In this document: positions 1 through 64,000 of the stretch, piece by piece
How positions within the stretch are numbered: the stretch's first letter is position 1
How the letters are laid out: every line of letters begins with the position of its first letter
Source of the DNA: Alphaproteobacteria bacterium
GTDB lineage: Bacteria; Pseudomonadota; Alphaproteobacteria; Micavibrionales; Micavibrionaceae
DNA: 64,000 nucleotides
Assembly (NCBI GenBank): GCA_017302165.1
Contig: JAFLCW010000001.1
Span: forward strand, 558,001 to 622,000
Direction: 5' to 3'
Program-made: the position numbers and the translations under genes
Notes under the pieces: generated by a model
The model's database searches: none
Seen by the model: the letters and a program-made list of their open reading frames with translations, nothing else
Told to the model about the DNA's origin: nothing

Positions 1-439
1 GTGAAAAAAGACGCGCTGAATGGCGCCCGACACAGGTGCAATAGGCTTCGTTATCTTTGGCGCGCGGGCGAAAACTTTTCACATACCCCAGACAATCCTG
101 ATATCGCGCTCCGGCAATTTCAACATTGTTTGTGCATCCCTTGGGCGTGTTGCCACGAAAAAGGCTGTTGACGATATCTTCCTGTGGACGCATGGGTCCC
201 TCTTTTTCCCGGATTTGCCGAAAGGCACCGGCGATACATTCACAGTTAAAATAATGTCTTTGGGTGAGGTGCCCCGCGCATAAATCATGAACGACCATCG
301 CTTCTTCGTCCATTTCTTCGGGCGACATTTTACCGTCGTCCAGCATGAAATAATAACTATCACGCGGCAATTCTGCCTGCGCCGGAAAGACACTCAGCAC
401 ACTGAGTATAAATAAAAAAGCATGAAAAAAGATATTCAT
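1..439 (-). CDS. Secreted cysteine-rich protein, 3' end outside window
   Basis: The reading frame is open from an ATG at 439 to the window edge (146 codons seen, no stop). It starts with a clear Sec signal peptide (about residues 1-22: hydrophobic core, then an FPAQA cleavage site), so the product is exported. Seven cysteines follow at residues 54, 66, 68, 102, 116, 134 and 136. Their spacing suggests two copies of one unit: a single Cys, then a CxC 12 or 18 residues later (NCEC and YCTC). I do not recognise the family. Metal binding or a disulfide-stabilised envelope protein would fit the Cys pattern, but that is inference. The gene is certain as an ORF with a signal peptide; its function is unknown. 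Confidence 0.7.
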   Translation of the reverse strand, partial: MNIFFHAFLFILSVLSVFPAQAELPRDSYYFMLDDGKMSPEEMDEEAMVVHDLCAGHLTQRHYFNCECIAGAFRQIREKEGPMRPQEDIVNSLFRGNTPKGCTNNVEIAGARYQDCLGYVKSFRPRAKDNEAYCTCVGRHSARLFS

Positions 440-508
440 GCTTTTTATTCTATCATAGGTACGCTCTGGGTAAAAATAAGTCGGAACAAAGGGAAAGATA
501 AGGCCGGT

Positions 509-1111
509 TTAAGCCGCTTTACCGCCCTTGATCTTGGCCCATAGGGATTGAAAATCAAACGCCGCCGTATTTGGGGTACCCGCCGAAGCACCCGCCTGTG
601 CGGCTTGCTGGTTTTCGTTCTGACCCTTCATTTTTTTCATGCGGTCTTCAAGGGCTTTTTGACGAAGCGCACGGGCGCGTTCATCACGCTGGCGGATTTC
701 TTCTTTCAATTCTTCGGCCTGTTGCTGGCTGTAATGGCTGGTGATTAAAACCTGCTGAGCCTGTTTTTGCCACTGATCGCGCTGGTTTTTCAAATCTTCC
801 ATCTGTTCACGCAGTAAATCCATCTGATCTTCCTGCGCCTTGATCTTCATCCGAAGACGTTCCATCTCAATCATATCTGCGGCGCGTTTGATTTCGGCGT
901 CAACACCTGCCGAAGACGCGGGATTGGCATGAGGCGCGGTTTGCCCTTGTGGTTCCAGTCCGAAGGCACGATCTAATTCCGACACATCAATCAGACGCCG
1001 ACCATTGCCGTCCACTTCAAAGGATAATTTGCCGTTATTCATGGCACGCTGAATGGTGGATTTGGAACGACCGGTCAGTTCAGCGGCGCGCTGTGCCCCT
1101 ACTTTAGCCAT
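509..1111 (-). CDS. HTH and coiled-coil DNA-binding protein
   Basis: A 200-residue protein. Residues 1-55 look like a helix-turn-helix of the MerR/excisionase type (AAELTGRSKSTIQRAMNNGK, then a wing-like GNGRRLIDVSEL). Residues 75-165 form a long charged coiled coil rich in E, K, Q and R, and the tail is Ala/Gln-rich. This layout (N-terminal HTH followed by a long alpha-helical rod) recalls KfrA-type and similar nucleoid- or plasmid-associated proteins, but I see no specific family signature. It probably binds DNA as a dimer or oligomer through the rod. It stands alone, with the Cys-rich secreted gene after it and the SapC gene before it on the same strand. Confidence 0.65.
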   Translation of the reverse strand: MAKVGAQRAAELTGRSKSTIQRAMNNGKLSFEVDGNGRRLIDVSELDRAFGLEPQGQTAPHANPASSAGVDAEIKRAADMIEMERLRMKIKAQEDQMDLLREQMEDLKNQRDQWQKQAQQVLITSHYSQQQAEELKEEIRQRDERARALRQKALEDRMKKMKGQNENQQAAQAGASAGTPNTAAFDFQSLWAKIKGGKAA

Positions 1112-1157
1112 GACTCATATTCCCCTTTATGTTCATTTCAGGTTGTGATGATCTATT

Positions 1158-1913
1158 TTACATACGCCCGTTTAACAGCCGAGTCAATCTTTGCCACTGA
1201 GCCCCGGAAAATAAATGTGCATAAAGGAAGGGAATCCAGCCCTTTTTCCGCCAGTCGGCAAAGGTCGCATCGTCCAAGGCGGACAATTTCTGCTCGTCAA
1301 TAATCCGGAAACCCGAAAAGTTAATTTTCTTGCCCTTGGCCACGTTGATTTCGGCTTGACGCTCCACCAGCAAGCCTGAGGCGGCCAGCGCACGGGAAAA
1401 GGCAATCGTGTGCTGGGCGGCGGCATGGTACGATTTACAGAATTCAAGGGCATTTTGCGCAAGCTGGGTGGGTTTACCCTCGGCATCAAAGAATTTCTGT
1501 TCGCCCCCTTTTTCGGTCACGGTATCAACCATGTCGATACATAAGGACAGGTTATCCGATCCCGGCATTTCCGAAAAAATAAACGGATAGCGGCGAATAT
1601 AGGCAGGGATATAGGTATCCTCAAGCCATTCGCCTTTGGAATCCAAAAACAGGTTTTCATTATCCCGTAACCCTAAAATAGCCACCGGGGTGGCATTGTC
1701 ATCCGGCGAAAAAGCAATCGGATAGACATGGCAGATCTGGGGCATCTCAATCAGGTTGACCGGAACGGCGTTGACCTGCCGGGTGAAGGAAAGCCCAAAA
1801 TTCTTTTTTAAGCCCAGATCGCGATGTGCCTTGGAATCAAGGGGGGCAGGGCTTTGATAAAAAAGCGGAAGTTGGGGGGATGTTGCCGCTTTTTGTTCGT
1901 TGCTTTTGGCCAT
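1158..1913 (-). CDS. SapC family protein
   Basis: 251 residues from the ATG at 1913; the frame extends further upstream, but that part lacks a conserved look and overlaps the start of the divergent ugd gene. The body shows features of the SapC family (PF07277): an F-Y/N-AVPVN-type strand near residue 50, an IPAYIRRYPF segment and FIFSEMPGSDNLSLCID. SapC proteins are common in alphaproteobacteria and were first linked to S-layer or surface-protein genes; their biochemical role is not established. No signal peptide is visible, so it is probably cytoplasmic. It is divergent from ugd, with about 170 bases between the two starts. Confidence 0.75.
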   Translation of the reverse strand: MAKSNEQKAATSPQLPLFYQSPAPLDSKAHRDLGLKKNFGLSFTRQVNAVPVNLIEMPQICHVYPIAFSPDDNATPVAILGLRDNENLFLDSKGEWLEDTYIPAYIRRYPFIFSEMPGSDNLSLCIDMVDTVTEKGGEQKFFDAEGKPTQLAQNALEFCKSYHAAAQHTIAFSRALAASGLLVERQAEINVAKGKKINFSGFRIIDEQKLSALDDATFADWRKKGWIPFLYAHLFSGAQWQRLTRLLNGRM

Positions 1914-2083
1914 GGGTAACAAAATTCCTTTCGAATCTGATGATATGGGGTCAAGCCTATCAGAATACAGACCATAAGTTAAAGAAAACCTTTCAAAACA
2001 GGGATATAAAATATCTTTTGCCCTGCCTGTAAATCCGCTACGGTGCGGGCAGATTAATCGTCTTAAACACGAGGATGGCAAGC

Positions 2084-3430
2084 ATGAAAATCGCGGTCGT
2101 GGGTACGGGATATGTGGGGCTGGTCTCAGGCGCGTGCTTTGCCGAATTTGGCGTAGATGTTGTCTGTGTGGACACGGATACCGCCAAGATTAAGCGTCTT
2201 CAGCAAGGAGAAATCCCCATTTACGAACCGGGGCTGGATGACCTTGTGGCCAAACAGACCAAAGCTGGACGTCTGTGCTTTACCACTGATCTGGGCGAAG
2301 CCATGGTCGATGCCGACGCGGTCTTTATTGCCGTGGGTACGCCGACCCGAAAAGTAGATGGCCATGCCGATCTTACCTATGTGCATGATGCCGCCCGAGA
2401 TATTGCCAAACATATCCGGGGCTATGTCGTCGTCGTCAATAAATCTACGGTGCCGGTGGGAACGGCGCGGGCTGTGGCTAAAACCATCACCGAGGCGCGT
2501 CCTGACGCCGATTTTGATGTTGTTTCTAACCCGGAATTTTTACGCGAAGGATCTGCTATAAATGATTTCATGCGCCCTGACCGCGTCGTCATCGGTGCCG
2601 ATAGTGCGCGCGCCGCCGAGGTGATGAAAAATCTTTACCGACCCCTCTTTTTAAATGAAACGCCGATGTCCTTCATGTCCCCTGAATCCGCCGAGATTAC
2701 CAAATATGCGGCCAATGCCTTTCTGGCGACCAAAATTACCTTTATCAATGAGATTGCCAATTTGTGCGAGGCGGCGGGCGGGGATGTTCAGCACGTGGCC
2801 AAGGCTATCGGATTAGATGGACGCATTGGATCAAAATTCCTGCATGCGGGACCGGGTTATGGGGGGTCTTGTTTCCCCAAAGACACGTTGGCCTTCACGC
2901 AGATCGGCCGGGCGTACAACACCCCTCAACGTATTGTTGAGGCGGTGGTCGACATCAACGCCGATCGTCAGCAATCCATGGCATATAAAATCGTCACGGC
3001 TTGCGGGGGATCCGTCAAGAATCTGAAAATCGGAATTTTGGGCATTGCGTTTAAACCCAATACGGATGATGTACGCGAGGCACCGTCTCTGGTCATCATT
3101 CCTTTGTTACAACAATTTGGCGCGCACATTTCCGCGCATGACCCCATCGCCCGGACGCAGGCCGAAAAAGAACTGAAGAATATCGATTGGCAGGACGACC
3201 CCTATGCCGTGGCCAAAGGTGCAGACGCGCTGGTGATTATAACGGAATGGAATGAATACCGGGCTCTGGATCTGGATCGTCTGGCAGATATCATGAAAAC
3301 ACGCCGATTAATTGACCTTCGTAACATTTATAAACCTGCCGAAGTGGAGCAGGCTGGTTTCGATTACGTCTCGATTGGCCGGGCGGCGGTGATGGCGTCA
3401 AAAAAACAGACATTGAAAAAAGTGTCTTAA
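2084..3430 (+). CDS. ugd: UDP-glucose 6-dehydrogenase
   Basis: Oxidises UDP-glucose to UDP-glucuronate with two NAD+, giving the uronic-acid donor for exopolysaccharide, capsule or LPS. 448 residues, the usual length. The N terminus has the Rossmann motif GTGYVG (residues 7-12). The catalytic cysteine lies in GPGYGGSCFPKD (about residue 260), and the C-terminal domain has GIAFKPNTDDVREAPS. I prefer the ATG at 2084 over 2075, because the GAGG at 2071-2074 is correctly spaced only for the later one. The stop is followed within about 10 bases by cysD, so it very likely heads an operon with cysD, cysNC and cysQ, linking uronate synthesis with sulfate activation. Confidence 0.95.
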   Translation: MKIAVVGTGYVGLVSGACFAEFGVDVVCVDTDTAKIKRLQQGEIPIYEPGLDDLVAKQTKAGRLCFTTDLGEAMVDADAVFIAVGTPTRKVDGHADLTYVHDAARDIAKHIRGYVVVVNKSTVPVGTARAVAKTITEARPDADFDVVSNPEFLREGSAINDFMRPDRVVIGADSARAAEVMKNLYRPLFLNETPMSFMSPESAEITKYAANAFLATKITFINEIANLCEAAGGDVQHVAKAIGLDGRIGSKFLHAGPGYGGSCFPKDTLAFTQIGRAYNTPQRIVEAVVDINADRQQSMAYKIVTACGGSVKNLKIGILGIAFKPNTDDVREAPSLVIIPLLQQFGAHISAHDPIARTQAEKELKNIDWQDDPYAVAKGADALVIITEWNEYRALDLDRLADIMKTRRLIDLRNIYKPAEVEQAGFDYVSIGRAAVMASKKQTLKKVS

Positions 3431-3440
3431 GACCGTGCCG

Positions 3441-4238
3441 ATGTCTCCCTATCTGGCAGAACAGGAATCAAAATCCATTTTCATCATTCGCGAAGCTTAT
3501 GCGCGTGTTCGAAAACTGGCGATGCTCTGGTCGATCGGCAAGGATTCAACGGCCATGCTATGGCTGGTACGAAAAGCATTTTTGGGGCGCGTTCCCTTTC
3601 CGCTTGTTTTACTTGATACCGGCATGGAAATGGACGAGGTCTATGCGTTCAGAGACCGTCTGGTGCGCGATTGGCAGTTACCAATTATCAATCACCTGTG
3701 TCCCCCGCTGGATCAAATTGACGCTAAACTCCCCCCGGCGACGCGGTCTGCCATGCGTAAAACCGAAGGGTTGAAAACATTACTGGCACAGGAATCCTAT
3801 CAAGGTATTTTATGCGGTATCCGCCGGGATGAGCAGGGTTTACGTGCGAAGGAACGCGTTTTTTCTCCGCGCAGATCTGACGGATCATGGGATTATAAAG
3901 ACCAGCCAGCCGAATTGTGGGATATATATTCTACCGCCTATCCTGACAAAGGTCATGTGCGGGTTCATCCCCTGCTTCATTGGACAGAACTGGATATCTG
4001 GGAATATACCAAGGCCGAAAAAATCCCCGTGTGTGATTTATATTTTGCCCGCGGCGGTCAGCGATATCGGTCTCTGGGTGAAAAAAACATTACCTTCCCG
4101 GTCAACAGTGATGCCCAGGACATTGATGCCGTGATTGCCGAATTAAAACAGACCCGTGTGGCAGAACGCGCCGGCAGATCCATGGATCAGGAAACAGAAG
4201 ATAGTTTCGAACAACTGCGCACACAAGGATATATGTAA
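3441..4238 (+). CDS. cysD: Sulfate adenylyltransferase subunit 2
   Basis: Small catalytic subunit of ATP sulfurylase, which makes APS from sulfate and ATP together with the CysN GTPase. 265 residues from the ATG at 3441 (a GTG at 3435 is also possible). It belongs to the PAPS-reductase-like N-type ATP pyrophosphatases: the PP-loop reads SIGKDST (about residues 31-37) in place of the more common SGGKDS, and there are [32 protein letters not shown] and the C-terminal [15 protein letters not shown]. It is shorter than the E. coli protein (about 302), chiefly at the N terminus. Its stop overlaps the cysNC start by one base, so the two are translationally coupled, as expected for subunits of one complex. 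Confidence 0.95.
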
Positions 4239-6136
4239 TGCGTTCATTGCGTGACACATCTCCCCTGCATATGGTGATCGTTGGGCATGTGGATCACGGT
4301 AAATCAACCTTGATTGGCCGTTTGTTGCATGATTCAGGCTCTTTGGCCGACGGTAAAAAAGAAGAGATTGAAAAAATATGCCACGCACGTGGCGTGCCAT
4401 TTGAATGGTCGTATCTACTGGACGCCTTTCAAGCAGAACGTAATCAGGCCGTGACGATTGATGCCACCCATCTTCATTTTCATTCGGCCAAAAGACGTTA
4501 TGTGATTATTGACGCGCCCGGGCACCGTGAATTTTTAAAAAATATGATGTCGGGTGCCGGGCACGCAGACATGGCCTTGCTAGTGATAGATGGTGCCGAA
4601 GGTTTGCAGGAACAAACCCGGCGGCACATGGTCATGCTGTCATTTCTGGGAATTAAAAATGTGATGGTCATCATCAATAAAATGGATCGGATAGACTATA
4701 GTCCGGCTATTTTTCATGACCTGTCAAAACAGGTAAACGACATGATAGTGACACGGGGGCTTGTACCTTTGGGGGTGATCCCGGCCGTCGCTCATGCGGG
4801 GGATATGCTGGTGCATCGTGGAAATAATATGGATTGGTATATGGGCCAGACCTTGATTGAGGCTCTGGATCAAGTCCCTGTGCAAAAAAGTAATGACAAG
4901 CACCCGGCCAGATTTGTCGTGCAGGATATATATCGCATGGGGGGCGTTCGATATCTGGCCGGACGCGCCGAAGGTCAGCCGATAAAAATCGGAGATCAAC
5001 TGATATTTCAACCCGGCGGGGAGACATCCTGTGTTCAGGAAATAAAAGTTTGGCCGGATCAAAACATCCTCACGTCTGCGCAGAACGGGCAATCAGTAAC
5101 GATCGCACTAGAAGATCGTATTTTCGTGGAGCGTGGATATGTTGGCGCTCCGGTGCAGGACGCGCCACCCCTCCGAGATCATGTCCGTTTATCTCTGCTG
5201 TGGCTGTCGGATAAGCCCTTACGTGTTGGCCAGACCTATCTTTTCCGAACAGGGCTGAGCGAAACCCCCGCCACCGTTCAGGCGATTGAGAGGGTAATTG
5301 ATACACAAACAGGTCAAGATCAGCTGGATCAGGTAGAGCTGGTGAAAAACACTGCGGGGCAAGTTGTGTTTACCTTGCGTGACCCCCTGCCGCTGGATCC
5401 GTTTACGGGGCACGTGCGTTTAGGACGGGCCGTGATTGAAGATAACGGGGATGTTGTGGCGGCGGGATTAATTAATCTAGATGGCCTGTTGCCTGTCAGT
5501 CAGGGAACAAAAAATACATCGCCTCATATCTACAGAGTATCCCATCCGGTTACCCACGATATGCGGTTTAAAAAAAGTGGATATCGCGGTTCTGTATTCT
5601 GGCTCACGGGGTTATCGGGTGCCGGAAAATCAACACTGGCTATGGCGGTTGAACGCATTTTGTTTGAAAAAAATTATCCGGTCTATGTGCTCGACGGCGA
5701 TAACGTGCGTCATGGGTTAAATGCCGATTTAGGTTTTTCGGCGGTTGATCGTACCGAAAATATTCGCCGCGTCGGGGAAGTAGCTGGGTTGATGGCCGAT
5801 GCGGGATTAATTGTCGTGAGTGCCTTTATTTCCCCGTTTCAGGCCGATAGAGATCGTGCCCGCACGGCGGCGCAAGGCCGTTTTCATGAGATATATATCA
5901 AGGCCGATATTGGCACGTGTGAATCTCGTGACCCCAAAGGTCTTTATAAAAAAGCCAGAGCCGGAAATATCGCGGATTTCACGGGCATTGACTCCCCCTA
6001 TGATATCCCCCTCTATCCAGAACTGACAATTGATACGCAAACGCAGGATATCGATACCTGCGTGCGTCAGATCTTCACCTATATTGAACAACATGCCAGT
6101 GCCTTTCCGGCACCAGGGTATGAAAAGGATTTATAA
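4238..6136 (+). CDS. cysNC: Bifunctional sulfate adenylyltransferase subunit 1 / APS kinase
   Basis: A 632-residue fusion. The N-terminal two thirds is the CysN GTPase of ATP sulfurylase, an EF-Tu-like protein: GHVDHGKST (G1, about residue 16), DAPGHREF (G3), NKMD (G4), followed by beta-barrel domains. The C-terminal third, from about residue 445, is APS kinase (CysC): Walker [10 protein letters not shown], then [15 protein letters not shown] and a FISPFQADR lid. Together with CysD it turns sulfate into PAPS. The same fusion is known as NodQ in rhizobia, where PAPS is used to sulfate Nod factors. No PAPS reductase gene is nearby, and the neighbours are ugd and cysQ, so PAPS may serve sulfotransferases here. 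That is inference. Confidence 0.95.
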
Positions 6137-6138
6137 TC

Positions 6139-6963
6139 ATGGAATCAAAAATTCTGTCCCACCCGGCCGCGCTGTGCAATATGGTACGCCGTATCGCTCA
6201 TGACGCTGGCGAGATGATCTTGACGCACTATGACCCGTCGGGTTGTGCGCATGACATCAAAGACGATGGATCTCCCGTGACGCCGGCAGATCAAGAGGCC
6301 GAAGTCTATATTGAAAAAGCCTTGCGCGAGATCTTGCCGGATATCCCGGTGGTGGCAGAAGAAGCCATTTCCGCAGGCAAGGTGATGGATACGCAGATAC
6401 ATCCTTATTTCTGGCTGGTAGATCCGCTGGATGGCACCCGAGAATTTGTCAAAGGCGGTGAAGATTTTACAGTCAATATTGCACTCATTCATCAGGGGAC
6501 ACCTGTGCTGGGGGTGATTTATGCCCCAGCACTGGGTGAAATGTTTGCTGGCTATGGTGCGGGGACGGCCATAAGGTGGAACAGGGAAACAGATACAGAA
6601 AAGAACATCCGGGTTCGAAAACCGCCTTCTGCCGGATTGACCGTGGCAATCAGCAGGTTCGAAGGCGCGCGCCCCAAATTGGATCAATTTTTAGAATCCC
6701 TTAAAGTTGAAAAGCTGGTCAGACGCGGCAGTTCTCTCAAAATCTGTCTCGTGGCCATGGGCAAAGCCGATCTATACCCCCGGTTTGGACGAACCTGTGA
6801 ATGGGATACGGCGGCGGGGGATATTATTTTGCGTTCTGCCGGGGGGACGTTGACCGATATGTTCGGCAAAGCTTTGGCTTATGGGGGGGGCGGGACATGG
6901 GAAAACCCCGGGTTTTTGGCGCATGCTGGGGTTCTTGATTTTACGGAAGCCCTAATTCCTTAA
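6139..6963 (+). CDS. cysQ: 3'(2'),5'-bisphosphate nucleotidase
   Basis: Removes the 3'-phosphate of PAP (adenosine 3',5'-bisphosphate), the product left after PAPS has donated its sulfate, which prevents PAP toxicity. 274 residues, normal for CysQ. Inositol-monophosphatase-fold motifs are present: VAEEA (metal-binding Glu), the DPLDGTREF signature (about residues 95-103) with the metal-binding Asp residues, and the second Asp in WDTAAGDIIL near residue 222. It follows cysNC after two bases and completes a PAPS synthesis and recycling operon. Confidence 0.93.
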   Translation: MESKILSHPAALCNMVRRIAHDAGEMILTHYDPSGCAHDIKDDGSPVTPADQEAEVYIEKALREILPDIPVVAEEAISAGKVMDTQIHPYFWLVDPLDGTREFVKGGEDFTVNIALIHQGTPVLGVIYAPALGEMFAGYGAGTAIRWNRETDTEKNIRVRKPPSAGLTVAISRFEGARPKLDQFLESLKVEKLVRRGSSLKICLVAMGKADLYPRFGRTCEWDTAAGDIILRSAGGTLTDMFGKALAYGGGGTWENPGFLAHAGVLDFTEALIP

Positions 6964-7017
6964 ATTTTGAACGGGGTCTCTCGACTTACGGCAGTCCATA
7001 CCTTATATCGTGAAGGC

Positions 7018-8133
7018 ATGCGCCATATCATTCTTATTATCGTTCTGGCTTTGTTGACCGCGCTAATCGGCGGCTTTGCCTATTTTCAATTTGTCATGAA
7101 ACCCGAGATGATCAAGGGATTCATTACGGCGGGCGGGCAACCCCCGGTCACCATTTCTGCAGACGCGGCAAAGATTGAAAACTGGTCGTCCCAACTTAAG
7201 TCCATCGGGACATTGACGCCGGTCAAAGGGACAGATATTTCCCCCGAAGCCGGCGGCGTCGTTCAGGAAATATTTTTTGAATCCGGTCAGGATATTCTTA
7301 AGGGTCAACCGATCATCACGGTCAATGATGACACAGAGCAAGCGGATTTAAGATCCGCGAATGCCGAACTGCGCGCGGCGCAAATGGAATTGCAACGGAA
7401 AAAAGCCTTATCGGAACGCGGCAATGCATCCAAGGCCGCCTATGATCAGGCGCTCGCCACGCGGGATGTCGCTACCGCCAATATCGCCCGCATTAAGGCC
7501 AGTATCGAAAAAAAGAAAATTTTGGCGCCGTTTGATGGAAAGCTGGGCATTCGCCAAGTTAATTTAGGGCAGTACGTATCGCCCGGCGAAACATTGGTGA
7601 CACTTCAGCAACTTGATCCTGTTTACGCCGATTTTAATATCTCTGAGCAGTTTTTAAACCAGATCGCCACCGGCCTTGAAATATCTGTTACAGTGGATGC
7701 GTTCAAGGAAGAAGTATTTGCCGGAAAAATTGAATCCATTGATTCTCATATTGACCCAGCAACCCGAAATATTCAAGTGCGGGCGATTGTTCAGAATCCT
7801 GACAAAAAACTTCTGCCTGGTATGTTTGCAAATGTTGTTGTCAAACTACCTGTGGCGGTTGATGTTGTAACCGTTCCTCGCACGGCAGTGACCTATAGCT
7901 TGTATGGCGATAGTTTATTTGTCGTGAAAAAAGGGGAAGGGGATACCTCGACCGTGGAACGTCGTGGCGTCAAGATAGGGGATACAAAAGGTGACCGCGT
8001 CAGTATCCTCGACGGTTTGAAAGAAGGGGAAAATGTTGTCGTCAATGGACAACTGAAACTCTATGAAGGGGCGGGCGTGGTTGTCGATAATTCTGGCGCG
8101 CTTCAAACACCTGATCAAAGACCCAAAGAATAA
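7018..8133 (+). CDS. RND efflux periplasmic adaptor (membrane fusion protein)
   Basis: Bridges the inner-membrane RND pump encoded next to an outer-membrane channel. 371 residues from the ATG at 7018; a TTG start at 6967 is possible but less likely. An N-terminal membrane anchor (about residues 3-22) is followed by a lipoyl-like half (GTDISPEAGGVVQEIFFESG), an alpha hairpin rich in Ala/Arg/Glu, the second half ILAPFDGKLGIRQVNLGQYV, and beta-barrel and membrane-proximal domains (AVTYSLYGDSLFVV, IGDTKGDRVSILDGLKEGE). It belongs to the AcrA/MexA/MdtA family. The pump gene begins 33 bases downstream. No TolC-like channel gene is in the window, so a channel from elsewhere must be used. Confidence 0.93.
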   Translation: MRHIILIIVLALLTALIGGFAYFQFVMKPEMIKGFITAGGQPPVTISADAAKIENWSSQLKSIGTLTPVKGTDISPEAGGVVQEIFFESGQDILKGQPIITVNDDTEQADLRSANAELRAAQMELQRKKALSERGNASKAAYDQALATRDVATANIARIKASIEKKKILAPFDGKLGIRQVNLGQYVSPGETLVTLQQLDPVYADFNISEQFLNQIATGLEISVTVDAFKEEVFAGKIESIDSHIDPATRNIQVRAIVQNPDKKLLPGMFANVVVKLPVAVDVVTVPRTAVTYSLYGDSLFVVKKGEGDTSTVERRGVKIGDTKGDRVSILDGLKEGENVVVNGQLKLYEGAGVVVDNSGALQTPDQRPKE

Positions 8134-8166
8134 ATTTTTTTAAAAACAGAAATAAGCAGGAACAAC

Positions 8167-11100
8167 ATGTCCTTTACCGATATCTTTATTCAACGTCCGG
8201 TACTGGCGACGGTTGTCAGTTTGATTATTCTGCTGGTTGGGCTTCAGGCGGCTTTTAGCCTTCAAGTACGACAGTTTCCTGAACTGACCAACACGACGAT
8301 CACGATTACAACAGCCTACCCGGGCGCGAATGCTGAATTGATCAAAGGATTCATTACAACGCCCATTGAACAGGCCGTGGCGAGTACGGAAGGCATCGAC
8401 ACGATGGTATCGTCTTCGCGCCAGAATGTATCCACCGTAACGCTGAACCTGCGTCTTAATGCCGATCCGGATCGTGCGGTGGCGGATGTGCTCTCGAAGG
8501 TCAATCAGGTGGGTGACATTCTGCCGCGTGAGGCCAATGATCCCGTGGTTGTCAAGGAAACCGGGCAGGGCTTTGCGCTGATGTATTTGTCCTTTAACTC
8601 CGACACCATGACGGCACCGCAGATTACGGATTATATCACCCGCGTGATCCAGCCTAAACTCCAAACACTCGAAGGTGTAGGCAATGCGCAAATTCTAGGC
8701 GGGCAGACATTTGCGATGCGCATTTGGCTTGATCCCAAACGCATGGCGGCGCGCGGCGTGACGGCTTCTGATATTAATAACGCCTTGGTGCAAAATAACT
8801 TCACCTCTGCGGCTGGGGAAATCAAAGGTGATTTTGTTCAGACCAGTATTAATGTCAATACGGATATTGATAATGCTCAGGATTTCGGGGATCTGGTCAT
8901 CCGGGCGCAAGATAACACGTTGGTGCGTATTAAGGATGTGGCCGATATTGAACTCGGGCCCCAGAGTGCTGAGAGCTCCTCTTTGTTTGATGGGCTCAAG
9001 GCTGTTTTTATCGGTGTATACGGTACGCCGACATCAAACCCGCTCAATGTCATTGATAATGTTCGCGCCGCTATGCCTGAAATCCAAGCGGCATTGCCTG
9101 TGGGTCTAAAGGCGACGATTGCCTATGACTCAACCAAATTTATCCGGTCTTCGATTGAAGAAGTGATTAAAACACTCGCCGAAGCCGCGATCATCGTTAT
9201 CATCGTCATTTTCCTGTTCTTGGGGAATATTCGATCAACCCTTATTCCCGTTGTCACCATTCCTCTGTCGTTGATTGGGGTGATGGTGTGTTTGTTGTTG
9301 TTAGGTTATTCCATTAATCTTCTGACATTGCTGGCCATGGTGCTGGCCATTGGTTTGGTGGTCGATGATGCCATTGTGGTGGTTGAAAATATTTATCGCC
9401 ATATCGAAGAGGGCAAGACGCCTTATGATGCGGCCTTGATTGGGGCGCGTGAGATTACCCTGCCGGTCATTGGTATGACCTTGACCTTGGCGGCCGTCTT
9501 TGCGCCCATCGGATTTACCACGGGGTTAACGGGGGCGTTGTTCAAGGAATTTGCCTTTACATTGGCCGGCGCGGTGGTGGTGTCAGGGATTATTGCGCTG
9601 ACACTCTCGCCCATGATGTGTGCTAAATTCCTGCGAGATTCGGATAATGAAACAGGATTTGCCAAATTCCTAAATCGCTTTTTTGACAAGCTCAAAAACA
9701 GATATCAACGAAGACTCCATAAGACTCTTAATTTCCGTGCCATGACGGTGGTGATTTTGCTGGCGACGATGGTGTTGACAGTGGTGCTCTATCTCTCCAC
9801 CCCTCAAGAACTTGCGCCCGAAGAAGATCAAGGTGTTTTGTTCACGATTGTCAAAACACCTGACCATACCAATCTGGATTATTTGGAACATACAACGCTC
9901 AAATTGAACGACGTCTTTAGCACCATTCCTGAAAAACAGAATGTGTTTACGATTAATGGGTCTGGGGGCGTGACGCAGGCTTTTGCGGGTATCTTATTTG
10001 CGCCTTGGGATGAACGCACCCGTAACAGTAAACAAATTCTTCAGGATCTTCAGCCTAAATTATCAGGAATCCCAGAAGCCAGTATCTTCAGCTTTTCACC
10101 CTCAGCCCTGCCCAGTGCGGGCGGCGGCGGCCCCCCCATGCAATTTGTGGTTCAAACCACCGGTAGTTTCACAGAGCTGGCCGACGTTTTGAACCAGCTT
10201 CAGATGAAAGCCTCTGAAAGCGGGATGTTCATTTTTACCGATAGTGATCTTAAATTCACGACACCGCAGATTGAAGTGACGATTGACCGAGATAAGGCTA
10301 ATTCTCTGGGGATCACGATGCAGGATATCGGAACATCGCTCTCCACGCTTTTGGGCGGGAACTACGTGAACCGTTTTTCTTTGGCGGGTCGGAGCTATCA
10401 GGTCATCCCCCAAGTGCCCCGTGATTATCGCCTGTCGTCAGATTGGCTCAACGAATATCGTATTCGTACGGCTTCGGGTGAGCTGGTGCCACTCTCGAAC
10501 ATTGTTTCCTTAAGCGAGTCTGTTCAACCGAATGCCCTGACAACCTTTCAGCAGTTAAACTCTGCTACGCTTCAAGGGGTTCCGTTCCCGGGACGTACGC
10601 TGGGGGATGCGCTTGCCTTTTTAGAAACAACCGCCAAGGAAATTTTCCCAGCCGGTTACAGTTATGATTTCCAAGGCGAGTCCCGGCAGTTCAAACAGGA
10701 AAGCGGGACTTTGCTCGTCATTTTTGCGTTTGCCTTGATCATTATCTTTCTGGTGCTGGCCGCACAATATGAATCTTTCCGGGATCCGCTCATTATTTTG
10801 ATATCATTGCCGACCGCGATGTTTGGCGCCCTTCTGCCTCTCAACATTTTATCTTTTACCGGTATGACCAGTATCAATATCTATACCCAGATTGGGCTCG
10901 TGACGTTGATCGGCCTGATTTCCAAACACGGCATTTTGATGGTTGATTTTGCGAATAGCCTTCAGCTTGAAAAAGGATATGGACGACGTCAGGCGATCGA
11001 AGAAGCATCCGCCGTGCGGCTTCGTCCCATTCTCATGACGGCGGTATCGATGATTGTGGCCATGGTGCCCTTGTTGATGGCGACCGGGGCAGGTGCGGCC

Positions 11101-11277
11101 AGCCGTTTTTCGATCGGGTTGGTGATCGCCTCGGGGATGACGATCGGGACATTGTTTACCCTGTTTGTGACCCCGGCCATGTACACGCTGATTGCCAAGG
11201 AACGCAACGTCAAGCCAAAGACCGTTCCCACCGCAGGGCAGGCATATCAACGCTCTGACCCTGAAGATGCATTCTAG
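8167..11277 (+). CDS. RND multidrug efflux transporter permease
   Basis: Proton-driven inner-membrane pump of the HAE1 (AcrB/MexB/MdtB-like) family. 1036 residues, the standard length, with twelve predicted membrane segments and two large periplasmic loops. Visible signatures: the start FTDIFIQRPVLATVVSL, the proton-relay pair in GLVVDDAIVVVEN (TM4), and a matching second-half segment LIGLISKHGILMVDFAN (TM10). The N-terminal half carries the QFPELTNTTITITTAYPGA porter motif. It forms an operon with the adaptor immediately upstream. Substrate specificity cannot be read from the sequence. Confidence 0.95.
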   Translation: MSFTDIFIQRPVLATVVSLIILLVGLQAAFSLQVRQFPELTNTTITITTAYPGANAELIKGFITTPIEQAVASTEGIDTMVSSSRQNVSTVTLNLRLNADPDRAVADVLSKVNQVGDILPREANDPVVVKETGQGFALMYLSFNSDTMTAPQITDYITRVIQPKLQTLEGVGNAQILGGQTFAMRIWLDPKRMAARGVTASDINNALVQNNFTSAAGEIKGDFVQTSINVNTDIDNAQDFGDLVIRAQDNTLVRIKDVADIELGPQSAESSSLFDGLKAVFIGVYGTPTSNPLNVIDNVRAAMPEIQAALPVGLKATIAYDSTKFIRSSIEEVIKTLAEAAIIVIIVIFLFLGNIRSTLIPVVTIPLSLIGVMVCLLLLGYSINLLTLLAMVLAIGLVVDDAIVVVENIYRHIEEGKTPYDAALIGAREITLPVIGMTLTLAAVFAPIGFTTGLTGALFKEFAFTLAGAVVVSGIIALTLSPMMCAKFLRDSDNETGFAKFLNRFFDKLKNRYQRRLHKTLNFRAMTVVILLATMVLTVVLYLSTPQELAPEEDQGVLFTIVKTPDHTNLDYLEHTTLKLNDVFSTIPEKQNVFTINGSGGVTQAFAGILFAPWDERTRNSKQILQDLQPKLSGIPEASIFSFSPSALPSAGGGGPPMQFVVQTTGSFTELADVLNQLQMKASESGMFIFTDSDLKFTTPQIEVTIDRDKANSLGITMQDIGTSLSTLLGGNYVNRFSLAGRSYQVIPQVPRDYRLSSDWLNEYRIRTASGELVPLSNIVSLSESVQPNALTTFQQLNSATLQGVPFPGRTLGDALAFLETTAKEIFPAGYSYDFQGESRQFKQESGTLLVIFAFALIIIFLVLAAQYESFRDPLIILISLPTAMFGALLPLNILSFTGMTSINIYTQIGLVTLIGLISKHGILMVDFANSLQLEKGYGRRQAIEEASAVRLRPILMTAVSMIVAMVPLLMATGAGAASRFSIGLVIASGMTIGTLFTLFVTPAMYTLIAKERNVKPKTVPTAGQAYQRSDPEDAF

Positions 11278-11298
11278 ATCAATATCATAAACATTAAA

Positions 11299-11327
11299 TT
11301 GACATAATAATTAAAACAACCTACTCT
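11299..11327 (+). promoter_or_regulatory. Sigma-70-like promoter of the 11369 gene
   Basis: A TTGACA -35 box at 11299-11304 and a TACTCT -10 box at 11322-11327 are separated by 17 bases. They stand about 40 bases before the start of the unknown gene at 11369, which has a good AAAGAGAG ribosome binding site. The start of this promoter (TTGACATAAT followed by an A/T-rich run) resembles that at 38162. Confidence 0.6.
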
Positions 11328-11368
11328 CTCTTTATAATTTTATAAAAATAATAAAGAGAGATTTGCTT

Positions 11369-12061
11369 ATGGGTGATTTGATTACGATGAGCCAGGATTT
11401 TCAGGGAGCAGCAGATCGCTATGCCGCATTTAATCCACAAGATACCAATTTTGATTTAGGCAATGGCAAGAAATTGAGCCTGAGTTTGCCGCTATCATTT
11501 TTTTTGACATACGGGTTTGGCCTTCGTGAAGCAGGCGTATACCTGCAAGACAAGGAAAATGGCCTCATATCTTATTTGAAATGGTATGCAGATCAGGAAG
11601 GAAAAAAAAGACATCATATAGAAAGCTATTTGTTACCTGACCCCCGGATATGTGATGAAGAAAAAAGAGTTCAATTCCTCGACCTTGAGTTTGAACCCCC
11701 CGGATTTTATTCCGGCACGAAGAATGAATTGCATCAGTTTAGAATTGGGGATGATACCACTTTTATTGCAGCAGTCAGACAGGGGGGATACAGGAGTTAC
11801 GTACCTTTCTGTTGTTATGCGCGAGAGGGTGCTGATGCCCCAATTAAAAATGTCTCTAGAGAATTTTCAAACCTTGCTCACGATGAAATAGGCAAGATTA
11901 TCCTTAGTTTCTTTGAAAGTTCTGTCATAGGTGTGATGCAAGGAAAAATACCTGATTTTTCTAAACTTCAACGTTACACAAATGTTGTGTTACAGGCACC
12001 AAAAGACATACGGCAAGCTGTATTAGGTTCTTCCCAGAAACAATTAATTCTCGAGATGTAA
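11369..12061 (+). CDS. Protein of unknown function, 230 aa
   Basis: I do not recognise this protein. The start is the ATG at 11369, chosen because AAAGAGAG lies eight bases upstream; an in-frame TTG at 11363 is less likely. There is no signal peptide; one short hydrophobic stretch (SLSLPLSFFLTYGFGL, about residues 36-51) is too weak for a confident membrane segment. The protein is rich in aromatic and acidic residues. It has its own promoter and converges on ilvB with only one base between the two stops. It appears to be a lone accessory gene between housekeeping genes. Confidence 0.7.
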   Translation: MGDLITMSQDFQGAADRYAAFNPQDTNFDLGNGKKLSLSLPLSFFLTYGFGLREAGVYLQDKENGLISYLKWYADQEGKKRHHIESYLLPDPRICDEEKRVQFLDLEFEPPGFYSGTKNELHQFRIGDDTTFIAAVRQGGYRSYVPFCCYAREGADAPIKNVSREFSNLAHDEIGKIILSFFESSVIGVMQGKIPDFSKLQRYTNVVLQAPKDIRQAVLGSSQKQLILEM

Positions 12062-12062
12062 T

Positions 12063-13880
12063 CTAAACCAGTTTTTTGTCGAACTGGCTCGCATCGGCAG
12101 ACAAAATCATTTCATTGTGCCCCTTACCTGACGGGATCATCGGGAAACAATTTTCACTCTGGCAGACACGCACATCGACGATCGTCACCTTGTCGGTGGT
12201 CATCATCTGGGCAATGACATCATCCAGTTCATCCGGCGTTGTCGCCCGAAGGCCGATACCCCCATACGCCTCTGCCAGTTTCACGAAATCTGGCAGAGAG
12301 TCGGTATAAGAATGGGAGTAACGCTCCCCGTGCAATAATTCCTGCCACTGACGCACCATTCCCATCCATTGATTGTTCAGGATAAAGATTTTGACCGGTA
12401 ATTTAAATTGAACGGCGGTGGACATTTCCTGAATGTTCATCAATATGGATGCTTCGCCCGCCACATCAATGACCAGCGCGTCAGGGTTGGCAATTTGTGC
12501 CCCAATGCCTGCCGGAAGCCCATAGCCCATGGTGCCCAAGCCCCCAGAGGTGAGCCAGCGGTTCGGTTTATCAAACGGCAGAAATTGTGCCGCCCACATC
12601 TGGTGTTGGCCGACTTCGGTTGTAATAAACACATCCCGGCCTGATTTCTGAAGATGGGCATTCAGCCGCTCCAGCGCGTATTGGGGTTTAATAACCGCGG
12701 AGGATTGCGTATAAGACAGGCATTTAATATCGCGCCAGGCTTGGATTTGTTTCCACCAGGATTGAAGTGCCGGCGCATCTGCCGTACATTTCTTTTTTTG
12801 CCAGACATCGAGCAAAGCTTTGGTGGCTTTTCCGGCATCGGCAACAATCGGCAGATCAACGCGGACATTTTTATTGATCGAGCTTGAATCAATATCAATA
12901 TGTATTTTTTTAGAATGCGGGGAGAATTTATCAAGTTTCCCCGTCACGCGATCATCAAATCGAGCCCCAATACAAATCATGACATCGCAATCATGCATCG
13001 CCCAGTTGGCTTCGTATGTGCCGTGCATCCCGAGCATACCGAGCCACTGTGGATCAGACGCAGGAAACGCCCCCAGACCCATTAAGGTAGATGTAATCGG
13101 GAAACCTGTAGCGCGCACCAGCGCGGTTAAATATTCGCTGGCTTCGGGGCCGGCATTAATGACCCCGCCGCCCGTATAAAAAACGGGTTTTTTGGCAGTG
13201 GCCATCATCTCTACCGCGGCCTCGATCCGGGTCATATCCGGGTTGACCTGCGGCTGGTACATCTGAAGATTGGCCTGTTCCGCCGGGACATAGGTGCCGG
13301 GGGCAAACTGAATATCTTTGGGCAGATCAATGACCACCGGTCCCGGCCGGCCTGATCGCGCGACGTGGAACGCCTCGTGGATGATATTTGCGAGATCATT
13401 CACATCTTTGACCAGATAATTGTGTTTGGTGCAGGCGCGGGTAATGCCCGTGGTGTCGGCTTCTTGGAACGCATCCGTTCCAATCAAGTGCGTGGGCACT
13501 TGCCCGGTAAAACACACCATCGGGATGGAATCCATCAACGCATCGGTCAGGGCTGTGACAACATTTGTGGCACCGGGGCCTGATGTGACCAAAACCACCC
13601 CGACCTTTCCGGATGACCGCGCATATCCTTCGGCCGCATGTCCAGCCCCCTGTTCATGGCGTACCAGAATATGTTTGACCTTGTCTTGTTTGAATATCGC
13701 ATCATAAATCGGCAGAACGGCACCACCTGGATACCCGAACACAGTATCTACACCTTGATCGACCAGAGCCTGAATCACGATCTCGGCACCTGACATGGGT
13801 TGAGTGTGGGGCGCAACGGCCACATCCGCTGATGATGCCAGAGGGACGACAGTGGTTTTTTGCTTGGATTGTGTGCTCAT
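12063..13880 (-). CDS. ilvB: Acetolactate synthase, large (catalytic) subunit
   Basis: First committed enzyme of valine and leucine synthesis (and of isoleucine from threonine): a thiamine-diphosphate enzyme joining pyruvate with pyruvate or 2-oxobutyrate. 605 residues with the three expected domains. Motifs: GYPGGAVLPIYD, the ThDP glutamate region RHEQGAGHAAEGYAR, the FAD-domain GARFDDRVTGK, and a ThDP/metal motif DVAGEASILMN, where GE replaces the common GD as in many alphaproteobacterial enzymes. The Ser/Thr-rich N-terminal extension of about 28 residues is non-catalytic. No ilvN regulatory-subunit gene follows; the next gene converges. Upstream lies a leader peptide with terminators, so expression is probably controlled by attenuation. 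Confidence 0.96.
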   Translation of the reverse strand: MSTQSKQKTTVVPLASSADVAVAPHTQPMSGAEIVIQALVDQGVDTVFGYPGGAVLPIYDAIFKQDKVKHILVRHEQGAGHAAEGYARSSGKVGVVLVTSGPGATNVVTALTDALMDSIPMVCFTGQVPTHLIGTDAFQEADTTGITRACTKHNYLVKDVNDLANIIHEAFHVARSGRPGPVVIDLPKDIQFAPGTYVPAEQANLQMYQPQVNPDMTRIEAAVEMMATAKKPVFYTGGGVINAGPEASEYLTALVRATGFPITSTLMGLGAFPASDPQWLGMLGMHGTYEANWAMHDCDVMICIGARFDDRVTGKLDKFSPHSKKIHIDIDSSSINKNVRVDLPIVADAGKATKALLDVWQKKKCTADAPALQSWWKQIQAWRDIKCLSYTQSSAVIKPQYALERLNAHLQKSGRDVFITTEVGQHQMWAAQFLPFDKPNRWLTSGGLGTMGYGLPAGIGAQIANPDALVIDVAGEASILMNIQEMSTAVQFKLPVKIFILNNQWMGMVRQWQELLHGERYSHSYTDSLPDFVKLAEAYGGIGLRATTPDELDDVIAQMMTTDKVTIVDVRVCQSENCFPMIPSGKGHNEMILSADASQFDKKLV

Positions 13881-13935
13881 CTCGTTCGATCCTTTAAAAT
13901 GAATAGGTTGTCTTAATACGTCTGTCCCTCAAAAC

Positions 13936-13966
13936 AAAGCCCGCCGATGATATCGCGCGGGGCTTT
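13936..13966 (-). terminator. Terminator-like hairpin just before ilvB
   Basis: On the minus strand the arms AAAGCCC and GGGCTTT are extended by GC pairs across a single-base bulge, and are followed by GTTTTG. It ends about 55 bases before the ilvB start, downstream of the leader-peptide attenuator. The U-tract is weak, so it may be a pause or regulatory hairpin rather than a full terminator. Confidence 0.45.
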
Positions 13967-13980
13967 GGCAAGGTTGCACA

Positions 13981-14097
13981 TCAGGAGGAAGTAGTATTAC
14001 CCTTCCAAACTGACATAATATGATTAAAATGGCAAGAAAACAGACCATTTATTGCTAAAAACGCAATAAAATTATCTTTATCTTTCAATTTTAACAT
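13981..14097 (-). CDS. Possible 38-residue small protein in the ilvB leader region
   Basis: A small A/T-rich ORF between the attenuator terminator and the ilvB-proximal hairpin. It begins at an ATG at 14097 after AAGGAG (nine bases upstream, with AGGTGG directly before the ATG), encodes 38 residues starting MLKLKDKDNFIAF and ends TGA. It contains Phe, Ile, Leu and Lys but no run of branched-chain residues like the true leader. It may be a translated small ORF that couples read-through to ilvB, or it may be chance. No family is recognised. Confidence 0.3.
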   Translation of the reverse strand: MLKLKDKDNFIAFLAINGLFSCHFNHIMSVWKGNTTSS

Positions 14098-14120
14098 ACC
14101 ACCTATGCTCCTTCTGCAAT

Positions 14121-14146
14121 AAAAAACCCCGAATGTTAGTTCGGGG
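14121..14146 (-). terminator. Attenuator terminator of ilvB
   Basis: A perfect 7-bp stem on the minus strand (CCCCGAA / TTCGGGG, 6-base loop) followed by TTTTTT, a classic intrinsic terminator. It lies 33 bases after the stop codon of the Val/Leu/Ile-rich leader peptide and about 240 bases before the ilvB start, where an attenuator should be. Confidence 0.85.
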
Positions 14147-14156
14147 CGCTTCGGTA

Positions 14157-14184
14157 TCTGACAGGATGTATGAGGTATGTCAGA
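14157..14184 (-). promoter_or_regulatory. Hairpin overlapping the leader-peptide stop codon
   Basis: Perfect 7-bp inverted repeat (TCTGACA at 14184-14178 and TGTCAGA at 14163-14157 on the minus strand, 14-base loop). The leader stop TGA lies inside the first arm, so a ribosome finishing or stalling on the leader would change whether this hairpin forms. It may act as the pause or antitermination element, but no alternative fold that sequesters the terminator was demonstrated. Confidence 0.5.
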
Positions 14185-14248
14185 CCGTCCGCGCTTCGCC
14201 AAGAAGCACGACCAGAATGAGTACCACAACATTTGCCAAATTTTGCAT
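14180..14248 (-). CDS. ilvB leader peptide (attenuation)
   Basis: A 22-residue peptide that starts MQNLANVVVLILVVLL and ends GEARTV. Twelve residues are branched-chain: Val at 7, 8, 9, 13, 14 and 22, Leu at 4, 10, 12, 15 and 16, Ile at 11. They are concentrated in the middle, as in known ilvB/ilvGMEDA leaders, where starvation for charged tRNA stalls the ribosome and prevents termination. An intrinsic terminator follows. No Shine-Dalgarno sequence is visible, and the best promoter would place the transcription start at about the ATG itself. The leader may therefore be leaderless, as reported for the trp leader of Sinorhizobium. Confidence 0.8.
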   Translation of the reverse strand: MQNLANVVVLILVVLLGEARTV

Positions 14249-14255
14249 GAATATG

Positions 14256-14284
14256 ACTTTAGGCCAAAGGCCTCATTTTAGCAA
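14256..14284 (-). promoter_or_regulatory. Candidate promoter of the ilvB leader
   Basis: On the minus strand TTGCTA (-35, 14284-14279) and TAAAGT (-10, 14261-14256) are separated by 17 bases. The predicted start falls within a few bases of the leader ATG at 14248. The spacer contains an AGGCC/GGCCT inverted repeat with a TTT loop that could be a regulator site. The promoter lies just beyond the end of miaA (14292). Confidence 0.5.
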
Positions 14285-14291
14285 TAGATTT

Positions 14292-15155
14292 TTATCCTTT
14301 GATCTGATGCCTGAACCACGTCATCTGGCGTTTGGCGTATTGCCGGGTTTCCAATTTGGCTTGAGAGATGGCATCGTCCCGGATCATATCTCCGCGCAGG
14401 TAAGATAATAAGGGCTGAAGCCCGAGTGCTCGGTTGATCAAGGCTTGAGGAGGTATATCTATTTGAAGACGGCGGGAAAAATGCTCGACCTCATCCAACA
14501 CACCGTTTTCCATCATGGCATCAAACCGGGCATCACAGCGTGTATTTAAGAGGTCACGATCTGGTAAGATTACCTCCACGTCGAATGTCCATTCGGCGGG
14601 GGGCTTTTCTTTGGGAAGTTTTTGCCACTCGGCCAGACTTTTCCCCGTTGCCTCGATTACTTCCCATGCCCGCACCAGACGCGCCGTGTGAAAAGGGTGA
14701 AACCGCGCCGCCATGACGGGGTCACGTTCTGCCAAAAGAGCATGAAAACCCGGATTGCCTAATTGTGCTTGTAGATCAATGGCGTTTTGCCGCACGTCCG
14801 GGGGAATATCCGGAATGGGGGAAAAGCCTTCCATCAGGGCTTTAATATACAGGCCAGATCCCCCCGTGATGATGGGGGTTTGGCCGTGTGTTAGCACGTC
14901 CTTGATTTCAAAAATCGCCCGTTCCCGCCAGTTCCCGGCTGAATAGGATGTAAGCGGATCAATCACCCCGTACAGACGGTGGGGAATATGTACTCTGTCC
15001 TCGGCGCTCGGTTGTGCCGTGAGCATTGGCAACGCGTCATATACCTGCATTGAATCGGCGTTGATCACGACGCCATTGATACGTGATGCGAGGTCAAGTG
15101 CGCGCGATGATTTACCCGACGCCGTAGGCCCTGCAATCACATATACCTGTGTCAT
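14292..15155 (-). CDS. miaA: tRNA dimethylallyltransferase
   Basis: Transfers a dimethylallyl group to N6 of adenosine 37 in tRNAs that read codons starting with U, which improves decoding accuracy. 287 residues, slightly short of the usual 300-316. The P-loop GPTASGKSS is at about residues 9-17, followed by the substrate-binding INADSMQVYDALPMLTAQP, GGSGLYIKAL and the tRNA-binding C-terminal part (RQYAKRQMTWFRHQ). It overlaps the end of rsmE by four bases, so the two RNA-modification genes are coupled. Confidence 0.95.
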   Translation of the reverse strand: MTQVYVIAGPTASGKSSRALDLASRINGVVINADSMQVYDALPMLTAQPSAEDRVHIPHRLYGVIDPLTSYSAGNWRERAIFEIKDVLTHGQTPIITGGSGLYIKALMEGFSPIPDIPPDVRQNAIDLQAQLGNPGFHALLAERDPVMAARFHPFHTARLVRAWEVIEATGKSLAEWQKLPKEKPPAEWTFDVEVILPDRDLLNTRCDARFDAMMENGVLDEVEHFSRRLQIDIPPQALINRALGLQPLLSYLRGDMIRDDAISQAKLETRQYAKRQMTWFRHQIKG

Positions 15156-15892
15156 GTAATATCTGCCGATTTAATAAGAGAGAGCATCAGGATCGCGGCA
15201 GTTTCCGATCTTAAAATATCCGAACCTAACGAAAGGGTGTGTGTGCGGCTTATCAGAAGTTTTTTTTCATCAGATGTAAATCCGCCTTCGGGGCCGATTA
15301 AAAATCCAATATCTTTTTGACCAGCAAAAACACGCGAGATGGGTGGCGTGTCCAGACGCTCTATACACGCATAGACGGGATACTCAAGCGGGAGCAAGCC
15401 TAACAGATGATCCAGTTTTTGAACTGGGTGTAACACGGGTATATGAAGTCGTTCAGACTGTTCAGAGGCTTCAGCTAATTGATGCGTGATCCGGTCACGA
15501 TTGATATCCCTGACTTCTGTATTTTGGCTGAGCACGGGATGAAAATCGGTTGCCCCTAACTCGACGGCTTTTTCAATCATCCAATCCTGACGCTGTTTTT
15601 TAATCGGACAGAAATAAACATGAAGGCGGCGGGACAGGGGCTCTGGCTTTCGAATCTGACGGCCAATCGTCACTGTCATGGATTTTTTACGGACATCTTT
15701 GATCCAGGCCTGCCATTCCCCGTCTTGGGGGTTAAACATACGTACAGAATCGTCCGCTTTACGCCGAAGTACATGTGCCAGATAATGTGCCTGATCTTCG
15801 GGCAGGGTGATTTCTGCACCCTCAGATAGGCGCATGTCCCCATAAAGCCTTGGCCATTTGAAAAATTCATCCATAGGAGTAATGTAAACCAT
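15152..15892 (-). CDS. rsmE: 16S rRNA m3U1498 methyltransferase
   Basis: Methylates N3 of U1498 in 16S rRNA. 246 residues with an N-terminal PUA-like domain and a C-terminal SPOUT (trefoil-knot) SAM-binding domain: the family motifs IEKAVELGATDFHPVLSQ, IGPEGGFTSDEKKLL and LSLGSDILRSETAAILML are all visible. The start may be 15892 (AAAGG upstream) or the internal ATG at 15874. In the first case the start codon overlaps that of the divergent ubiA, so the two promoters must lie inside each other's coding sequence. Confidence 0.95.
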   Translation of the reverse strand: MVYITPMDEFFKWPRLYGDMRLSEGAEITLPEDQAHYLAHVLRRKADDSVRMFNPQDGEWQAWIKDVRKKSMTVTIGRQIRKPEPLSRRLHVYFCPIKKQRQDWMIEKAVELGATDFHPVLSQNTEVRDINRDRITHQLAEASEQSERLHIPVLHPVQKLDHLLGLLPLEYPVYACIERLDTPPISRVFAGQKDIGFLIGPEGGFTSDEKKLLISRTHTLSLGSDILRSETAAILMLSLIKSADIT

Positions 15893-16802
15893 GACCTTTA
15901 CCGATATCCAGCACGAAGGTTGGATTTCGCGGCTTCCGGCCGCATGGCGGCCTTATGCTGTTCTCATGCGGCTGGATCGGCCGGTGGGGTGGTGGCTTTT
16001 GTTGTTGCCCGGTTGGTGGGGGATCATGCTGTCGGCAGGGGGCATGGGGGGCATGCGCCTGTCCGATGGGGTATTGATGGCTGTGTTCTGGGGGGGCGCG
16101 ATCATCATGCGGGGCGCGGGGTGTGTGATTAATGATCTGTGGGATCGACAGATTGACGCCCGGGTCACGCGCACCCAAGGCCGTCCCTTGGCGTCGGGGG
16201 TGGTGTCCGTGCGACAAGCCCTTATTTTTTTACTCGTTCTTTTGACTATGGGCGCGCTTATTCTTTTAAGCTTGCCCATGATCTCGATCTGGCTGGGTCT
16301 TCTCTCCTTGCTGTTGATCATTGTCTATCCACTCATGAAGCGTATCACGTGGTGGCCTCAGGCTTTTTTAGGGATCACCTTTAATATGGGCGTGCTCATC
16401 GGCGGCGCGGCGGTAGTGGGTCACCTCACCTTGCCTTTATGCTTGTTATATATGGGAGCCGTTTTCTGGACGTTGGGCTATGATACGATTTACGCCCATC
16501 AGGATATCGAAGATGATGCTGTGGTCGGGGTTAAATCGACGGCGCGCCTGTTCCAAGGACATAGCCGCTGGTGGGTGTCCTTCTTTTACGGGCTCTCAGC
16601 CTTGTTGATATTTTCCTCAGCTTTGTTGGTCGGGGCAAAACCCTTGTCATGGGCATGCCTGATGTTGTGCTTCCTGCACTTATTCTGGCAGGTCTGGCGT
16701 TGGAGTCCGGCGCATCCCGGCAATTGCTTGTCGGTGTTTAAATCAAACCGAGACTATGGACTGCTGATTTTCTTATGCCTGTGTGTCATCGGTTTTTCTT
16801 AA
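15891..16802 (+). CDS. ubiA: 4-hydroxybenzoate polyprenyltransferase
   Basis: Integral membrane enzyme that attaches the polyprenyl chain to 4-hydroxybenzoate in ubiquinone synthesis. 303 residues with about eight or nine hydrophobic segments. The two Asp-rich motifs are present: NDLWDRQIDARVTR (about residue 80) and the second one, YAHQDIEDDAVVGVKST (about residue 205). GGAG lies about eleven bases before the ATG. The start overlaps the rsmE start on the other strand by two bases. Confidence 0.95.
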   Translation: MTFTDIQHEGWISRLPAAWRPYAVLMRLDRPVGWWLLLLPGWWGIMLSAGGMGGMRLSDGVLMAVFWGGAIIMRGAGCVINDLWDRQIDARVTRTQGRPLASGVVSVRQALIFLLVLLTMGALILLSLPMISIWLGLLSLLLIIVYPLMKRITWWPQAFLGITFNMGVLIGGAAVVGHLTLPLCLLYMGAVFWTLGYDTIYAHQDIEDDAVVGVKSTARLFQGHSRWWVSFFYGLSALLIFSSALLVGAKPLSWACLMLCFLHLFWQVWRWSPAHPGNCLSVFKSNRDYGLLIFLCLCVIGFS

Positions 16803-16806
16803 AAAC

Positions 16807-19800
16807 TTAATACAAACCGCGCAATTTCTGTTCTGCAATTACCAGCATGGGCAGGTCAACCGACGCATTGTGGCGCAAATCGTCAAAGGCCGGTTTTAAG
16901 TTAACCGCTTGCGCACCTGTATCCTCAAGCCACGGCGTCAATAAGCCCGGTACAAGGTTAAGTGGTTTCATCACCTTATTTTTACCTTTCGATGGCTTAC
17001 TCTGATCTCTCAATATTTTGACGGTGATGCCGGCTTGGGCGGTGTAAAGTTGGTCAATCAAGCCTTCTAGGGCTTCGGCACTCCATCTCTCATCGGCAGG
17101 TAAAAAACGCGCTTGATGACGCATCCAATCCAGATGGAAATATTCACCCAGAGCAAAGTAAGTCCGCGCCGTGATGGTCATATCCGTCTTATGCGCCGTT
17201 GAGATTCGGATGATATCACAGGCAGATCCCAAGATAGGCATTAACGACACATCATGCGCCAGCGATTTCGGCAATCCATCCCGAAGACCGGATTCGGTGA
17301 TCTGAGAAATTGATTTTGACAATTCTTCGGTCACCACATGATCCAGATGTTCTTTCACGGCCGAAATACCGTCCTTAAAGGCGGCGATATCTCGTTCGAT
17401 ATCCAATGAGCGACCCATGCGGGTTAAGAACCAGGTCACGGCACGTTCAATCATGCGTGCCGTTTCCTTTAAGGCCTTTAACTGCACTTGGGCGGGAACT
17501 TTGCCGTCTAGGGCTTCAATGGCATTCCAGATATCACGCATCCCAAAGGCTTCACGCACGATGATATAGGCTCTGGCCACTTCAGCCGCGCTGACATTAC
17601 GCTTTCTCATTTGGTCAAACAGGAATGTGGGTCCCATGCGGTTGACCATATTGCAGGTTAGTGATGTACACACAATCTCCCGTTTCAGGCGGTGTCCCAG
17701 AATTTCAGGCGCGTAAGCCGATAATTTTTTGGGGAAATAACGGAACAACCGCTCTTCCATGGCTGATGATTCAGGGATGTCCGTCGCGAGCAATTCACGC
17801 GTATACCAGATTTTGGCATAGGATTGCAGGACAGCTAGCTCAGGCCGGGTCAGACCTTTCCCTTCTTTTTGCCGCGCTTCAAGTGTTTCGTTATCGGGTA
17901 ACGCTTCCAGTTTTCGGTTTAATCCAGCCTTACGTTCCAGTTCGGCCATCAAACGACGATGCGAGGTGACATTCTCGGCGGACTGCAATTCCATCAAACT
18001 GATACCTTGGGATTGCTGATAACTATTTCTTAAAACATGTGCGGCGACTTCGTCCGTCATGCTGGCCAGTAATTTATTCCGTGCCTTCAAATCCATTTTA
18101 TATTTAGGTTTGCGCATAACATCAGTCAGCAAGATTTTGATATTGACTTCATGGTCGGACGAATCAACGCCGCCGGAATTGTCAATGTAATCAGCATTCA
18201 ATTTTCCCCCTTGAAGCGCATATTCAATACGCGCCCGCTGGGTCACGGCTAAATTGGCACCTTCGCCAATGACTTTGGCTTTAATCTCAGAGGCATCCAC
18301 CCGGAGAGAGTCATTTCCCTTATCCCCGACCTGGGCATGTGTTTCAGAAGACGCCTTGATATAGGTGCCAATCCCCCCGAACCACAGTAAATCTGTTCGT
18401 GCGCGAAGCATGGCTTGAATCAGTTCTGCCGGGGTGACCTTTTCCTGTGTCAGATGAAACCGGGCGCGGATTTCAGGCGTTAAGATCAAGCTTTTTTCTG
18501 TTCTTTGAAAAATGCGTCCACCTTTGGATAACAGTTTCGTGTTATACTCATCCCATCCTTTGACGGCCGTGAATAAACGCTGACGCTCCGCAAAGCTCTG
18601 TGCGATATTGGGTTCTGGATCACAGAAAATATGGGCATGGTTGAATGCGCCGACAAGCCGTATATGAGGCGATAGTAACATGCCATTCCCAAAAACATCC
18701 CCGCCCATATCGCCCACGCCGATTACATCGAAAGGTTGATTTTGTGTATCAAATCCTAATTCCCGGAAATGGCGTTTTACAGACTCCCACGCGCCTTTAG
18801 CGGTGATCCCCATTTTTTTATGGTCATATCCTTGTGATCCACCTGAAGCAAACGCATCCCCCAGCCAAAATCCGTGTTCGGCAGACAAGCTGTTGGCGAT
18901 ATCGGAAAATGTCGCCGTTCCCTTGTCAGCGGCGGCAACCAGATAAGGATCATCCCCATCACGGCGTACGACGTTGCGGGGCGGGATAATTTTTTCTCCT
19001 GCCCGGTTGTCTGTAATGTCTAACAAACCATGAACCAGTGTCTTGTAACAGGCGACACCTTCGGCAAGATAGGCGGGTCTGCCGCCCTCTTTCGGCGGTT
19101 GTTTGACCACAAATCCACCTTTTGCCCCCATGGGGACAATGACGGCATTTTTAACCTGCTGAGCTTTCATGAGACCTAAAATCTCTGTTCTGAAATCCTC
19201 ATGCCGGTCTGACCATCTGAAACCGCCTCGAGCGATTTTATCGGCGCGAAGATGTATGCCTTCGACACGCGGGGAATACACAAAAATTTCACGGTAGGGT
19301 TTAGGGTCTGGCAGGCCTGCAATTTTTGCACTGTCAAATTTAATCGATAGATAGGCCTTGGGTTTTTTATCTTCTGTCGTTTGATAAAAATTTGTTCGAA
19401 GGGATGATTCAACCAGATTAATCAGGGATCTTAAGATGCGATCCTGATCCAGTGTTTCAACAGTTTCGAGGGCGCGATCAATATCATGCCGAACTTTTTT
19501 GATCTGTGTCTCGCGGTCAGATTTCAGGGCAGGGTCAAACTGCGTATGAAATAACAGAACAGCCTGCTTTGCGAGTTGTGGATTCACCGTCAACGCATTC
19601 TCAATGTACGAACGGCTGAACGGAGAGCCAATCTGTTGCATGTACCGGACATATGTTCGTAAAACTACAATGTCCCGCCACGGCATCTGTGATAATAAAA
19701 TGAGTTTATTCAGTCCGTCATTTTCAACATGCCCCGCCCAGATATGCGCGAGTGCCTCTTCAAACAAAGGTTTAGCCGTCTTGATATCTTCGGCTGATTT

Positions 19801-21639
19801 TCCCGTCCCGATTTCCATCAGGAAGTCATGAATCCAAACCTGATAGCGCACACGCGCGGGCTGAATTTCAAAAGGAAGCTCAGAGATGACCCTCACCCCC
19901 ATATTTTCCAGCATGGGGAGAACATCTGATAGGGTCACCGGTTTTTCCGGGGCAAAAATCTTGAGCCGCACCCCCTGATCTGCGCACCCCTTGGGGCGAT
20001 ACAGATCCAGGTGAATGGAATGAGATGCGATTAGGTCTTCAATTTTGCGGATATCATGAACAACTTTTTCGGTGCGATAATTTTCCTGATAAGCAATTGG
20101 GAACGCCATGCCATATTTGTGCACCATATCAGCCACAGCTTGTGTATCGGTGATAGCGGTTTCAAGGGCGGCACGTAAATGCTCTGCCCATATCTGTCCG
20201 GCTGACTGTAGTTTTTCTTCTACGTTCTGGGTATCAAAGACAGGGGTTCCTTCCAGATGGTTGATATCAATCCAGAATATAATTCGTGCCAGTGGGCTAT
20301 CATCCTGATTGACTTGAAAAGACGTACATTTCCCCTGAAGTTCCTGTTCCAGAATATGTTGTATTTTTAATCTCAACCTTGTTTCATGACGTTCGCGTGG
20401 GACATACACAAGGCAGGAAATATAACGTCCGAACGGGTCTGGCCGTGTATAAAGCGCTATGCGTGGACGTTCCTGCAATCTCAAAATACTTAAGGTATGT
20501 TTCAAGAGGTCGTCTTCAGAAATCTGAAGGACTTCATCTCGTGGGTATTTTTCTAAAATATGCCGAAGTGCCTTAAAGCTATGGGTGCCCGGCATGAATT
20601 GTGCCCGCGTCATGACATTTTGAACCTTAAGCCGCAGATAAGGAATATCTTCAACGCTTCGGGAGAAAGTGACGGACGTAAATAATCCGATAAACAGAAT
20701 CTCGCCCGTCACGTCACCCTTTGAATCATATATTTTGACTGTGACGGCATCTAGCAGGACGCGGCGGTGCACTGTAGAGCGTTTGTTGATTTTTGAAATC
20801 GTCAATGGGGCTTGCGCTTGACGCATTTTTTGTTGTTGTTGGGTGAGTGATTTACGCGCTTCGTTAATATAAACAGGTACAATTTCATCACGAAGTAAGC
20901 CAAGGCTAGACCCTTTGGTCGTTTCGCTGACCACCGCTCCTTTTTTCTGGCTGAACTTATACTCTCGATACCCCAGTAGGGTAAAATTGTTATTGTATAA
21001 ATATTCTAAAAATTCCTGATATTCCTTAATTAAAACCCGATCATATCGGGCAGGTGTGTGTGTCAGAATTTTTTGCGCCGCGCGTAATTTCTCCCGCATC
21101 GGGTGCCAATCGCGCGTGGCATGCCGGACATCGGCCAATACGGTATGAAGTCCCATTTCCACTTCCTGACGTTGAGCGTGACTTAAGGTGCCCTTGATCT
21201 GGATGTGCATATGGGATTGGCCGTTATATCCATCCCGGGGTTCGGGCGATGTGTCTAGAACTTTTCCTGTCTTATCACGACGCACATATAAAATTGGATG
21301 AATGAGCATCAAGATGGTATGCCCCTGACGTCCGATTTCTGCCACCACGGAATCAATCAAAAAAGGCGCATCGTTTTGAACGATATCAATGACGGTCTTT
21401 CCCTCTGGCAGAAATGAAAATTCATCCGTGATATATTGCGTGAGGGCAATCTTGCCGTCTTTGCGTGAGGACGATAGCTGAAAATGTGTTTCGAGTGCAT
21501 GCTTTAAAAAATCAGGGGCGACTTGATCCAAATCTTCCGAAGGGGTGCGGATAAAAAAATCGTCCGCAAAACGTACTAAGGCCGAAGACGATTTAGAGGA
21601 AAGCAGGGATTTGACTTTTTTAATGGCCGGATGGGACAT
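16807..21639 (-). CDS. gdhB: NAD-dependent glutamate dehydrogenase, 180-kDa class
   Basis: Oxidatively deaminates glutamate to 2-oxoglutarate with NAD+, mainly for amino-acid catabolism. 1610 residues, typical of the large bacterial class (L_180). The long N-terminal region holds the ACT-like regulatory part. The catalytic centre contains ADKIARGGFRWSDRHEDFR, VPMGAKGGFVVK and KGTATFSDIANSL, and the nucleotide-binding region GVGDMGGDVFGNGMLLS and GAFNHAHIF. The C-terminal domain is helical and family-specific. It is monocistronic here, since the upstream lipoprotein gene ends about 150 bases earlier on the same strand. Regulation cannot be read from the sequence. Confidence 0.95.
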   Translation of the reverse strand: MSHPAIKKVKSLLSSKSSSALVRFADDFFIRTPSEDLDQVAPDFLKHALETHFQLSSSRKDGKIALTQYITDEFSFLPEGKTVIDIVQNDAPFLIDSVVAEIGRQGHTILMLIHPILYVRRDKTGKVLDTSPEPRDGYNGQSHMHIQIKGTLSHAQRQEVEMGLHTVLADVRHATRDWHPMREKLRAAQKILTHTPARYDRVLIKEYQEFLEYLYNNNFTLLGYREYKFSQKKGAVVSETTKGSSLGLLRDEIVPVYINEARKSLTQQQQKMRQAQAPLTISKINKRSTVHRRVLLDAVTVKIYDSKGDVTGEILFIGLFTSVTFSRSVEDIPYLRLKVQNVMTRAQFMPGTHSFKALRHILEKYPRDEVLQISEDDLLKHTLSILRLQERPRIALYTRPDPFGRYISCLVYVPRERHETRLRLKIQHILEQELQGKCTSFQVNQDDSPLARIIFWIDINHLEGTPVFDTQNVEEKLQSAGQIWAEHLRAALETAITDTQAVADMVHKYGMAFPIAYQENYRTEKVVHDIRKIEDLIASHSIHLDLYRPKGCADQGVRLKIFAPEKPVTLSDVLPMLENMGVRVISELPFEIQPARVRYQVWIHDFLMEIGTGKSAEDIKTAKPLFEEALAHIWAGHVENDGLNKLILLSQMPWRDIVVLRTYVRYMQQIGSPFSRSYIENALTVNPQLAKQAVLLFHTQFDPALKSDRETQIKKVRHDIDRALETVETLDQDRILRSLINLVESSLRTNFYQTTEDKKPKAYLSIKFDSAKIAGLPDPKPYREIFVYSPRVEGIHLRADKIARGGFRWSDRHEDFRTEILGLMKAQQVKNAVIVPMGAKGGFVVKQPPKEGGRPAYLAEGVACYKTLVHGLLDITDNRAGEKIIPPRNVVRRDGDDPYLVAAADKGTATFSDIANSLSAEHGFWLGDAFASGGSQGYDHKKMGITAKGAWESVKRHFRELGFDTQNQPFDVIGVGDMGGDVFGNGMLLSPHIRLVGAFNHAHIFCDPEPNIAQSFAERQRLFTAVKGWDEYNTKLLSKGGRIFQRTEKSLILTPEIRARFHLTQEKVTPAELIQAMLRARTDLLWFGGIGTYIKASSETHAQVGDKGNDSLRVDASEIKAKVIGEGANLAVTQRARIEYALQGGKLNADYIDNSGGVDSSDHEVNIKILLTDVMRKPKYKMDLKARNKLLASMTDEVAAHVLRNSYQQSQGISLMELQSAENVTSHRRLMAELERKAGLNRKLEALPDNETLEARQKEGKGLTRPELAVLQSYAKIWYTRELLATDIPESSAMEERLFRYFPKKLSAYAPEILGHRLKREIVCTSLTCNMVNRMGPTFLFDQMRKRNVSAAEVARAYIIVREAFGMRDIWNAIEALDGKVPAQVQLKALKETARMIERAVTWFLTRMGRSLDIERDIAAFKDGISAVKEHLDHVVTEELSKSISQITESGLRDGLPKSLAHDVSLMPILGSACDIIRISTAHKTDMTITARTYFALGEYFHLDWMRHQARFLPADERWSAEALEGLIDQLYTAQAGITVKILRDQSKPSKGKNKVMKPLNLVPGLLTPWLEDTGAQAVNLKPAFDDLRHNASVDLPMLVIAEQKLRGLY

Positions 21640-21788
21640 CGGGGCAACACCTTCTTGCTGGCAGTATTTTTGGAAAAAACAGACATCTGTTTTCCCCTGT
21701 TTTGGCTACCCTATGATGAATTCAGGTGCCGGGCAAGATAGAGCCTGTGCAGTGCCGTAAGGAATTGAACCTTATAGGTTTTTAAGTC

Positions 21789-22976
21789 TTATAACCTAGC
21801 AAGATCCAGGATAAGGCGCGTGCCTTTTCCATCCCCGGTCAATTGACCCTGATACAGGATCTTTGCCGGATTTTTTAACTGGAAAATAACCAGCGTCCCA
21901 CCGCTGGCTGATTTTTCCGTTTTGTAAGATACCAAAATCGGCGCGCCGGTAAAATTCTGGGTGGCCGGGGCAGACCATCCAGAATCCGGCAGTTCCAACA
22001 CCAAAATCTTTTCACCGTTATCCAGATCAACGGTGTAGCGGATTTTAACGGAGGAGGATCCAGCATCAAACACAAGGCGTGTTTTATCCGCATGTTCCCC
22101 CACACGCAGATTGGTGATCTGCGTGCCTTGTGCGGGGGGGGCGGGTGCCACCGTAGGGGTGGTGGCGGGGGGAGGTGTTACCGTTGCCGGGGCGGGCGCG
22201 GTAACAGGGGGGATCACCGACGCGGGGGCGTCCGTGGGAGAGAGGGAGACAGGGGCGCCATCTGCCGAGGGTTTCGGTGCGACAGGCGGGAGTTGGTCTA
22301 GCTCTGCATTCAATAGCTTTTCTGAGTCTAATGGCGTGGCATTGTTGGCTTCAGGTGATAGATCAATATCTGAAGTCTCCGCCGGCAGGGCAGGCACCGT
22401 GCCTGTGGGCGGCGCGGGCGGTGATAAGGGCGTTTCACTGGGCGGGATCGGGGCACTCAGCTCTTCTTCCGTAATAGGCGGCGCGTCCATGCCGCTCGAA
22501 AGACCATCATCGCCGACCACGCCTTGCAGTTGCTTGATCAACTCCTGAATGTCGCTTTCGACAGCCACCAGCCGGACGATGGCGGGTGCCATCTTGTCAA
22601 AGTCATTCCTGAGTTCCTGCACCGCGTTTTCCAGCCTTTGCATACGCTCGCCCGGGTCATTGAGGGGCACCTTGAACAGCGTCGTGTTATTGATCCCGAG
22701 CGGCGGCTGAAGCGCGGGGAGTCCATCCGATGTTTTGGGGGTGCCGGTTGTCCCCGGGGCGGGGGGGCGGCTTTCTGCGCCTGGCGGGGCGGCCAGGGGA
22801 GCAATGGTGTCATCGGATGAAGACACCGTGGGGGTTTTTTGAGATGAATTTGATGAAGAGGGGCTACAGGACGATAGGGTGCACAAAGCCGCCGCCATCA
22901 TGACGGTTACAGGCAGAATGGATATACGATCTCCCCTGCCATAGAAAAACGGCAAGAGTGTCCAAGATCTGGACAT
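21789..22976 (-). CDS. Proline-rich lipoprotein with C-terminal AMIN-like domain
   Basis: 395 residues from the ATG at 22976, chosen for GAAGG eight bases upstream; an in-frame start at 23024 is possible. The N terminus has a hydrophobic segment ending in a lipobox-like LSSC, so it is probably a lipoprotein. A long low-complexity linker rich in Pro, Ala, Ser and Thr contains a short coiled coil (about residues 110-155, ERMQRLENAVQELRNDFDKM). The C-terminal ~115 residues form an AMIN-like beta domain (ITNLRVGEHADKTRLVFDAG, IFQLKNPAKILY). AMIN domains target proteins to peptidoglycan or to secretin and pilus complexes. Downstream of the fimbrial subunit and chaperone on the same strand, it may be a pilus or envelope accessory protein (inference). 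Confidence 0.7.
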   Translation of the reverse strand: MSRSWTLLPFFYGRGDRISILPVTVMMAAALCTLSSCSPSSSNSSQKTPTVSSSDDTIAPLAAPPGAESRPPAPGTTGTPKTSDGLPALQPPLGINNTTLFKVPLNDPGERMQRLENAVQELRNDFDKMAPAIVRLVAVESDIQELIKQLQGVVGDDGLSSGMDAPPITEEELSAPIPPSETPLSPPAPPTGTVPALPAETSDIDLSPEANNATPLDSEKLLNAELDQLPPVAPKPSADGAPVSLSPTDAPASVIPPVTAPAPATVTPPPATTPTVAPAPPAQGTQITNLRVGEHADKTRLVFDAGSSSVKIRYTVDLDNGEKILVLELPDSGWSAPATQNFTGAPILVSYKTEKSASGGTLVIFQLKNPAKILYQGQLTGDGKGTRLILDLARL

Positions 22977-23171
22977 CAAGATACCTTCGTTATAATTGCC
23001 CCGTATGAGAAACGCACGACGCACGTCTCCCCCGAATCAAGGATACGTGTCGCCGAATCGCTTGGCAACTAAGGATTGATTTTTAGACTCAAGATTTTTC
23101 CCATGACAAGAGGGGTTTAGCGTGAATCGAAGGCCTGCCGAATCAATCGCAAGGTCTTCTTGTTCCGAGAA

Positions 23172-24029
23172 CTATCCCCCCATCTGGAATGTTTTTTCCG
23201 CCAGAATTTCGCCTTTTTGTGGCCCGTCACCATAATAGGTCACGGTGACGGTGCCGCCGGAGACATTTGGCTCCAGAAGGTCGATGTTCAAAATGCGCTC
23301 TTTGATCTCGGGGAAAACGGAGACATTGTTTAACACACCGATGCGCTTGTAAGGATCTTTGGATTTATCCCACGTCACAATCACGCGGCCAATTGAACTA
23401 TGCTTACCTTCGCGGGAGAGGGTCAATTTAATCTGAGGTTTACCCCCATTTTCGGTGGTGCCGGGCACAAATTCCGGTTTGGAAATACTGATATCCGCAT
23501 CATAATCCCCCTGACGGACAATGACCGGGATGGAAAACCCCATCAGAACATTTAATGCCAAGGTTTGCCCGCGTTTGGGGGGATTATCCTGTTTTTGACG
23601 CAAGGCCGGATCATTTTCGTTGGGCAGTTTTTGAAAGACCAGATGGGCGCGATACTCCCCATCAGGGAGTTCCGCCGGACGCCGGAGCGAGAGACGCACA
23701 CGCTGACGGCCTTCGGGGGGCAGGGTGACTTGGCGGGGTGAGAAAATCACCCCTTCGGCCACATCAAAAGCCGGGGTCAAGGTCACATCTGCCCGTTTAT
23801 AGGATCCATAAGTGTCCATCACATTATACACCCACCGCATACGGTAGGTGTTTGTCTCCGGGGATGTGTTAATCAGCATGATATCCGCGCTTCGTGTGCG
23901 TCCATCAAACACAACACGCAGAGGGCTAATGGTCAAATGTGCTTGCGCCGATGTCAGGGGCAGGCAGATTATCATCCCCATTACCAGAGAGAGCAGAATC
24001 AATGGCACGGCAAAAAATCTTTGAAACAT
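23172..24029 (-). CDS. PapD-like periplasmic pilus chaperone
   Basis: 285 residues from the ATG at 24029 (GAGG seven bases upstream). A signal peptide (about 1-33, cleaved after AQA) is followed by a PapD-type immunoglobulin fold: HLTISPLRVVFDGRTRSADI, an LINTSPETNTYRMRW strand, SPRQVTLPPEGRQRVRLSLR and GEYRAHLVFQ. These match strands of the N-terminal chaperone domain, which caps pilus subunits by donor-strand complementation. The second domain is diverged. It lies downstream of the DUF4402 subunit gene, separated by a terminator, and opposite the usher-like gene. Confidence 0.8.
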   Translation of the reverse strand: MFQRFFAVPLILLSLVMGMIICLPLTSAQAHLTISPLRVVFDGRTRSADIMLINTSPETNTYRMRWVYNVMDTYGSYKRADVTLTPAFDVAEGVIFSPRQVTLPPEGRQRVRLSLRRPAELPDGEYRAHLVFQKLPNENDPALRQKQDNPPKRGQTLALNVLMGFSIPVIVRQGDYDADISISKPEFVPGTTENGGKPQIKLTLSREGKHSSIGRVIVTWDKSKDPYKRIGVLNNVSVFPEIKERILNIDLLEPNVSGGTVTVTYYGDGPQKGEILAEKTFQMGG

Positions 24030-24112
24030 GAACAAGCCTCTACATTCATTTAAAGTTTGGATAAAAAAGACTATCCTAAAAAAACACCGGAAAAAAGGGT
24101 TCGTTCGCCCAT

Positions 24113-24143
24113 AAAAAAACCCGTCCACAAGGGACGGGTTTTT
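24113..24143 (-). terminator. Terminator between fimbrial subunit and chaperone genes
   Basis: A CCCGTCC/GGACGGG stem with a 5-base loop, flanked by an A-run on one side and a T-run on the other, so it can work in both directions. It lies 17 bases after the stop of the DUF4402 gene and before the chaperone gene. Partial termination here would give more subunit than chaperone, as is usual in pilus operons. Confidence 0.85.
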
Positions 24144-24159
24144 ATGAAGGCAAAAATGA

Positions 24160-24741
24160 TTAGTAAGAAACCGTCAAATCGTACGTTCCTTGATACAAGC
24201 CATCCAAATATTGTGTACCACAAGAAGCGGCGGTTGTCAGAACAGCCCCCACGTTCAATGTAGCATCGCCCGTGTTGTTGGTGTTGATCGTTCCGTTGTT
24301 TGAACTGTTTGAGAGCGACGTCAGAGTGATGGTTGGGTTACCCCCCCCGCACGCCCCGCAAACCAAGTTGGTCAAGCCGCCCAGTGTCACGGTCAATGTC
24401 GTGCTGGGTGCCGCGCCAGTCACATCGAATACTGCCTGACTTCTGGGGTTTGGTGCTGTTGCATCCACGTTAATCACCCGAGCGCCGCCGGATGTGGCGC
24501 CGGGGGTGAACAATCCGGCCGTGCTTAAGGTTGCCGTCGTCGTGTTGTTGGCACCCGTATCACAGAACATCACGATGGTACCAAATTCCATCGGTGTTGT
24601 TTGTGTCAGCGTGAATGAGTTTTGAAGTGTGACGTCAACAGTGGCGTTGGTAACCGTTTCCTGTGCCATTGCCGCGCCGGACAATAAAGCACTTGCCGCG
24701 CAAGCCCCTAATGCCGCTTTTTTAATATGGTTGATGTTCAT
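24160..24741 (-). CDS. DUF4402-type secreted (fimbria-like) subunit
   Basis: 193 residues from the ATG at 24741; the frame extends further upstream without a plausible start. A signal peptide ends at AMAQ. The mature protein is rich in Thr, Asn, Gly and Ala with few charges. It begins with alternating strands (ATVDVTLQNSFTLTQTTPMEFG) and has a conserved-looking C-terminal GTYDLTVSY, as in DUF4402 proteins, which resemble pilin or spore-coat U subunits. Cysteines occur as CDTG, CGACGGG and SCGTQ, and could form disulfides. It is the likely structural subunit handled by the downstream PapD-like chaperone and the divergent usher-like protein. Confidence 0.75.
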   Translation of the reverse strand: MNINHIKKAALGACAASALLSGAAMAQETVTNATVDVTLQNSFTLTQTTPMEFGTIVMFCDTGANNTTTATLSTAGLFTPGATSGGARVINVDATAPNPRSQAVFDVTGAAPSTTLTVTLGGLTNLVCGACGGGNPTITLTSLSNSSNNGTINTNNTGDATLNVGAVLTTAASCGTQYLDGLYQGTYDLTVSY

Positions 24742-25032
24742 GTAAAAGGCCCTTTCCCTTGTTGCTAAGACATCTTTTATTTCAAGAAAAACTCTACAAG
24801 CATCATTCTGAACCCATAAAATTTTCCTAAATACCCACATTATTAATATCACACGAAAAGAGTTAATGCGCGATTAAAATGCATTTTTGCGAAAAAATAC
24901 AAGCCTTTAGGATGTATTATCAAAAATAAAACCCCATTTTTGATCTGCAACCTGTGGTTTAACAGGCCTGATTGCACATCCCTTGCATAGTCATGAGTCG
25001 GAGAGGGCAAAAACTTCCTGAAATTCTGACAA

Positions 25033-28000
25033 ATGATTCGTTTTTTTATATCAAAAGTGCGCCAAAAGCAGGTGATGAGCATTTTTATGCTCATTATCCT
25101 TCTGGGTGCTATGGGATTTTCTGCCGATGTCCGGGCAGAAGTGACCCCGGATCCTGTGGTACAAAAAGCCAATCTTTTGGATATCGCCCGTAAGATGGTC
25201 GACAAGGTCGGCACTAAGCTTTCTCAGGCCAAACGGGAACAGGAAGAAAAGAAAAACCCGCTGGCACGCGTGGAAGATGGCGAGATTCTTATTTTCAAGG
25301 TCTGGTTGAACGGTAAATTACCCATTGAGGGTGAAATCGTGACGGAAAAGCAGGGGCCATATTTGCTGGCCTCATTTCGGGATTTTCTCAATACACTTCG
25401 TTTTCCCATCACGCTCAACAGCGACACACTCGCGGCTGAGGGCTGGTATATTAATGAAACGCAATTATTTACCCTGAATTGGGAAACCCGTCAGGTGACG
25501 GCGTCCGGGCGGACATTCACCCTGTCCAAACTAGCCCGCCAAGAAGGGGATGATCTCATGATCCCGCTTTCGGAAATGGAAGCATGGTTTTCCTTGTCGA
25601 TGAGGCCTGAAGTCGCCAGCTTGATCATTGATCTGCGTTCGCTGGAAAAACTTCCGCTGGAAGATCGTCTGGCACGCCGGGATCGCAAAGGGCTTAATCA
25701 GGAATCTCAAACCCCTTCAACCTTGCCACCGTTAGAAGACCCTTACCGGATGATTGAGATCCCGGTGGTGGATGTTTCAACCAGCCTCTCACATCGCCGT
25801 CCCCCCCGCACCTCGAAGGGGCAATCGACCACCACCTATAGCCAGACCCTTCAAGCGGAAGGTGATCTGCTTCATCACACGGGTGAGTTATACCTGACTG
25901 GGAATAAAGAGAATTTTATCAATAATGCCCGGTTCAATCTCTCTAAGTCATCTCAGGACGAAGATCTCTTAGGTGTTCTGGGTGCCAGAAAGTACGAATT
26001 TGGTGACGTCGTCGTCACGGATATGCCTTTGTTTGGCAATAGCGCACAGGAATTAGGCGCACGAGTGACAAACAAGGACTCGAGTGGTCGAACCAGTTTC
26101 ACATCGAAGAACTTTACGGGGGATTTGCCGCCAGGCTGGGATGTAGAACTCTATCAGAATGAACAATTGATCGGCTTTCAAACTGTGGGCGATGATGGGC
26201 TGTATAGATTTGAAAACGTCCAGCTTTTTGCCGGGGAAAATGATTTTAAATTTGTCTTCTATGGTCCTCAAGGGGAATACCGCGAAGAAGACGTCAACAT
26301 TCCCGTGAATATTGCTGAACTTCAAGGAACACGCGGGATCTATGATTTTTCCGTATCCGCACAAGAAACATCCACATACTCGGCCATTGATGAAGATCGT
26401 CCGGAAAAAGGTGATATCTCGGCATCAGGTACCTATGAATATGTGTTTGCACCGGGTCTGTCAGGGATTGTCGGTTTTCGTCAGCGTTCCTTTGGTGAAG
26501 AACAGAAAACAAACTTTTTAGCCGGGTTTAGTTCCGCACTCGGCGGTGGCTTGCTGACCAGCAATTTGGGGTACGACGTCGAAGGTGAAACAGGTCTGGA
26601 CACATCCTACCGTATCCGTATGGGGCAACATGACCTGAGCTCCAATATATATATCGCCACGGACGGGTTTACGCCCAATGGGGTCTCAGAAAACCCAACG
26701 GTTCTAGGGACGTCCTTAAATGTAAAAGGCCCGCTCTTTTACTGGGATAAAAACCGTGTCGATTACGGCTTTTCAAACACCTATAGCCAGGATGCTTCGG
26801 GGGAAGATTTACTCACGGTCAGACAAAATTTAAGCACGCTTATCGGACGGACGCGTCTAGGGCATGAATTGGAATATCGCCAGCAAAGTGCGCTGGATGA
26901 AGATACAATCGAAAGCAACTTTACGGCGAGCGGCACATTGATTCAGGGGCTTCGCTGGCGTGCCCGGGCTAATTATCAGTACGCACCGGACAGTTATCTG
27001 GATCAAACCTTCCTTGAGGTGACCAAAAATATCACCAAAGGTTTATCCGTGACCGGTGAAGCAGAATATCAACCTGAAAACGAATATAAAAAGGGAACCT
27101 TGCGCGCAAACTGGCAGACGGATGACCAGATTATCACGCCTCAGATTAGTCTTGATTCAGAAGACGAATTGCGGGCAACCATTTCGACGCGATATGGCTT
27201 GATCCGCGATCCGCGTACAGGTGATATTGACCGCACACGCATAAAACAAACCGGAAATGGGGCGGTCTCTGCCTTTGTCTTTTTGGATAAAGACGGGGAT
27301 AATAAATTTGGTACCGGGGATGAACCGATCGAAGGGGCGCGCGTCGATGCCGTCCAATCGCGCCGTTATGCCGAAACCGATGATAAGGGCGTAGCCCTGG
27401 TACAGGGTCTTAATGAAGAAACCAAAACCGATATTGTGGTGAACGGCTTTACGCTGGGTGACCCGTTTTTAGTGGCGGGGACACCCGGAGCGTCGATTGT
27501 CACCCGTCCCGGACATATCCCGACATTGGACTTTCCCATTCATCAGGCCGGGGAAATGGATGGCACCATTTGGATTCAGCGTGAAGAAACCAAGCGGCCA
27601 GCTAAAAATATTCGCCTGTCCCTCTATGATTCTGAAGGCAAACAAGTGGCGTCGACACAAACGGCCTATGATGGGTTTTATATCTTCTCACCTGTTCCGC
27701 CTGGGTCCTACTATATGACGTTCGAATCCGAAGATTTAAAATCCTTGGGCGTATCCGCGCCTGCTCCGCAAAAAATTGCTTTTGGGTATGAAGGGACATT
27801 TTTATACGGGCGGGATTTCACCTTGACGGGTAAACGCGGGCAGGGATCTGCCGGGTTTAATATTGTGCCTGATTTAAAAGATGTTTCCCTGCGTCATCCT
27901 CATGTTGATATGCCAGACATATCTGCTAGCACGCCTATTTTAAATCTGGGGAGTTATAAGTCTCAACTGATGATGTCATTGGTGCTGTATAAAATACAAA

Positions 28001-28245
28001 AACAATATCCAGGTATTCTTCGGGATGTTCAGCAATTGGTTAAACCCTCCGACAGTCTGCCAGACTTAAAAACCAATCTCTATACGCTTCGTGTGGTGGG
28101 ACAGGGCATGACCGCGGAAGATGCCTACCGCCGGTGCCAGTCACTCTCTTTGCGGGGGGTATCCTGTACGGTAGAAATCGTTCCGCATGGCCTCAAGCAT
28201 GATCCCGCCCGTCAGGCCGCACTTGAGAATCCTGCCAAAGGATAG
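25033..28245 (+). CDS. Usher-like outer-membrane protein
   Basis: 1070 residues with a signal peptide (about 1-35). The N-terminal periplasmic part reads DGEILIFKVWLNGKLPIEGE, with a following stalk-like domain. A long middle region (about 300-720) of alternating amphipathic strands with Gly/Tyr/Asn-rich turns is beta-barrel-like and resembles CS1/alternate-type fimbrial ushers (YRFENVQLFAGENDFKFVFY). Next come an SdrD-B-like domain with an acidic loop (FLDKDGDNKFGTGDEP, about residue 755) and a carboxypeptidase-regulatory-like Ig domain (AKNIRLSLYDSEGK, YDGFYIFSPVPPGSYYMTF). The C-terminal ~80 residues resemble a SPOR-like fold (TLRVVGQGMTAEDAYRRC). It is divergent from the DUF4402 gene and likely exports and assembles that subunit (inference). 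Confidence 0.7.
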   Translation: MIRFFISKVRQKQVMSIFMLIILLGAMGFSADVRAEVTPDPVVQKANLLDIARKMVDKVGTKLSQAKREQEEKKNPLARVEDGEILIFKVWLNGKLPIEGEIVTEKQGPYLLASFRDFLNTLRFPITLNSDTLAAEGWYINETQLFTLNWETRQVTASGRTFTLSKLARQEGDDLMIPLSEMEAWFSLSMRPEVASLIIDLRSLEKLPLEDRLARRDRKGLNQESQTPSTLPPLEDPYRMIEIPVVDVSTSLSHRRPPRTSKGQSTTTYSQTLQAEGDLLHHTGELYLTGNKENFINNARFNLSKSSQDEDLLGVLGARKYEFGDVVVTDMPLFGNSAQELGARVTNKDSSGRTSFTSKNFTGDLPPGWDVELYQNEQLIGFQTVGDDGLYRFENVQLFAGENDFKFVFYGPQGEYREEDVNIPVNIAELQGTRGIYDFSVSAQETSTYSAIDEDRPEKGDISASGTYEYVFAPGLSGIVGFRQRSFGEEQKTNFLAGFSSALGGGLLTSNLGYDVEGETGLDTSYRIRMGQHDLSSNIYIATDGFTPNGVSENPTVLGTSLNVKGPLFYWDKNRVDYGFSNTYSQDASGEDLLTVRQNLSTLIGRTRLGHELEYRQQSALDEDTIESNFTASGTLIQGLRWRARANYQYAPDSYLDQTFLEVTKNITKGLSVTGEAEYQPENEYKKGTLRANWQTDDQIITPQISLDSEDELRATISTRYGLIRDPRTGDIDRTRIKQTGNGAVSAFVFLDKDGDNKFGTGDEPIEGARVDAVQSRRYAETDDKGVALVQGLNEETKTDIVVNGFTLGDPFLVAGTPGASIVTRPGHIPTLDFPIHQAGEMDGTIWIQREETKRPAKNIRLSLYDSEGKQVASTQTAYDGFYIFSPVPPGSYYMTFESEDLKSLGVSAPAPQKIAFGYEGTFLYGRDFTLTGKRGQGSAGFNIVPDLKDVSLRHPHVDMPDISASTPILNLGSYKSQLMMSLVLYKIQKQYPGILRDVQQLVKPSDSLPDLKTNLYTLRVVGQGMTAEDAYRRCQSLSLRGVSCTVEIVPHGLKHDPARQAALENPAKG

Positions 28246-28248
28246 GTA

Positions 28249-28791
28249 TTAGAAAATATCTTGGGCTGTTTTGGGGTCTGACCAATCCTTAACCCCTTCA
28301 ATTTTTTGTTTCAGGATGCCGTCCGGGGAAATCACATATGTTTCCGGAAGTTTGAAAGTTCCCATCACGTCATGGGCAATGGTCTGATCACGATCAATAC
28401 CCACGTAAAAATAAGGTGGTAATGAATCAATCTGTGACCCTAAAAATCGTTTTATATGATTATTATTCTTATCAAGTGATAAAGCAATAACAACGACTTT
28501 GTCTTGGTGTGTTCTGGCAAAATCAATCAGGGCAGGGAACTCCGTCAAACAAGGGGTGCACCATGACGCCCAAAAATGTACCAGGATTGTTTTTCCTTTG
28601 AATTCGGTCAATCGATAGGGATCATCTTGCCATGTGTAGAATTTAAAATCTGGAATGGCTTGACCGAGTTCGGGTTTCGGCAACGGAGCATTATCTTTTA
28701 ACCCCAGATCAAAAACCCCTTGGTCAGACAAAAAAGTTGCCCCCAACAGCGCAAGGGACAGAAGGCCGACCAACAGAATATTTTTGGACAT
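28249..28791 (-). CDS. Thioredoxin-like thiol oxidoreductase for cytochrome c maturation
   Basis: 180 residues from the ATG at 28791. An N-terminal membrane anchor (about 4-22) is followed by a TlpA/ResA/CcmG-type thioredoxin domain: FKGKTILVHFWASWCTPC with the active site WCTPC, and LPETYVISPDGIL containing the cis-Pro. It is membrane-tethered with the active site in the periplasm. Its start overlaps the ccsA stop by one base. Next to resB and ccsA it probably keeps the haem-binding cysteines of apocytochrome c reduced (the ResA/CcsX role). The converging usher gene ends three bases away. Confidence 0.88.
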   Translation of the reverse strand: MSKNILLVGLLSLALLGATFLSDQGVFDLGLKDNAPLPKPELGQAIPDFKFYTWQDDPYRLTEFKGKTILVHFWASWCTPCLTEFPALIDFARTHQDKVVVIALSLDKNNNHIKRFLGSQIDSLPPYFYVGIDRDQTIAHDVMGTFKLPETYVISPDGILKQKIEGVKDWSDPKTAQDIF

Positions 28792-30653
28792 TATCTCAAT
28801 CTTTCCTGTCTGCGTGCCCGGTACCACAACCCGCCGATCAAGAGCGTCTCAACTGCGCAAAACGCAATTAAACTGGCGGCGACACCTTCGATAAAGCCAT
28901 AGGAATGAAGCCCCGTTCCCAGTAGATTAACGCCAAACCACGCCAGCGCGACAATCACCGTCAGAAATCCCAATCCCGCCATCGAGGCGTTGCGGGATAG
29001 GTGCCGACTGATCCGGCCATGCAAAATCCACGCAAGCCATAGCACAATCAACAACGCACCGTTTTCCTTGGGATCCCAGCCCCAGAAACGACCCCATGAT
29101 TGATCGGCCCAAATACCACCTAAAATTGTACCGACGGTGGTGAAAAGAAGCGACATCAAGGCCAGCGTCTTGATATGAACGTCCAGATTTTTTGTATCAT
29201 CCGCCGATTCTCCAGCACGTCCGGATTGATACAGATAAATATGCGCCATGATTCCCGTGATCACACAAAACCCATAGCCAATGGTGATACATAAAACATG
29301 CACTGTCAGCCAAAAATTTGTATTTAAAACCGCGACCAACATTTTGAGTGTGTCGCCTTCGGCAAACCCGCCCGCGACTGTTAACAATAACGCACCGCTC
29401 ACGGTAGCAGTTAAAATCCCAAGGCCGTCTTTTCGGCGATGTTCTACCCATAAGGCCGTCATCACGCCGATCCAGGATACGAATAAAATTGATTCATATA
29501 GTGTCCCCACGGGGGGGCGTTCCAGAATAAAAATCCGAAGACCAAGGCCTGCCAGATGTATCACAGCCCCCAGCACCAGCCCGCCCAAGGCCAGACGGTA
29601 TAAGATGTGGTAGGATTTGAATGAAAAAAAGGTCAGCGCAAAAAAAGAGAAAAGATATAAAAGACTAGCTGTCACAAAAGGCGACAGGTCGTGATACCAA
29701 ATTTCTGCCTCAATTTGTGCGGGTGTGACAAAAGCTGACATCAATGTCTCGGCCTGAGTGCGGGCTAGCTGGGATGCATGCGCAAACTGCGACGCATCTT
29801 CCGCGTGCCCTGACCGGGCCATTTTACCCAGCACATCCCGGTAGGCTTTGATATCTGGCGGAAGTTTTTGAAGGCCTTGTATCGACCACAGAGAGACCCA
29901 TTCTTCTCCGGCAAGCGGTGGGACGGGTTTAAAAAGATGACTTTGACGCCCGGCTTCCTGAAGGATTTGAAGTTGATAGGCAAAGCCAGCAATTTCTTTT
30001 TCATCTTCACCGTAACGGCTGATCTGGTCTCCCTTTCGAGCGATTATTTTTTGAAGATTTTTTTTAAGGTCAGGAATAAAGGCACTTAGTGAGTCGAGTG
30101 TATGAACTTCGGACTCTTTGATATTCCATTTTTTTTGTAATAAGGGGGGAATGGTTAAATTGAGCGGGAGAATGTAAGAAAAAGATCTCAGGAGCTGAGT
30201 ATAGATAAAAGCATTATCATTTAATGTCATAAGCGCCTGTTGATCGGGCGACCATGTTTTGGGATCAGCTTGCCCCAGCGTATTTAAAATATCCTGACGT
30301 TCCTGAAGAAGAGGTGCAATCTCAATAAAAGAATAACGTGCATGTGGGCGATCAGGCAGTCCATATGCCCCGGGGTGAATGACACGAAACACACGGTCAT
30401 TCATGGCGCGGGCAGGGTCAAACAGGGTGCGCGCAAGCCAGGCAGAGGCGGGCTCTCCTTCAAAAGTGTTTTGGCCAGAAATCTGCGTGAGATACTGACG
30501 GGCAAAGCTTTTAAGCGGCTTTACGCGCCCTTGATCCTGAACGGGGATATGCTCAAAATCATTCAATGAAAAGGGGGATGTGCTGGCCTGTGCGGGTGCA
30601 CAGGGACATATCATGACCATCACTAAGGCGCATATCGCCATGAACCGGATCAT
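28791..30653 (-). CDS. ccsA: System II cytochrome c biogenesis protein CcsA
   Basis: 620 residues. The N-terminal half (to about residue 320) begins with a signal-like segment and is largely periplasmic, with a HIPVQDQGRVKPLKSFARQ motif known from the N-terminal parts of CcsA/CcsBA-type proteins. The C-terminal half has about eight membrane segments and the tryptophan-rich haem-handling WWD-type motif WGRFWGWDPKENGAL, with conserved His residues around it. Together with ResB it exports haem and ligates it to apocytochrome c. It overlaps resB by four bases and the thioredoxin gene by one, so the three form one tight operon. Confidence 0.9.
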   Translation of the reverse strand: MIRFMAICALVMVMICPCAPAQASTSPFSLNDFEHIPVQDQGRVKPLKSFARQYLTQISGQNTFEGEPASAWLARTLFDPARAMNDRVFRVIHPGAYGLPDRPHARYSFIEIAPLLQERQDILNTLGQADPKTWSPDQQALMTLNDNAFIYTQLLRSFSYILPLNLTIPPLLQKKWNIKESEVHTLDSLSAFIPDLKKNLQKIIARKGDQISRYGEDEKEIAGFAYQLQILQEAGRQSHLFKPVPPLAGEEWVSLWSIQGLQKLPPDIKAYRDVLGKMARSGHAEDASQFAHASQLARTQAETLMSAFVTPAQIEAEIWYHDLSPFVTASLLYLFSFFALTFFSFKSYHILYRLALGGLVLGAVIHLAGLGLRIFILERPPVGTLYESILFVSWIGVMTALWVEHRRKDGLGILTATVSGALLLTVAGGFAEGDTLKMLVAVLNTNFWLTVHVLCITIGYGFCVITGIMAHIYLYQSGRAGESADDTKNLDVHIKTLALMSLLFTTVGTILGGIWADQSWGRFWGWDPKENGALLIVLWLAWILHGRISRHLSRNASMAGLGFLTVIVALAWFGVNLLGTGLHSYGFIEGVAASLIAFCAVETLLIGGLWYRARRQERLR

Positions 30654-31792
30654 GATGATGTCTCCGATTTATGACGCAGACGTATCAATACATGGACAAG
30701 TAAGCCTATAAAAATCAAAAGACTGGCAATATAAGGAAATAATCGCCCTTTATTTTCAACGACGCTTAAAACCGTTTGAACCCCTTTGGGGTCTTCCACA
30801 AATGAAGATTGATATAGGGTATAACCTTTGTATCGCAAAGGTTCATTCATTTCGATGACATAAGGCCATTTTTGACCAGATTCGATAATCGTTACATGAG
30901 ATCGATAGGCTCTAGGCTCAGAGGTGCCTGGATGAAACTCGCGCGCGAAATGATTAAGTTCAACTTCGAAAGGCAGATATGTTTCAAAACGCCCAAGATG
31001 CAACGACATATTTTCATCTTTATCTGAAAATGAAATATGCTCGGCCATCCGTTCCATCAACACATAAGTGCCGTTAATGTCAGTGTGCTGGCCTGTGATC
31101 GTTATTTCGGCCCCTGCAATATTTTGTTCATTTTCTTTTTCTGGCGCGATAGCATTCAACGTGACTTTTTCGGCCATGCCGCGGCGTCCATCTGGCTTTT
31201 CTGCCATGGCTGGCATGCAATTCAGGCAGGTTTTATCCACCGTGATGCGCCCCATATTCTCCGGCAGATCAAAGCTGTCTCCGGCACGTAAGGCCAGAAA
31301 GTTTTTTTGCCACAGAATTTTATCTTCGTGCCGTACGGTAAAAACACGGTGATGATAATCCCGGATTATGGATGTTTTTCCCTGTTCCGGGATGAGCAAA
31401 AATCCTTCGCGTTGGGTCAGAAACGTGAGCAGGCCGCCCACCATCAACAACAAGACACCCAGATGCGTTAAGTTAATCCCAGCCTTGTGCCAGTACCAGA
31501 GGCTTGAGAGAAAAAACTTCGTGGCCAGAGATAATGTGATCAGCCCCAGCACCACGGGCATGCCGGGGGCGGGCATAAATCCCAGCCACAAAATAGGTTC
31601 GGAAAAATATATTTTTTGGGCAGTGTAGAGACCTAGATTTTTTTGCGCTAATGTCCCGATCGTCAAAACCACCATCACATAAGGAAGTGACCAAAACAGA
31701 ATATGCGGGTGCGCCAGCCAGTTCAACAGTCGGCGCAAGGCAGGGGTAAAAGGGGTAGATGTTTTGGCGTTCAACGGCATACCTATCTGCAT
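30650..31792 (-). CDS. resB: System II cytochrome c biogenesis protein ResB
   Basis: 380 residues from the ATG at 31792 (GGGGA seven bases upstream); a GTG at 31813 is less likely. Membrane segments lie near the N terminus (about 30-50, 75-95 and 110-125) and at the C terminus (about 345-365), flanking a large periplasmic domain, as in ResB/Ccs1. Visible motifs: GTLAQKNLGLYTAQKIYF near the first segment and EMNEPLRYKGYTLYQSSF before the last, which is typical of the family. Its ribosome binding site lies in the 3' arm of the terminator hairpin that ends degP, so translation may depend on how that hairpin folds. Confidence 0.9.
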   Translation of the reverse strand: MQIGMPLNAKTSTPFTPALRRLLNWLAHPHILFWSLPYVMVVLTIGTLAQKNLGLYTAQKIYFSEPILWLGFMPAPGMPVVLGLITLSLATKFFLSSLWYWHKAGINLTHLGVLLLMVGGLLTFLTQREGFLLIPEQGKTSIIRDYHHRVFTVRHEDKILWQKNFLALRAGDSFDLPENMGRITVDKTCLNCMPAMAEKPDGRRGMAEKVTLNAIAPEKENEQNIAGAEITITGQHTDINGTYVLMERMAEHISFSDKDENMSLHLGRFETYLPFEVELNHFAREFHPGTSEPRAYRSHVTIIESGQKWPYVIEMNEPLRYKGYTLYQSSFVEDPKGVQTVLSVVENKGRLFPYIASLLIFIGLLVHVLIRLRHKSETSS

Positions 31793-31795
31793 ATT

Positions 31796-31824
31796 AAAAT
31801 CCCCGCTTATCACGGGGATTTTTT
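31796..31824 (-). terminator. Terminator after degP
   Basis: A 10-bp stem (AAAATCCCCG / CGGGGATTTT) with a 7-base loop, between the degP stop and the resB start. It is A/T-flanked on both sides and could work in both directions. The GGGGA of its arm is also the resB ribosome binding site. Confidence 0.8.
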
Positions 31825-31848
31825 AAAGAACAATGTCATACAAAAAAA

Positions 31849-33465
31849 TTATTCTGGCTGATCCTTCTTAAATTTATCCAAAAAGAATTTTTGGGTCTTA
31901 TCCAAAAGAGGCTCGTCTTTTTGAGTTTCCTCTTTTTGAGAGTCTGATTGCGGGGGTGTTTTTTCCTCTTTAGCCGATGTTTTCTGGGGCTTGACGGCCA
32001 CAAAACGGACATCCCCCTGACGGTTCACCAATAATAAAACCGAAGGACGTTTGTCTTTTAACGCTTTCTCGAACGCCGCTTGTGCTTCGGCAGGCGAGCT
32101 CACCGGTTGCTGGGCAATCTCGACAATAACATCGCCCGGCTCCAACCCTTTTTCAGCGGCTTCAGACTGCGTTTCGGTTTTGGTAACCATCACACCCGAC
32201 ACATCATCCGGCACTCCAAAAGATTTGCGCAGGTTATCGGTGAGCGGCGACACGCTTAAGCCCACTGACTCAATCAGTTTTCCTTGGTTTTCGGGTGTTT
32301 CGGGTGTTTCGGCTTCCGCGAGCAAGCCGTCTTCTTCGGCTTTCTCTAACTCACCCACGGTGACCTTAGAGCTCCGCTCTTTGCCTTCGCGCCAATATTT
32401 CAAAGTAACGGTTTTTCCAATCGGCGTTTCTGCCACAATGCGGGGCAGAGCCCGCATGTCAGGTACCGGCTTTCCATCAAATTCCGTGATCACGTCGCCC
32501 AGGGTCAAATTCGCTTTTTCTGCAGGCCCCCCTTCGGTGACCGATGCCACCATGGCACCCTTGGCTTCGGGCAGACCGATGCTTTCGGCAATGTCTTCCG
32601 TGACGGTTTGAATACGCACGCCCAGCCATCCCCGCCGGGTGCGGCCAAATTCAATCAACTGGTCAATGACTGGCTTCGCCAGATTTGAGGGAATGGCAAA
32701 CCCAATACCGACGGAACCACCTGAGGGGGAGAAAATCGCGGTATTAATACCAATCACATCGCCGTTTAAATTAAACATAGGGCCGCCTGAATTCCCGCGA
32801 TTGATGGACGCATCCGTCTGCAGGAAATCATCATAAGGGCCGGAATTGATATCGCGCTGACGGGCGGAAATAATGCCCGCGGTGACGGTGCCGCCTAAAC
32901 CAAATGGGTTACCAATGGCCACGACCCAATCGCCCACTCGTAAAACATCACTGTTGCCAAATGGAACGGCGGTCAATTTTTTCTTGGGTTCGACTTTCAA
33001 AACCGCCAGATCCATCTTTTCATCCTTGCCCACGACTTTGGCTTCGACGGTACTGTCATCATGAAATGTCACGCGTACTTCTTCGGCGTCTTTCACCACG
33101 TGGTTATTGGTGACGATATATCCTTTGTCGGCATCGATGATAAATCCTGAGCCTAGGGAAGCCGACGGGAGTTCTCCCCCTTCACCTTGGGGCATGCCGC
33201 GCTTATTCATGAATTCTTCAAAAAAATCTTCAAACGGTGATCCCGGGGGGAATTGGGGCATTTCCGGCAAGGGCATATCGGGGTCTGGTTTTTCCACTTT
33301 TTGAGTTGAGGAAATATTGACCACTGCCGGCAGTAAACGATCGGCGAGATCCGCAAAGCTGGCGGGGGCTTGCGAAGTTGAGATTTCTGCTAGGGCAGAG
33401 CCAGAGCTTAGACCTGCCGATAAAAAAAGAGCGATAAGCACGCCGAGTAGGGGAGTTTTTTTCAT
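31849..33465 (-). CDS. degP: Periplasmic serine protease of the DegP/HtrA family
   Basis: 538 residues from the ATG at 33465. A signal peptide is cleaved after SALA. The catalytic triad is visible: His in VTNNHVVKD, Asp in KMDLAVLKV and Ser in NRGNSGGPMFNL. Two PDZ domains follow (RRGWLGVRIQTV onward and VSPLTDNLRKSFGVPDDVSG onward). The last ~50 residues are rich in Lys, Glu and Gln and are probably disordered. It degrades or holds misfolded envelope proteins. It follows hflK and hflC on the same strand, an arrangement common in alphaproteobacteria, which groups envelope and membrane protein quality control. Confidence 0.95.
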   Translation of the reverse strand: MKKTPLLGVLIALFLSAGLSSGSALAEISTSQAPASFADLADRLLPAVVNISSTQKVEKPDPDMPLPEMPQFPPGSPFEDFFEEFMNKRGMPQGEGGELPSASLGSGFIIDADKGYIVTNNHVVKDAEEVRVTFHDDSTVEAKVVGKDEKMDLAVLKVEPKKKLTAVPFGNSDVLRVGDWVVAIGNPFGLGGTVTAGIISARQRDINSGPYDDFLQTDASINRGNSGGPMFNLNGDVIGINTAIFSPSGGSVGIGFAIPSNLAKPVIDQLIEFGRTRRGWLGVRIQTVTEDIAESIGLPEAKGAMVASVTEGGPAEKANLTLGDVITEFDGKPVPDMRALPRIVAETPIGKTVTLKYWREGKERSSKVTVGELEKAEEDGLLAEAETPETPENQGKLIESVGLSVSPLTDNLRKSFGVPDDVSGVMVTKTETQSEAAEKGLEPGDVIVEIAQQPVSSPAEAQAAFEKALKDKRPSVLLLVNRQGDVRFVAVKPQKTSAKEEKTPPQSDSQKEETQKDEPLLDKTQKFFLDKFKKDQPE

Positions 33466-33482
33466 GAGGGATATCACCAATA

Positions 33483-34445
33483 TTATTGCCGTGATTTGCT
33501 GTCGAAATATTTAAAGAAATCGCTGTCCGGGGACAAGATGAGCCGCGTATCCGGATTAGCCAGCGTTGTTTTATAGGCTTCCATGGATCTTAAGAAACCA
33601 TAGAATTCCTTATCCTTATTGAACGCCTCGGCATAGGTATTGATGGCGGTATTATCGCCTTCCCCGCGGATGACCTGGGCGTCGCGTTCGGCTTTGGCCA
33701 AAAGAATGGTGCGTTCTTTTTCGGCGGTGGCACGAATTTGCTTGGCTTGTTCCTCGCCTTTGGCACGCGTTTCCGTAGCACGTTCCTGAAGCTCGGAAAT
33801 CATCCGGCGCACAGTAGAGGTGCGAAGTTCGGGGGTGAGGTCGGCTCTCACAATTCGAACATCGACGATTTCAATTCCCAGATTGTCGCTTTTGATTTTG
33901 TTATTCACCCGAGTTTTGATGTTGTTCATCACGGTGTTACGTTCAGCCGACAATAATTGCCGCAGATTGGTTTGCCCCATGACGGTGCGCGTCGCGTCTT
34001 CAAGAATGCTTTCCAATCGTGAATTGGCCGCTTCAACCGATCTCAGGGTTTTCAAAAACTGAAGCGGGTTGGTAATTTTATAGCGGGCAAACGTATCGAC
34101 GATAATCGGCTCCCCGCTAATATTCTCAAGATTAGCTTCAGGTTTGGTATCAGAATTTGATGGTGGCATCCCTTCATCTTTGATGGGGGATTTTTTGGCC
34201 GTGGAACTTGAAATAACCACTTGTTCTGGCGGCGGATCGACCGGCAAAATCCGGCGGTCAAACCGGCGCACTTCTTGAATGAACGGAATTTTAAAATGAA
34301 GACCGGGGTTGCGCGGCGTCCCCACGGGTTGCCCCAATTGAAGCACTAAGGCCTGTTCACGTTGATCGACCACGAACAAGGATTGTGAGGCCAAAATAAC
34401 GACAGCACCTAAAATCATAAATGGAATGGCGAATTTAGGGGTCAT
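33483..34445 (-). CDS. hflC: HflC, modulator of FtsH protease
   Basis: 320 residues. An N-terminal membrane anchor (about 5-22) is followed by an SPFH/band-7 domain: VVDQREQALVLQLGQPVG, GLHFKIPFIQEVRRFDRRI and a coiled-coil region rich in Glu/Ala/Arg (ATETRAKGEEQAKQIRATAEKERTILLAKAERD is its span, about residues 210-240). HflC and HflK form a large ring around FtsH and limit its access to membrane substrates. An insertion after DPPPEQVVIS (about residues 75-105, Ser/Pro/Lys-rich) is unusual in length. The start overlaps the hflK stop by four bases. Confidence 0.95.
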   Translation of the reverse strand: MTPKFAIPFMILGAVVILASQSLFVVDQREQALVLQLGQPVGTPRNPGLHFKIPFIQEVRRFDRRILPVDPPPEQVVISSSTAKKSPIKDEGMPPSNSDTKPEANLENISGEPIIVDTFARYKITNPLQFLKTLRSVEAANSRLESILEDATRTVMGQTNLRQLLSAERNTVMNNIKTRVNNKIKSDNLGIEIVDVRIVRADLTPELRTSTVRRMISELQERATETRAKGEEQAKQIRATAEKERTILLAKAERDAQVIRGEGDNTAINTYAEAFNKDKEFYGFLRSMEAYKTTLANPDTRLILSPDSDFFKYFDSKSRQ

Positions 34446-35635
34446 CGTGTGGCTCCTGTGTTCGAAGAAGATGCTGTGGGTGCGGGCGCGTCTTGAGACC
34501 CGCTTGCCGGCGTCACACGGTTTAATTGATCCAGCGGGAGATAGGGCACTACGCCTTGACCCTTACCTTGGTCATCTAAAATGATTTTTTGGGCATTCAT
34601 CAAGACGCTTTCCATGGCTTCAATATAAAGACGCTGACGGGTCACATCTTCTCCGTTTAAATAGGCTTGATAGATGGAATTAAAACGCTCGGCATCCCCT
34701 TGAGATTTGGAAATGGTCGATTGTTTATATCCTTCGGCTTCCTGTACCATTTGAATGGCCTGACCACGTGCCTTGGGCAGAATATCCTCGCGATAGGCGC
34801 GCGCGCGGTTCTGCACATCTTCGGCATCCTGCTTGGCGGATTGAACATCCTGAAAGGCATCCTGAACATCCGGGTGAACTTCGGCGGATTGAATCAGAAC
34901 CTGCGTGATATTCACACCAGAATGATATGCATCTAGATTGTTTTGAATAATTTGCTTGGCCTGTTGAGCGACACTTTCACGTTCGGTGGTAATCACCGGA
35001 AACATCTGCGTGCGCCCCACCGCTTCACGGATCGCGCTTTCAGCCACTTTTTTAATGGTGGCTTCTTGGTCGCGTACATTAAACACGAAATCTTCGGCAG
35101 ATTTAATGTCCCATTGAATGACCAGATCCAAATCCACGATGTTACGATCAAAGGTCAGCATGAGGCTTTCTTCGGGAATGTCGGCTCTGGCGCCCGTATT
35201 GACTTCCCGGCCTGTCCCCTGGTCAACAAATCCAATATTCATGCGGCGAATCTCACTGACCGTTACTTTGGTCATGGATTCAATGGGTGCGGGAATCCGG
35301 TAGCCCAATCCTTCTTCGGTTTGGGTACGGTTCCAAGCACCAAAACGCTGGATCACGGCATGCTCACCAGGCTGGACAATATATAAACCACTGGCCAGCC
35401 ATAATGCGACCCCGGCGACCGCGCCCAGAATGATGAACCGGCCATTGCCGCCATCACCAGGCATGAAATCCTTGAATGATTCAGAGAAACGTTTGAATAA
35501 TTCGTCAAAATTAGGCTCATCGCCACTGCCGCCACTATGGCCACCGCCGGATGATCCCCCCCACGGGTTTCTTTTTTGTCCGCCCTGTGGGGGACGCGCC
35601 CACGGATTTCGATTGTCACTGCCTTGGTCGGTCAT
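34442..35635 (-). CDS. hflK: HflK, modulator of FtsH protease
   Basis: 397 residues from the ATG at 35635, which has GAGGA six bases upstream; the frame runs further back, but that part has no homology-like character. The N-terminal cytoplasmic tail is rich in Gly, Asn and Pro (NPWGGSSGGGHSGG), a hallmark of HflK. One membrane segment (about 72-92) is followed by the SPFH domain (YIVQPGEHAVIQRFGAWNRT, GLGYRIPAPIESMTKV) and a coiled coil. It partners HflC from the overlapping downstream gene. Confidence 0.95.
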   Translation of the reverse strand: MTDQGSDNRNPWARPPQGGQKRNPWGGSSGGGHSGGSGDEPNFDELFKRFSESFKDFMPGDGGNGRFIILGAVAGVALWLASGLYIVQPGEHAVIQRFGAWNRTQTEEGLGYRIPAPIESMTKVTVSEIRRMNIGFVDQGTGREVNTGARADIPEESLMLTFDRNIVDLDLVIQWDIKSAEDFVFNVRDQEATIKKVAESAIREAVGRTQMFPVITTERESVAQQAKQIIQNNLDAYHSGVNITQVLIQSAEVHPDVQDAFQDVQSAKQDAEDVQNRARAYREDILPKARGQAIQMVQEAEGYKQSTISKSQGDAERFNSIYQAYLNGEDVTRQRLYIEAMESVLMNAQKIILDDQGKGQGVVPYLPLDQLNRVTPASGSQDAPAPTASSSNTGATR

Positions 35636-35751
35636 TATGTTCCTCGTTAAGTAACGCACGTCATGTGTGCCTGACTGGATGTAACGTAACATAGCGGTTT
35701 CAGGCGCGAAAACAAGCAAGCGTTAGCGTCTAAATTATGGTGTTTTTGTGC

Positions 35752-36783
35752 ATGGTTTCAAGAGATGACATATTATCTGCATTAAGCCCCCTCGCGGGTC
35801 AGGCGGATCTTCATGATCTGGCGATAGACCAAGGCCGGGTCACGCTGTTGCTGGGGGTTGATCCGGCGCAGGGAACGGACATCGAGACCCTGCGTCAGCA
35901 GGCAGAATCTCGGGTACGCGGTGTCAAGGGCGTGACAGAGGTCATGGCGATTTTGACTTCTGAAAAAAAACCAGCCGTTAAATCTGCGCCCGACCCACAT
36001 GGCATGCATAAAAACCCGCCGCTGACGTTGCCGGTGCGGCATATTATTGCCGTGGGTTCGGGTAAGGGGGGGGTTGGCAAATCAACGCTGGCCTTTCATC
36101 TGGCCACGGCTTTGGCGCGCACGGGGAAAAAAGTGGGTCTTCTGGATGCCGATATCTATGGGCCCAGCGTGCCGCGTCTGGCGGGGCTTGAAGGGATGAA
36201 ACCAGAGCAAATAGATGGGCAGATACAACCCTTCGAACGCTACGGCATTAAATTGATGTCCATTGGGTTTATGGTCTCCACAGATCAAGCCTTGATATGG
36301 CGGGGGCCCATGGCACAAAGCGCGTTTTATCAATTATTGCGGGACGTTGCGTGGGGGACGCCAGATGATTTGCTGGATATTCTCATCATTGATTTACCGC
36401 CCGGGACAGGGGATATTCAATTAACCTTGGCTCAAAAAGTGCCGATGACGGGGGCGATTATTGTGTCCACGCCCCAAGACCTCGCGTTGATTGATGCTCG
36501 CAAGGCCGTGGCTATGTTTCAAAAAGTGAACGTACCCATTTTGGGGTTGATTGAAAATATGAGCGTCTATTGCTGTCCGAAATGCGGATACGAAGATCAT
36601 ATTTTTGGCAAAGGGGGCGCGGTTCACGAAGCGCAGGTATTGGGGGTGCCGCTATTGGGCGAGATTCCCCTCAACATCAAAATCCGTGAGGCCTGTGATG
36701 CCGGACAACCTGCCCCCCCAGATATATTTGACCGCGTGGCGGCTCAAGTGCTGGGACGTCTTGAGAGTGTCACAAAAGAATAA
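35752..36783 (+). CDS. mrp: Mrp/ApbC-type iron-sulfur cluster carrier ATPase
   Basis: 343 residues from the ATG at 35752 (one at 35737 is also possible; neither has a clear ribosome site). An N-terminal MIP18-like domain (about 1-80) is followed by a deviant Walker A P-loop GSGKGGVGKST, a switch region DADIYGPSVPRL, DLPPGTGDIQLTL and the CxxC pair in YCCPKCGYED that binds a bridging [4Fe-4S] cluster. It delivers Fe-S clusters to apoproteins in the cytoplasm. Its 3' end overlaps the end of the converging folA by 40 bases. Confidence 0.93.
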   Translation: MVSRDDILSALSPLAGQADLHDLAIDQGRVTLLLGVDPAQGTDIETLRQQAESRVRGVKGVTEVMAILTSEKKPAVKSAPDPHGMHKNPPLTLPVRHIIAVGSGKGGVGKSTLAFHLATALARTGKKVGLLDADIYGPSVPRLAGLEGMKPEQIDGQIQPFERYGIKLMSIGFMVSTDQALIWRGPMAQSAFYQLLRDVAWGTPDDLLDILIIDLPPGTGDIQLTLAQKVPMTGAIIVSTPQDLALIDARKAVAMFQKVNVPILGLIENMSVYCCPKCGYEDHIFGKGGAVHEAQVLGVPLLGEIPLNIKIREACDAGQPAPPDIFDRVAAQVLGRLESVTKE

Positions 36784-37238
36784 GTGCCGTGATCTTCGCG
36801 GGATTCTTCTGCCCACATCTTCATATCCAGTTCAGGGAAAAACGCATCGCCCTCTGGCTGTCCCACCACATGCGTCACATATAACCGGTCTGCCAGATGT
36901 TCGTTCATGGCTTGGGCATAAATCTGCGCGCCGCCGATAATAAAAATTTCGTCTGACCCTGTTTTGCGCGCTTGATCCAGCGCTTCATCTAAATTCTGGC
37001 AGGTCAACGCACCTGTATATTGCGGATTTTTTCGGCTGATGACGATATTCACCCGTCCCGGCAGGGGTTTGCCCAGACGCGCCATAATGCTATCGAATGT
37101 TTTGCGTCCCATGATGACAGGCTTTCCCATCGTCAAAGTTTTAAATCGTTTTAAATCTTCGGGAATATGCCAGATTAATTCATTGTCCCTGCCGATGACC
37201 CTGTTTTCGGCCATCGCCACAATCATCGAGACGATCAC
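36744..37238 (-). CDS. folA: Dihydrofolate reductase
   Basis: Reduces dihydrofolate to tetrahydrofolate with NADPH. 164 residues. Motifs: [20 protein letters not shown] (substrate and Met20-loop region), [15 protein letters not shown] (NADPH binding), [25 protein letters not shown] and the C-terminal strand region. Its start overlaps the thyA stop by four bases. This thyA-folA pairing is common, because ThyA consumes the tetrahydrofolate cofactor that FolA regenerates. Its 3' end overlaps mrp on the other strand. Confidence 0.96.
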
Positions 37239-38029
37239 ACTGCCACCTCGGCTTTAATGTGCGGATGCGCTTGGTATCCGACCAATTCAAAATCTTCGAA
37301 TTTAAAATCAAAGATATTTTTAACATGGGGGTTCAAATGCATTTCGGGAAGCGGGAAGAAATCCCGGCTTAACTGTTCTTTTACCTGATCGAGGTGGTTA
37401 GTGTATAAATGGGCATCCCCAAACGTATGGATGAATTCACCGGGTTTAAGCCCGCAGACCTGCGCCACCATTAACGTGAGTAAGGCATAAGACGCGATGT
37501 TAAACGGCACCCCCAGAAAAATATCGGCAGACCGTTGATATAACTGGCAGGATAATTTGCCATCTGCCACATAAAACTGAAAGAAACAATGGCAAGGGGG
37601 CAAGGCCATTTTGGGAATTTCGCCCACGTTCCAGGCAGATACAATCAAACGCCGGCAATCGGGGTTGGTCTTGATGCGCTCGATCACGTTACTGATCTGG
37701 TCGATCGTGTGGCCATCCGCGGCCGGCCAGCTCCGCCATTGATGGCCATAAACAGGTCCCAGATTGCCCTGTTCGTCTGCCCATTCATTCCATATGCGCA
37801 CGCCGTTATCAGTCAGGTATTTGATATTTGTATCCCCTTTTAAAAACCACAATAATTCATGCAGGATAGATTTCAGATGGAGCTTTTTGGTCGTGATCAT
37901 CGGAAACCCATGAGAGAGGTCAAAGCGCATCTGATGGCCGAACACGCTCAAGGTGCCCGTGCCTGTCCGGTCTTCTTTTTTGACTCCGTTCTCCAGCACG
38001 TGGCGCATCAGGTCGTGATATTGTTTCAT
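37235..38029 (-). CDS. thyA: Thymidylate synthase
   Basis: Methylates dUMP to dTMP using methylene-tetrahydrofolate. 264 residues from the ATG at 38029 (GAGG five bases upstream), the same length as the E. coli enzyme; the alternative start at 38044 is not needed. The nucleophile Cys is in [14 protein letters not shown], with [20 protein letters not shown], the N-terminal [16 protein letters not shown] and the loop [11 protein letters not shown]. It is coupled to folA. Confidence 0.97.
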
Positions 38030-38161
38030 GGTTGCCTCACTCAAGTCTAAAAACGGATATCCTTATCGTAGGGGGCTTTGGCTCGTGCCTCAAAGTAAAT
38101 CTCTGTTTATCCGCATGTTTTTGAGCATTTACGGGGGGTTAGGTGCATAACACGGTATTTA

Positions 38162-38190
38162 TTGACATAATGTTAAAAAAGAGTTAAAGT
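38162..38190 (+). promoter_or_regulatory. Sigma-70-like promoter of the 38228 gene
   Basis: TTGACA (38162-38167) and TAAAGT (38185-38190) with a 17-base spacer, about 38 bases before the ATG at 38228. The TTGACATAAT start followed by an A-rich spacer resembles the promoter at 11299. Confidence 0.6.
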
Positions 38191-38227
38191 GTGCCTCGTT
38201 GAATTTAATACAGGACGATATTGAGAG

Positions 38228-38605
38228 ATGTTACGCGATAAACAAATACAAGCCGCCGGCGGTCAAGGGGACGCCATGGAAGTGTATAATCTTCCGCGGG
38301 CTGTGCGGCGTGCGTTTGAGGCATATGTTCTAAACCCTGACTATGATTTTGGGGGTGAACAGACCGACTATGCGGCCTATATGAGATTTTTTGATATCGC
38401 TGTGCCGCCGGATTCGTTTCGTCAGAAAGTTATTTCTATCTATAGTGGTCAAGACCCCACATGTTCAAGATACGCTTATGCAGGAAGTGATAAAACAAAC
38501 TCACCCTTGAATGCGGATGGTAGCTTTAAAGACGAAGGACAACGCTTGTATTTAGCAAGACAAATTCAGGGTAAAAATAATCAAGGACCAATTTGTTCAG
38601 CTTAA
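38228..38605 (+). CDS. Protein of unknown function, 125 aa
   Basis: A soluble protein with no signal peptide and no recognised family. It is acidic and aromatic-rich in the middle (NPDYDFGGEQTDYAAYMRFFD) and has two cysteines (TCSRYAY and the C-terminal ICSA). Its own promoter stands upstream, and GAGAG is present before the ATG. It probably forms a pair with the next small gene, which starts 30 bases after its stop. Both sit in the thyA-ssrA interval, where accessory genes could be inserted. Confidence 0.6.
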   Translation: MLRDKQIQAAGGQGDAMEVYNLPRAVRRAFEAYVLNPDYDFGGEQTDYAAYMRFFDIAVPPDSFRQKVISIYSGQDPTCSRYAYAGSDKTNSPLNADGSFKDEGQRLYLARQIQGKNNQGPICSA

Positions 38606-38634
38606 TAAAGTTATAATGAGTGAAAGGATTTTCA

Positions 38635-38925
38635 ATGACTATTTCAGACAAAAAAAGTGATCTTCATGGGCAGGAAATGAAAAAAATTGCCCGTGAATTT
38701 AAAGAAGGCTGGGATGCCGCCGCAGCAAAAGCCGCGCAAGACCCAACCTTTATCAGATTATGTGATGATCTGGGTATCCATCCTGATCGACGGCTTCAAT
38801 TTTCAAACGATTGGTGGAATCCCAAGATCAGGGATAATCGCAGTATCGTTGAAATGGCAAAAGATTATACAACGCCTGTCGTTATTCCTTTTTCGCAAGG
38901 CGAGCCAAAACCCATCAATTCTTGA
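38635..38925 (+). CDS. Protein of unknown function, 96 aa
   Basis: Starts at the ATG at 38635 with AAAGGA six bases upstream (an in-frame GTG at 38620 lies within the ribosome site). The product is highly charged, Lys- and Asp-rich in the first half (KKIAREFKEGWDAAAAKAAQ) with a WW-containing middle (NDWWNPKI). No signal peptide or membrane segment. I do not recognise it. It probably shares a transcript with the 38228 gene. The ssrA promoter begins about 35 bases after its stop. Confidence 0.6.
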   Translation: MTISDKKSDLHGQEMKKIAREFKEGWDAAAAKAAQDPTFIRLCDDLGIHPDRRLQFSNDWWNPKIRDNRSIVEMAKDYTTPVVIPFSQGEPKPINS

Positions 38926-38960
38926 TCTGATTGATATATTTAAATCAAGCTATTCATTGA

Positions 38961-38990
38961 TTGAAGATGCGTTACGTTTTGGGTTATACT
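38961..38990 (+). promoter_or_regulatory. Promoter of the permuted ssrA (tmRNA) gene
   Basis: TTGAAG (38961-38966) and TATACT (38985-38990) with an 18-base spacer, about 80 bases before the CCA end of the tmRNA acceptor piece. This is a good sigma-70-type match at the right position for the tmRNA precursor. Confidence 0.65.
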
Positions 38991-38996
38991 CAACCT

Positions 38997-39325
38997 ACGG
39001 GGTAACCCGTTATGACGCTAAACGCGGAAGCGGAATAGGCGTTTTGGACCCGGGGGCAGTGCCCGGCGGCTCCACCACTTTTAACCTTGTTAAACAGGTC
39101 AAAGGCGGCGGGGCCGAAACAGGATCGACAGACGTAGTAATGGCTTCAGGCGGCGTTCGGTATTGTATCCGCCGTTATCGGGCAATTTTATAACTGCAAA
39201 CGACAATGCGCAGTTCGTAGCCGTTAACGATAACTTCGTTGGCGCACGTGCTATCGCCGCCTAATGGGCAGCCTTAGCTAAGCTACATCCAATCCCTTCG
39301 CCCTTGAACCGGTGAAGGTGGGGCC
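38997..39325 (+). ncRNA. ssrA: Circularly permuted two-piece tmRNA
   Basis: Rescues ribosomes stalled on broken mRNAs and tags the peptide for proteolysis. The order is permuted, as in alphaproteobacteria. The acceptor piece comes first and ends with a T-arm-like stem (CCGGG/CCCGG), the acceptor strand CGGCTCC and an encoded ACCA at 39074-39077. A 32-base spacer follows. The coding piece begins GGGGCCG at 39110 and continues AAACAGGATCGACAG, and its first seven bases pair with CGGCTCC. The tag frame starts with the resume codon GCA at 39196 and ends TAA at 39262-39264: 22 codons, beginning ANDNAQF and ending ARAIAA. The 5' and 3' limits are approximate. Acceptor-stem pairing and the tag make the call firm. 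Confidence 0.93.
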
Positions 39326-39365
39326 TGAGCCGGAGCCTCGCAACAGAATCCGGCTCACTTTTTTT
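39326..39365 (+). terminator. Terminator of ssrA
   Basis: A perfect 9-bp stem (TGAGCCGGA / TCCGGCTCA) with a 14-base loop, followed after AC by seven T. It lies about 60 bases after the tag stop codon. Confidence 0.9.
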
Positions 39366-39448
39366 CAATCATCACATCGCTATTTTTTCAGGGGTCAGTT
39401 TGCCGGGGACGGTTGTCAGGTCGTGATCCCATCCGTTAGCATACCCCG

Positions 39449-41479
39449 ATGACACGCCTGCTCTCTCTCTCTCCAATATTGTCTCGTTTTATGATGCCTG
39501 CGCTGTGGCTCTGTGGGTTTATCTGTGCGCTTTATTTTAATAACGAATGGCAGATGACATTGTTCATTCTGGCAATTGTGCTGGGGTTTATTTGGGCGAT
39601 GGGCGGGCTTTGGGCTCAGGCAAAAAACGGGTTTGATATCCCTAGGTCTTACACGGTGTTATTTATCGCGTTGTTCTGGGGGCTGGTGGGTCTCAGTATC
39701 TTGTGGTCGGAAATCCCGTATGTTTCTTTGATGGGGTTTTGTTTTTTTTCTGTGCTACCGCTGACGTTTTTGACGTTGGTTTTGCGCCGTGATGTGACCG
39801 CGATGACGTGGATGAGCTATGGGTTGGCGGGAATTATGGTGCTTTTGTCTCTCTGGGCGATGGTTCAGTTTTTTGTCTTGAATGATCTGTTCGAAGGCCG
39901 GGCGCATCACCCGCTCGCCGATCCCAACGCGCTGGGGGCGTTATTTAATCTGGCGCTTTTTCCGGCGATGGGCTGGATGTTAGGAACAGAAAATAAACGG
40001 CACGGCCAGATAGCCTTGGGGTTGTCGGCTTTATTGATTGGCGGGCTGATATGCACCGGAAGCCGCGGGGCTTTTTTATCATGCCTTCTTACGCTCGTGG
40101 TTTTTCTCTGGTTGAACCGTCCCGTTCTTCGGGCACATAAAAAATGCCTGTTACTTTTGGGGGTGATCGGGATTGGATTTTTTGCCTTGAGCGCGACGGG
40201 GGATCGTCCGCATGAAAACATGATCCAGCGTGTGGGTGAAACCTTGACGACATCTGTGCCGGCGATGATGGCCGATGTATCGTCGAACCGACTTGATATC
40301 TGGGCCGGGGCGGTGAATTTGCTGAAGGATCATCTCTGGACAGGTACCGGCTTTGCCACGTTTTATCTCTATTATCCTGAATATCGTTTACCCCAAGATG
40401 AAGTGGGGGCAACGATGGCACATGCTGACCCGCTTCAATACTGGATTGAACTGGGCGTTTTAGGACCTGTCCTCTTTTATGCGGTGTTGATCGCTGTGTT
40501 TTGTCGGTTTCGCCGTTTCCTGAAACATAAAACACCATCGGACAGCACGCCTTCTATCGTCGCGGTTAGTAGTTTTTGTGCGCTAATGGCCGTGATCGCC
40601 CATACGCATATTTCTTTTAATTTGTATAACCTTGGCCTGTTGTACGGGGTGGGGTTCATGCTCGCTGTCTGGTTTTTGGCCACTGCCTTGCCACGTGATT
40701 CGGCGCCGCGTCATTTTAACTTTCCCCCATCACTTTCTGCGTCCGTTCGCGGGGCGTTGACCGTGTTGCCGCTGGCGATGATTTTGTATGTCTTTACTGC
40801 CTATACGATCAGCGAAAGTCTGGTCAATAAAGCCCGCGACCAGATTTTTGCGGGAGATCTTTTCAATTTCGGGGAAACATTGAATGTCGCGCATAAAATA
40901 GGCTTTCACGGGAATTATCGCGCCTATCTTTTGGCGGCGAATGTCCCGATGGGCATTCTGCAAGGGTCGGCTAAGGAACTGGATACCGCCAAGCAAAAAG
41001 AATTATACACACAGGCCTTAAGTTTTTTAAATCGCGCTAAAGCCATGAACCCAAGGTCAGCGTCGGCCACCTATTATCTGGGGCGGGTGCAACAATTGGT
41101 GCCGCCCGAGATCATTCCTACCGGGACAGCATCACCGACATCTTACTTTGAGGCGGCTTTGCGTCTTGATCCTCTGCATCTGGGCGCGCGAGGGGCACTC
41201 GCGCAAATTTATCAAACTCAAGGGGATAAAAAACAGCTTTATGACGTCTTAAAGGCGGGGCTTCCCTATCAATATCGTGATCCCAAGGCGATGGGGTTTT
41301 ATGCCCAGGTCATGATGGCCTGTCTTGAGGCTGGGGACCAAGCCTGCCGTGCGGAAACCGTCGCCCGCATGAGCGAATTCAAAGCCCGGGCGGAAAAAAG
41401 CGCGCGCCGCCAAAAATGGGAAGGCGCCAGTCCTGTTATCGGCGCGGAAGGGGCTCTGGCCGATACCATCAACCGGTAA
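39449..41479 (+). CDS. O-antigen ligase/polymerase-like membrane protein with TPR tail
   Basis: 676 residues. About 11-12 hydrophobic segments cover residues 15-460. A periplasmic loop between them carries a Wzy_C-like signature (NRLDIWAGAVNLLKDHLWTG, then GATMAHADPLQYWIELGVLG), typical of the WaaL/Wzy family that transfers or polymerises O-antigen or other lipid-linked glycans. The C-terminal ~190 residues resemble tetratricopeptide repeats (NPRSASATYYLGRVQQL, DPLHLGARGALAQIYQTQG), as in PglL/exosortase-linked homologues. Substrate cannot be told: LPS ligation, glycan polymerisation and protein O-glycosylation are all possible. It is monocistronic between ssrA and sspB. Confidence 0.8.
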   Translation: MTRLLSLSPILSRFMMPALWLCGFICALYFNNEWQMTLFILAIVLGFIWAMGGLWAQAKNGFDIPRSYTVLFIALFWGLVGLSILWSEIPYVSLMGFCFFSVLPLTFLTLVLRRDVTAMTWMSYGLAGIMVLLSLWAMVQFFVLNDLFEGRAHHPLADPNALGALFNLALFPAMGWMLGTENKRHGQIALGLSALLIGGLICTGSRGAFLSCLLTLVVFLWLNRPVLRAHKKCLLLLGVIGIGFFALSATGDRPHENMIQRVGETLTTSVPAMMADVSSNRLDIWAGAVNLLKDHLWTGTGFATFYLYYPEYRLPQDEVGATMAHADPLQYWIELGVLGPVLFYAVLIAVFCRFRRFLKHKTPSDSTPSIVAVSSFCALMAVIAHTHISFNLYNLGLLYGVGFMLAVWFLATALPRDSAPRHFNFPPSLSASVRGALTVLPLAMILYVFTAYTISESLVNKARDQIFAGDLFNFGETLNVAHKIGFHGNYRAYLLAANVPMGILQGSAKELDTAKQKELYTQALSFLNRAKAMNPRSASATYYLGRVQQLVPPEIIPTGTASPTSYFEAALRLDPLHLGARGALAQIYQTQGDKKQLYDVLKAGLPYQYRDPKAMGFYAQVMMACLEAGDQACRAETVARMSEFKARAEKSARRQKWEGASPVIGAEGALADTINR

Positions 41480-41619
41480 ATCCTCCGTCTTTTCCACAAG
41501 CCCGGTTTGTCATTAACCTTTTTCATTGTATAAGCGGGGGAGAATATGCGAATCATAGAGCGTGGTGTTTTCAAAACACATCTCTTGATTTTAATCCCTG
41601 ATCCGGTGAAAACTACGTT

Positions 41620-42117
41620 ATGAAGGACGAAGACGATAATACGCTCCGCTATGACCGTATGGTTGAACAGGCTCTACGCGGGGTCGTTCGCGAAGCGGTT
41701 CAGGAAGTGGTCGATAAAGGCCTGCCGGGAGATCATCATTTTTATATTACCTTCATGACAGATTTCCCGGGGGTGAATATTCCGTCTTATTTACGGGATC
41801 GGTACCCGGGTGAAATGACGATTGTTCTTCAGTATCAATTTTATGATCTGTCTGTAGATGCGCAGAAAATGAAAGTGACCTTGTCGTTTAACAACGTCCC
41901 GGAACGTCTGGAAATTCCGCTGGCCGCCATTACCATTTTTGCCGATCCATCCGTAAATTTCGCCCTTCAGTTTCAACCGATGGCCGAAGATCAAGGACCT
42001 GATTTCGAACCTGATGATGAACCGCCGAGCGAAGACACGCCCAAAGATAAAAAGAAAAAGGGCGGCAAAAAAGAATCAGGCGAAGTCGTCTCGCTGGATC
42101 AGTTCCGTAAAAAATAA
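41620..42117 (+). CDS. sspB: SspB family ClpXP adaptor (alpha-type)
   Basis: Adaptor that binds the tmRNA-added ssrA tag and tethers tagged proteins to ClpXP. 165 residues. The globular domain spans about 1-115 (HHFYITFMTDFPGVNIPSYL, MTIVLQYQFYDLSV, ERLEIPLAAITIFADPSV). It is followed by an acidic, Lys/Gly-rich flexible linker and a C-terminal tail ending VVSLDQFRKK, which would dock on ClpX. The length and sequence match the alphaproteobacterial SspB studied in Caulobacter. It lies about 2.3 kb downstream of ssrA, so substrate tag and adaptor are neighbours. Its stop overlaps the next gene by one base. Confidence 0.93.
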   Translation: MKDEDDNTLRYDRMVEQALRGVVREAVQEVVDKGLPGDHHFYITFMTDFPGVNIPSYLRDRYPGEMTIVLQYQFYDLSVDAQKMKVTLSFNNVPERLEIPLAAITIFADPSVNFALQFQPMAEDQGPDFEPDDEPPSEDTPKDKKKKGGKKESGEVVSLDQFRKK

Positions 42118-43067
42118 TGTCATCATTGTGGCGTCCGGATATTACTCCCGATCACGAACCCTATAAGGTTTTGATGGCGCGGGATGTGCTGGTGGATGAA
42201 TCACGGAATAACCGCCCCATACCCATCAAGGTTTACTATCCCGTTCAACATCCTTTTGCCTCACTCCCGGTGATTCTGTGGTCTCACGGACTGGGCGGCA
42301 GTATTGATGGCGCGGGCTTTATCTCACGCTATGTGGCGTCGCATGGGTATGTGGTGGTGCATCTTCAACATGCCGGTACCGATAGCGCGCTTTGGGAAGG
42401 TCAAAAAGGCCACCCGTGGGATATTATCCGCCAAACCCATATCCCTCGCCAGGCCACATTGGAACGTTTTGTCGATGTGCCGTTTGTTTTGAATGCCCTG
42501 CCGCATTGGGCACGGCAACATCCGGATCTTTCGGCCTATATGGATATCAATACGGTAGCCATGTCCGGACATTCTTTTGGTGCGATGACCACACAGGTGA
42601 TGTGCGGTATGTTGTTCCCCGATGAACAGGGTATCTTAAGATCTTACAAAGACCCGCGTTTTTTGTGTGGCCAGCTCTATAGCATGGTGCCCATACAACA
42701 TCTGGCACTGGATGACCCGCACGATATCTATGGTGCCATAGACCGTCCTTTATTTTCCATGACTGGAACCAATGACGACAGCCCGATTGAAGGTTGGGGC
42801 TATGATAAACGTCTGGTGGTGCATGAATATGCGGGTCATGTTGATAAACAATTACTGGTGATAAAACACGGCGATCATATGGTCTTTAACGGGTCGCGCG
42901 GTAAACTGGGCGCGAACCCCCATCGTGCCCGGCATGAAATGATCATCAAGACGCTCTCGCTCTGTTACTGGGATATGCATCTTCGGGGGGATATGGCGGC
43001 GCGGAACTGGCTGGCTGGCGGTGCCGCCCAAGCTTGGCTGGGGGATGATGCCAAAATTTCTGGATAG
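42117..43067 (+). CDS. Alpha/beta hydrolase, PAF-acetylhydrolase-like
   Basis: 316 residues, without a signal peptide. The alpha/beta-hydrolase fold shows the oxyanion region ILWSHGLGGS (about residue 58) and the nucleophile elbow MSGHSFGAMTT (GxSxG, Ser at about 151). An acid and a catalytic His probably lie in MTGTNDDSP and VIKHGDHMVF. The general shape matches the platelet-activating-factor acetylhydrolase/dienelactone hydrolase group. The substrate is unknown. It is coupled to sspB through a one-base overlap and is followed 40 bases later by an ABC ATPase. Confidence 0.8.
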   Translation: MSSLWRPDITPDHEPYKVLMARDVLVDESRNNRPIPIKVYYPVQHPFASLPVILWSHGLGGSIDGAGFISRYVASHGYVVVHLQHAGTDSALWEGQKGHPWDIIRQTHIPRQATLERFVDVPFVLNALPHWARQHPDLSAYMDINTVAMSGHSFGAMTTQVMCGMLFPDEQGILRSYKDPRFLCGQLYSMVPIQHLALDDPHDIYGAIDRPLFSMTGTNDDSPIEGWGYDKRLVVHEYAGHVDKQLLVIKHGDHMVFNGSRGKLGANPHRARHEMIIKTLSLCYWDMHLRGDMAARNWLAGGAAQAWLGDDAKISG

Positions 43068-43108
43068 GGTCTCTTTGCTTTGCGCTGGGCGCGATCTATA
43101 TTGACCCT

Positions 43109-44047
43109 ATGACAGCCCACGCCATTGACATTTCCGCCCTTCATAAAACCTATCAAAAATCAGGTAAATCACCGGAGAAGATAGCCCTTCATTCGATTGA
43201 TCTGCAAATTCCCAAGGGATCTATTTTCGGCCTGCTGGGGCCCAATGGCGCGGGTAAATCAACCTTGATCAACATCATGGCTGGACTGGTGATGAAAACA
43301 TCGGGTCACGTGAAAATATGGGACATTGATATCGATCAGGACTCACGGAATGCCCGGGCGGCGATCGGCGTCGTGCCGCAGGAAATTAATTTTGATCCTT
43401 TTTTCTCACCCTTAAAACTTCTGGATATCCAAGCGGGTTTGTATGGCGTCCCCAAAGATGAACGCCGCTCGATGGATTTGCTGGATTTGGTGGGGTTAAA
43501 AGATAAGGCCAATGCCTATACGCGCTCGCTTTCCGGGGGGATGAAACGCCGGCTGATGGTCGCCAAGGCACTGGTTCATGCGCCGCCCATTTTGGTGCTG
43601 GACGAACCGACAGCAGGGGTGGATGTGGAACTGCGTCAAATGATGTGGGAAAAGGTGCGCTGGCTCAATCGTGAACGAGGTGTGACGGTGTTGCTCACGA
43701 CCCATTATCTCGAAGAAGCCGAACAGCTATGTGATCGCATCGCCATCATCAATCATGGGCGCATTGTCGCCAACGAAGATACAGGTACGCTTCTCTCGCA
43801 ACTAGACAACAAGGAAATCATCTTCACCCTCGACCGGGATATTGTTCACCTTCCGGTGTTGAACGAAGGCGTCTCGGTGACATCGTCCGCGCCGCGGACA
43901 CTCAAGGTTCAATACACCCCCCGGGATATGCAGGCCGGACAGATTATTACCGCCATCCAGCAGGCCGGCTATGGGATTGAGGATATCGCCACCCAGCAAA
44001 GCAAGCTGGAGGATGTCTTTCTTAAAATCACCCGCTCCGCCGCCTAA
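43109..44047 (+). CDS. ABC transporter ATP-binding protein
   Basis: 312 residues. Walker A GPNGAGKST (about residue 45), signature LSGGMKRR, Walker B PPILVLDEPTAGVD and the H-loop LLTTHYLEEAE. The C-terminal ~90 residues form an extra domain common in the DRA/CcmA-like export group (drug, antibiotic or polysaccharide export; often annotated YadG-like). Such ATPases usually sit beside a permease gene (YadH-like), but none follows: a tRNA and the mobile element come next. The permease may lie beyond the element or elsewhere. Confidence 0.92.
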   Translation: MTAHAIDISALHKTYQKSGKSPEKIALHSIDLQIPKGSIFGLLGPNGAGKSTLINIMAGLVMKTSGHVKIWDIDIDQDSRNARAAIGVVPQEINFDPFFSPLKLLDIQAGLYGVPKDERRSMDLLDLVGLKDKANAYTRSLSGGMKRRLMVAKALVHAPPILVLDEPTAGVDVELRQMMWEKVRWLNRERGVTVLLTTHYLEEAEQLCDRIAIINHGRIVANEDTGTLLSQLDNKEIIFTLDRDIVHLPVLNEGVSVTSSAPRTLKVQYTPRDMQAGQIITAIQQAGYGIEDIATQQSKLEDVFLKITRSAA

Positions 44048-44083
44048 ATCACAAGGGAATAAAGGCTTTTCCCCCTTGTGATT
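44047..44083 (+). terminator. Strong hairpin at the end of the ABC ATPase gene
   Basis: A perfect 11-bp inverted repeat (AATCACAAGGG / CCCTTGTGATT), extendable by inner pairs, starting at the stop codon. There is no T-run after it, so it may protect the 3' end of the mRNA or act as a weak terminator. Its right arm overlaps the -35 box of the tRNA promoter. Confidence 0.5.
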
Positions 44084-44111
44084 GACAGGACAGGGTATTT
44101 CTTCCTATACC
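44082..44111 (+). promoter_or_regulatory. Promoter of tRNA-Arg
   Basis: TTGACA (44082-44087) and TATACC (44106-44111) with an 18-base spacer, 13 bases before the mature 5' end of the tRNA. Confidence 0.65.
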
Positions 44112-44124
44112 CTTATGACGAAAA

Positions 44125-44200
44125 GCACCCGTAGCTCAGTGGATAGAGCGTTGCCCTCCGGAGGCAAAGGCCGTAGGTTCGAATCCTACCGGGTGCGCCA
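44125..44200 (+). tRNA. tRNA-Arg (anticodon CCG)
   Basis: 76 bases with an encoded CCA. Acceptor stem GCACCCG/CGGGTGC, D arm containing AGCTCAGTGGATAGAGC, anticodon stem TTGCC/GGCAA with loop CTCCGGA (anticodon CCG), and T arm GTAGG TTCGAAT CCTAC. It lies directly beside the serine recombinase of the mobile element, whose antisense frame runs through most of it, so its 3' end is the likely attachment site. Confidence 0.97.
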
Positions 44201-45737
44201 TCTCATTTCCACCCATGGATAACCGACTTAAGACGTTGAACGGCAATGCTGTTTTGACGTTGGAAAACCCTTCACCCCGACGATACGGCACACGCTCCGC
44301 GAAGGCCAAACGAAGCACCAGACGGCGGTAGTGAAGCTGTCCACTTTGCCAGAGATTCCAAGGGCTTGAGAGGAATTCCATGGCGCGTTGGAACAAATCG
44401 TCAAAGGCATATTGTGGTTTGCTCCAATTCTGGAGCTTTTCTACGATTAGGAGCTTGCGGGTTTCCAGATCGGCGATCTTCTTTTCATAGGCCGTGATCA
44501 CCGACGGATTGTCTGTCTCGACAATCCGCTCCAGCAGTTTTTCCGAAAGCGCGGCGATCTCTTTCATCTCCCGCTTGAGATGAGCCGAAGCTGACACGGC
44601 TTGCTCATGGCGTTGATCCCAGGCGTTTTCGAACATCGCTCTCGCCAGATCGAACAGATTCTGTGTCGGCTGAAGCGATTGCAACAGCGCGTCGAATTCG
44701 CCTTCGATCTGCGCACGCGGGATCGACTTGCGCGCGCTGGCACATCCCTTGGTAAAGCAGTGGTAGTACGCGTGCTGCTTGCCAGTCGAAGATTTCGCGT
44801 AGCAGGCCGTGAGCGGCTTGTGACAATCGGCGCAACACACGAATCCGCGCAACGGGAACTCGGCATTGATATCCTTACGTGCCGGTGCCTTCGCCTTTTC
44901 GTTGAGGCGCTCCTGATTGCGCTCGAACGTTGTGGCTGAGATCAGTCCTTCATGATGCCCTTTGCGGCGCGGCACGCCCCAGTTCGGCGCTTCGACAAAT
45001 CCGGCATAGACAGGCCGGGTGAGCATTTCGGTGATGCGCTGGTTTCGGATTTCGCCGTTCGGCAGGTCTTTGGGGAACTCCGGGCATGATTCCAAAAACC
45101 GTTTCACTTCGACCTGGGTTTCAAACCGGCCTGAGGCAAATCCTTCGAGCGCTTCAGTCAGCTGAGAAGCAAATGGCTCTTCTTTCACGAGCATGTTGCC
45201 GTGACCCGGCACGCGCTTGTAGCGGTAACCTACCGGAGCCGCGAAGGGCCAGTAGCCATTCTGAACGCGTGCGCGCATGCGGTTGATGGTCTGATCTCTA
45301 TTCTTGTCGCGCTGGTGCTGAGAAACCGACGCGAGCAGGTTCTCGATCAGAACGGAGTCCGAATCCTCGCCGAACTCAATTGACGGACTTTTGAGAATGC
45401 CGCCCGCTTCATCAATTGCCGTGCGAAGTTTCAAATGCGCTTCGATGCCGCGCGCGAGGCGCGAGATGTCATCGATGATGACGACGATCTGCTGCTTTTT
45501 CGCGTGCTTTCGTAAGTATGCCAGCATCGCCTGCATGCCGGGACGGGACGTGAGCGAGCCCGTCATGTCGTCCGAGAAAATCTGCACGACCTCCAAACCC
45601 TTGAGGCGTGCAAATTCCCGGCAGCGAGTCTCTTGGGAGCCAAGGCCATCCCCGCGCGTCGATTGCTTGATGGACGACACGCGCGCGTAAATGACCGCCC
45701 GTGTCTGATCTGAATATTCTCTGGCATTTGGCTTCAC
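44136..45737 (-). CDS. Large serine recombinase (integrase)
   Basis: 533 residues with a GTG start at 45737 (GGAGG five bases upstream, overlapping the previous stop). The N-terminal catalytic domain has AVIYARVSSIKQS (Ser nucleophile in RVSS), GLGSQETRC and DDISRLARG. The recombinase domain follows (NGYWPFAAPVGYRY). A zinc-ribbon holds two Cys pairs (FVCCADCHKPL and HCFTKGC), and a coiled-coil segment comes near 390-440. The last ~20 residues, from MAHPVGFEPTAFASGG on, are the antisense translation of tRNA-Arg, so the ORF runs into the host tRNA gene. It presumably integrates and excises this element at that site. Confidence 0.92.
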   Translation of the reverse strand: MKPNAREYSDQTRAVIYARVSSIKQSTRGDGLGSQETRCREFARLKGLEVVQIFSDDMTGSLTSRPGMQAMLAYLRKHAKKQQIVVIIDDISRLARGIEAHLKLRTAIDEAGGILKSPSIEFGEDSDSVLIENLLASVSQHQRDKNRDQTINRMRARVQNGYWPFAAPVGYRYKRVPGHGNMLVKEEPFASQLTEALEGFASGRFETQVEVKRFLESCPEFPKDLPNGEIRNQRITEMLTRPVYAGFVEAPNWGVPRRKGHHEGLISATTFERNQERLNEKAKAPARKDINAEFPLRGFVCCADCHKPLTACYAKSSTGKQHAYYHCFTKGCASARKSIPRAQIEGEFDALLQSLQPTQNLFDLARAMFENAWDQRHEQAVSASAHLKREMKEIAALSEKLLERIVETDNPSVITAYEKKIADLETRKLLIVEKLQNWSKPQYAFDDLFQRAMEFLSSPWNLWQSGQLHYRRLVLRLAFAERVPYRRGEGFSNVKTALPFNVLSRLSMGGNEMAHPVGFEPTAFASGGQRSIH

Positions 45738-46084
45738 GAATCCCTCCCGTCCCGGTGACCAGATGATCTGGCCGCCGCTTTCTCAAATGTTTCGATTGGC
45801 AATGAACGCGCTGATCCTACCATAGCAGGCGGGTTTTTGGCCTCTTGGGCCGCATTTTGCCCACAGACTTGCTGAACCGGATGGATATCGAAGCCCAGAT
45901 CAACGAAGCCCACAATGACCTGCCATAGGGCTTCGAGAAGCGCGGTTTTCTCGGCTTCCGGGATATCCGCGCTGTCCAGAAACGGCGCGTAGGCCGCGAG
46001 ATCAAGCGTGAGCGCTTTCCGAGGGCGAACGCCCTCGGATGTGGAAGACTCATGGTCTATGCCGGGCGTGTGGGTCACCGTCAT
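45734..46084 (-). CDS. Unknown small protein before the recombinase
   Basis: 116 residues from the ATG at 46084 (AAAGG eight bases upstream; a TTG start at 46123 that overlaps the previous stop is possible). Mostly helical, with a compact segment LLEALWQVIVGFVDLGFDIHP (about residues 48-68) and a charged tail. No known domain recognised. Its end overlaps the recombinase start by four bases, so it is translationally coupled and could be a recombination directionality or accessory factor; that is only positional inference. Confidence 0.6.
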   Translation of the reverse strand: MTVTHTPGIDHESSTSEGVRPRKALTLDLAAYAPFLDSADIPEAEKTALLEALWQVIVGFVDLGFDIHPVQQVCGQNAAQEAKNPPAMVGSARSLPIETFEKAAARSSGHRDGRDS

Positions 46085-46119
46085 GGCGAATGCCTTTCCT
46101 GCGTCTGCGGGTGACGGAT

Positions 46120-46839
46120 TCAAGGTCCACTCGGGCCAGTGCGTGTTCGCGTGACCGTCCGGGACGGGCTTCGCGTTTCCGTCTCTTGCGGCTTCTCACG
46201 AGACTGACGCTCCGCTTCGATCTGGGGGCGATAGAACTGCTCCTCCAGCGCTTTGCCCCACTCGTAGAGATCAGTGGTTTGCTCAACCGCCTTGAACTCT
46301 TCGGCCATCAGCTTCTTCGCGCCGACCTCGGTAATGCCAAGATCACGCGCCAGCTTGTCCGCTTCATGGGAGAGCGCGCGGTTGAAGCTGATCTTGTTGC
46401 CGTGTTCGATCCTGTCGCCGACGGCGCAGGCATGTTGGTAAGCCGTGTGACGATCATTATCGCCGTACGATTGCTCTCGTGTCGCGAGCATCTCCCTCAT
46501 TTGGTTCATGGTAAAACCGACGCGCTCCTTGAAGAGATCGCGCACGATGGTTTCAGCTTTGGCGGCATCGAACTTCTCGGTGCGGGCGAAGGCATAGGCG
46601 TAATCTGAGAGCTTCTCCTTGAACGTGCCCGAGCGATGAATCTCGCGTTCGATGATGCCCGTGATCGCGATGGCTTCCTTGAACTGGGCATCCGAGAGCA
46701 GGCGTCCGCTGAAGGACTCGCGCGCAGCGGCAAGCCGCTCAGCATTGGGACGCGCGGGCGCGGGGCGCTCGGAACGCTCGGTATTCGGGCGATCCGGCTG
46801 AGTTCTGCGGTTTTCGGTTGTTCTGGTGGTGGTTGGCAT
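46120..46839 (-). CDS. Unknown charged protein of the element
   Basis: 239 residues. The N-terminal ~35 residues are Arg/Pro/Thr-rich and probably disordered. A helical core follows (about 40-200, AITGIIEREIHRSGTFKEKL, RDLFKERVGFTMNQMREML) and the tail is again rich in Arg, Thr and Ser. No signal peptide, no recognised family. It is in the recombinase operon and could be a DNA-associated accessory protein. The start ATG is followed by a typical element-type Thr/Arg tract. Confidence 0.6.
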   Translation of the reverse strand: MPTTTRTTENRRTQPDRPNTERSERPAPARPNAERLAAARESFSGRLLSDAQFKEAIAITGIIEREIHRSGTFKEKLSDYAYAFARTEKFDAAKAETIVRDLFKERVGFTMNQMREMLATREQSYGDNDRHTAYQHACAVGDRIEHGNKISFNRALSHEADKLARDLGITEVGAKKLMAEEFKAVEQTTDLYEWGKALEEQFYRPQIEAERQSREKPQETETRSPSRTVTRTRTGPSGP

Positions 46840-46964
46840 GGTGTATCTCCTTTTCTGCCGGTGGGTTAAGAAAGAACAAATATAGAACGATATAGGAACA
46901 TAATCCTACTCCCGAATTCAAGATGAACCCGCGCAAGATTCTTTCGTTTTGGGTTTCCAGAAGG

Positions 46965-47447
46965 TCATGAGCGTCTCCGTTGCTGGCGACGATCCATGCC
47001 CATCCGCCGATCCACCGCCCGCGTGAAGGCATCCTGTGCTGTGCCCTCGATCTGGTTCTCCCGGGCGGCTTTCCAGACAATGCGGCGAAGCTCGCGTGTT
47101 TCGAGCGCGTCCAACCGCCCAAGCCGGTTCTCATGATGGGTGAGCACATTCCGGCGTGCCTGACGGAGCAGGTCAGCCGCATTGAAGCGGTCTTGTCCGA
47201 TCCAGTTCGGCTTGAGTTCGCGGCGCGTGGAAGCGCTGTCATGCAGTAACCGGCGGCATTCGATTTCAACGCGCGTGTCGTAGCGCTGCCGGTAGAGTTT
47301 CAATTCCGTCGTGCGCAGGGCATCGCAGCGAAGCATCAGGTGATTGGCCTGTTGCCAGTGCCGTGCGGTTTTGAGCGTTCGTGCCTGGCGTTTCAGCGTG
47401 GCCAGATCAAACGAGCGGCGCAGATGTTCGGCGAGCGATAAAGCCAT
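46965..47447 (-). CDS. Unknown Arg-rich helical protein of the element
   Basis: 160 residues from the ATG at 47447 (GAGG six bases upstream). Extremely rich in Arg, Leu, Ala and His, and predicted all-helical. It carries no recognised domain; the C terminus is very basic (RRMGMDRRQQRRRS). It may bind nucleic acid. It lies upstream of the recombinase operon on the same strand and is separated from it by about 125 bases with no clear signal. Confidence 0.55.
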   Translation of the reverse strand: MALSLAEHLRRSFDLATLKRQARTLKTARHWQQANHLMLRCDALRTTELKLYRQRYDTRVEIECRRLLHDSASTRRELKPNWIGQDRFNAADLLRQARRNVLTHHENRLGRLDALETRELRRIVWKAARENQIEGTAQDAFTRAVDRRMGMDRRQQRRRS

Positions 47448-47509
47448 GATGTGCCTCGCATGCTTGGACAAATTTGCATCTCTGAACGCGGATCAGGCAC
47501 GATGTCCCG

Positions 47510-47764
47510 ATGAAAACTTTTCTCTATTGTGATGAGGTGGATGACTGGCTGAACCCGATGACCTACGAGGAGTTCTGGCGTGAAACCGAACCCTTCGTGC
47601 TGGACACCCCGACACGCGATGAGTGTGATGCCGACATCGCGGAAGGCGCTAACCCCGTCATCGTGCTGGCCGTGCTCAAACGCCTGGCGCGGCTTCAGAT
47701 CATCAGCGACCTCAATCTGCCGTATCGCGACATCTCTCCAGACAGGTCGTTCTCGCGGCATTAG
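47510..47764 (+). CDS. Unknown small acidic protein
   Basis: 84 residues, acidic N-terminal half (YCDEVDDWLNPMTYEEFW), no signal peptide, family not recognised. The start is the ATG at 47510. It converges on the next gene with a four-base overlap of their 3' ends and is one of few plus-strand genes in this part of the element. Confidence 0.5.
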   Translation: MKTFLYCDEVDDWLNPMTYEEFWRETEPFVLDTPTRDECDADIAEGANPVIVLAVLKRLARLQIISDLNLPYRDISPDRSFSRH

Positions 47765-48027
47765 GCACCACCCGGCTTCTTGGCAAAACGTAGCCAGTCG
47801 CATTTGCCATTGGACGGGTATTCGGTGATCACGCCGTAGAAGCCGATGAACGTGCAGCGTGTGTAATGCCGGGCTTCAAAATCGCCGTAGCTGGCATGCC
47901 GGGGCGTGCTCCAATCGTACGAGAAGATCACATGCGGCGAGCCGCCCAGAGCCACCGTAAGACAAAGGCCAATCGGCACGACGATCCACAAGAAGAAACT
48001 AAGTCTGAGAAAGCGCGTGCGATTCAT
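47761..48027 (-). CDS. Small membrane-anchored protein of the transfer operon
   Basis: 88 residues. One N-terminal hydrophobic segment (about 8-30) serves as signal anchor or signal peptide, followed by an aromatic, positively charged domain with two Cys (RCTFIG and KCDWLR). Its start overlaps the stop of the coupling ATPase by four bases, so it belongs to that operon. The function is unknown; a small periplasmic or inner-membrane partner of the transfer apparatus is plausible. Confidence 0.6.
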   Translation of the reverse strand: MNRTRFLRLSFFLWIVVPIGLCLTVALGGSPHVIFSYDWSTPRHASYGDFEARHYTRCTFIGFYGVITEYPSNGKCDWLRFAKKPGGA

Positions 48028-49412
48028 GATGCGTCTCCGTCATCAGGCGCGGAGAGAAACACCTTGGGATCAGGCGGAAGCCGCCCGCCTTCGAGCGGAT
48101 TATCACCCAGATCAAAACAGTAGGGGGCTATCTGGTTCTGCCGCACTTTCTTGGCATGGATAAAGCCGAGGCCAGCGATATGGATGATCTGTTCGTCGTC
48201 CGGCAAGTTCAGGAGTTCGTGCGCCGAGAAGAGCCGTTCACGCCCGATGCCAAGATTGCCGGAGAAGCCGGGCTGATCAGAATTCAGGCCAAGTCCGCGA
48301 GACACATGAAGTTTTTCTCCCATGGCCTTGGAAACACGCTCGGCTTCTTCGAAGTTGCTGAACTTGAGCCACTGCTTCACAGACGCGTTTTCTTCGAGGA
48401 TCGCCGTTTCTTTTTCTCCGTACTTGCGAACGATATCTTGTCTAGACTGCGTGATGTACACGGCCTTGACCCCATATGCCCGGAAGATGGTGATGCGACT
48501 GACTGCCTCTTTCAATGGTGAATTGCAGAATTCATCCAGCACCAGACAGACTCGCCCCACCGGTCCTGCGAGCTGGGCATGGAGCAGGGACAGGACATGG
48601 AGAGCGACATAGGCTCCGAGTCGCTCAGCATGCTGAACTGGGCTGACAAAGCAGACGATCCATCCGTCCCGGATCAACTCGGCATGTGTCATGTCTGGTT
48701 GCCGTCCGGCACTTGCGAGCGCGCCAGAAGCAAAAGACTTAAGCGAACTCAATGCCGCTCGGTGGTGCTGATAAAAATGCTCCGGGTTTTCGGCTCTGAA
48801 ACTCAGCCAGGATGCGGCTTCGCTCTTGAGAGTTGAGTCCGGATCGTCCGCTTCGTCTGCGAGTACCCGGCTCAAAAACTCAGTATCCGCGACAAAGCTT
48901 TGAAGCGCGCCTGGGGTGGCAAGTCTTGCATGCCGTGTCAGCAAAAGTTTGAGCAACAGACCGAGCAATTCTCTCGGACTTTCGCGCCAGTACAAATTTT
49001 TTGCGTCGTCCCCCGGTTCCGATATGAGCGTATGCGCAATGCCTTCAGCCGCGAGTGGCAATTCACCTGGGTTGTCCGAAGCGACCGAAACTGCCGCGCT
49101 GAAAGGGTTCACGTCGATACGGTAGGGATAGTCTGCCCCCATCACCCCAAAATCATCGATGACCGCAAATTTGCGCCCGTGCATTCGGGCCAGCTCTGCG
49201 ATCTGATGAGCGATCTCACCTGACTTGGTATCGTTGATGAACATTGCTTGGGTCCTGTCCGCCAGCAACGACATGATGGTGGGGATCGCGACGCACGTCG
49301 TCTTGCCGCCGCCCATCGCGGCCAACACCAATGACGAAGCATTGGCGGTCGGTTCAAAAATCGGACGCCCGTCGGGGATGGTCAGACCTAAAATTCTCTT
49401 GCGCGCACTCAT
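48024..49412 (-). CDS. Type IV coupling protein (VirD4/TraG-like ATPase), lacking a membrane domain
   Basis: 462 residues. Walker A AAMGGGKTTC (about residues 32-41), a VirD4/TraG-type INDTKSGEIAHQIAEL segment, Walker B VCLVLDEFCNSPL and the VYITQSRQDIV motif. Coupling proteins hand relaxase-DNA complexes to the secretion channel. Unlike normal members, it has no N-terminal membrane segments: the P-loop is almost at the start. The small protein encoded immediately upstream, overlapping by four bases, has such segments and may supply them. The enzyme is also short for the family (usually 550-650). Confidence 0.85.
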   Translation of the reverse strand: MSARKRILGLTIPDGRPIFEPTANASSLVLAAMGGGKTTCVAIPTIMSLLADRTQAMFINDTKSGEIAHQIAELARMHGRKFAVIDDFGVMGADYPYRIDVNPFSAAVSVASDNPGELPLAAEGIAHTLISEPGDDAKNLYWRESPRELLGLLLKLLLTRHARLATPGALQSFVADTEFLSRVLADEADDPDSTLKSEAASWLSFRAENPEHFYQHHRAALSSLKSFASGALASAGRQPDMTHAELIRDGWIVCFVSPVQHAERLGAYVALHVLSLLHAQLAGPVGRVCLVLDEFCNSPLKEAVSRITIFRAYGVKAVYITQSRQDIVRKYGEKETAILEENASVKQWLKFSNFEEAERVSKAMGEKLHVSRGLGLNSDQPGFSGNLGIGRERLFSAHELLNLPDDEQIIHIAGLGFIHAKKVRQNQIAPYCFDLGDNPLEGGRLPPDPKVFLSAPDDGDAS

Positions 49413-49720
49413 GGCTCGACCATCCCCGCCTTGATGAGTCGTTCGACCGAAACGAGATTAGCAGTCTTCGGATCACCGCCCAGTGCTGCGAATTCGGCCA
49501 GTGCAGTTTCGCGCTGATAGAGACGAAGCATCGTCTTGCTCGCGGATGTCCCAGCCGTGATCGTGCCGAAGCCCATCGCGACGCTTGCCATGCCCCACGG
49601 CCAGCCTTGAGCCGTCTCTGGCCAACACCACACGGCGAGCGCACCACATGTCGCCGTGCTGAAAAGCTGGAGATTGATCTGGACGATCACACCAAGCCGC
49701 TGTTCGAAGGCGTGGGTCAT
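49409..49720 (-). CDS. Small two-helix membrane protein, possible membrane domain of the coupling protein
   Basis: 103 residues with two hydrophobic segments (about 17-32 and 40-57, containing CGALAVWCW and MASVAMGFGTITAG), then a soluble helical tail (TMLRLYQRETALAEF). This two-helix-plus-tail layout is what the N terminus of VirD4/TraG-type coupling proteins normally looks like, and the ATPase that lacks it starts four bases before this gene ends. I infer a split coupling protein; a separate small transfer protein is the alternative. Confidence 0.65.
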   Translation of the reverse strand: MTHAFEQRLGVIVQINLQLFSTATCGALAVWCWPETAQGWPWGMASVAMGFGTITAGTSASKTMLRLYQRETALAEFAALGGDPKTANLVSVERLIKAGMVEP

Positions 49721-50874
49721 GACACCCCCCCGGCAGGCTTGCGGCCACGCCTTGGAGCGGGTGGGTTCGCTTCATCGTCGCGCGGTGCGGTCTCTCGGAA
49801 CTTGTCCCAGTACAGCCCCCAGAAAACGTAGAGCCAGATGCAGATTGGCAGCACGAGGTCCACAGCTGCAGCGATCAAGGCGATGGGGAGAAAGGCTCCG
49901 ATTTGCCAAAAGGTATCCGTGACCCCGGCCTGTCCCGGAAATGCCGGAACACCGGCAGTGGCGGCGTCTTCCGCCGGTAATGTCGCGACAATGCTGGATG
50001 CTTGATTTCTCAGACTCTCGGAGAGCTGACGTGTCGCCTCGGGATTGCCTGGAACTTCACCGCCGCCACTCAGCTCGTGAGCATAAGCGCGAACGAGTTG
50101 AACGGGCACGACCGCATTCAACATGCCGCCATTTTGCGCGATATCGGACGCAATCCGCTGAAGGCGCGTCCGCTTCTCGGCCATCGCGAGGTCACCAGAG
50201 CTGAGCACCTGACGGTATGCCGCTAGTTGATCCGCCAGACGCGCGATGATCTGATCACGCTTCTGCTCGCCTTCAGAAAACTGAGTGGCAACTTGCCCGG
50301 CGCGTGATGCCCGATCTTCGAGAAGCCGTGCCACCGGCCCTCGGCGACCGTGGCCTTTGCCGGAAATGCAACTGCTGGCCAGTTCACATTGTGATTTTGT
50401 GGAGAGATCGTTTTGCGTTGCTCTGAGAGCCGGGGCAACGCGCGCCGTCGTCTGCGCAATTTGGGTTCGGCTGTGAACGTAGCTATCAAGCTGCGTTCCG
50501 TACGTATGCAGAATGCGCTCATCCACACGGCGTAGCGTGATGCCCGAATAGGTGCTGGCCCAGAATGCGGCACCGATGACCATGATGCCGCCGATGCTCA
50601 CAACGCCCGCGCTCTTGAGATTTATAGCAGCGAGCGGTGCCCCTTTATCGATGGCAAGCTTGTTGACGCTGTAGGAGGTTGCCGCTGCCGTCAGAGAAAT
50701 CAGCACGGCCTTAGCTGTGTCAGTCCATGTCTGAGCCCCGACAAGATCGGGCATGGCAAAGCCGAGCATCAACCCCGAGCCGAGAGATGTCAGGCCAAGA
50801 GCGATGTCCGCAAAAGCTGCCTTGGGCTTGTCTGGCAGAAATCGGGGTTCGGTCGAACTCGATGTGTTTTTCAT
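49717..50874 (-). CDS. Unknown multi-pass membrane protein of the transfer operon
   Basis: 385 residues. Membrane segments lie at about 25-42, 52-70 and 88-106, then a large soluble helical part (about 110-300), then two further segments near 325-350 and a basic, Pro-rich tail (PRRGRKPAGG). The soluble part carries two Cys (QCELASSC) and coiled-coil character. Family not recognised. It heads the coupling-protein operon (AAAGGG before the ATG; overlapping starts downstream), so a role in the transfer complex is likely but unproven. Confidence 0.6.
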   Translation of the reverse strand: MKNTSSSTEPRFLPDKPKAAFADIALGLTSLGSGLMLGFAMPDLVGAQTWTDTAKAVLISLTAAATSYSVNKLAIDKGAPLAAINLKSAGVVSIGGIMVIGAAFWASTYSGITLRRVDERILHTYGTQLDSYVHSRTQIAQTTARVAPALRATQNDLSTKSQCELASSCISGKGHGRRGPVARLLEDRASRAGQVATQFSEGEQKRDQIIARLADQLAAYRQVLSSGDLAMAEKRTRLQRIASDIAQNGGMLNAVVPVQLVRAYAHELSGGGEVPGNPEATRQLSESLRNQASSIVATLPAEDAATAGVPAFPGQAGVTDTFWQIGAFLPIALIAAAVDLVLPICIWLYVFWGLYWDKFRETAPRDDEANPPAPRRGRKPAGGVS

Positions 50875-51064
50875 GGCGACGCCCTTTGGGTTGGCGCGCC
50901 GATAGGGTCAGGCGTTGACCGGATAGAATGAGATGTCCTGCTGTCCTCGCAATCGGAACCGCGTCACCGGAGCGATCGGCGCGTACCTCGCAATGAGCGG
51001 CGTACGGTTCCATGAGAGTCCAATCCCCTCTGATCCGAACAGGCCGAAGCTGCCTGTGAGGAGG

Positions 51065-51093
51065 GATATACCAAACCACTCTAAAATTGTAAA
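51065..51093 (-). promoter_or_regulatory. Candidate promoter of the coupling-protein operon
   Basis: On the minus strand TTTACA (-35) and TATATC (-10) with a 17-base spacer in a short A/T-rich patch of otherwise GC-rich DNA. It would give a leader of about 185 bases before the ATG at 50874. Confidence 0.45.
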
Positions 51094-51105
51094 CTATGCA
51101 ATTTC

Positions 51106-51627
51106 TTAGATGTCATTTTTCTTTGCGCGGCTTGCCCTACTGCGTTCTCTCTGAAATCGCCTTATGATCCGCTCTTCCTCCGATAGTTGCGGGTCAATAA
51201 CGAGTTGAATTGCCTGCTCACTGCGCTCTTTGGGGAAATCCTTTTCGATCCAGCTTGGAACCAGTGAGCTTTTTCTAGCTACGGACATTTGTCTTTGAAA
51301 ATGATTATACAATTTTGGATCGAGCAATCTTATATCTGATTGGAGTAGTCCTTTTCCGATCCAAGATTTATAGGTGTCCTGAATGAACTGAAAAACATCA
51401 GTGTGGCTTTTGTAGCCTCTATCTGTTCGGTTTTCCCACAGATTGCGGCTGACATACGATTGAAATGCTGGATCATCTCTCAGAAATTTAAACTCAGGCA
51501 CTCTTAAATAAAGCATCGGGTTATCCGCTTGCTCGCGAATAACTGGCTTCCTCAATTCACTATTATGACCTTCAGGCAAAAGGCCTGTCAAATTATCCTG
51601 AGCACGCAAATCCTTGAGATCGTCCAT
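51106..51627 (-). CDS. Unknown protein following the ROK gene
   Basis: 173 residues from the ATG at 51627 (GAGG eight bases upstream). Soluble, charged and mostly helical, with a C-terminal stretch rich in Arg, Glu and Ser (LSEEERIIRRFQRERSRASR). No known domain recognised. It starts 14 bases after the ROK-like gene and is probably co-transcribed with it. Its A/T content is higher than its neighbours, which may point to a separate origin. Confidence 0.6.
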   Translation of the reverse strand: MDDLKDLRAQDNLTGLLPEGHNSELRKPVIREQADNPMLYLRVPEFKFLRDDPAFQSYVSRNLWENRTDRGYKSHTDVFQFIQDTYKSWIGKGLLQSDIRLLDPKLYNHFQRQMSVARKSSLVPSWIEKDFPKERSEQAIQLVIDPQLSEEERIIRRFQRERSRASRAKKNDI

Positions 51628-51641
51628 TCGTAAGCCTCTGA

Positions 51642-52727
51642 TTATTCTAAGCTTTCGGCTTCCATGGCCGCCAGACACAGCGCACCAATCACACCGGGCT
51701 TGCCGATTTCTGCCCCTTGAGGATTGGCGCAAATCGTAATGTATGTCTCCGGATTCGCAAGTTCCCCGTAATGTGGAAAGCTCGCATCCCCAGCTATCTG
51801 GCTAAAAGCTGTTCGGACGCGGTCGATCAATCCCGGCACGCCCATGACCCGCCCGCCCATGACAATCGCATGCGGACTGACGATGCATGTGAGGTTCCAC
51901 AGCATATGCGCGAGATAATAGGCCTCGCGCTGCCACATCAGGTGGTTCGGGTTCTGCTTGAGATCATTGAAGGTGTAAGGTCGGCAACGTGCATTGATCG
52001 CCCCGACAGAAGCCAGCGCTTCAATCGATCCGGGGTTTCGCGCTCCGGCATGTACAAATTCGGCTTCCTGTTCATCGATGACGTCATAGCCAGACGTCCA
52101 ACGCGGCACCATGATCTGACCGGCTTCGGGATGGAGCCTGCCTTGCCAACTGGTGCTTGCCCGCATGAACGCGGCGCCGATTCCAAGGCTGACTTTCACG
52201 AAGGCAAACACCTGGTCGTCGAGTGTTTTGTCCCGCGCGCCGTTCGCCTGAAATGTCCGCAGATAGATTTCTCCAGCCACTGCCGCCGCGACATCGGTTT
52301 CCACGGTCACCAGTGGCGTGCGCCCATCTGCGCCCGTCAATCCCTCTCGGAACAGTTTCGCGAGGGGCTTGAAGCCAAGGCGATGCCCGTGTGAAGTCGA
52401 CTGAAGTCGGCCATAGCTTGGCAGCGATTTCTCTCGGTCAACACGGCTCAGAGATTCAAATGAACCATAACAGGCCACACCGACTGAGCGCATGCCTTTG
52501 GTGTTCGCCTTGATCCACCCACAGCAGGCGCTGATAACGTCTTCGACATTGCCTTTGCCAAATTCAAACTGGGCTGAGTAGTGTGCAGAGGTTCCCGAAA
52601 AGTTGCCCTGATCCAGTGTCAGGCCTGATAGAGCCGTCTTGGCTGAATTTGGATGAGCATCTGATCCCACGATGACGTCAATATAGTCGTCGGTGATGTA
52701 TACCCCGGCAAGATCAGCATCCGGCAT
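51642..52727 (-). CDS. ROK-family (sugar kinase/regulator-like) protein
   Basis: 361 residues, good ribosome site (AGGGGGG). ROK features: LVTVETDVAAAVAGEIY (the catalytic-Asp region), FVKVSLGIGAAFM in place of the usual GTGIGGG loop, HPEAGQIMVPR (ROK signature His/Glu/Gly) and a late IVMGGRVMG ATP-domain motif. The usual N-terminal DxGGTK phosphate loop is not seen, nor the CxCGxxGC zinc motif. It may be a diverged fructokinase-like enzyme or a sugar-sensing protein without kinase activity. A sugar kinase is unexpected in a mobilisation region. Confidence 0.75.
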   Translation of the reverse strand: MPDADLAGVYITDDYIDVIVGSDAHPNSAKTALSGLTLDQGNFSGTSAHYSAQFEFGKGNVEDVISACCGWIKANTKGMRSVGVACYGSFESLSRVDREKSLPSYGRLQSTSHGHRLGFKPLAKLFREGLTGADGRTPLVTVETDVAAAVAGEIYLRTFQANGARDKTLDDQVFAFVKVSLGIGAAFMRASTSWQGRLHPEAGQIMVPRWTSGYDVIDEQEAEFVHAGARNPGSIEALASVGAINARCRPYTFNDLKQNPNHLMWQREAYYLAHMLWNLTCIVSPHAIVMGGRVMGVPGLIDRVRTAFSQIAGDASFPHYGELANPETYITICANPQGAEIGKPGVIGALCLAAMEAESLE

Positions 52728-53068
52728 CTGTTGCCCCCCTCAACGTTTAAGCTTTTCTACATACATCGCACATCTCCCTGATTTCCAGCTTATGCCGACG
52801 TCGGTGACGTATCCAATAGGCCTGATCCGGGCTGGCCCGCTCCATTCGGCTCCGCCTCCCGTGTGGCCGGATCGCTGACGCACCGCAAGCGGCAGGCCTT
52901 TGGCGTCCCCGGACTTACGACACGACCGTCCATCGAGCGGTCTCGCTGACGCTCGGGCATTTCTCGTTTTTTCGTTTGGACGCTCGGCGCTGGCCAGGGG
53001 AGCATGCGCGGGGTAGTCCCTCATCGGAACACCTCGCCATGGAAACCCTAACCAAGCGAGGACACACC
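52728..53068. other. Non-coding GC-rich region between ROK and ardA genes
   Basis: About 340 bases without a convincing gene, between divergent genes. It holds a 6-bp inverted repeat CGAGCG/CGCTCG (52934-52939 and 52950-52955) and a T-rich patch (TCGTTTTTTCG). It must carry promoters for both neighbours. Leading-region ardA genes in conjugative plasmids are often transcribed from single-stranded-DNA promoters; whether one is folded here cannot be decided by eye. Confidence 0.4.
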
Positions 53069-53575
53069 ATGACGACCCTATTTGCCCAGCCCTACGACAT
53101 TTGCGCCGCCGGATTCTACTTTAAGTCCAACGACGAATTCACCGCTAAGGCGACTGCCGCCACAAATGACTATGGCGACCCCGTCGAAGAATTCGAAATT
53201 CAGTTCATTGATGGCGCAGACATAGACTGCGAACTGGCGCGCGCATGGGGACTTGATCAGTCAACCTTCTCGGCCTTCTTCGAGGCCGTAGCCAACTGGG
53301 ATGATCACCAGAAACTCAGCTTCATCATTGCCGTTGGGGAATGCGGGTATCAGTTCGACCCCGGCAGGGACGACCCGGAACGCTTCGAGGTCGATATCTA
53401 TCACGTTGACAGCCTGAAGGAGCTGGCCGAGCAGTTCGTTGATGAAGGCCTGTTTGGAGATATTCCGGAGCATCTTCGGAACTATCTCGATTATGACGCC
53501 ATCGCGCGGGATCTGGCGTGTGACTACGCCAGCACCACCATCGCGGGCAACCGCCTTGCGTATCGTTGCGCGTGA
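53069..53575 (+). CDS. ardA: ArdA-like antirestriction protein
   Basis: 168 residues from the ATG at 53069 (GAGG eight bases upstream). The protein is strongly acidic with the ArdA domain order: an N-terminal YDICAAGFYF/GDPVEEFEIQF strand region, DQSTFSAFFEAVANWDDHQK, and the C-terminal part FGDIPEHLRNYLDYDAIARD. ArdA mimics B-form DNA and inhibits type I restriction enzymes, protecting incoming mobile DNA. It sits in the mobilisation region near another small gene that it overlaps or abuts, as ardA often does in leading regions. Confidence 0.88.
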   Translation: MTTLFAQPYDICAAGFYFKSNDEFTAKATAATNDYGDPVEEFEIQFIDGADIDCELARAWGLDQSTFSAFFEAVANWDDHQKLSFIIAVGECGYQFDPGRDDPERFEVDIYHVDSLKELAEQFVDEGLFGDIPEHLRNYLDYDAIARDLACDYASTTIAGNRLAYRCA

Positions 53576-53586
53576 TGGAGCAGGCC

Positions 53587-54015
53587 ATGTCAGACCGTTT
53601 GCCCGATCACGAAGGCTACCCCGTGACTCACTGCTGGTACTATCACCTCGGCGGCAGAATTCCGTATCCCAAGGAAATCCTCGCCCATGTCCGGGAATGC
53701 GCAAGCCGGGGGTATCTTTACAACGACATCCAAGAGGCTGGACAGAAGCCGGAGCCGCACCGCGCGAGATTGCTGGCCAAGCTTGAAGCCAAAATCCGGA
53801 GCGATCTCCGGCGAGACCTTACAGCCTACCGTCACCGCGTTCGCGAACTGAGAGACGTTCGCGCCCATGGGGACGACATCCCCCACGAGCCCTGTTGTAA
53901 GGATATCCATGTTGGCGTCAGCCTGACATTTTCCCATGTCTTTGGAGGCTTCGCCAATCTCGAAACCATCAAGCAACTGGGATCGAGACAGCTGGACTTG
54001 TTCGGGATGCTCTAA
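53587..54015 (+). CDS. Unknown protein coupled to ardA
   Basis: 142 residues from the ATG at 53587 (GGAG seven bases upstream; a start at 53575 overlapping the ardA stop is possible). Arg-rich, predicted helical, with a few Cys (HCWYYH, ECASRG, PCCKD). No family recognised. Its 3' end overlaps that of the converging resolvase gene by four bases. Co-transcription with ardA suggests a role in establishment after transfer, but this is not shown by sequence. Confidence 0.55.
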   Translation: MSDRLPDHEGYPVTHCWYYHLGGRIPYPKEILAHVRECASRGYLYNDIQEAGQKPEPHRARLLAKLEAKIRSDLRRDLTAYRHRVRELRDVRAHGDDIPHEPCCKDIHVGVSLTFSHVFGGFANLETIKQLGSRQLDLFGML

Positions 54016-54569
54016 CCGAAACGCCGTTTCAGCGCGCGGGAGAGCGTCCACCGCGCCACGCCGTACTCATTCGCCAGCGCGCGGAGCGTGCCGCTTCCGC
54101 TTTGGAGCTTTTCGTACGCGGCTTGAAGCTGATCATCCGTGAGCGCCGGAGGCCGCCCGAGCCGTTTGCCACGAAGCCGCGCCGCTGCAAGGCCTTCTTT
54201 CGTCCGCTGAATCAGAACGCGCCGCTCGAACTCTGCGCAGGCACTCATCACCGTGTAAACCAGCATGCCGCCTGGCGTGGCCGTATCCACCTGAAGATTG
54301 GCGATCTTGAATTCTATCCCCCGCGCACGCAGACGCTCAGCCTGGGTAATGGCATCAAGAGTAGAGCGAAACGCCCGGTCGAGGTCCCAGACGATCAGGG
54401 TGTCACCTGCTGTCAATTCGCTGATCACGCGCTCAAAGATGGGACGTTTCGCCGAGACAGCCGAGAGCGTTTCGAGATGAAGCTCATCGCATAGCGCCGC
54501 AAGCCCGTCGATCTGCCGATCCGGGCACTGTTCCTGTGTTGATATACGCAAATAGCCAATCGTTCGCAT
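54012..54569 (-). CDS. Small serine recombinase (resolvase/invertase)
   Basis: 185 residues from the ATG at 54569. The catalytic domain begins RTIGYLRISTQEQ (Ser in RIST), followed by QIDGLAAL, LIVWDLDRAFRST (the conserved D-R pair) and a helical E region. The C-terminal DNA-binding part is a Hin-type helix-turn-helix: GKRLGRPPALTDDQL and ALANEYGVARWTLSRAL. Such enzymes resolve dimers, invert DNA or move in Tn3-type transposons. No transposase accompanies it, so a role in dimer resolution or inversion within the element is most likely. It converges with the ardA pair. Confidence 0.92.
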   Translation of the reverse strand: MRTIGYLRISTQEQCPDRQIDGLAALCDELHLETLSAVSAKRPIFERVISELTAGDTLIVWDLDRAFRSTLDAITQAERLRARGIEFKIANLQVDTATPGGMLVYTVMSACAEFERRVLIQRTKEGLAAARLRGKRLGRPPALTDDQLQAAYEKLQSGSGTLRALANEYGVARWTLSRALKRRFG

Positions 54570-54792
54570 GTCCCGAGATGGCACCCGCAGAGCCCTCAAA
54601 AATCTCGCTCAGAATCGACCGTTTACGTTGAATTCTATTTAAGATGTGATTAGATGTTGCTGGACGCAATGAACACGAGGGCTTTTGCCGTGATCGCATC
54701 TGCTTTCAGCCCCGCCGAAGGACTCGCACCAAAAGGGTCGTTTTTGAGCATGTTGCCCGGATAGAACGGCCAGAACAAAGCTCACGACACTG

Positions 54793-54999
54793 ATGATAAA
54801 AATTACTCATAGAACGCCATCAGGTTATCCATGCACAAATCAAAAACATTTATTGAAATGGCGCATCTGGATTGCGATTTCAATTGTGGTGGTTGCCGCG
54901 CCAGCTCTGTTCGGCTCGTTCGAGATATCCGTGCAGACAAGCGTCAAACGTGAAGCGCCGCACATCCTGCGCGCGTTCCCGAAAAGCCAATCCCAATAA
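54793..54999 (+). CDS. Small single-pass membrane protein, unknown
   Basis: 68 residues. One hydrophobic segment (about 25-43, IWIAISIVVVAAPALFG) follows a basic N terminus, with a short soluble tail. No ribosome site stands out. It is directly followed by the zinc-ribbon membrane protein gene (17 bases later), so they may be a pair. No recognised family. Confidence 0.4.
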   Translation: MIKITHRTPSGYPCTNQKHLLKWRIWIAISIVVVAAPALFGSFEISVQTSVKREAPHILRAFPKSQSQ

Positions 55000-55016
55000 C
55001 GATGCAGGAGCCGAAC

Positions 55017-55367
55017 ATGAGCACTTTAATCTCTTGCCGGGTCTGCGGAAAAGAAGCTGTTACTGAAGCGAAGACCTGTCCTCAATGCGGCGTGTCGCTA
55101 CCCGACCACAAGCAATATGTCCGGGAAGCGCTCTATTCGGGAGGCTTCTATAGCCTGATTGGAGCCGTGGCGCTCTGGCATGTTTTGCGGGGCAATTATT
55201 TTCTGGACGCAAGGCTTCACGCGTTTGTTGCCGTTTGCATGCTGATCTATGGCGCGGCGATGCTCATCGTCTACACGCAGCGGGTGAAACAGACACCCAC
55301 GCCCGCATCTGCCGTGAACCCGCCTGATGCCGCGCCTGAACAGCCCCATCAGGAGAAGCACCCCTGA
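55017..55367 (+). CDS. Zinc-ribbon membrane protein, unknown function
   Basis: 116 residues from the ATG at 55017 (GGAG six bases upstream). An N-terminal zinc ribbon (CRVCG-x8-CPQCG, two CxxC pairs) is followed by two membrane segments (about 45-60 and 68-90) and a Pro/Ala-rich tail. The layout resembles small DUF-type zinc-ribbon proteins found in bacterial genomes and mobile elements. The specific role is unknown. Confidence 0.6.
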   Translation: MSTLISCRVCGKEAVTEAKTCPQCGVSLPDHKQYVREALYSGGFYSLIGAVALWHVLRGNYFLDARLHAFVAVCMLIYGAAMLIVYTQRVKQTPTPASAVNPPDAAPEQPHQEKHP

Positions 55368-55405
55368 GATTCGTCAAGAAGCCGGAGATATGCTATCTAT
55401 AGAGT

Positions 55406-55741
55406 ATGACTGATTTTGCTCTTTACGTAATAAAAGCACCACCGTGTCGTGATCATTTCGTGAATTCGGCTCTGGATAGAACTTATTCGGATGCAGAAAT
55501 GAGCCAGATACGCCGCAAGATTTTAGATCAGAAGCCAGATGAAGCACTTGATCGCCTCTTTCGCTTGATGGATGCACGGCCTAATCTTCCCGAAACACGC
55601 GATCAGGGTATCAGAGCTATTGTTGAGAAGGCCTTCGATTATCTCACGCCAACGGAGCGCCGGGAATATGTTCCAAAGCTCGCAAACATCGGGTACCGCC
55701 CGATCCATGCGCCAGGGTTATCGCCAACGTTTTTCAATTAA
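55406..55741 (+). CDS. Unknown small soluble protein
   Basis: 111 residues, no signal peptide, mostly helical, with a middle DQKPDEALDRLFRLMDARP and a C-terminal LTPTERREYVPKLANIGYRP. No family recognised. It lies just before the palindromic region that separates the element's small genes from the NTPase operon. Confidence 0.5.
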   Translation: MTDFALYVIKAPPCRDHFVNSALDRTYSDAEMSQIRRKILDQKPDEALDRLFRLMDARPNLPETRDQGIRAIVEKAFDYLTPTERREYVPKLANIGYRPIHAPGLSPTFFN

Positions 55742-56001
55742 ACCTGCGCTCTCAAACCCGGTTCATGTTTGGCATCACAGTTTGGTACTACCAGCCCACA
55801 CATTTGCGATTGGTGGGTGATAGCGCTGAAGGCAAGATGTGCGTGGTAGTACCACGCCCCCTTGGCAAGGGGGCCGCTGCGCGCCCCCGTTGCATCCCCC
55901 AGGCCGTGGCGCTTAATCGGTATCGAGCCGCCGCCGCGCTATTGAAACGCTGCCGTTTCAACCCGCGATTTCGCGAGCTCGACATAGAATCTGGCTTTGG
56001 T
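55742..56001. repeat. Palindrome cluster downstream of the defence-like operon
   Basis: 260 non-coding bases hold at least four dyad structures. TGGTACTACCA (55783-55793) and its reverse complement TGGTAGTACCA (55844-55854), themselves near-palindromes, form an 11-bp inverted pair 50 bases apart. CCCCCTTG/CAAGGGGG lies at 55857-55873, TTGAAACG/CGTTTCAA at 55942-55961 with loop CTGC, and CGCGA/TCGCG at 55964-55975. They lie after a plus-strand gene and after the stop of the huge minus-strand gene. Transcription terminators, an origin of transfer or a partition or plasmid-type site are all possible; the sequence alone does not decide. Confidence 0.6.
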
Positions 56002-59000
56002 CTATTGCTCGCGCTTGCTGAGATCTATTCCAATGACGCGCAACTCGTCGACGCCAGGATATCTAGGCGATAGCTCAAGCCAGTAATCCTGCAGCGCTTT
56101 CACGGCACCTTCAAAATCTACCATCGTGCCATTTGGCAGCTGCCAGCGCTGACGTTTCTTTCCACGGTTCACGAGCAGGAAAATGCCTCGTGACGATCGG
56201 CGATCCCGCAAATAGTCGCCTAACAACTGGTTTTCGAATCGCTCGAACAGCGTCGGACCTGGGTGCTTATCGGCGATCTTAAGTTCCGTGGGTACTGGCG
56301 ATGAGATACCGACGCCGTGGAAACGAAGATCTGTGCGCTTCTCGTCGGCAAGCTCTTCTTCCTGCGATATCTGGTAGCGACCAGCGGACATACGTTCGAG
56401 TTCATGGCCGAAATAGTTGCGCATGACTTCTTCTTGATCGATGTCCAGAAGCACCTTAGCGACACTGGTATTCCCGTTCTCCATATCATCCTTGAGGTCG
56501 AGGAGATGGTTCACGGCGAGCTCAAACAGTTCCCGATGGTTGCGCGGTGTGCGTTCCTGATCGTTATAGAACTCGCGCACCTGCTCGGGTGTCCACGCGT
56601 CCATATCAGCGTCTTGCGTGGCCCTTTGGAGCGCTCGATATGCAATCCATTTGCTGGTATCGACGTTGGTTTCTCCTGCTGCGATATTCGTCATGGCGAT
56701 ATAGGCCTCCTTCCCGCTGATTGAATTCAGCAAGTTGAAGATCGCGTCTCGGGAGCTTTGGGCGCGGTCTCGCAGGGTTGGCGAGTAGGCCTCACCGTTT
56801 GCCCTGTTGATGTCTTCAGATCGATGAACATGCCGGTGCAGCAATACGTAGAGCTGCTCCAGAAACTGCGGCTCTTTGAACGCAGTTCGCCCGACTGGAA
56901 AGTCACTGTGTCGGTCGCCGAAAAGATGCGTGGCATAGCTCATCGCCAAATCCACCGACTCCCGGTTCTCCGACAGCCCATCGAGGTAGGATGAGAACGC
57001 GGGGATTGCTGCCGCTGGCTCTATCCCCGTCCACACCGCAAACCACTGTACCGGATGCTTCGTATCGGGATCCGCTGCGCGCTTCTTGGCTAGAGCCAGC
57101 ATTTCTGCGTCCGGTACACCGGAGGCGAGTACAATCTGCAAAAGCTTGTTGAGCGTCTCTGCATTCCTCGGCTCACGGTCCAGCAGTATCTCAAAGATGG
57201 ACGGACCCAGCTCAGGCCAAGCCCATTTTCCGGACCAGGCGAGATCGGAGATTATGTAGTGCATCCCGCCTTCCGGCTCGGAGGCGATCTCAAACTCCAC
57301 TTCCCGCATCATCAGCTTGGCAAGCGTGCCCTTGTGTTTCGCGTACAGGCGGGGGAACCAATCAGGAAAGCCATTGAGTTCATGTGCCGCAAAGAGCCAG
57401 GCTCGCTCGGCTTCCGGCTCTGACACGCTACTCGGCCAGTCAGGTGTTTCGCGGGCTTCTATGGCAAGACCGGTAAGGCCGAGTATGGTCGATGCTGTTG
57501 TGGTGTTGGCTTCCGCGCCCTCCGAACGAAGTTTCGGGGTGGCACGATGCGCATGGAGGATGGCTCCATCGCGATACGCTCTTGCGATCTCCTCGCCAAA
57601 CTCCGGAACAAGCGAGCGCCAGTCGCCGGAGGTCCATTTGCCTTTCTGCTCCGACTTGTTTCGCGCTTGGTGGTGCAGGTACCATTGGGTTTTGGACACG
57701 TCGTTCGAGTTTGGAAATCCAGGGTCGCGAAGCGTATCGAGATGCTGGCCGATATACTCCCGCGACTCACGCAGGTTGTCCTTTTCCCGCCGAGCGCGCG
57801 CCTTCGCCTGCTTTTTCCATTTCAGATTCTGCCTAGAAAACTCGTCATCTTGCTTTGGCGGATGCAGGAAAAGCTCTAGCCGAGCGCCCAACTCCGGGAC
57901 GCCGGAAACAGCGCTTTTCAGCTGCTTCAGTCTCGCCGCGCCCCGCCCTCCCTGAACATAGGAGTCGATAGCGCCGGATAGTGCCATCAGCTTGTCATTC
58001 ATCGCACTACGCGCAGCAATTTCGCCGATGAAGTAGTCGAAGTCCTCGGCAGAAAACCTCCAAAATGCTTGAAAGGAATTCGCCTGCCAGATGTTGGTGA
58101 TAGGGCCGAAGTTGGTGCCCTCATGATCCTTGCGGGCCCGTTCGACCTCGGCCCAAAACAAGGCGCGGTTGAGCTCCCGCCAATCCGGCACCAGTTTTGA
58201 AAAGTCGGCTTTGAGATCACGAATATCTGTATCGAACCTCTTCGATACCGGCAGTATCCCCATAACGTTCAAGGACGCAGCGGTCATTGCACCGGGGTGG
58301 CGTTCCCTTACCAGACGCTCCACAGCGGCCGCAGCGGGATAGAAAAGCCATCCGAACCGTGTTGAAATCTTGCAGAACCGTGCATCGAAGAACGGAGCGA
58401 CAGACAGAAGTGCGTGAAGTCGTTCCAGGAGTTTTAGCAGGCTGCCGACCGGCATCCTTTCAACGAGTTTAGTGACACCATCTTTAAAGTGATCGACCGT
58501 ATACTTTGCGAGCGGTTCAGCTCGTGCGATCTCTCCAAGCAGCCAGTCGACCTCCTCGTCAGCGCCTTCGAGCGTGTCGCAAATCTCATTTAGCCACTCT
58601 CGGTCAGGTGGTCTCGACTCTCCTGAGATCGCGTTCCGCACATCGCGCATATCGTCCTTTGACCCGACTGCATGCACCGCGCGGATAGCCGTCATCCGGT
58701 GATACTTTCCGGCATTGGCCATGAGCGCGTGTTCTTTCGCCTCTGGAAGGAGGTTCTTCAGTTCACCGAGCCAAATCATTCGCAGCAGGAAGCTCGCCGC
58801 CTCTTTATCGTTCGAGTGCGCTTGCAGCAGCCTGCGGATATCTTCACTAAGATCGGAATGCGCAAAGCGTTGAACCGCTGCAAAGTCCGTCGGTGCTCTC
58901 GGAGAGCGTCCTGGCACTAAGTCCTGCACTACTTCCGTGAGTATCTCTTGGCGTGTGGGCAGGGGCAGTGAAGCGGGATCGCCACCCTCGAAGAGCACTT

Positions 59001-60375
59001 CAGGCGCAAGGGCCCGCACACGTTTGCGGATGCGATCATCATAAAGCGCAACCCAAGGCAGGATGGGCCGCATGACGGGCACTATGATGTTGACCCCATA
59101 ACTCGTCTTGAAGAACATATCCTCGATCGCGCGGCGAGACGCAGGTTTTGCCAGCATCTCCCTCAGCCATTCGGCCGCCAGATATTCTCTCACCGTTCTG
59201 TGGTGAAACCGGACCGCCCCATAAATGGCAGCATCAAAAATTGGGCGCTCAAGCAGCGCTTTCCGTTCCGGAGGAGACCAATCAGACAAGACTTTATCGA
59301 CAGCGATGCCTTTGAGGCCATCGTGCCCTTCAGGGACTTGAATTGCAGGGTTGCGTCCAAGCGTTGTTGCGGCTGCGAGAAGCTTGGCACCCAGCAGCGC
59401 CTTCGCCTCTGTCAGATGGACTAGATCCGCACGCTCCTGATCGCGCTCCTTGAGACGGCGCTCCACTCCATCTTCCATGATGGTACGGCGAGTACCAATC
59501 GCGCCGCGTTTCAACCAGGAAGCAACGAGGTCTTCGAGGTCTTGCGGGAGAGCTGCAAACGACCACGCGTCCGCTCGCTCGATCGCATCGCCGAACGCTT
59601 TCGTGTTGTTGACGCCACGCGCGGCCGCAAACGTCTCAACCTGATCCCGTGACAATCCCTCCAGTGTGACTATTCTGAATGGCCCGGACGTCTTCGGCTT
59701 TTCTTTCTTCGACTTGGATTCAGACGTGTCGATGCTCGGCTCATCGCCATCGTGGTCCTCGTCGCCCATAAGATCATCAACAAGGTCGTCTGCGGACGGC
59801 GGCGTATTGTGAATATCGTCGTTGGCGACTTTGGTTATCTCTGTAAAAGGCAGATGCACTCTTGCGCGATCCAAGTCGGTTTTTGGCCGCCACGCTGACA
59901 TTCGGCCGCTCAGAAATATATGAACCCTGTCGAAGGCAAGCTTCAGCTTTTCTCCGAGTAGCTGAAGCGCGAGTTCGAAATCCCGAGGATGGCGCAGCCG
60001 CGCCTCATCGACTGAATCCAGGAAGAGCCAACCCTCCGCGCCGGACGCTACCCATTCATTGAATTCGCCTTCGTTTCCGACATCGAATGCGCTCGAGAAA
60101 TGCTGCGGGATGTTCTCAAGCCTTAGGAAAAATGCAGCCTTGCCCTCGGACCGAAGTTTTTTGGCGATTGTGCGAAGCTCTTCGGTTTTCCCCGATCCTG
60201 CCTCAGAGAGAATTACGACCCGATAGTTCTGCAGCAGCTCTGCCCAGCGAATGCCGTCGGACACATACAACGCCTTCGACAGGTCCGCATCGTCGCTCTC
60301 ACTTGCGTAGCTTGAAAGTTCTCGAAAGCTGCGGTCTAGCGGTACATGCTGAAAATCTTCCTGATCACCTGACAT
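56002..60375 (-). CDS. Giant NACHT/STAND-like NTPase with C-terminal PD-(D/E)XK-like nuclease motif
   Basis: 1457 residues from the ATG at 60375 (AGGTG nine bases upstream; a GTG at 60387 is possible). Walker A SEAGSGKT (about 57-64), Walker B WLFLDSVDEARL (116-127) and a sensor-like FLSGR (about 154-158) make an AAA/NACHT NTPase. The FHHRTVREYLAAEWL motif (about 390-404) is typical of NACHT/STAND proteins. A long helical region without clear repeats follows (about 410-1300). The C-terminal domain (about 1320-1457) has D near 1349 (RTDLRF) and ELK near 1364-1366 (PTELK), with a preceding Glu helix: a PD-(D/E)XK nuclease pattern. It starts 15 bases after rloB. Probably a sensor that activates an effector nuclease (inference from family). 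Confidence 0.75.
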   Translation of the reverse strand: MSGDQEDFQHVPLDRSFRELSSYASESDDADLSKALYVSDGIRWAELLQNYRVVILSEAGSGKTEELRTIAKKLRSEGKAAFFLRLENIPQHFSSAFDVGNEGEFNEWVASGAEGWLFLDSVDEARLRHPRDFELALQLLGEKLKLAFDRVHIFLSGRMSAWRPKTDLDRARVHLPFTEITKVANDDIHNTPPSADDLVDDLMGDEDHDGDEPSIDTSESKSKKEKPKTSGPFRIVTLEGLSRDQVETFAAARGVNNTKAFGDAIERADAWSFAALPQDLEDLVASWLKRGAIGTRRTIMEDGVERRLKERDQERADLVHLTEAKALLGAKLLAAATTLGRNPAIQVPEGHDGLKGIAVDKVLSDWSPPERKALLERPIFDAAIYGAVRFHHRTVREYLAAEWLREMLAKPASRRAIEDMFFKTSYGVNIIVPVMRPILPWVALYDDRIRKRVRALAPEVLFEGGDPASLPLPTRQEILTEVVQDLVPGRSPRAPTDFAAVQRFAHSDLSEDIRRLLQAHSNDKEAASFLLRMIWLGELKNLLPEAKEHALMANAGKYHRMTAIRAVHAVGSKDDMRDVRNAISGESRPPDREWLNEICDTLEGADEEVDWLLGEIARAEPLAKYTVDHFKDGVTKLVERMPVGSLLKLLERLHALLSVAPFFDARFCKISTRFGWLFYPAAAAVERLVRERHPGAMTAASLNVMGILPVSKRFDTDIRDLKADFSKLVPDWRELNRALFWAEVERARKDHEGTNFGPITNIWQANSFQAFWRFSAEDFDYFIGEIAARSAMNDKLMALSGAIDSYVQGGRGAARLKQLKSAVSGVPELGARLELFLHPPKQDDEFSRQNLKWKKQAKARARREKDNLRESREYIGQHLDTLRDPGFPNSNDVSKTQWYLHHQARNKSEQKGKWTSGDWRSLVPEFGEEIARAYRDGAILHAHRATPKLRSEGAEANTTTASTILGLTGLAIEARETPDWPSSVSEPEAERAWLFAAHELNGFPDWFPRLYAKHKGTLAKLMMREVEFEIASEPEGGMHYIISDLAWSGKWAWPELGPSIFEILLDREPRNAETLNKLLQIVLASGVPDAEMLALAKKRAADPDTKHPVQWFAVWTGIEPAAAIPAFSSYLDGLSENRESVDLAMSYATHLFGDRHSDFPVGRTAFKEPQFLEQLYVLLHRHVHRSEDINRANGEAYSPTLRDRAQSSRDAIFNLLNSISGKEAYIAMTNIAAGETNVDTSKWIAYRALQRATQDADMDAWTPEQVREFYNDQERTPRNHRELFELAVNHLLDLKDDMENGNTSVAKVLLDIDQEEVMRNYFGHELERMSAGRYQISQEEELADEKRTDLRFHGVGISSPVPTELKIADKHPGPTLFERFENQLLGDYLRDRRSSRGIFLLVNRGKKRQRWQLPNGTMVDFEGAVKALQDYWLELSPRYPGVDELRVIGIDLSKREQ

Positions 60376-60390
60376 GTAACCGTGCACCTA

Positions 60391-61032
60391 TTACTTCTTG
60401 AGCCCGCGCAGCACGGTCACCAGTTCGTGCATGTCTGTGTAAGCTTCATTGCCGGGACGACGGCTAAACCTCTGCTTGAGGATCTCTCCTCGATCTAGCG
60501 CGGTCTGAATGTTGGGGACCGTCGCGGCATAGCTGCCCTTATTGCCCTTTTCGTAGTCGACGATATGTTTTTTCAGCCGTGCCAATGTTTCGGTGCGATG
60601 CAAGAAGGCCTGGATGTCTTCAAAGTGGAGCAGTAGCCAGAGCTCGAAGCTTTGCACTGTAACTATGGCTTCGAAGGCTGTGGGCACGCCCTCGTCATTC
60701 TTCCACTTCTTATCGCGGGCCTCGGCCATGTCGAGCGCCGCGATATAGGTCTGATGATCGTCGCGATCGAACACCGCGTAGACCCGCTCATAGCCTTTCG
60801 TTCGCTTGAATTCTGTCTCGGCAGATTTCACGACTTGTTTGGGCTCCGTGCCAAGGACACTGTGCAGCACCCTGACGTCCACGCTGGAAATTCTGGCTTC
60901 CTGTCTGATTTCGTCCAGGTAGTTCGGTTCGGTTTTCGAACCCTCACAGACGATAAGAATACGTTCTCGCGCGGTGCGCTTTGGCTTTCCACGCTTCAAA
61001 TCCTTCGATGACCGGCCGCGGTTCTTAGGCAT
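60391..61032 (-). CDS. rloB: RloB/AbiLii-like TOPRIM protein
   Basis: 213 residues. A basic N terminus is followed by a TOPRIM-type core: ILIVCEGSKTEPNYL (conserved Glu, about residue 31) and YAVFDRDDH (DxD-like). RloB family proteins form the partner of the RloA ATPase; the pair corresponds to AbiLi/AbiLii (abortive infection) and resembles AriA/AriB of PARIS in having an ATPase and a TOPRIM protein. The TOPRIM part is thought to be the effector nuclease. It overlaps rloA by eight bases and is followed by the giant NTPase gene. Confidence 0.85.
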   Translation of the reverse strand: MPKNRGRSSKDLKRGKPKRTARERILIVCEGSKTEPNYLDEIRQEARISSVDVRVLHSVLGTEPKQVVKSAETEFKRTKGYERVYAVFDRDDHQTYIAALDMAEARDKKWKNDEGVPTAFEAIVTVQSFELWLLLHFEDIQAFLHRTETLARLKKHIVDYEKGNKGSYAATVPNIQTALDRGEILKQRFSRRPGNEAYTDMHELVTVLRGLKK

Positions 61033-62287
61033 TGGTCGTCAGCCGCTTCAGAATGGGGACAGCGCCATAGCGCCCTCCTAGATAACCACGCTCAAGCGCC
61101 TCGTTCTTCCGCGGAGAGAAGTCAGTGAGTGGGTACAGGTTCGACGCCTGCTCTTCGTCTTTTTCGGTGAACCAGATCTGGTCCCGCCTCAGATGCGCGC
61201 CGTCGAGAAGTGAGGTGTCATGCGTCGTGAAGATCAGCTGCGCGTTGCTCTTGTTGACCTCGGGGTCGTGGAACATCTCGATCAGTTGGCGAACAAGAAG
61301 AGCATGCAGGCTACGGTCGATTTCATCGACGATCAGCACCTGCCCGCGCTCGAAAATATCGAAGAGTGGGCCGGCGAAGCTGAAGAGCTTTCGCGTCCCT
61401 TCCGATTCATCCAGAAAATCAAAGACCGCCGAGCCCTTGCTCGATGAGTGCCGGAAAGTCGGCACCACGACGTTCTGCTCTTGGCGGCCATGATGCGTGA
61501 AACCGCCGGTCGCCAGATCGATGTTGAAGCTCTGCAGCTCACTCTTAACCTCTTTGAGCGCGATCTCATCGATGCTGATGTCAGCCTCCGAGAGGAACTG
61601 ACGCACACGTCCCGACTTCTCGCGGACGATGTGATTGATCGTGTATTCGGGCGCAGGTCCGTTGCCATTCTCGAAGATGACGAGGCGTTGCGAGATGTAG
61701 TCGAACACGGGGCGCAGCGAGTCACTGTTGAGCTGGATGGCTGTCGACAGGAAGAGCGCATTAGGGCGCGTGGCCTCTTTCCAGACGTTGCGATTGCCTT
61801 TGAAGTGGGCCTCGCTGAACTTGTAGTCGTCTTCACCCGTCTCGGTATTGATCTCGCGCGTAAACCAGGTCTGCGGCTGGCGCGTTTTGTAAACGAGCAG
61901 CCACTCTTCAACGATGCGGCTGGCGGTCAGAGAGAAGCCGTACTGGTAGCGGACCCCCTTTAGCAAGAACGTAAGCTCAAACTCAGTGGGCTCCTTGTCC
62001 GTCTCGGGATCGAGGCGGAAGGGCTGGATGTTGAGCTGAGCGTCGGGCTTTAGGTTTGCCGATTCCACGACAACTCCGCGCATCAACTGGAGCGCGCGGA
62101 TGAGGTTGGATTTGCCGCTAGCATTGGCACCATAAACGCCGGCTGAGCGAAGCACGCGCGGAACGGACGCATTGTCCGTCGAAACAATATTGGAGCTCTC
62201 TAGATCCTTGTCGGGGGATGCTAGAAGCGAAAGACGGTTCTCGCCTTTGAAGGACCTGAAATTTGTGACGCGGAACTCAATTAACAT
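61025..62287 (-). CDS. rloA: RloA/AbiLi-like AAA ATPase
   Basis: 420 residues from the ATG at 62287 (GGAGG five bases upstream, stronger than the alternative at 62299). An AAA_15/OLD-like ATPase with RVTNFRSFKGENRLSL, Walker A GVYGANASGKSN (about residues 55-66), a signature-like region around residue 300, Walker B GQVLIVDEIDRSL and an H-loop LIFTTHDTSLLDG. Such ABC/SMC-like ATPases sense phage proteins or DNA ends in defence systems (AbiL, PARIS, retron-Eco8-type). It heads the operon rloA-rloB-NTPase. Confidence 0.88.
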   Translation of the reverse strand: MLIEFRVTNFRSFKGENRLSLLASPDKDLESSNIVSTDNASVPRVLRSAGVYGANASGKSNLIRALQLMRGVVVESANLKPDAQLNIQPFRLDPETDKEPTEFELTFLLKGVRYQYGFSLTASRIVEEWLLVYKTRQPQTWFTREINTETGEDDYKFSEAHFKGNRNVWKEATRPNALFLSTAIQLNSDSLRPVFDYISQRLVIFENGNGPAPEYTINHIVREKSGRVRQFLSEADISIDEIALKEVKSELQSFNIDLATGGFTHHGRQEQNVVVPTFRHSSSKGSAVFDFLDESEGTRKLFSFAGPLFDIFERGQVLIVDEIDRSLHALLVRQLIEMFHDPEVNKSNAQLIFTTHDTSLLDGAHLRRDQIWFTEKDEEQASNLYPLTDFSPRKNEALERGYLGGRYGAVPILKRLTTNA

Positions 62288-62444
62288 CGCGACCTCCATT
62301 CTTATCTAATTTTTGCATATAAAATGCAAAAAGTCGAGACATTTATGGTCTACTACCTAGTTTTTCCCGCCAGCACCCATGAGACAAATTTCGGGTTATC
62401 ACGAAGAGAGGAATTCTGGTTCATCGAAGCCACAAGGAGCGAAG
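62288..62444. other. Upstream region of the defence-like operon
   Basis: It holds the rloA promoter region: the perfect palindrome TTTTTGCAT/ATGCAAAAA (62310-62332, see separate entry) and, further up, IS-like sequence (CCCATGAGACAAATTTCGGGTT) leading into the transposase remnant. Confidence 0.5.
62310..62332 (-). promoter_or_regulatory. Palindromic operator or promoter element before rloA
   Basis: TTTTTGCAT, a 5-base centre, then ATGCAAAAA: a perfect 9-bp inverted repeat about 23 bases upstream of the rloA start codon. It also contains a possible -35 (TTGCAT). A repressor site or a hairpin in the mRNA 5' end are both possible. It is the only strongly A/T-rich dyad in the element upstream of a gene of this type. 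Confidence 0.5.
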
Positions 62445-62576
62445 ATGAAACAGAACCAAAGGACCGGGCCAGCGAACTCCGGGCTGGACAAAGCACCGGC
62501 AGAACAAGTGCTGAAGGACATCCGGCGTCGGCAGTATTCGGCTGAGGAGACGAGCCTCCCGTCCGAAAACGCCTGA
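62445..62576 (+). pseudogene. IS3-family transposase OrfA remnant
   Basis: A 43-codon frame from the ATG at 62445 (AAGGAG eight bases before). It begins MKQNQRTGPANS and contains AEQVLKDIRRRQYSAEE, which matches the N terminus of IS3-group OrfA proteins (AEQVVKDIRRATRRQYSAEEKIRIVLEG), lacking three residues after DIRR and stopping right after SAEE. The DNA-binding and catalytic parts are absent. It is a deletion remnant or solo fragment, evidence that an insertion sequence once sat between rloA and the relaxase gene. Confidence 0.7.
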
Positions 62577-62661
62577 ATTGTCCCAAATCATCAGACGACG
62601 GACACGCGCGCGACCGCGATACGGCATTATCTATCCCATTAAAGACCCACTGATCCGCGCG

Positions 62662-63945
62662 CTACCGCTTTCTGGTGTGAGGACGATGTAGTGGAGCGGG
62701 TGCATTCTCTCGCTGAAACTCGGCAAACAGCCCAAACCGTTTCACTCGGTCCGGCGTTAGATCGCGGTGCAACCGCCGCAGTTGGACAGCTTCAGCCTGC
62801 CGAAGCCGCTGGATGTCCTTTTGTAAGGCCTGCCGTTCCAAAAGGTGCTGATCAATCTGGGCTTGGCGTTCGGTCCAGTCGCGTTTTATGGCGGCCTCTG
62901 CCTCATCGGAATTCTGCTTCAGCAGGGATTTGTAATTCCCCGTCATGCGGAGCCAGAGCGCCTTCAGGCCTCGCGGTAACCGCATCGCGCGAGTTTGAGC
63001 TTCCAGGAGAGTTCGTGCTGTCTGCTTCTCATCCAGAGCTTGCCGCTCCGCGCGTTGACGGGTGACGAGGGCTCGGCGTCTGGTATCCAGCTTCTCCCGC
63101 TCAGTTGCGAAGCGATCACGTGCCTGTTCCACAAATTCGCTGAGCTTGGGTGAAAGTGCGGACGCCAATTCACGTCGTGCCTTCTGGGCGTCAGGCAGAT
63201 CAGCGGGTGATCCTAATCTGGATTCCAATGCCTTGGTGTTCTGGCCTGTCCAGCGCGAGAGTGAATAGACCTCTCCTTTGAGATCGACAGCCACGAAGCC
63301 ACGACTATCGCCACGCGCAAGGGCAAATCCCCGGACAGCCAGAGCCTGCCCGAATGCCTTTCGGGAGTCCGATGATTCCCAGCATTCGGCGAAAAGGGCT
63401 TTCAGTGCTTTTGGGTCGGCCTTGCGCCGCTTGGCCTGTTGCCATTCGGCGAGGGTGAAGTTCAGGGGATCGCGGGCTTCCGGGTTCACAAGGCCGCGCG
63501 GCATCTGCCAGCCATGTTCCCGGTAGAGTTCACGGGAGATATCCGTGAGCTTCCGCTTGAAGTGGGGGAGATGCACGGCGGTCATCGTTTCGGCATGGAT
63601 GCGGCTCCACACGACATGCGCATGGCGACGGCCCTCCTTTTCATGGAACAGGACAGCGCGCGGCTGGCCTTCAAAGCCAAGCTTCCGTTCGATCCGAGAA
63701 ATCACCTTTTCGAAATCCTCGACCGGGACACTGGCTAGAGCAGGCGGGTTCAGGCTGAGAGAGAACAGATACTGACGGCACCGTGTCCCCCGGCTGACGG
63801 CATCCGCTTCCCGGAACGCCCCATAGAGATCATCGGCACTGAAGCCCCGCAATTCATGCAGGGTCACGTGATCGTTCTCACGGGTGTTAAGAAGATGCGC
63901 CGCCAGCTCCTGACCGAATCCACGCTGTGAGCCCTTGAGTATCAT
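62662..63945 (-). CDS. Relaxase / mobilisation nuclease (MobA/VirD2-like)
   Basis: 427 residues, GGAGG six bases before the ATG at 63945. The N-terminal relaxase domain (about 1-190) has the MILKGSQRGFGQELAAHL start, YLFSLSLNPP and the metal-binding HxH motif GRRHAHVVWSRIH (about residues 105-117). The middle part carries the RGFALARGDSRGFVAV segment common in MobA-type relaxases. The C-terminal ~170 residues are a long Arg/Gln/Glu-rich coiled coil. It nicks oriT and is carried into the recipient with the strand. Its start overlaps the stop of the previous gene (ATGA), so it is co-transcribed with it. Confidence 0.92.
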   Translation of the reverse strand: MILKGSQRGFGQELAAHLLNTRENDHVTLHELRGFSADDLYGAFREADAVSRGTRCRQYLFSLSLNPPALASVPVEDFEKVISRIERKLGFEGQPRAVLFHEKEGRRHAHVVWSRIHAETMTAVHLPHFKRKLTDISRELYREHGWQMPRGLVNPEARDPLNFTLAEWQQAKRRKADPKALKALFAECWESSDSRKAFGQALAVRGFALARGDSRGFVAVDLKGEVYSLSRWTGQNTKALESRLGSPADLPDAQKARRELASALSPKLSEFVEQARDRFATEREKLDTRRRALVTRQRAERQALDEKQTARTLLEAQTRAMRLPRGLKALWLRMTGNYKSLLKQNSDEAEAAIKRDWTERQAQIDQHLLERQALQKDIQRLRQAEAVQLRRLHRDLTPDRVKRFGLFAEFQRENAPAPLHRPHTRKR

Positions 63946-64000
63946 GGCCTGCCTCCGGGCTTGAGCCCCAGAGCCGCAATCAGCAGATCACGGACTTCCC
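63942..64000 (-). CDS. 3' end of the gene before the relaxase (MobC-like?)
   Basis: Only the last 18 codons are visible (EVRDLLIAALGLKPGGRP, then TGA), overlapping the relaxase start by four bases. A relaxosome accessory gene (MobC-type) normally occupies this position, but the visible piece is too short to prove it. The rest lies outside the window. Confidence 0.55.
   Translation of the reverse strand, partial: EVRDLLIAALGLKPGGRP

What the first reader, a model, noticed from the sequence alone, without database searches (positions are those of the whole stretch)
56002..62287. Three-gene operon: RloA/RloB (AbiL-like) plus giant NACHT-NTPase with nuclease-like C terminus
rloA and rloB overlap by eight bases, and the giant gene starts 15 bases later. 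RloA/RloB pairs correspond to AbiL-type systems, and large NACHT/STAND NTPases with nucleases to Avs-like systems. Fusing both into one operon is not a combination I know, so it may be a composite or undescribed anti-phage system. The palindrome upstream and the relaxase nearby fit a defence island carried on a mobile element.
Basis: partly seen in the sequence, partly recalled or inferred. Interest (0 to 1): 0.85.

Follow-up and report, generated by a model that had tools for sequence, protein, structure and literature searches.

The report
Two stacked anti-phage systems, one operon
Two genes of a known phage-defence type (RloA and RloB) sit directly in front of the gene for a giant protein of a family catalogued as anti-phage (HyoA), and relatives of all three likely travel together in a few other bacteria, so the trio is predicted to give two layers of defence that would be switched on together.

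The parts
61025..62287 (-). rloA (AbiLi): OLD-type ABC/AAA_21 ATPase; longest ORF from ATG 62299, likely start ATG 62287 (420 aa)
   Evidence: PF13304 132.5 bits (cut-off 27); PADLOC AbiLi 346.5 bits; closest relatives are 420 aa
62108..62131 (-). RloA Walker A (residues 57-64 of the 424-aa frame)
   Evidence: G57, N59, A60, G62, K63 at least 95% conserved in 119 sequences
61316..61336 (-). RloA Walker B region, D325-E326
   Evidence: at least 95% conserved in 119 sequences
60391..61032 (-). rloB (AbiLii): predicted TOPRIM-type nuclease partner, overlaps rloA by 8 bases
   Evidence: PF13707 119 bits (cut-off 31.5); AbiLii 86.7 bits; TOPRIM nature recalled and as stated for AbiL in PMC12409363 (passage)
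60760..60768 (-). RloB D89-R90-D91, candidate TOPRIM DxD
   Evidence: at least 95% conserved in 109 sequences; TOPRIM role recalled
60943..60945 (-). RloB E30, candidate TOPRIM catalytic Glu
   Evidence: at least 95% conserved in 109 sequences; role recalled
56002..60375 (-). hyoA: NACHT domain antiphage protein, 1,457 aa from ATG 60375 (GTG 60387 also possible)
   Evidence: NCBIfam NF058534 1606.5 bits (cut-off 1200), profile 1-1430 of 1430
58948..60354 (-). HyoA NACHT-WHD-like core, residues 12-480 (GTG numbering), with Walker A 61-68 and LDSVDE 123-128
56005..56541 (-). HyoA C-terminal PD-(D/E)XK-like nuclease domain, residues about 1283-1461
56278..56331 (-). HyoA D1353-x14-E1368-L-K1370, candidate PD-(D/E)XK active site
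   Evidence: D1353 98%, E1368 100%, K1370 98% conserved in 117 sequences
62305..62337 (.). inverted repeat between the relaxase gene and rloA, possible operator or promoter element
   Evidence: significance not tested
62662..63945 (-). MobA/VirD2-type relaxase of the element
   Evidence: PF03432 54 bits; a MobC-like gene follows, crossing the window's end (L093:3942-4379, 30.2 bits)
54012..54599 (-). serine resolvase downstream of hyoA
   Evidence: PF00239 118.8 bits
52976..53575 (+). ArdA-type antirestriction protein of the element
   Evidence: PF07275 38.4 bits (cut-off 27)
48024..49412 (-). type IV coupling protein-like gene of the element
   Evidence: PF02534 67.7 bits
44136..45737 (-). 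large serine recombinase overlapping the tRNA-Arg end; likely left end of the element
   Evidence: PF00239 80.7 bits and PF07508 22.1 bits; tRNA-Arg 44125-44200

Best explanation
The three genes are likely one operon that stacks two defence modules: RloA-RloB, an AbiL-type ATPase with a predicted TOPRIM nuclease partner, and HyoA, a giant protein with a predicted NLR-like NACHT domain and a predicted C-terminal PD-(D/E)XK nuclease. Proposed working: HyoA stays silent until its middle region (residues about 480-1250) meets a phage product; ATP-bound NACHT domains then assemble, bringing C-terminal nucleases together to cut DNA (inferred). RloA holds RloB inactive, as AriA holds AriB in PARIS; a different trigger, plausibly a phage inhibitor of the first layer, would release RloB, which would cut nucleic acid (tRNA by analogy with AriB) and stop the infected cell (inferred). 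Shown: gene order, family membership, conserved catalytic residues, model folds, shared contig lengths elsewhere, the RloB-like end before HyoA in Devosia. Inferred: co-transcription (a 15-base gap leaves no room for a separate promoter outside rloB), both activities, the division of labour. The trio rides on a likely 20-kb integrative mobilizable element at a tRNA-Arg.
Confidence: 0.58

Rival explanations
1. Neutral stacking: RloAB and HyoA are both cargo of mobile elements that happened to land next to each other; the spacing reflects an insertion hot spot behind rloB and no functional link exists.
For: RloAB stands directly before sucA (10 bases), trmD (5) and an enoyl-CoA hydratase gene (12) in other genomes of the class (ORF starts set mechanically) and before different large R-M or methyltransferase genes in Rhizobiaceae plasmids (13-29 bases). 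None of 31 other HyoA loci has an RloA or RloB match. Devosia Root413D1 likely lost RloAB and kept HyoA.
Confidence: 0.24
2. One composite system: RloA-RloB and HyoA form a single machine, in which RloA gates or senses for HyoA, or HyoA releases RloB, so that all three are needed.
Against: HyoA without RloAB at 82% identity (Devosia Root413D1), with an open frame of 1,459 codons, and in the 28 other HyoA loci whose upstream side is visible; RloAB without HyoA in 20 of 20 genome loci, the downstream side being visible in 18. XGJD_8 combines a HyoA closest to the window's with an RloA closer to other lineages.
Confidence: 0.15

Closest known systems
HyoA (NCBIfam NF058534, NACHT domain-containing antiphage protein)
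   Same: Full-length match, 1606 bits against a cut-off of 1200, all 1430 profile positions
   Different: No RloAB at any of the 31 other loci examined; here it follows rloAB
AbiL / RloA-RloB
   Same: AbiLi and AbiLii models, order ATPase then RloB, overlapping frames
   Different: A third, co-directional defence gene follows at once
PARIS (AriA-AriB)
   Same: ABC-type ATPase plus predicted TOPRIM nuclease pair; one AriA model scores 135.8 bits with RloA
   Different: RloB matches no AriB model at E up to 1; a working analogy, not membership
Avs / other bacterial STAND systems
   Same: STAND NTPase and PD-(D/E)XK nuclease in one protein; Avs4 appears in both fold lists
   Different: Order reversed (Avs layout recalled): NACHT at the extreme N-terminus, nuclease at the C-terminus; no PADLOC Avs model matches at E up to 1
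EruA (NCBIfam NF058535)
   Same: Related NACHT antiphage family, 160.9 bits
   Different: Far below its cut-off of 1000

Membership tests
HyoA (NF058534) | Whole-protein score above the curated cut-off of 1200 bits | tested here: met
   1606.5 bits, positions 1-1430 of 1430; the only match in its genome
HyoA (NF058534) | NACHT NTPase domain | tested here: met
HyoA (NF058534) | Protects against phage | not testable with these tools
   Rests on NCBI's family name; no paper found
AbiL (RloAB) | AbiLi-type ATPase next to AbiLii/RloB-type partner | tested here: met
   346.5 and 86.7 bits, PF13707 119 bits, frames overlap by 8 bases
AbiL (RloAB) | Abortive infection | not testable with these tools
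   No assay
PARIS | AriB effector with the AriB family signature | tested here: not met
   RloB matches AbiLii and weakly PDC-M12B, no AriB model at E up to 1
Avs | N-terminal effector before the STAND NTPase (layout recalled) | tested here: not met
   NACHT core aligns from residues 7-12 of the model in most of the top rows, leaving no room for an N-terminal effector
Avs | C-terminal TPR-like sensor (recalled) | not tested
   Residues about 480-1250 were not folded; the last 180 residues are nuclease-like
PD-(D/E)XK nuclease (HyoA C-terminus) | D ... (D/E)xK catalytic residues | tested here: met
   D1353, E1368, K1370 conserved in 98-100% of 117 sequences
PD-(D/E)XK nuclease (HyoA C-terminus) | Restriction-endonuclease-like fold | tested here: inconclusive
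Integrative mobilizable element | Integrase at a tRNA plus relaxase | tested here: met
   Serine recombinase at tRNA-Arg, T4CP-like gene, MobA-like relaxase, MobC
Integrative mobilizable element | Flanking att repeats | tested here: inconclusive
   No 12-base repeat of the tRNA gene itself in the next 76 kb; one 12-base direct match (44386 and 79724) starts 186 bases past the tRNA and far beyond the host genes, so it is not taken as att. Serine recombinases need only short cores (recalled); no second genome of the genus is held to show an empty site

The most novel reading that the evidence does not exclude
RloA-RloB is a guard of an NLR: it fires when a phage disarms HyoA, making the trio a bacterial counterpart of sensor-plus-guard immunity in one transcript, with RloAB a portable guard cassette that can be placed in front of different defence enzymes (HyoA here, type IIG or type ISP R-M enzymes on Rhizobiaceae plasmids).
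Probability: 0.2. Interest if true: 0.78.

Novelty: new variant of a known kind. Interest (0 to 1): 0.5.

Why it matters
If RloAB is a portable second layer, one would expect it in front of unrelated front-line enzymes on mobile elements, as it is here (HyoA) and on some Rhizobiaceae plasmids (type IIG and type ISP R-M genes). That would extend the PARIS idea (sense the phage's anti-defence, then abort) to an NLR-type system, and it gives a natural experiment: Devosia sp. Root413D1 carries a closely related HyoA after likely loss of RloAB. HyoA is also a good place to study an NLR-like protein with the effector at the other end. If the stacking is neutral, the case still warns that a few-base gap does not define a defence system, since the same pair stands as tightly before sucA and trmD.

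Tried and rejected
Rejected: (1) 'Undescribed NTPase': it is NCBI's HyoA. (2) 'Avs member': layout reversed, no PADLOC Avs match. (3) 'PARIS member': no AriB match. (4) 'The pairing is unique to this window': I believed this, because no HyoA locus fetched by then held RloAB, until contig lengths from the protein searches and the RloB remnant showed otherwise. (5) 'Tight spacing proves a three-gene system': RloAB stands 5-12 bases before housekeeping genes elsewhere.

Led nowhere: viral-contig scans for HyoA and RloA found no relative; solved-structure sequence searches gave nothing useful for any of the three; in 136 genomes of the family of Devosia Root413D1 the four with an RloA match were at most 35% identical; paper searches for HyoA, RloB with NACHT, AbiL with NACHT and operon found nothing relevant (the one paper holding 'HyoA' is on another subject); in the DefensePredictor paper PMC13092281 I saw passages and one section, with no Hyo or Rlo in its main text; att repeat search; empty-site test impossible, as no other genome of the genus is held. 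The profile search of the L004 frames put the RloB remnant first but only at E 0.08; the positional test is the stronger one. One search had no positive control; one search repeats it with one (RloA 32 of 32, RloB 30 of 32 control loci; HyoA loci 0 of 31 for both). Some of those 32 control loci were found with RloB or contributed nothing to the profiles' building; the window's own proteins are in the profiles. tblastn gave one weak RloA match in a HyoA locus (L137, 29% over 99 columns, E 2.4e-4), which the profile did not support; I read it as an unrelated ATPase. The middle of HyoA was not folded (two structure jobs used).

Full report
What is there. Three genes lie head to tail on the minus strand. 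rloA (61025-62299; the ATG at 62287 gives the 420 aa of its closest relatives) overlaps rloB (60391-61032) by eight bases. The giant gene ends at 56002 and starts at GTG 60387 or, more likely, at ATG 60375, which leaves 15 bases after the rloB stop and gives the 1,457 aa of its two closest relatives. Residue numbers below count from the GTG. An inverted repeat at 62305-62337 precedes rloA (not tested against chance).

What the proteins are. RloA: PF13304 132.5 bits and AbiLi 346.5 bits; RloB: PF13707 119 bits and AbiLii 86.7 bits. Among close relatives RloB keeps E30 and D89-R90-D91, the places expected of a TOPRIM site (role recalled), and RloA keeps Walker A and B. The giant has almost no Pfam match (12.3 bits to a STAND model, cut-off 34) but scores 1606.5 bits against NCBIfam NF058534, 'NACHT domain-containing antiphage protein HyoA', cut-off 1200.

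Do they belong together? First the evidence against. I fetched 31 other HyoA loci (L004-L010, L029-L038, L114, L132-L144); in 29 the upstream side is visible (L005 and L114 are cut by contig ends). Profiles of RloA and RloB found nothing in any of them at E 0.1, while they found RloA in 32 of 32 and RloB in 30 of 32 control loci. tblastn gave one weak RloA match (L137, 29% over 99 columns, E 2.4e-4). HyoA was matched in 14 of 385 class genomes (9 over the cut-off, own included), 5 of 142 order genomes (3 over it, own included) and 33 of 397 genomes of the order of Devosia Root413D1 (9 over it); not all of these places were fetched. RloB (PF13707) was matched in 18 of 385 class genomes (own included). 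Of its 21 places outside the own genome I fetched 20 (one below the cut-off was left); RloA was beside it in 20 of 20 and no HyoA match longer than 100 columns in any, the downstream side being visible in 18. Two genomes, G257 and G504, match both models at different places (the HyoA match in G257 is below the cut-off). Of 61 plasmid records with HyoA (60 listed) none is, by eye, among the listed records with RloA (40 of 185) or RloB (40 of 51).

Then the evidence for. All fetched loci but L004 and L005 are distant (about 46% identity or less). Among the closest HyoA relatives the picture changes. The protein searches give the length of the longest contig of each cluster. Among 120 listed HyoA and 120 listed RloA relatives five lengths coincide exactly (15,851; 312,851; 346,903; 35,607; 25,446), all within the top ten of both lists; three coincide with RloB too (lists). 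For 312,851 the source names the same strain, Devosia sp. XGJD_8, for all three proteins. That is 5 of 16 HyoA clusters at 65% identity or more (15 of 1,299 aa or longer and one fragment), and 0 of the other 104. The lists are capped (best 120 of 213 HyoA, 1,991 RloB and 8,000 scored RloA relatives), so further shared contigs with more distant RloA could be missed. Shared length shows the same contig, two of them under 26 kb, not adjacency.

A scar. Devosia sp. Root413D1 (L004) has HyoA at 82% identity and no RloB match in its genome. DNA similarity to the window runs 54 bases past the HyoA GTG into the end of rloB, and in frame, with a stop just before HyoA, stands a peptide matching the last residues of RloB: local score 52, reached by 0 of 20,000 shuffles, against 11 to 19 upstream of 17 other HyoA genes. 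A profile search of the whole locus put it first but at E 0.08. So this lineage likely had RloB before HyoA, lost it, and kept an open HyoA frame of 1,459 codons. HyoA therefore does not seem to need RloAB. Distances of HyoA and RloA over the six gene sets correlate only weakly (r 0.45; 43 of 720 permutations), because XGJD_8 joins a HyoA like the window's to an RloA nearer to other lineages: the two parts may be re-assorted.

RloAB in front of other things. Of 11 RloAB plasmids opened (of 51 records with RloB), four carry a large R-M or methyltransferase gene 13-29 bases after rloB: L039 annotated as type ISP R-M, L041 type IIG (490 bits), L043 type IIG/ISP (943 bits), and L096, annotated as DNA methyltransferase with the same layout as L043 but not scanned. 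In L041, L043, L044 and L096 a recombinase gene in the same direction follows further on, as the resolvase at 54012-54599 does in the window; the three tested (L041, L043, L044) are 35-38% identical to it. But in other genomes RloAB also stands before sucA (L075, 10 bases), trmD (L076, 5) and an enoyl-CoA hydratase gene (L083, 12), counting from mechanically set ORF starts. Tight spacing is thus no proof of partnership.

The carrier. A large serine recombinase (44136-45737) overlaps the end of tRNA-Arg (44125-44200); then come a coupling-protein-like gene, ArdA, the resolvase, hyoA, rloB, rloA, a relaxase and, across the window's end, MobC; LysE, ABC1-kinase and COQ9 genes of host type follow. 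This is very likely an integrative mobilizable element of about 20 kb. No repeat of the tRNA gene was found in the next 76 kb.

Mechanism. Best reading: two modules, one transcript. HyoA as NLR-like sensor with its own DNA nuclease; RloA-RloB as an OLD-ABC/TOPRIM pair that works like PARIS, whose AriA holds AriB until a trigger such as Ocr releases it (PMC12409363, passages seen; the same passages list AbiL among ABC ATPase-Toprim associations). The BREX survey PMC12839542 (passages seen) describes PARIS-like pairs recruited as backup to BREX; RloAB before HyoA or before R-M genes would be the same theme. Activities, triggers and co-transcription are inferred.

Verdict. Observation confirmed; interpretation partly supported; a clade-specific stacking of two known defence kinds, not found in the papers searched, with a testable guard hypothesis.

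Noticed in passing
L075:187-3688, L076:5397-6757, L083:8602-10131, L084:2732-6627: RloAB stands immediately before housekeeping genes in other genomes of the class: sucA (10 bases), trmD (5), an enoyl-CoA hydratase gene (12); in L084 purQ/purL-like genes follow 183 bases on. The pair may favour insertion inside or at the head of core operons.
   Followed up: partly
L039, L041, L043, L096: On four Rhizobiaceae plasmids RloAB is followed after 13-29 bases by large type IIG / type ISP R-M or methyltransferase genes, in three of the four with a recombinase gene further on: a possible cargo slot.
   Followed up: partly
window 52976-53575: The same element carries an ArdA-type antirestriction protein close to the defence genes; if RloA senses antirestriction proteins as PARIS does, the element must avoid triggering itself.
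   Followed up: no
L008; Burkholderia glumae plasmids (hits H5-H20): HyoA relatives are broken: in pieces in Rhizobium sp. 32-5/1, split around a transposase gene in many B. glumae plasmids. Described only.
   Followed up: no
L006:16669-17946 and L010:12669-14183: SIR2-family genes lie near HyoA on two plasmids of different classes of bacteria (4.4 kb and 0.4 kb away).
   Followed up: no
L046:1-7639: RloAB in Fibrella lies next to a Piwi-domain gene, a helicase and a DNA methyltransferase.
   Followed up: no
L034:12137-16246: A second very long ORF (1,369 codons) ends 78 bases before a HyoA relative, in the same direction; not identified.
   Followed up: no
window 51642-52727: A ROK-family gene (PF00480, 43.3 bits) sits inside the likely mobile element.
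   Followed up: no
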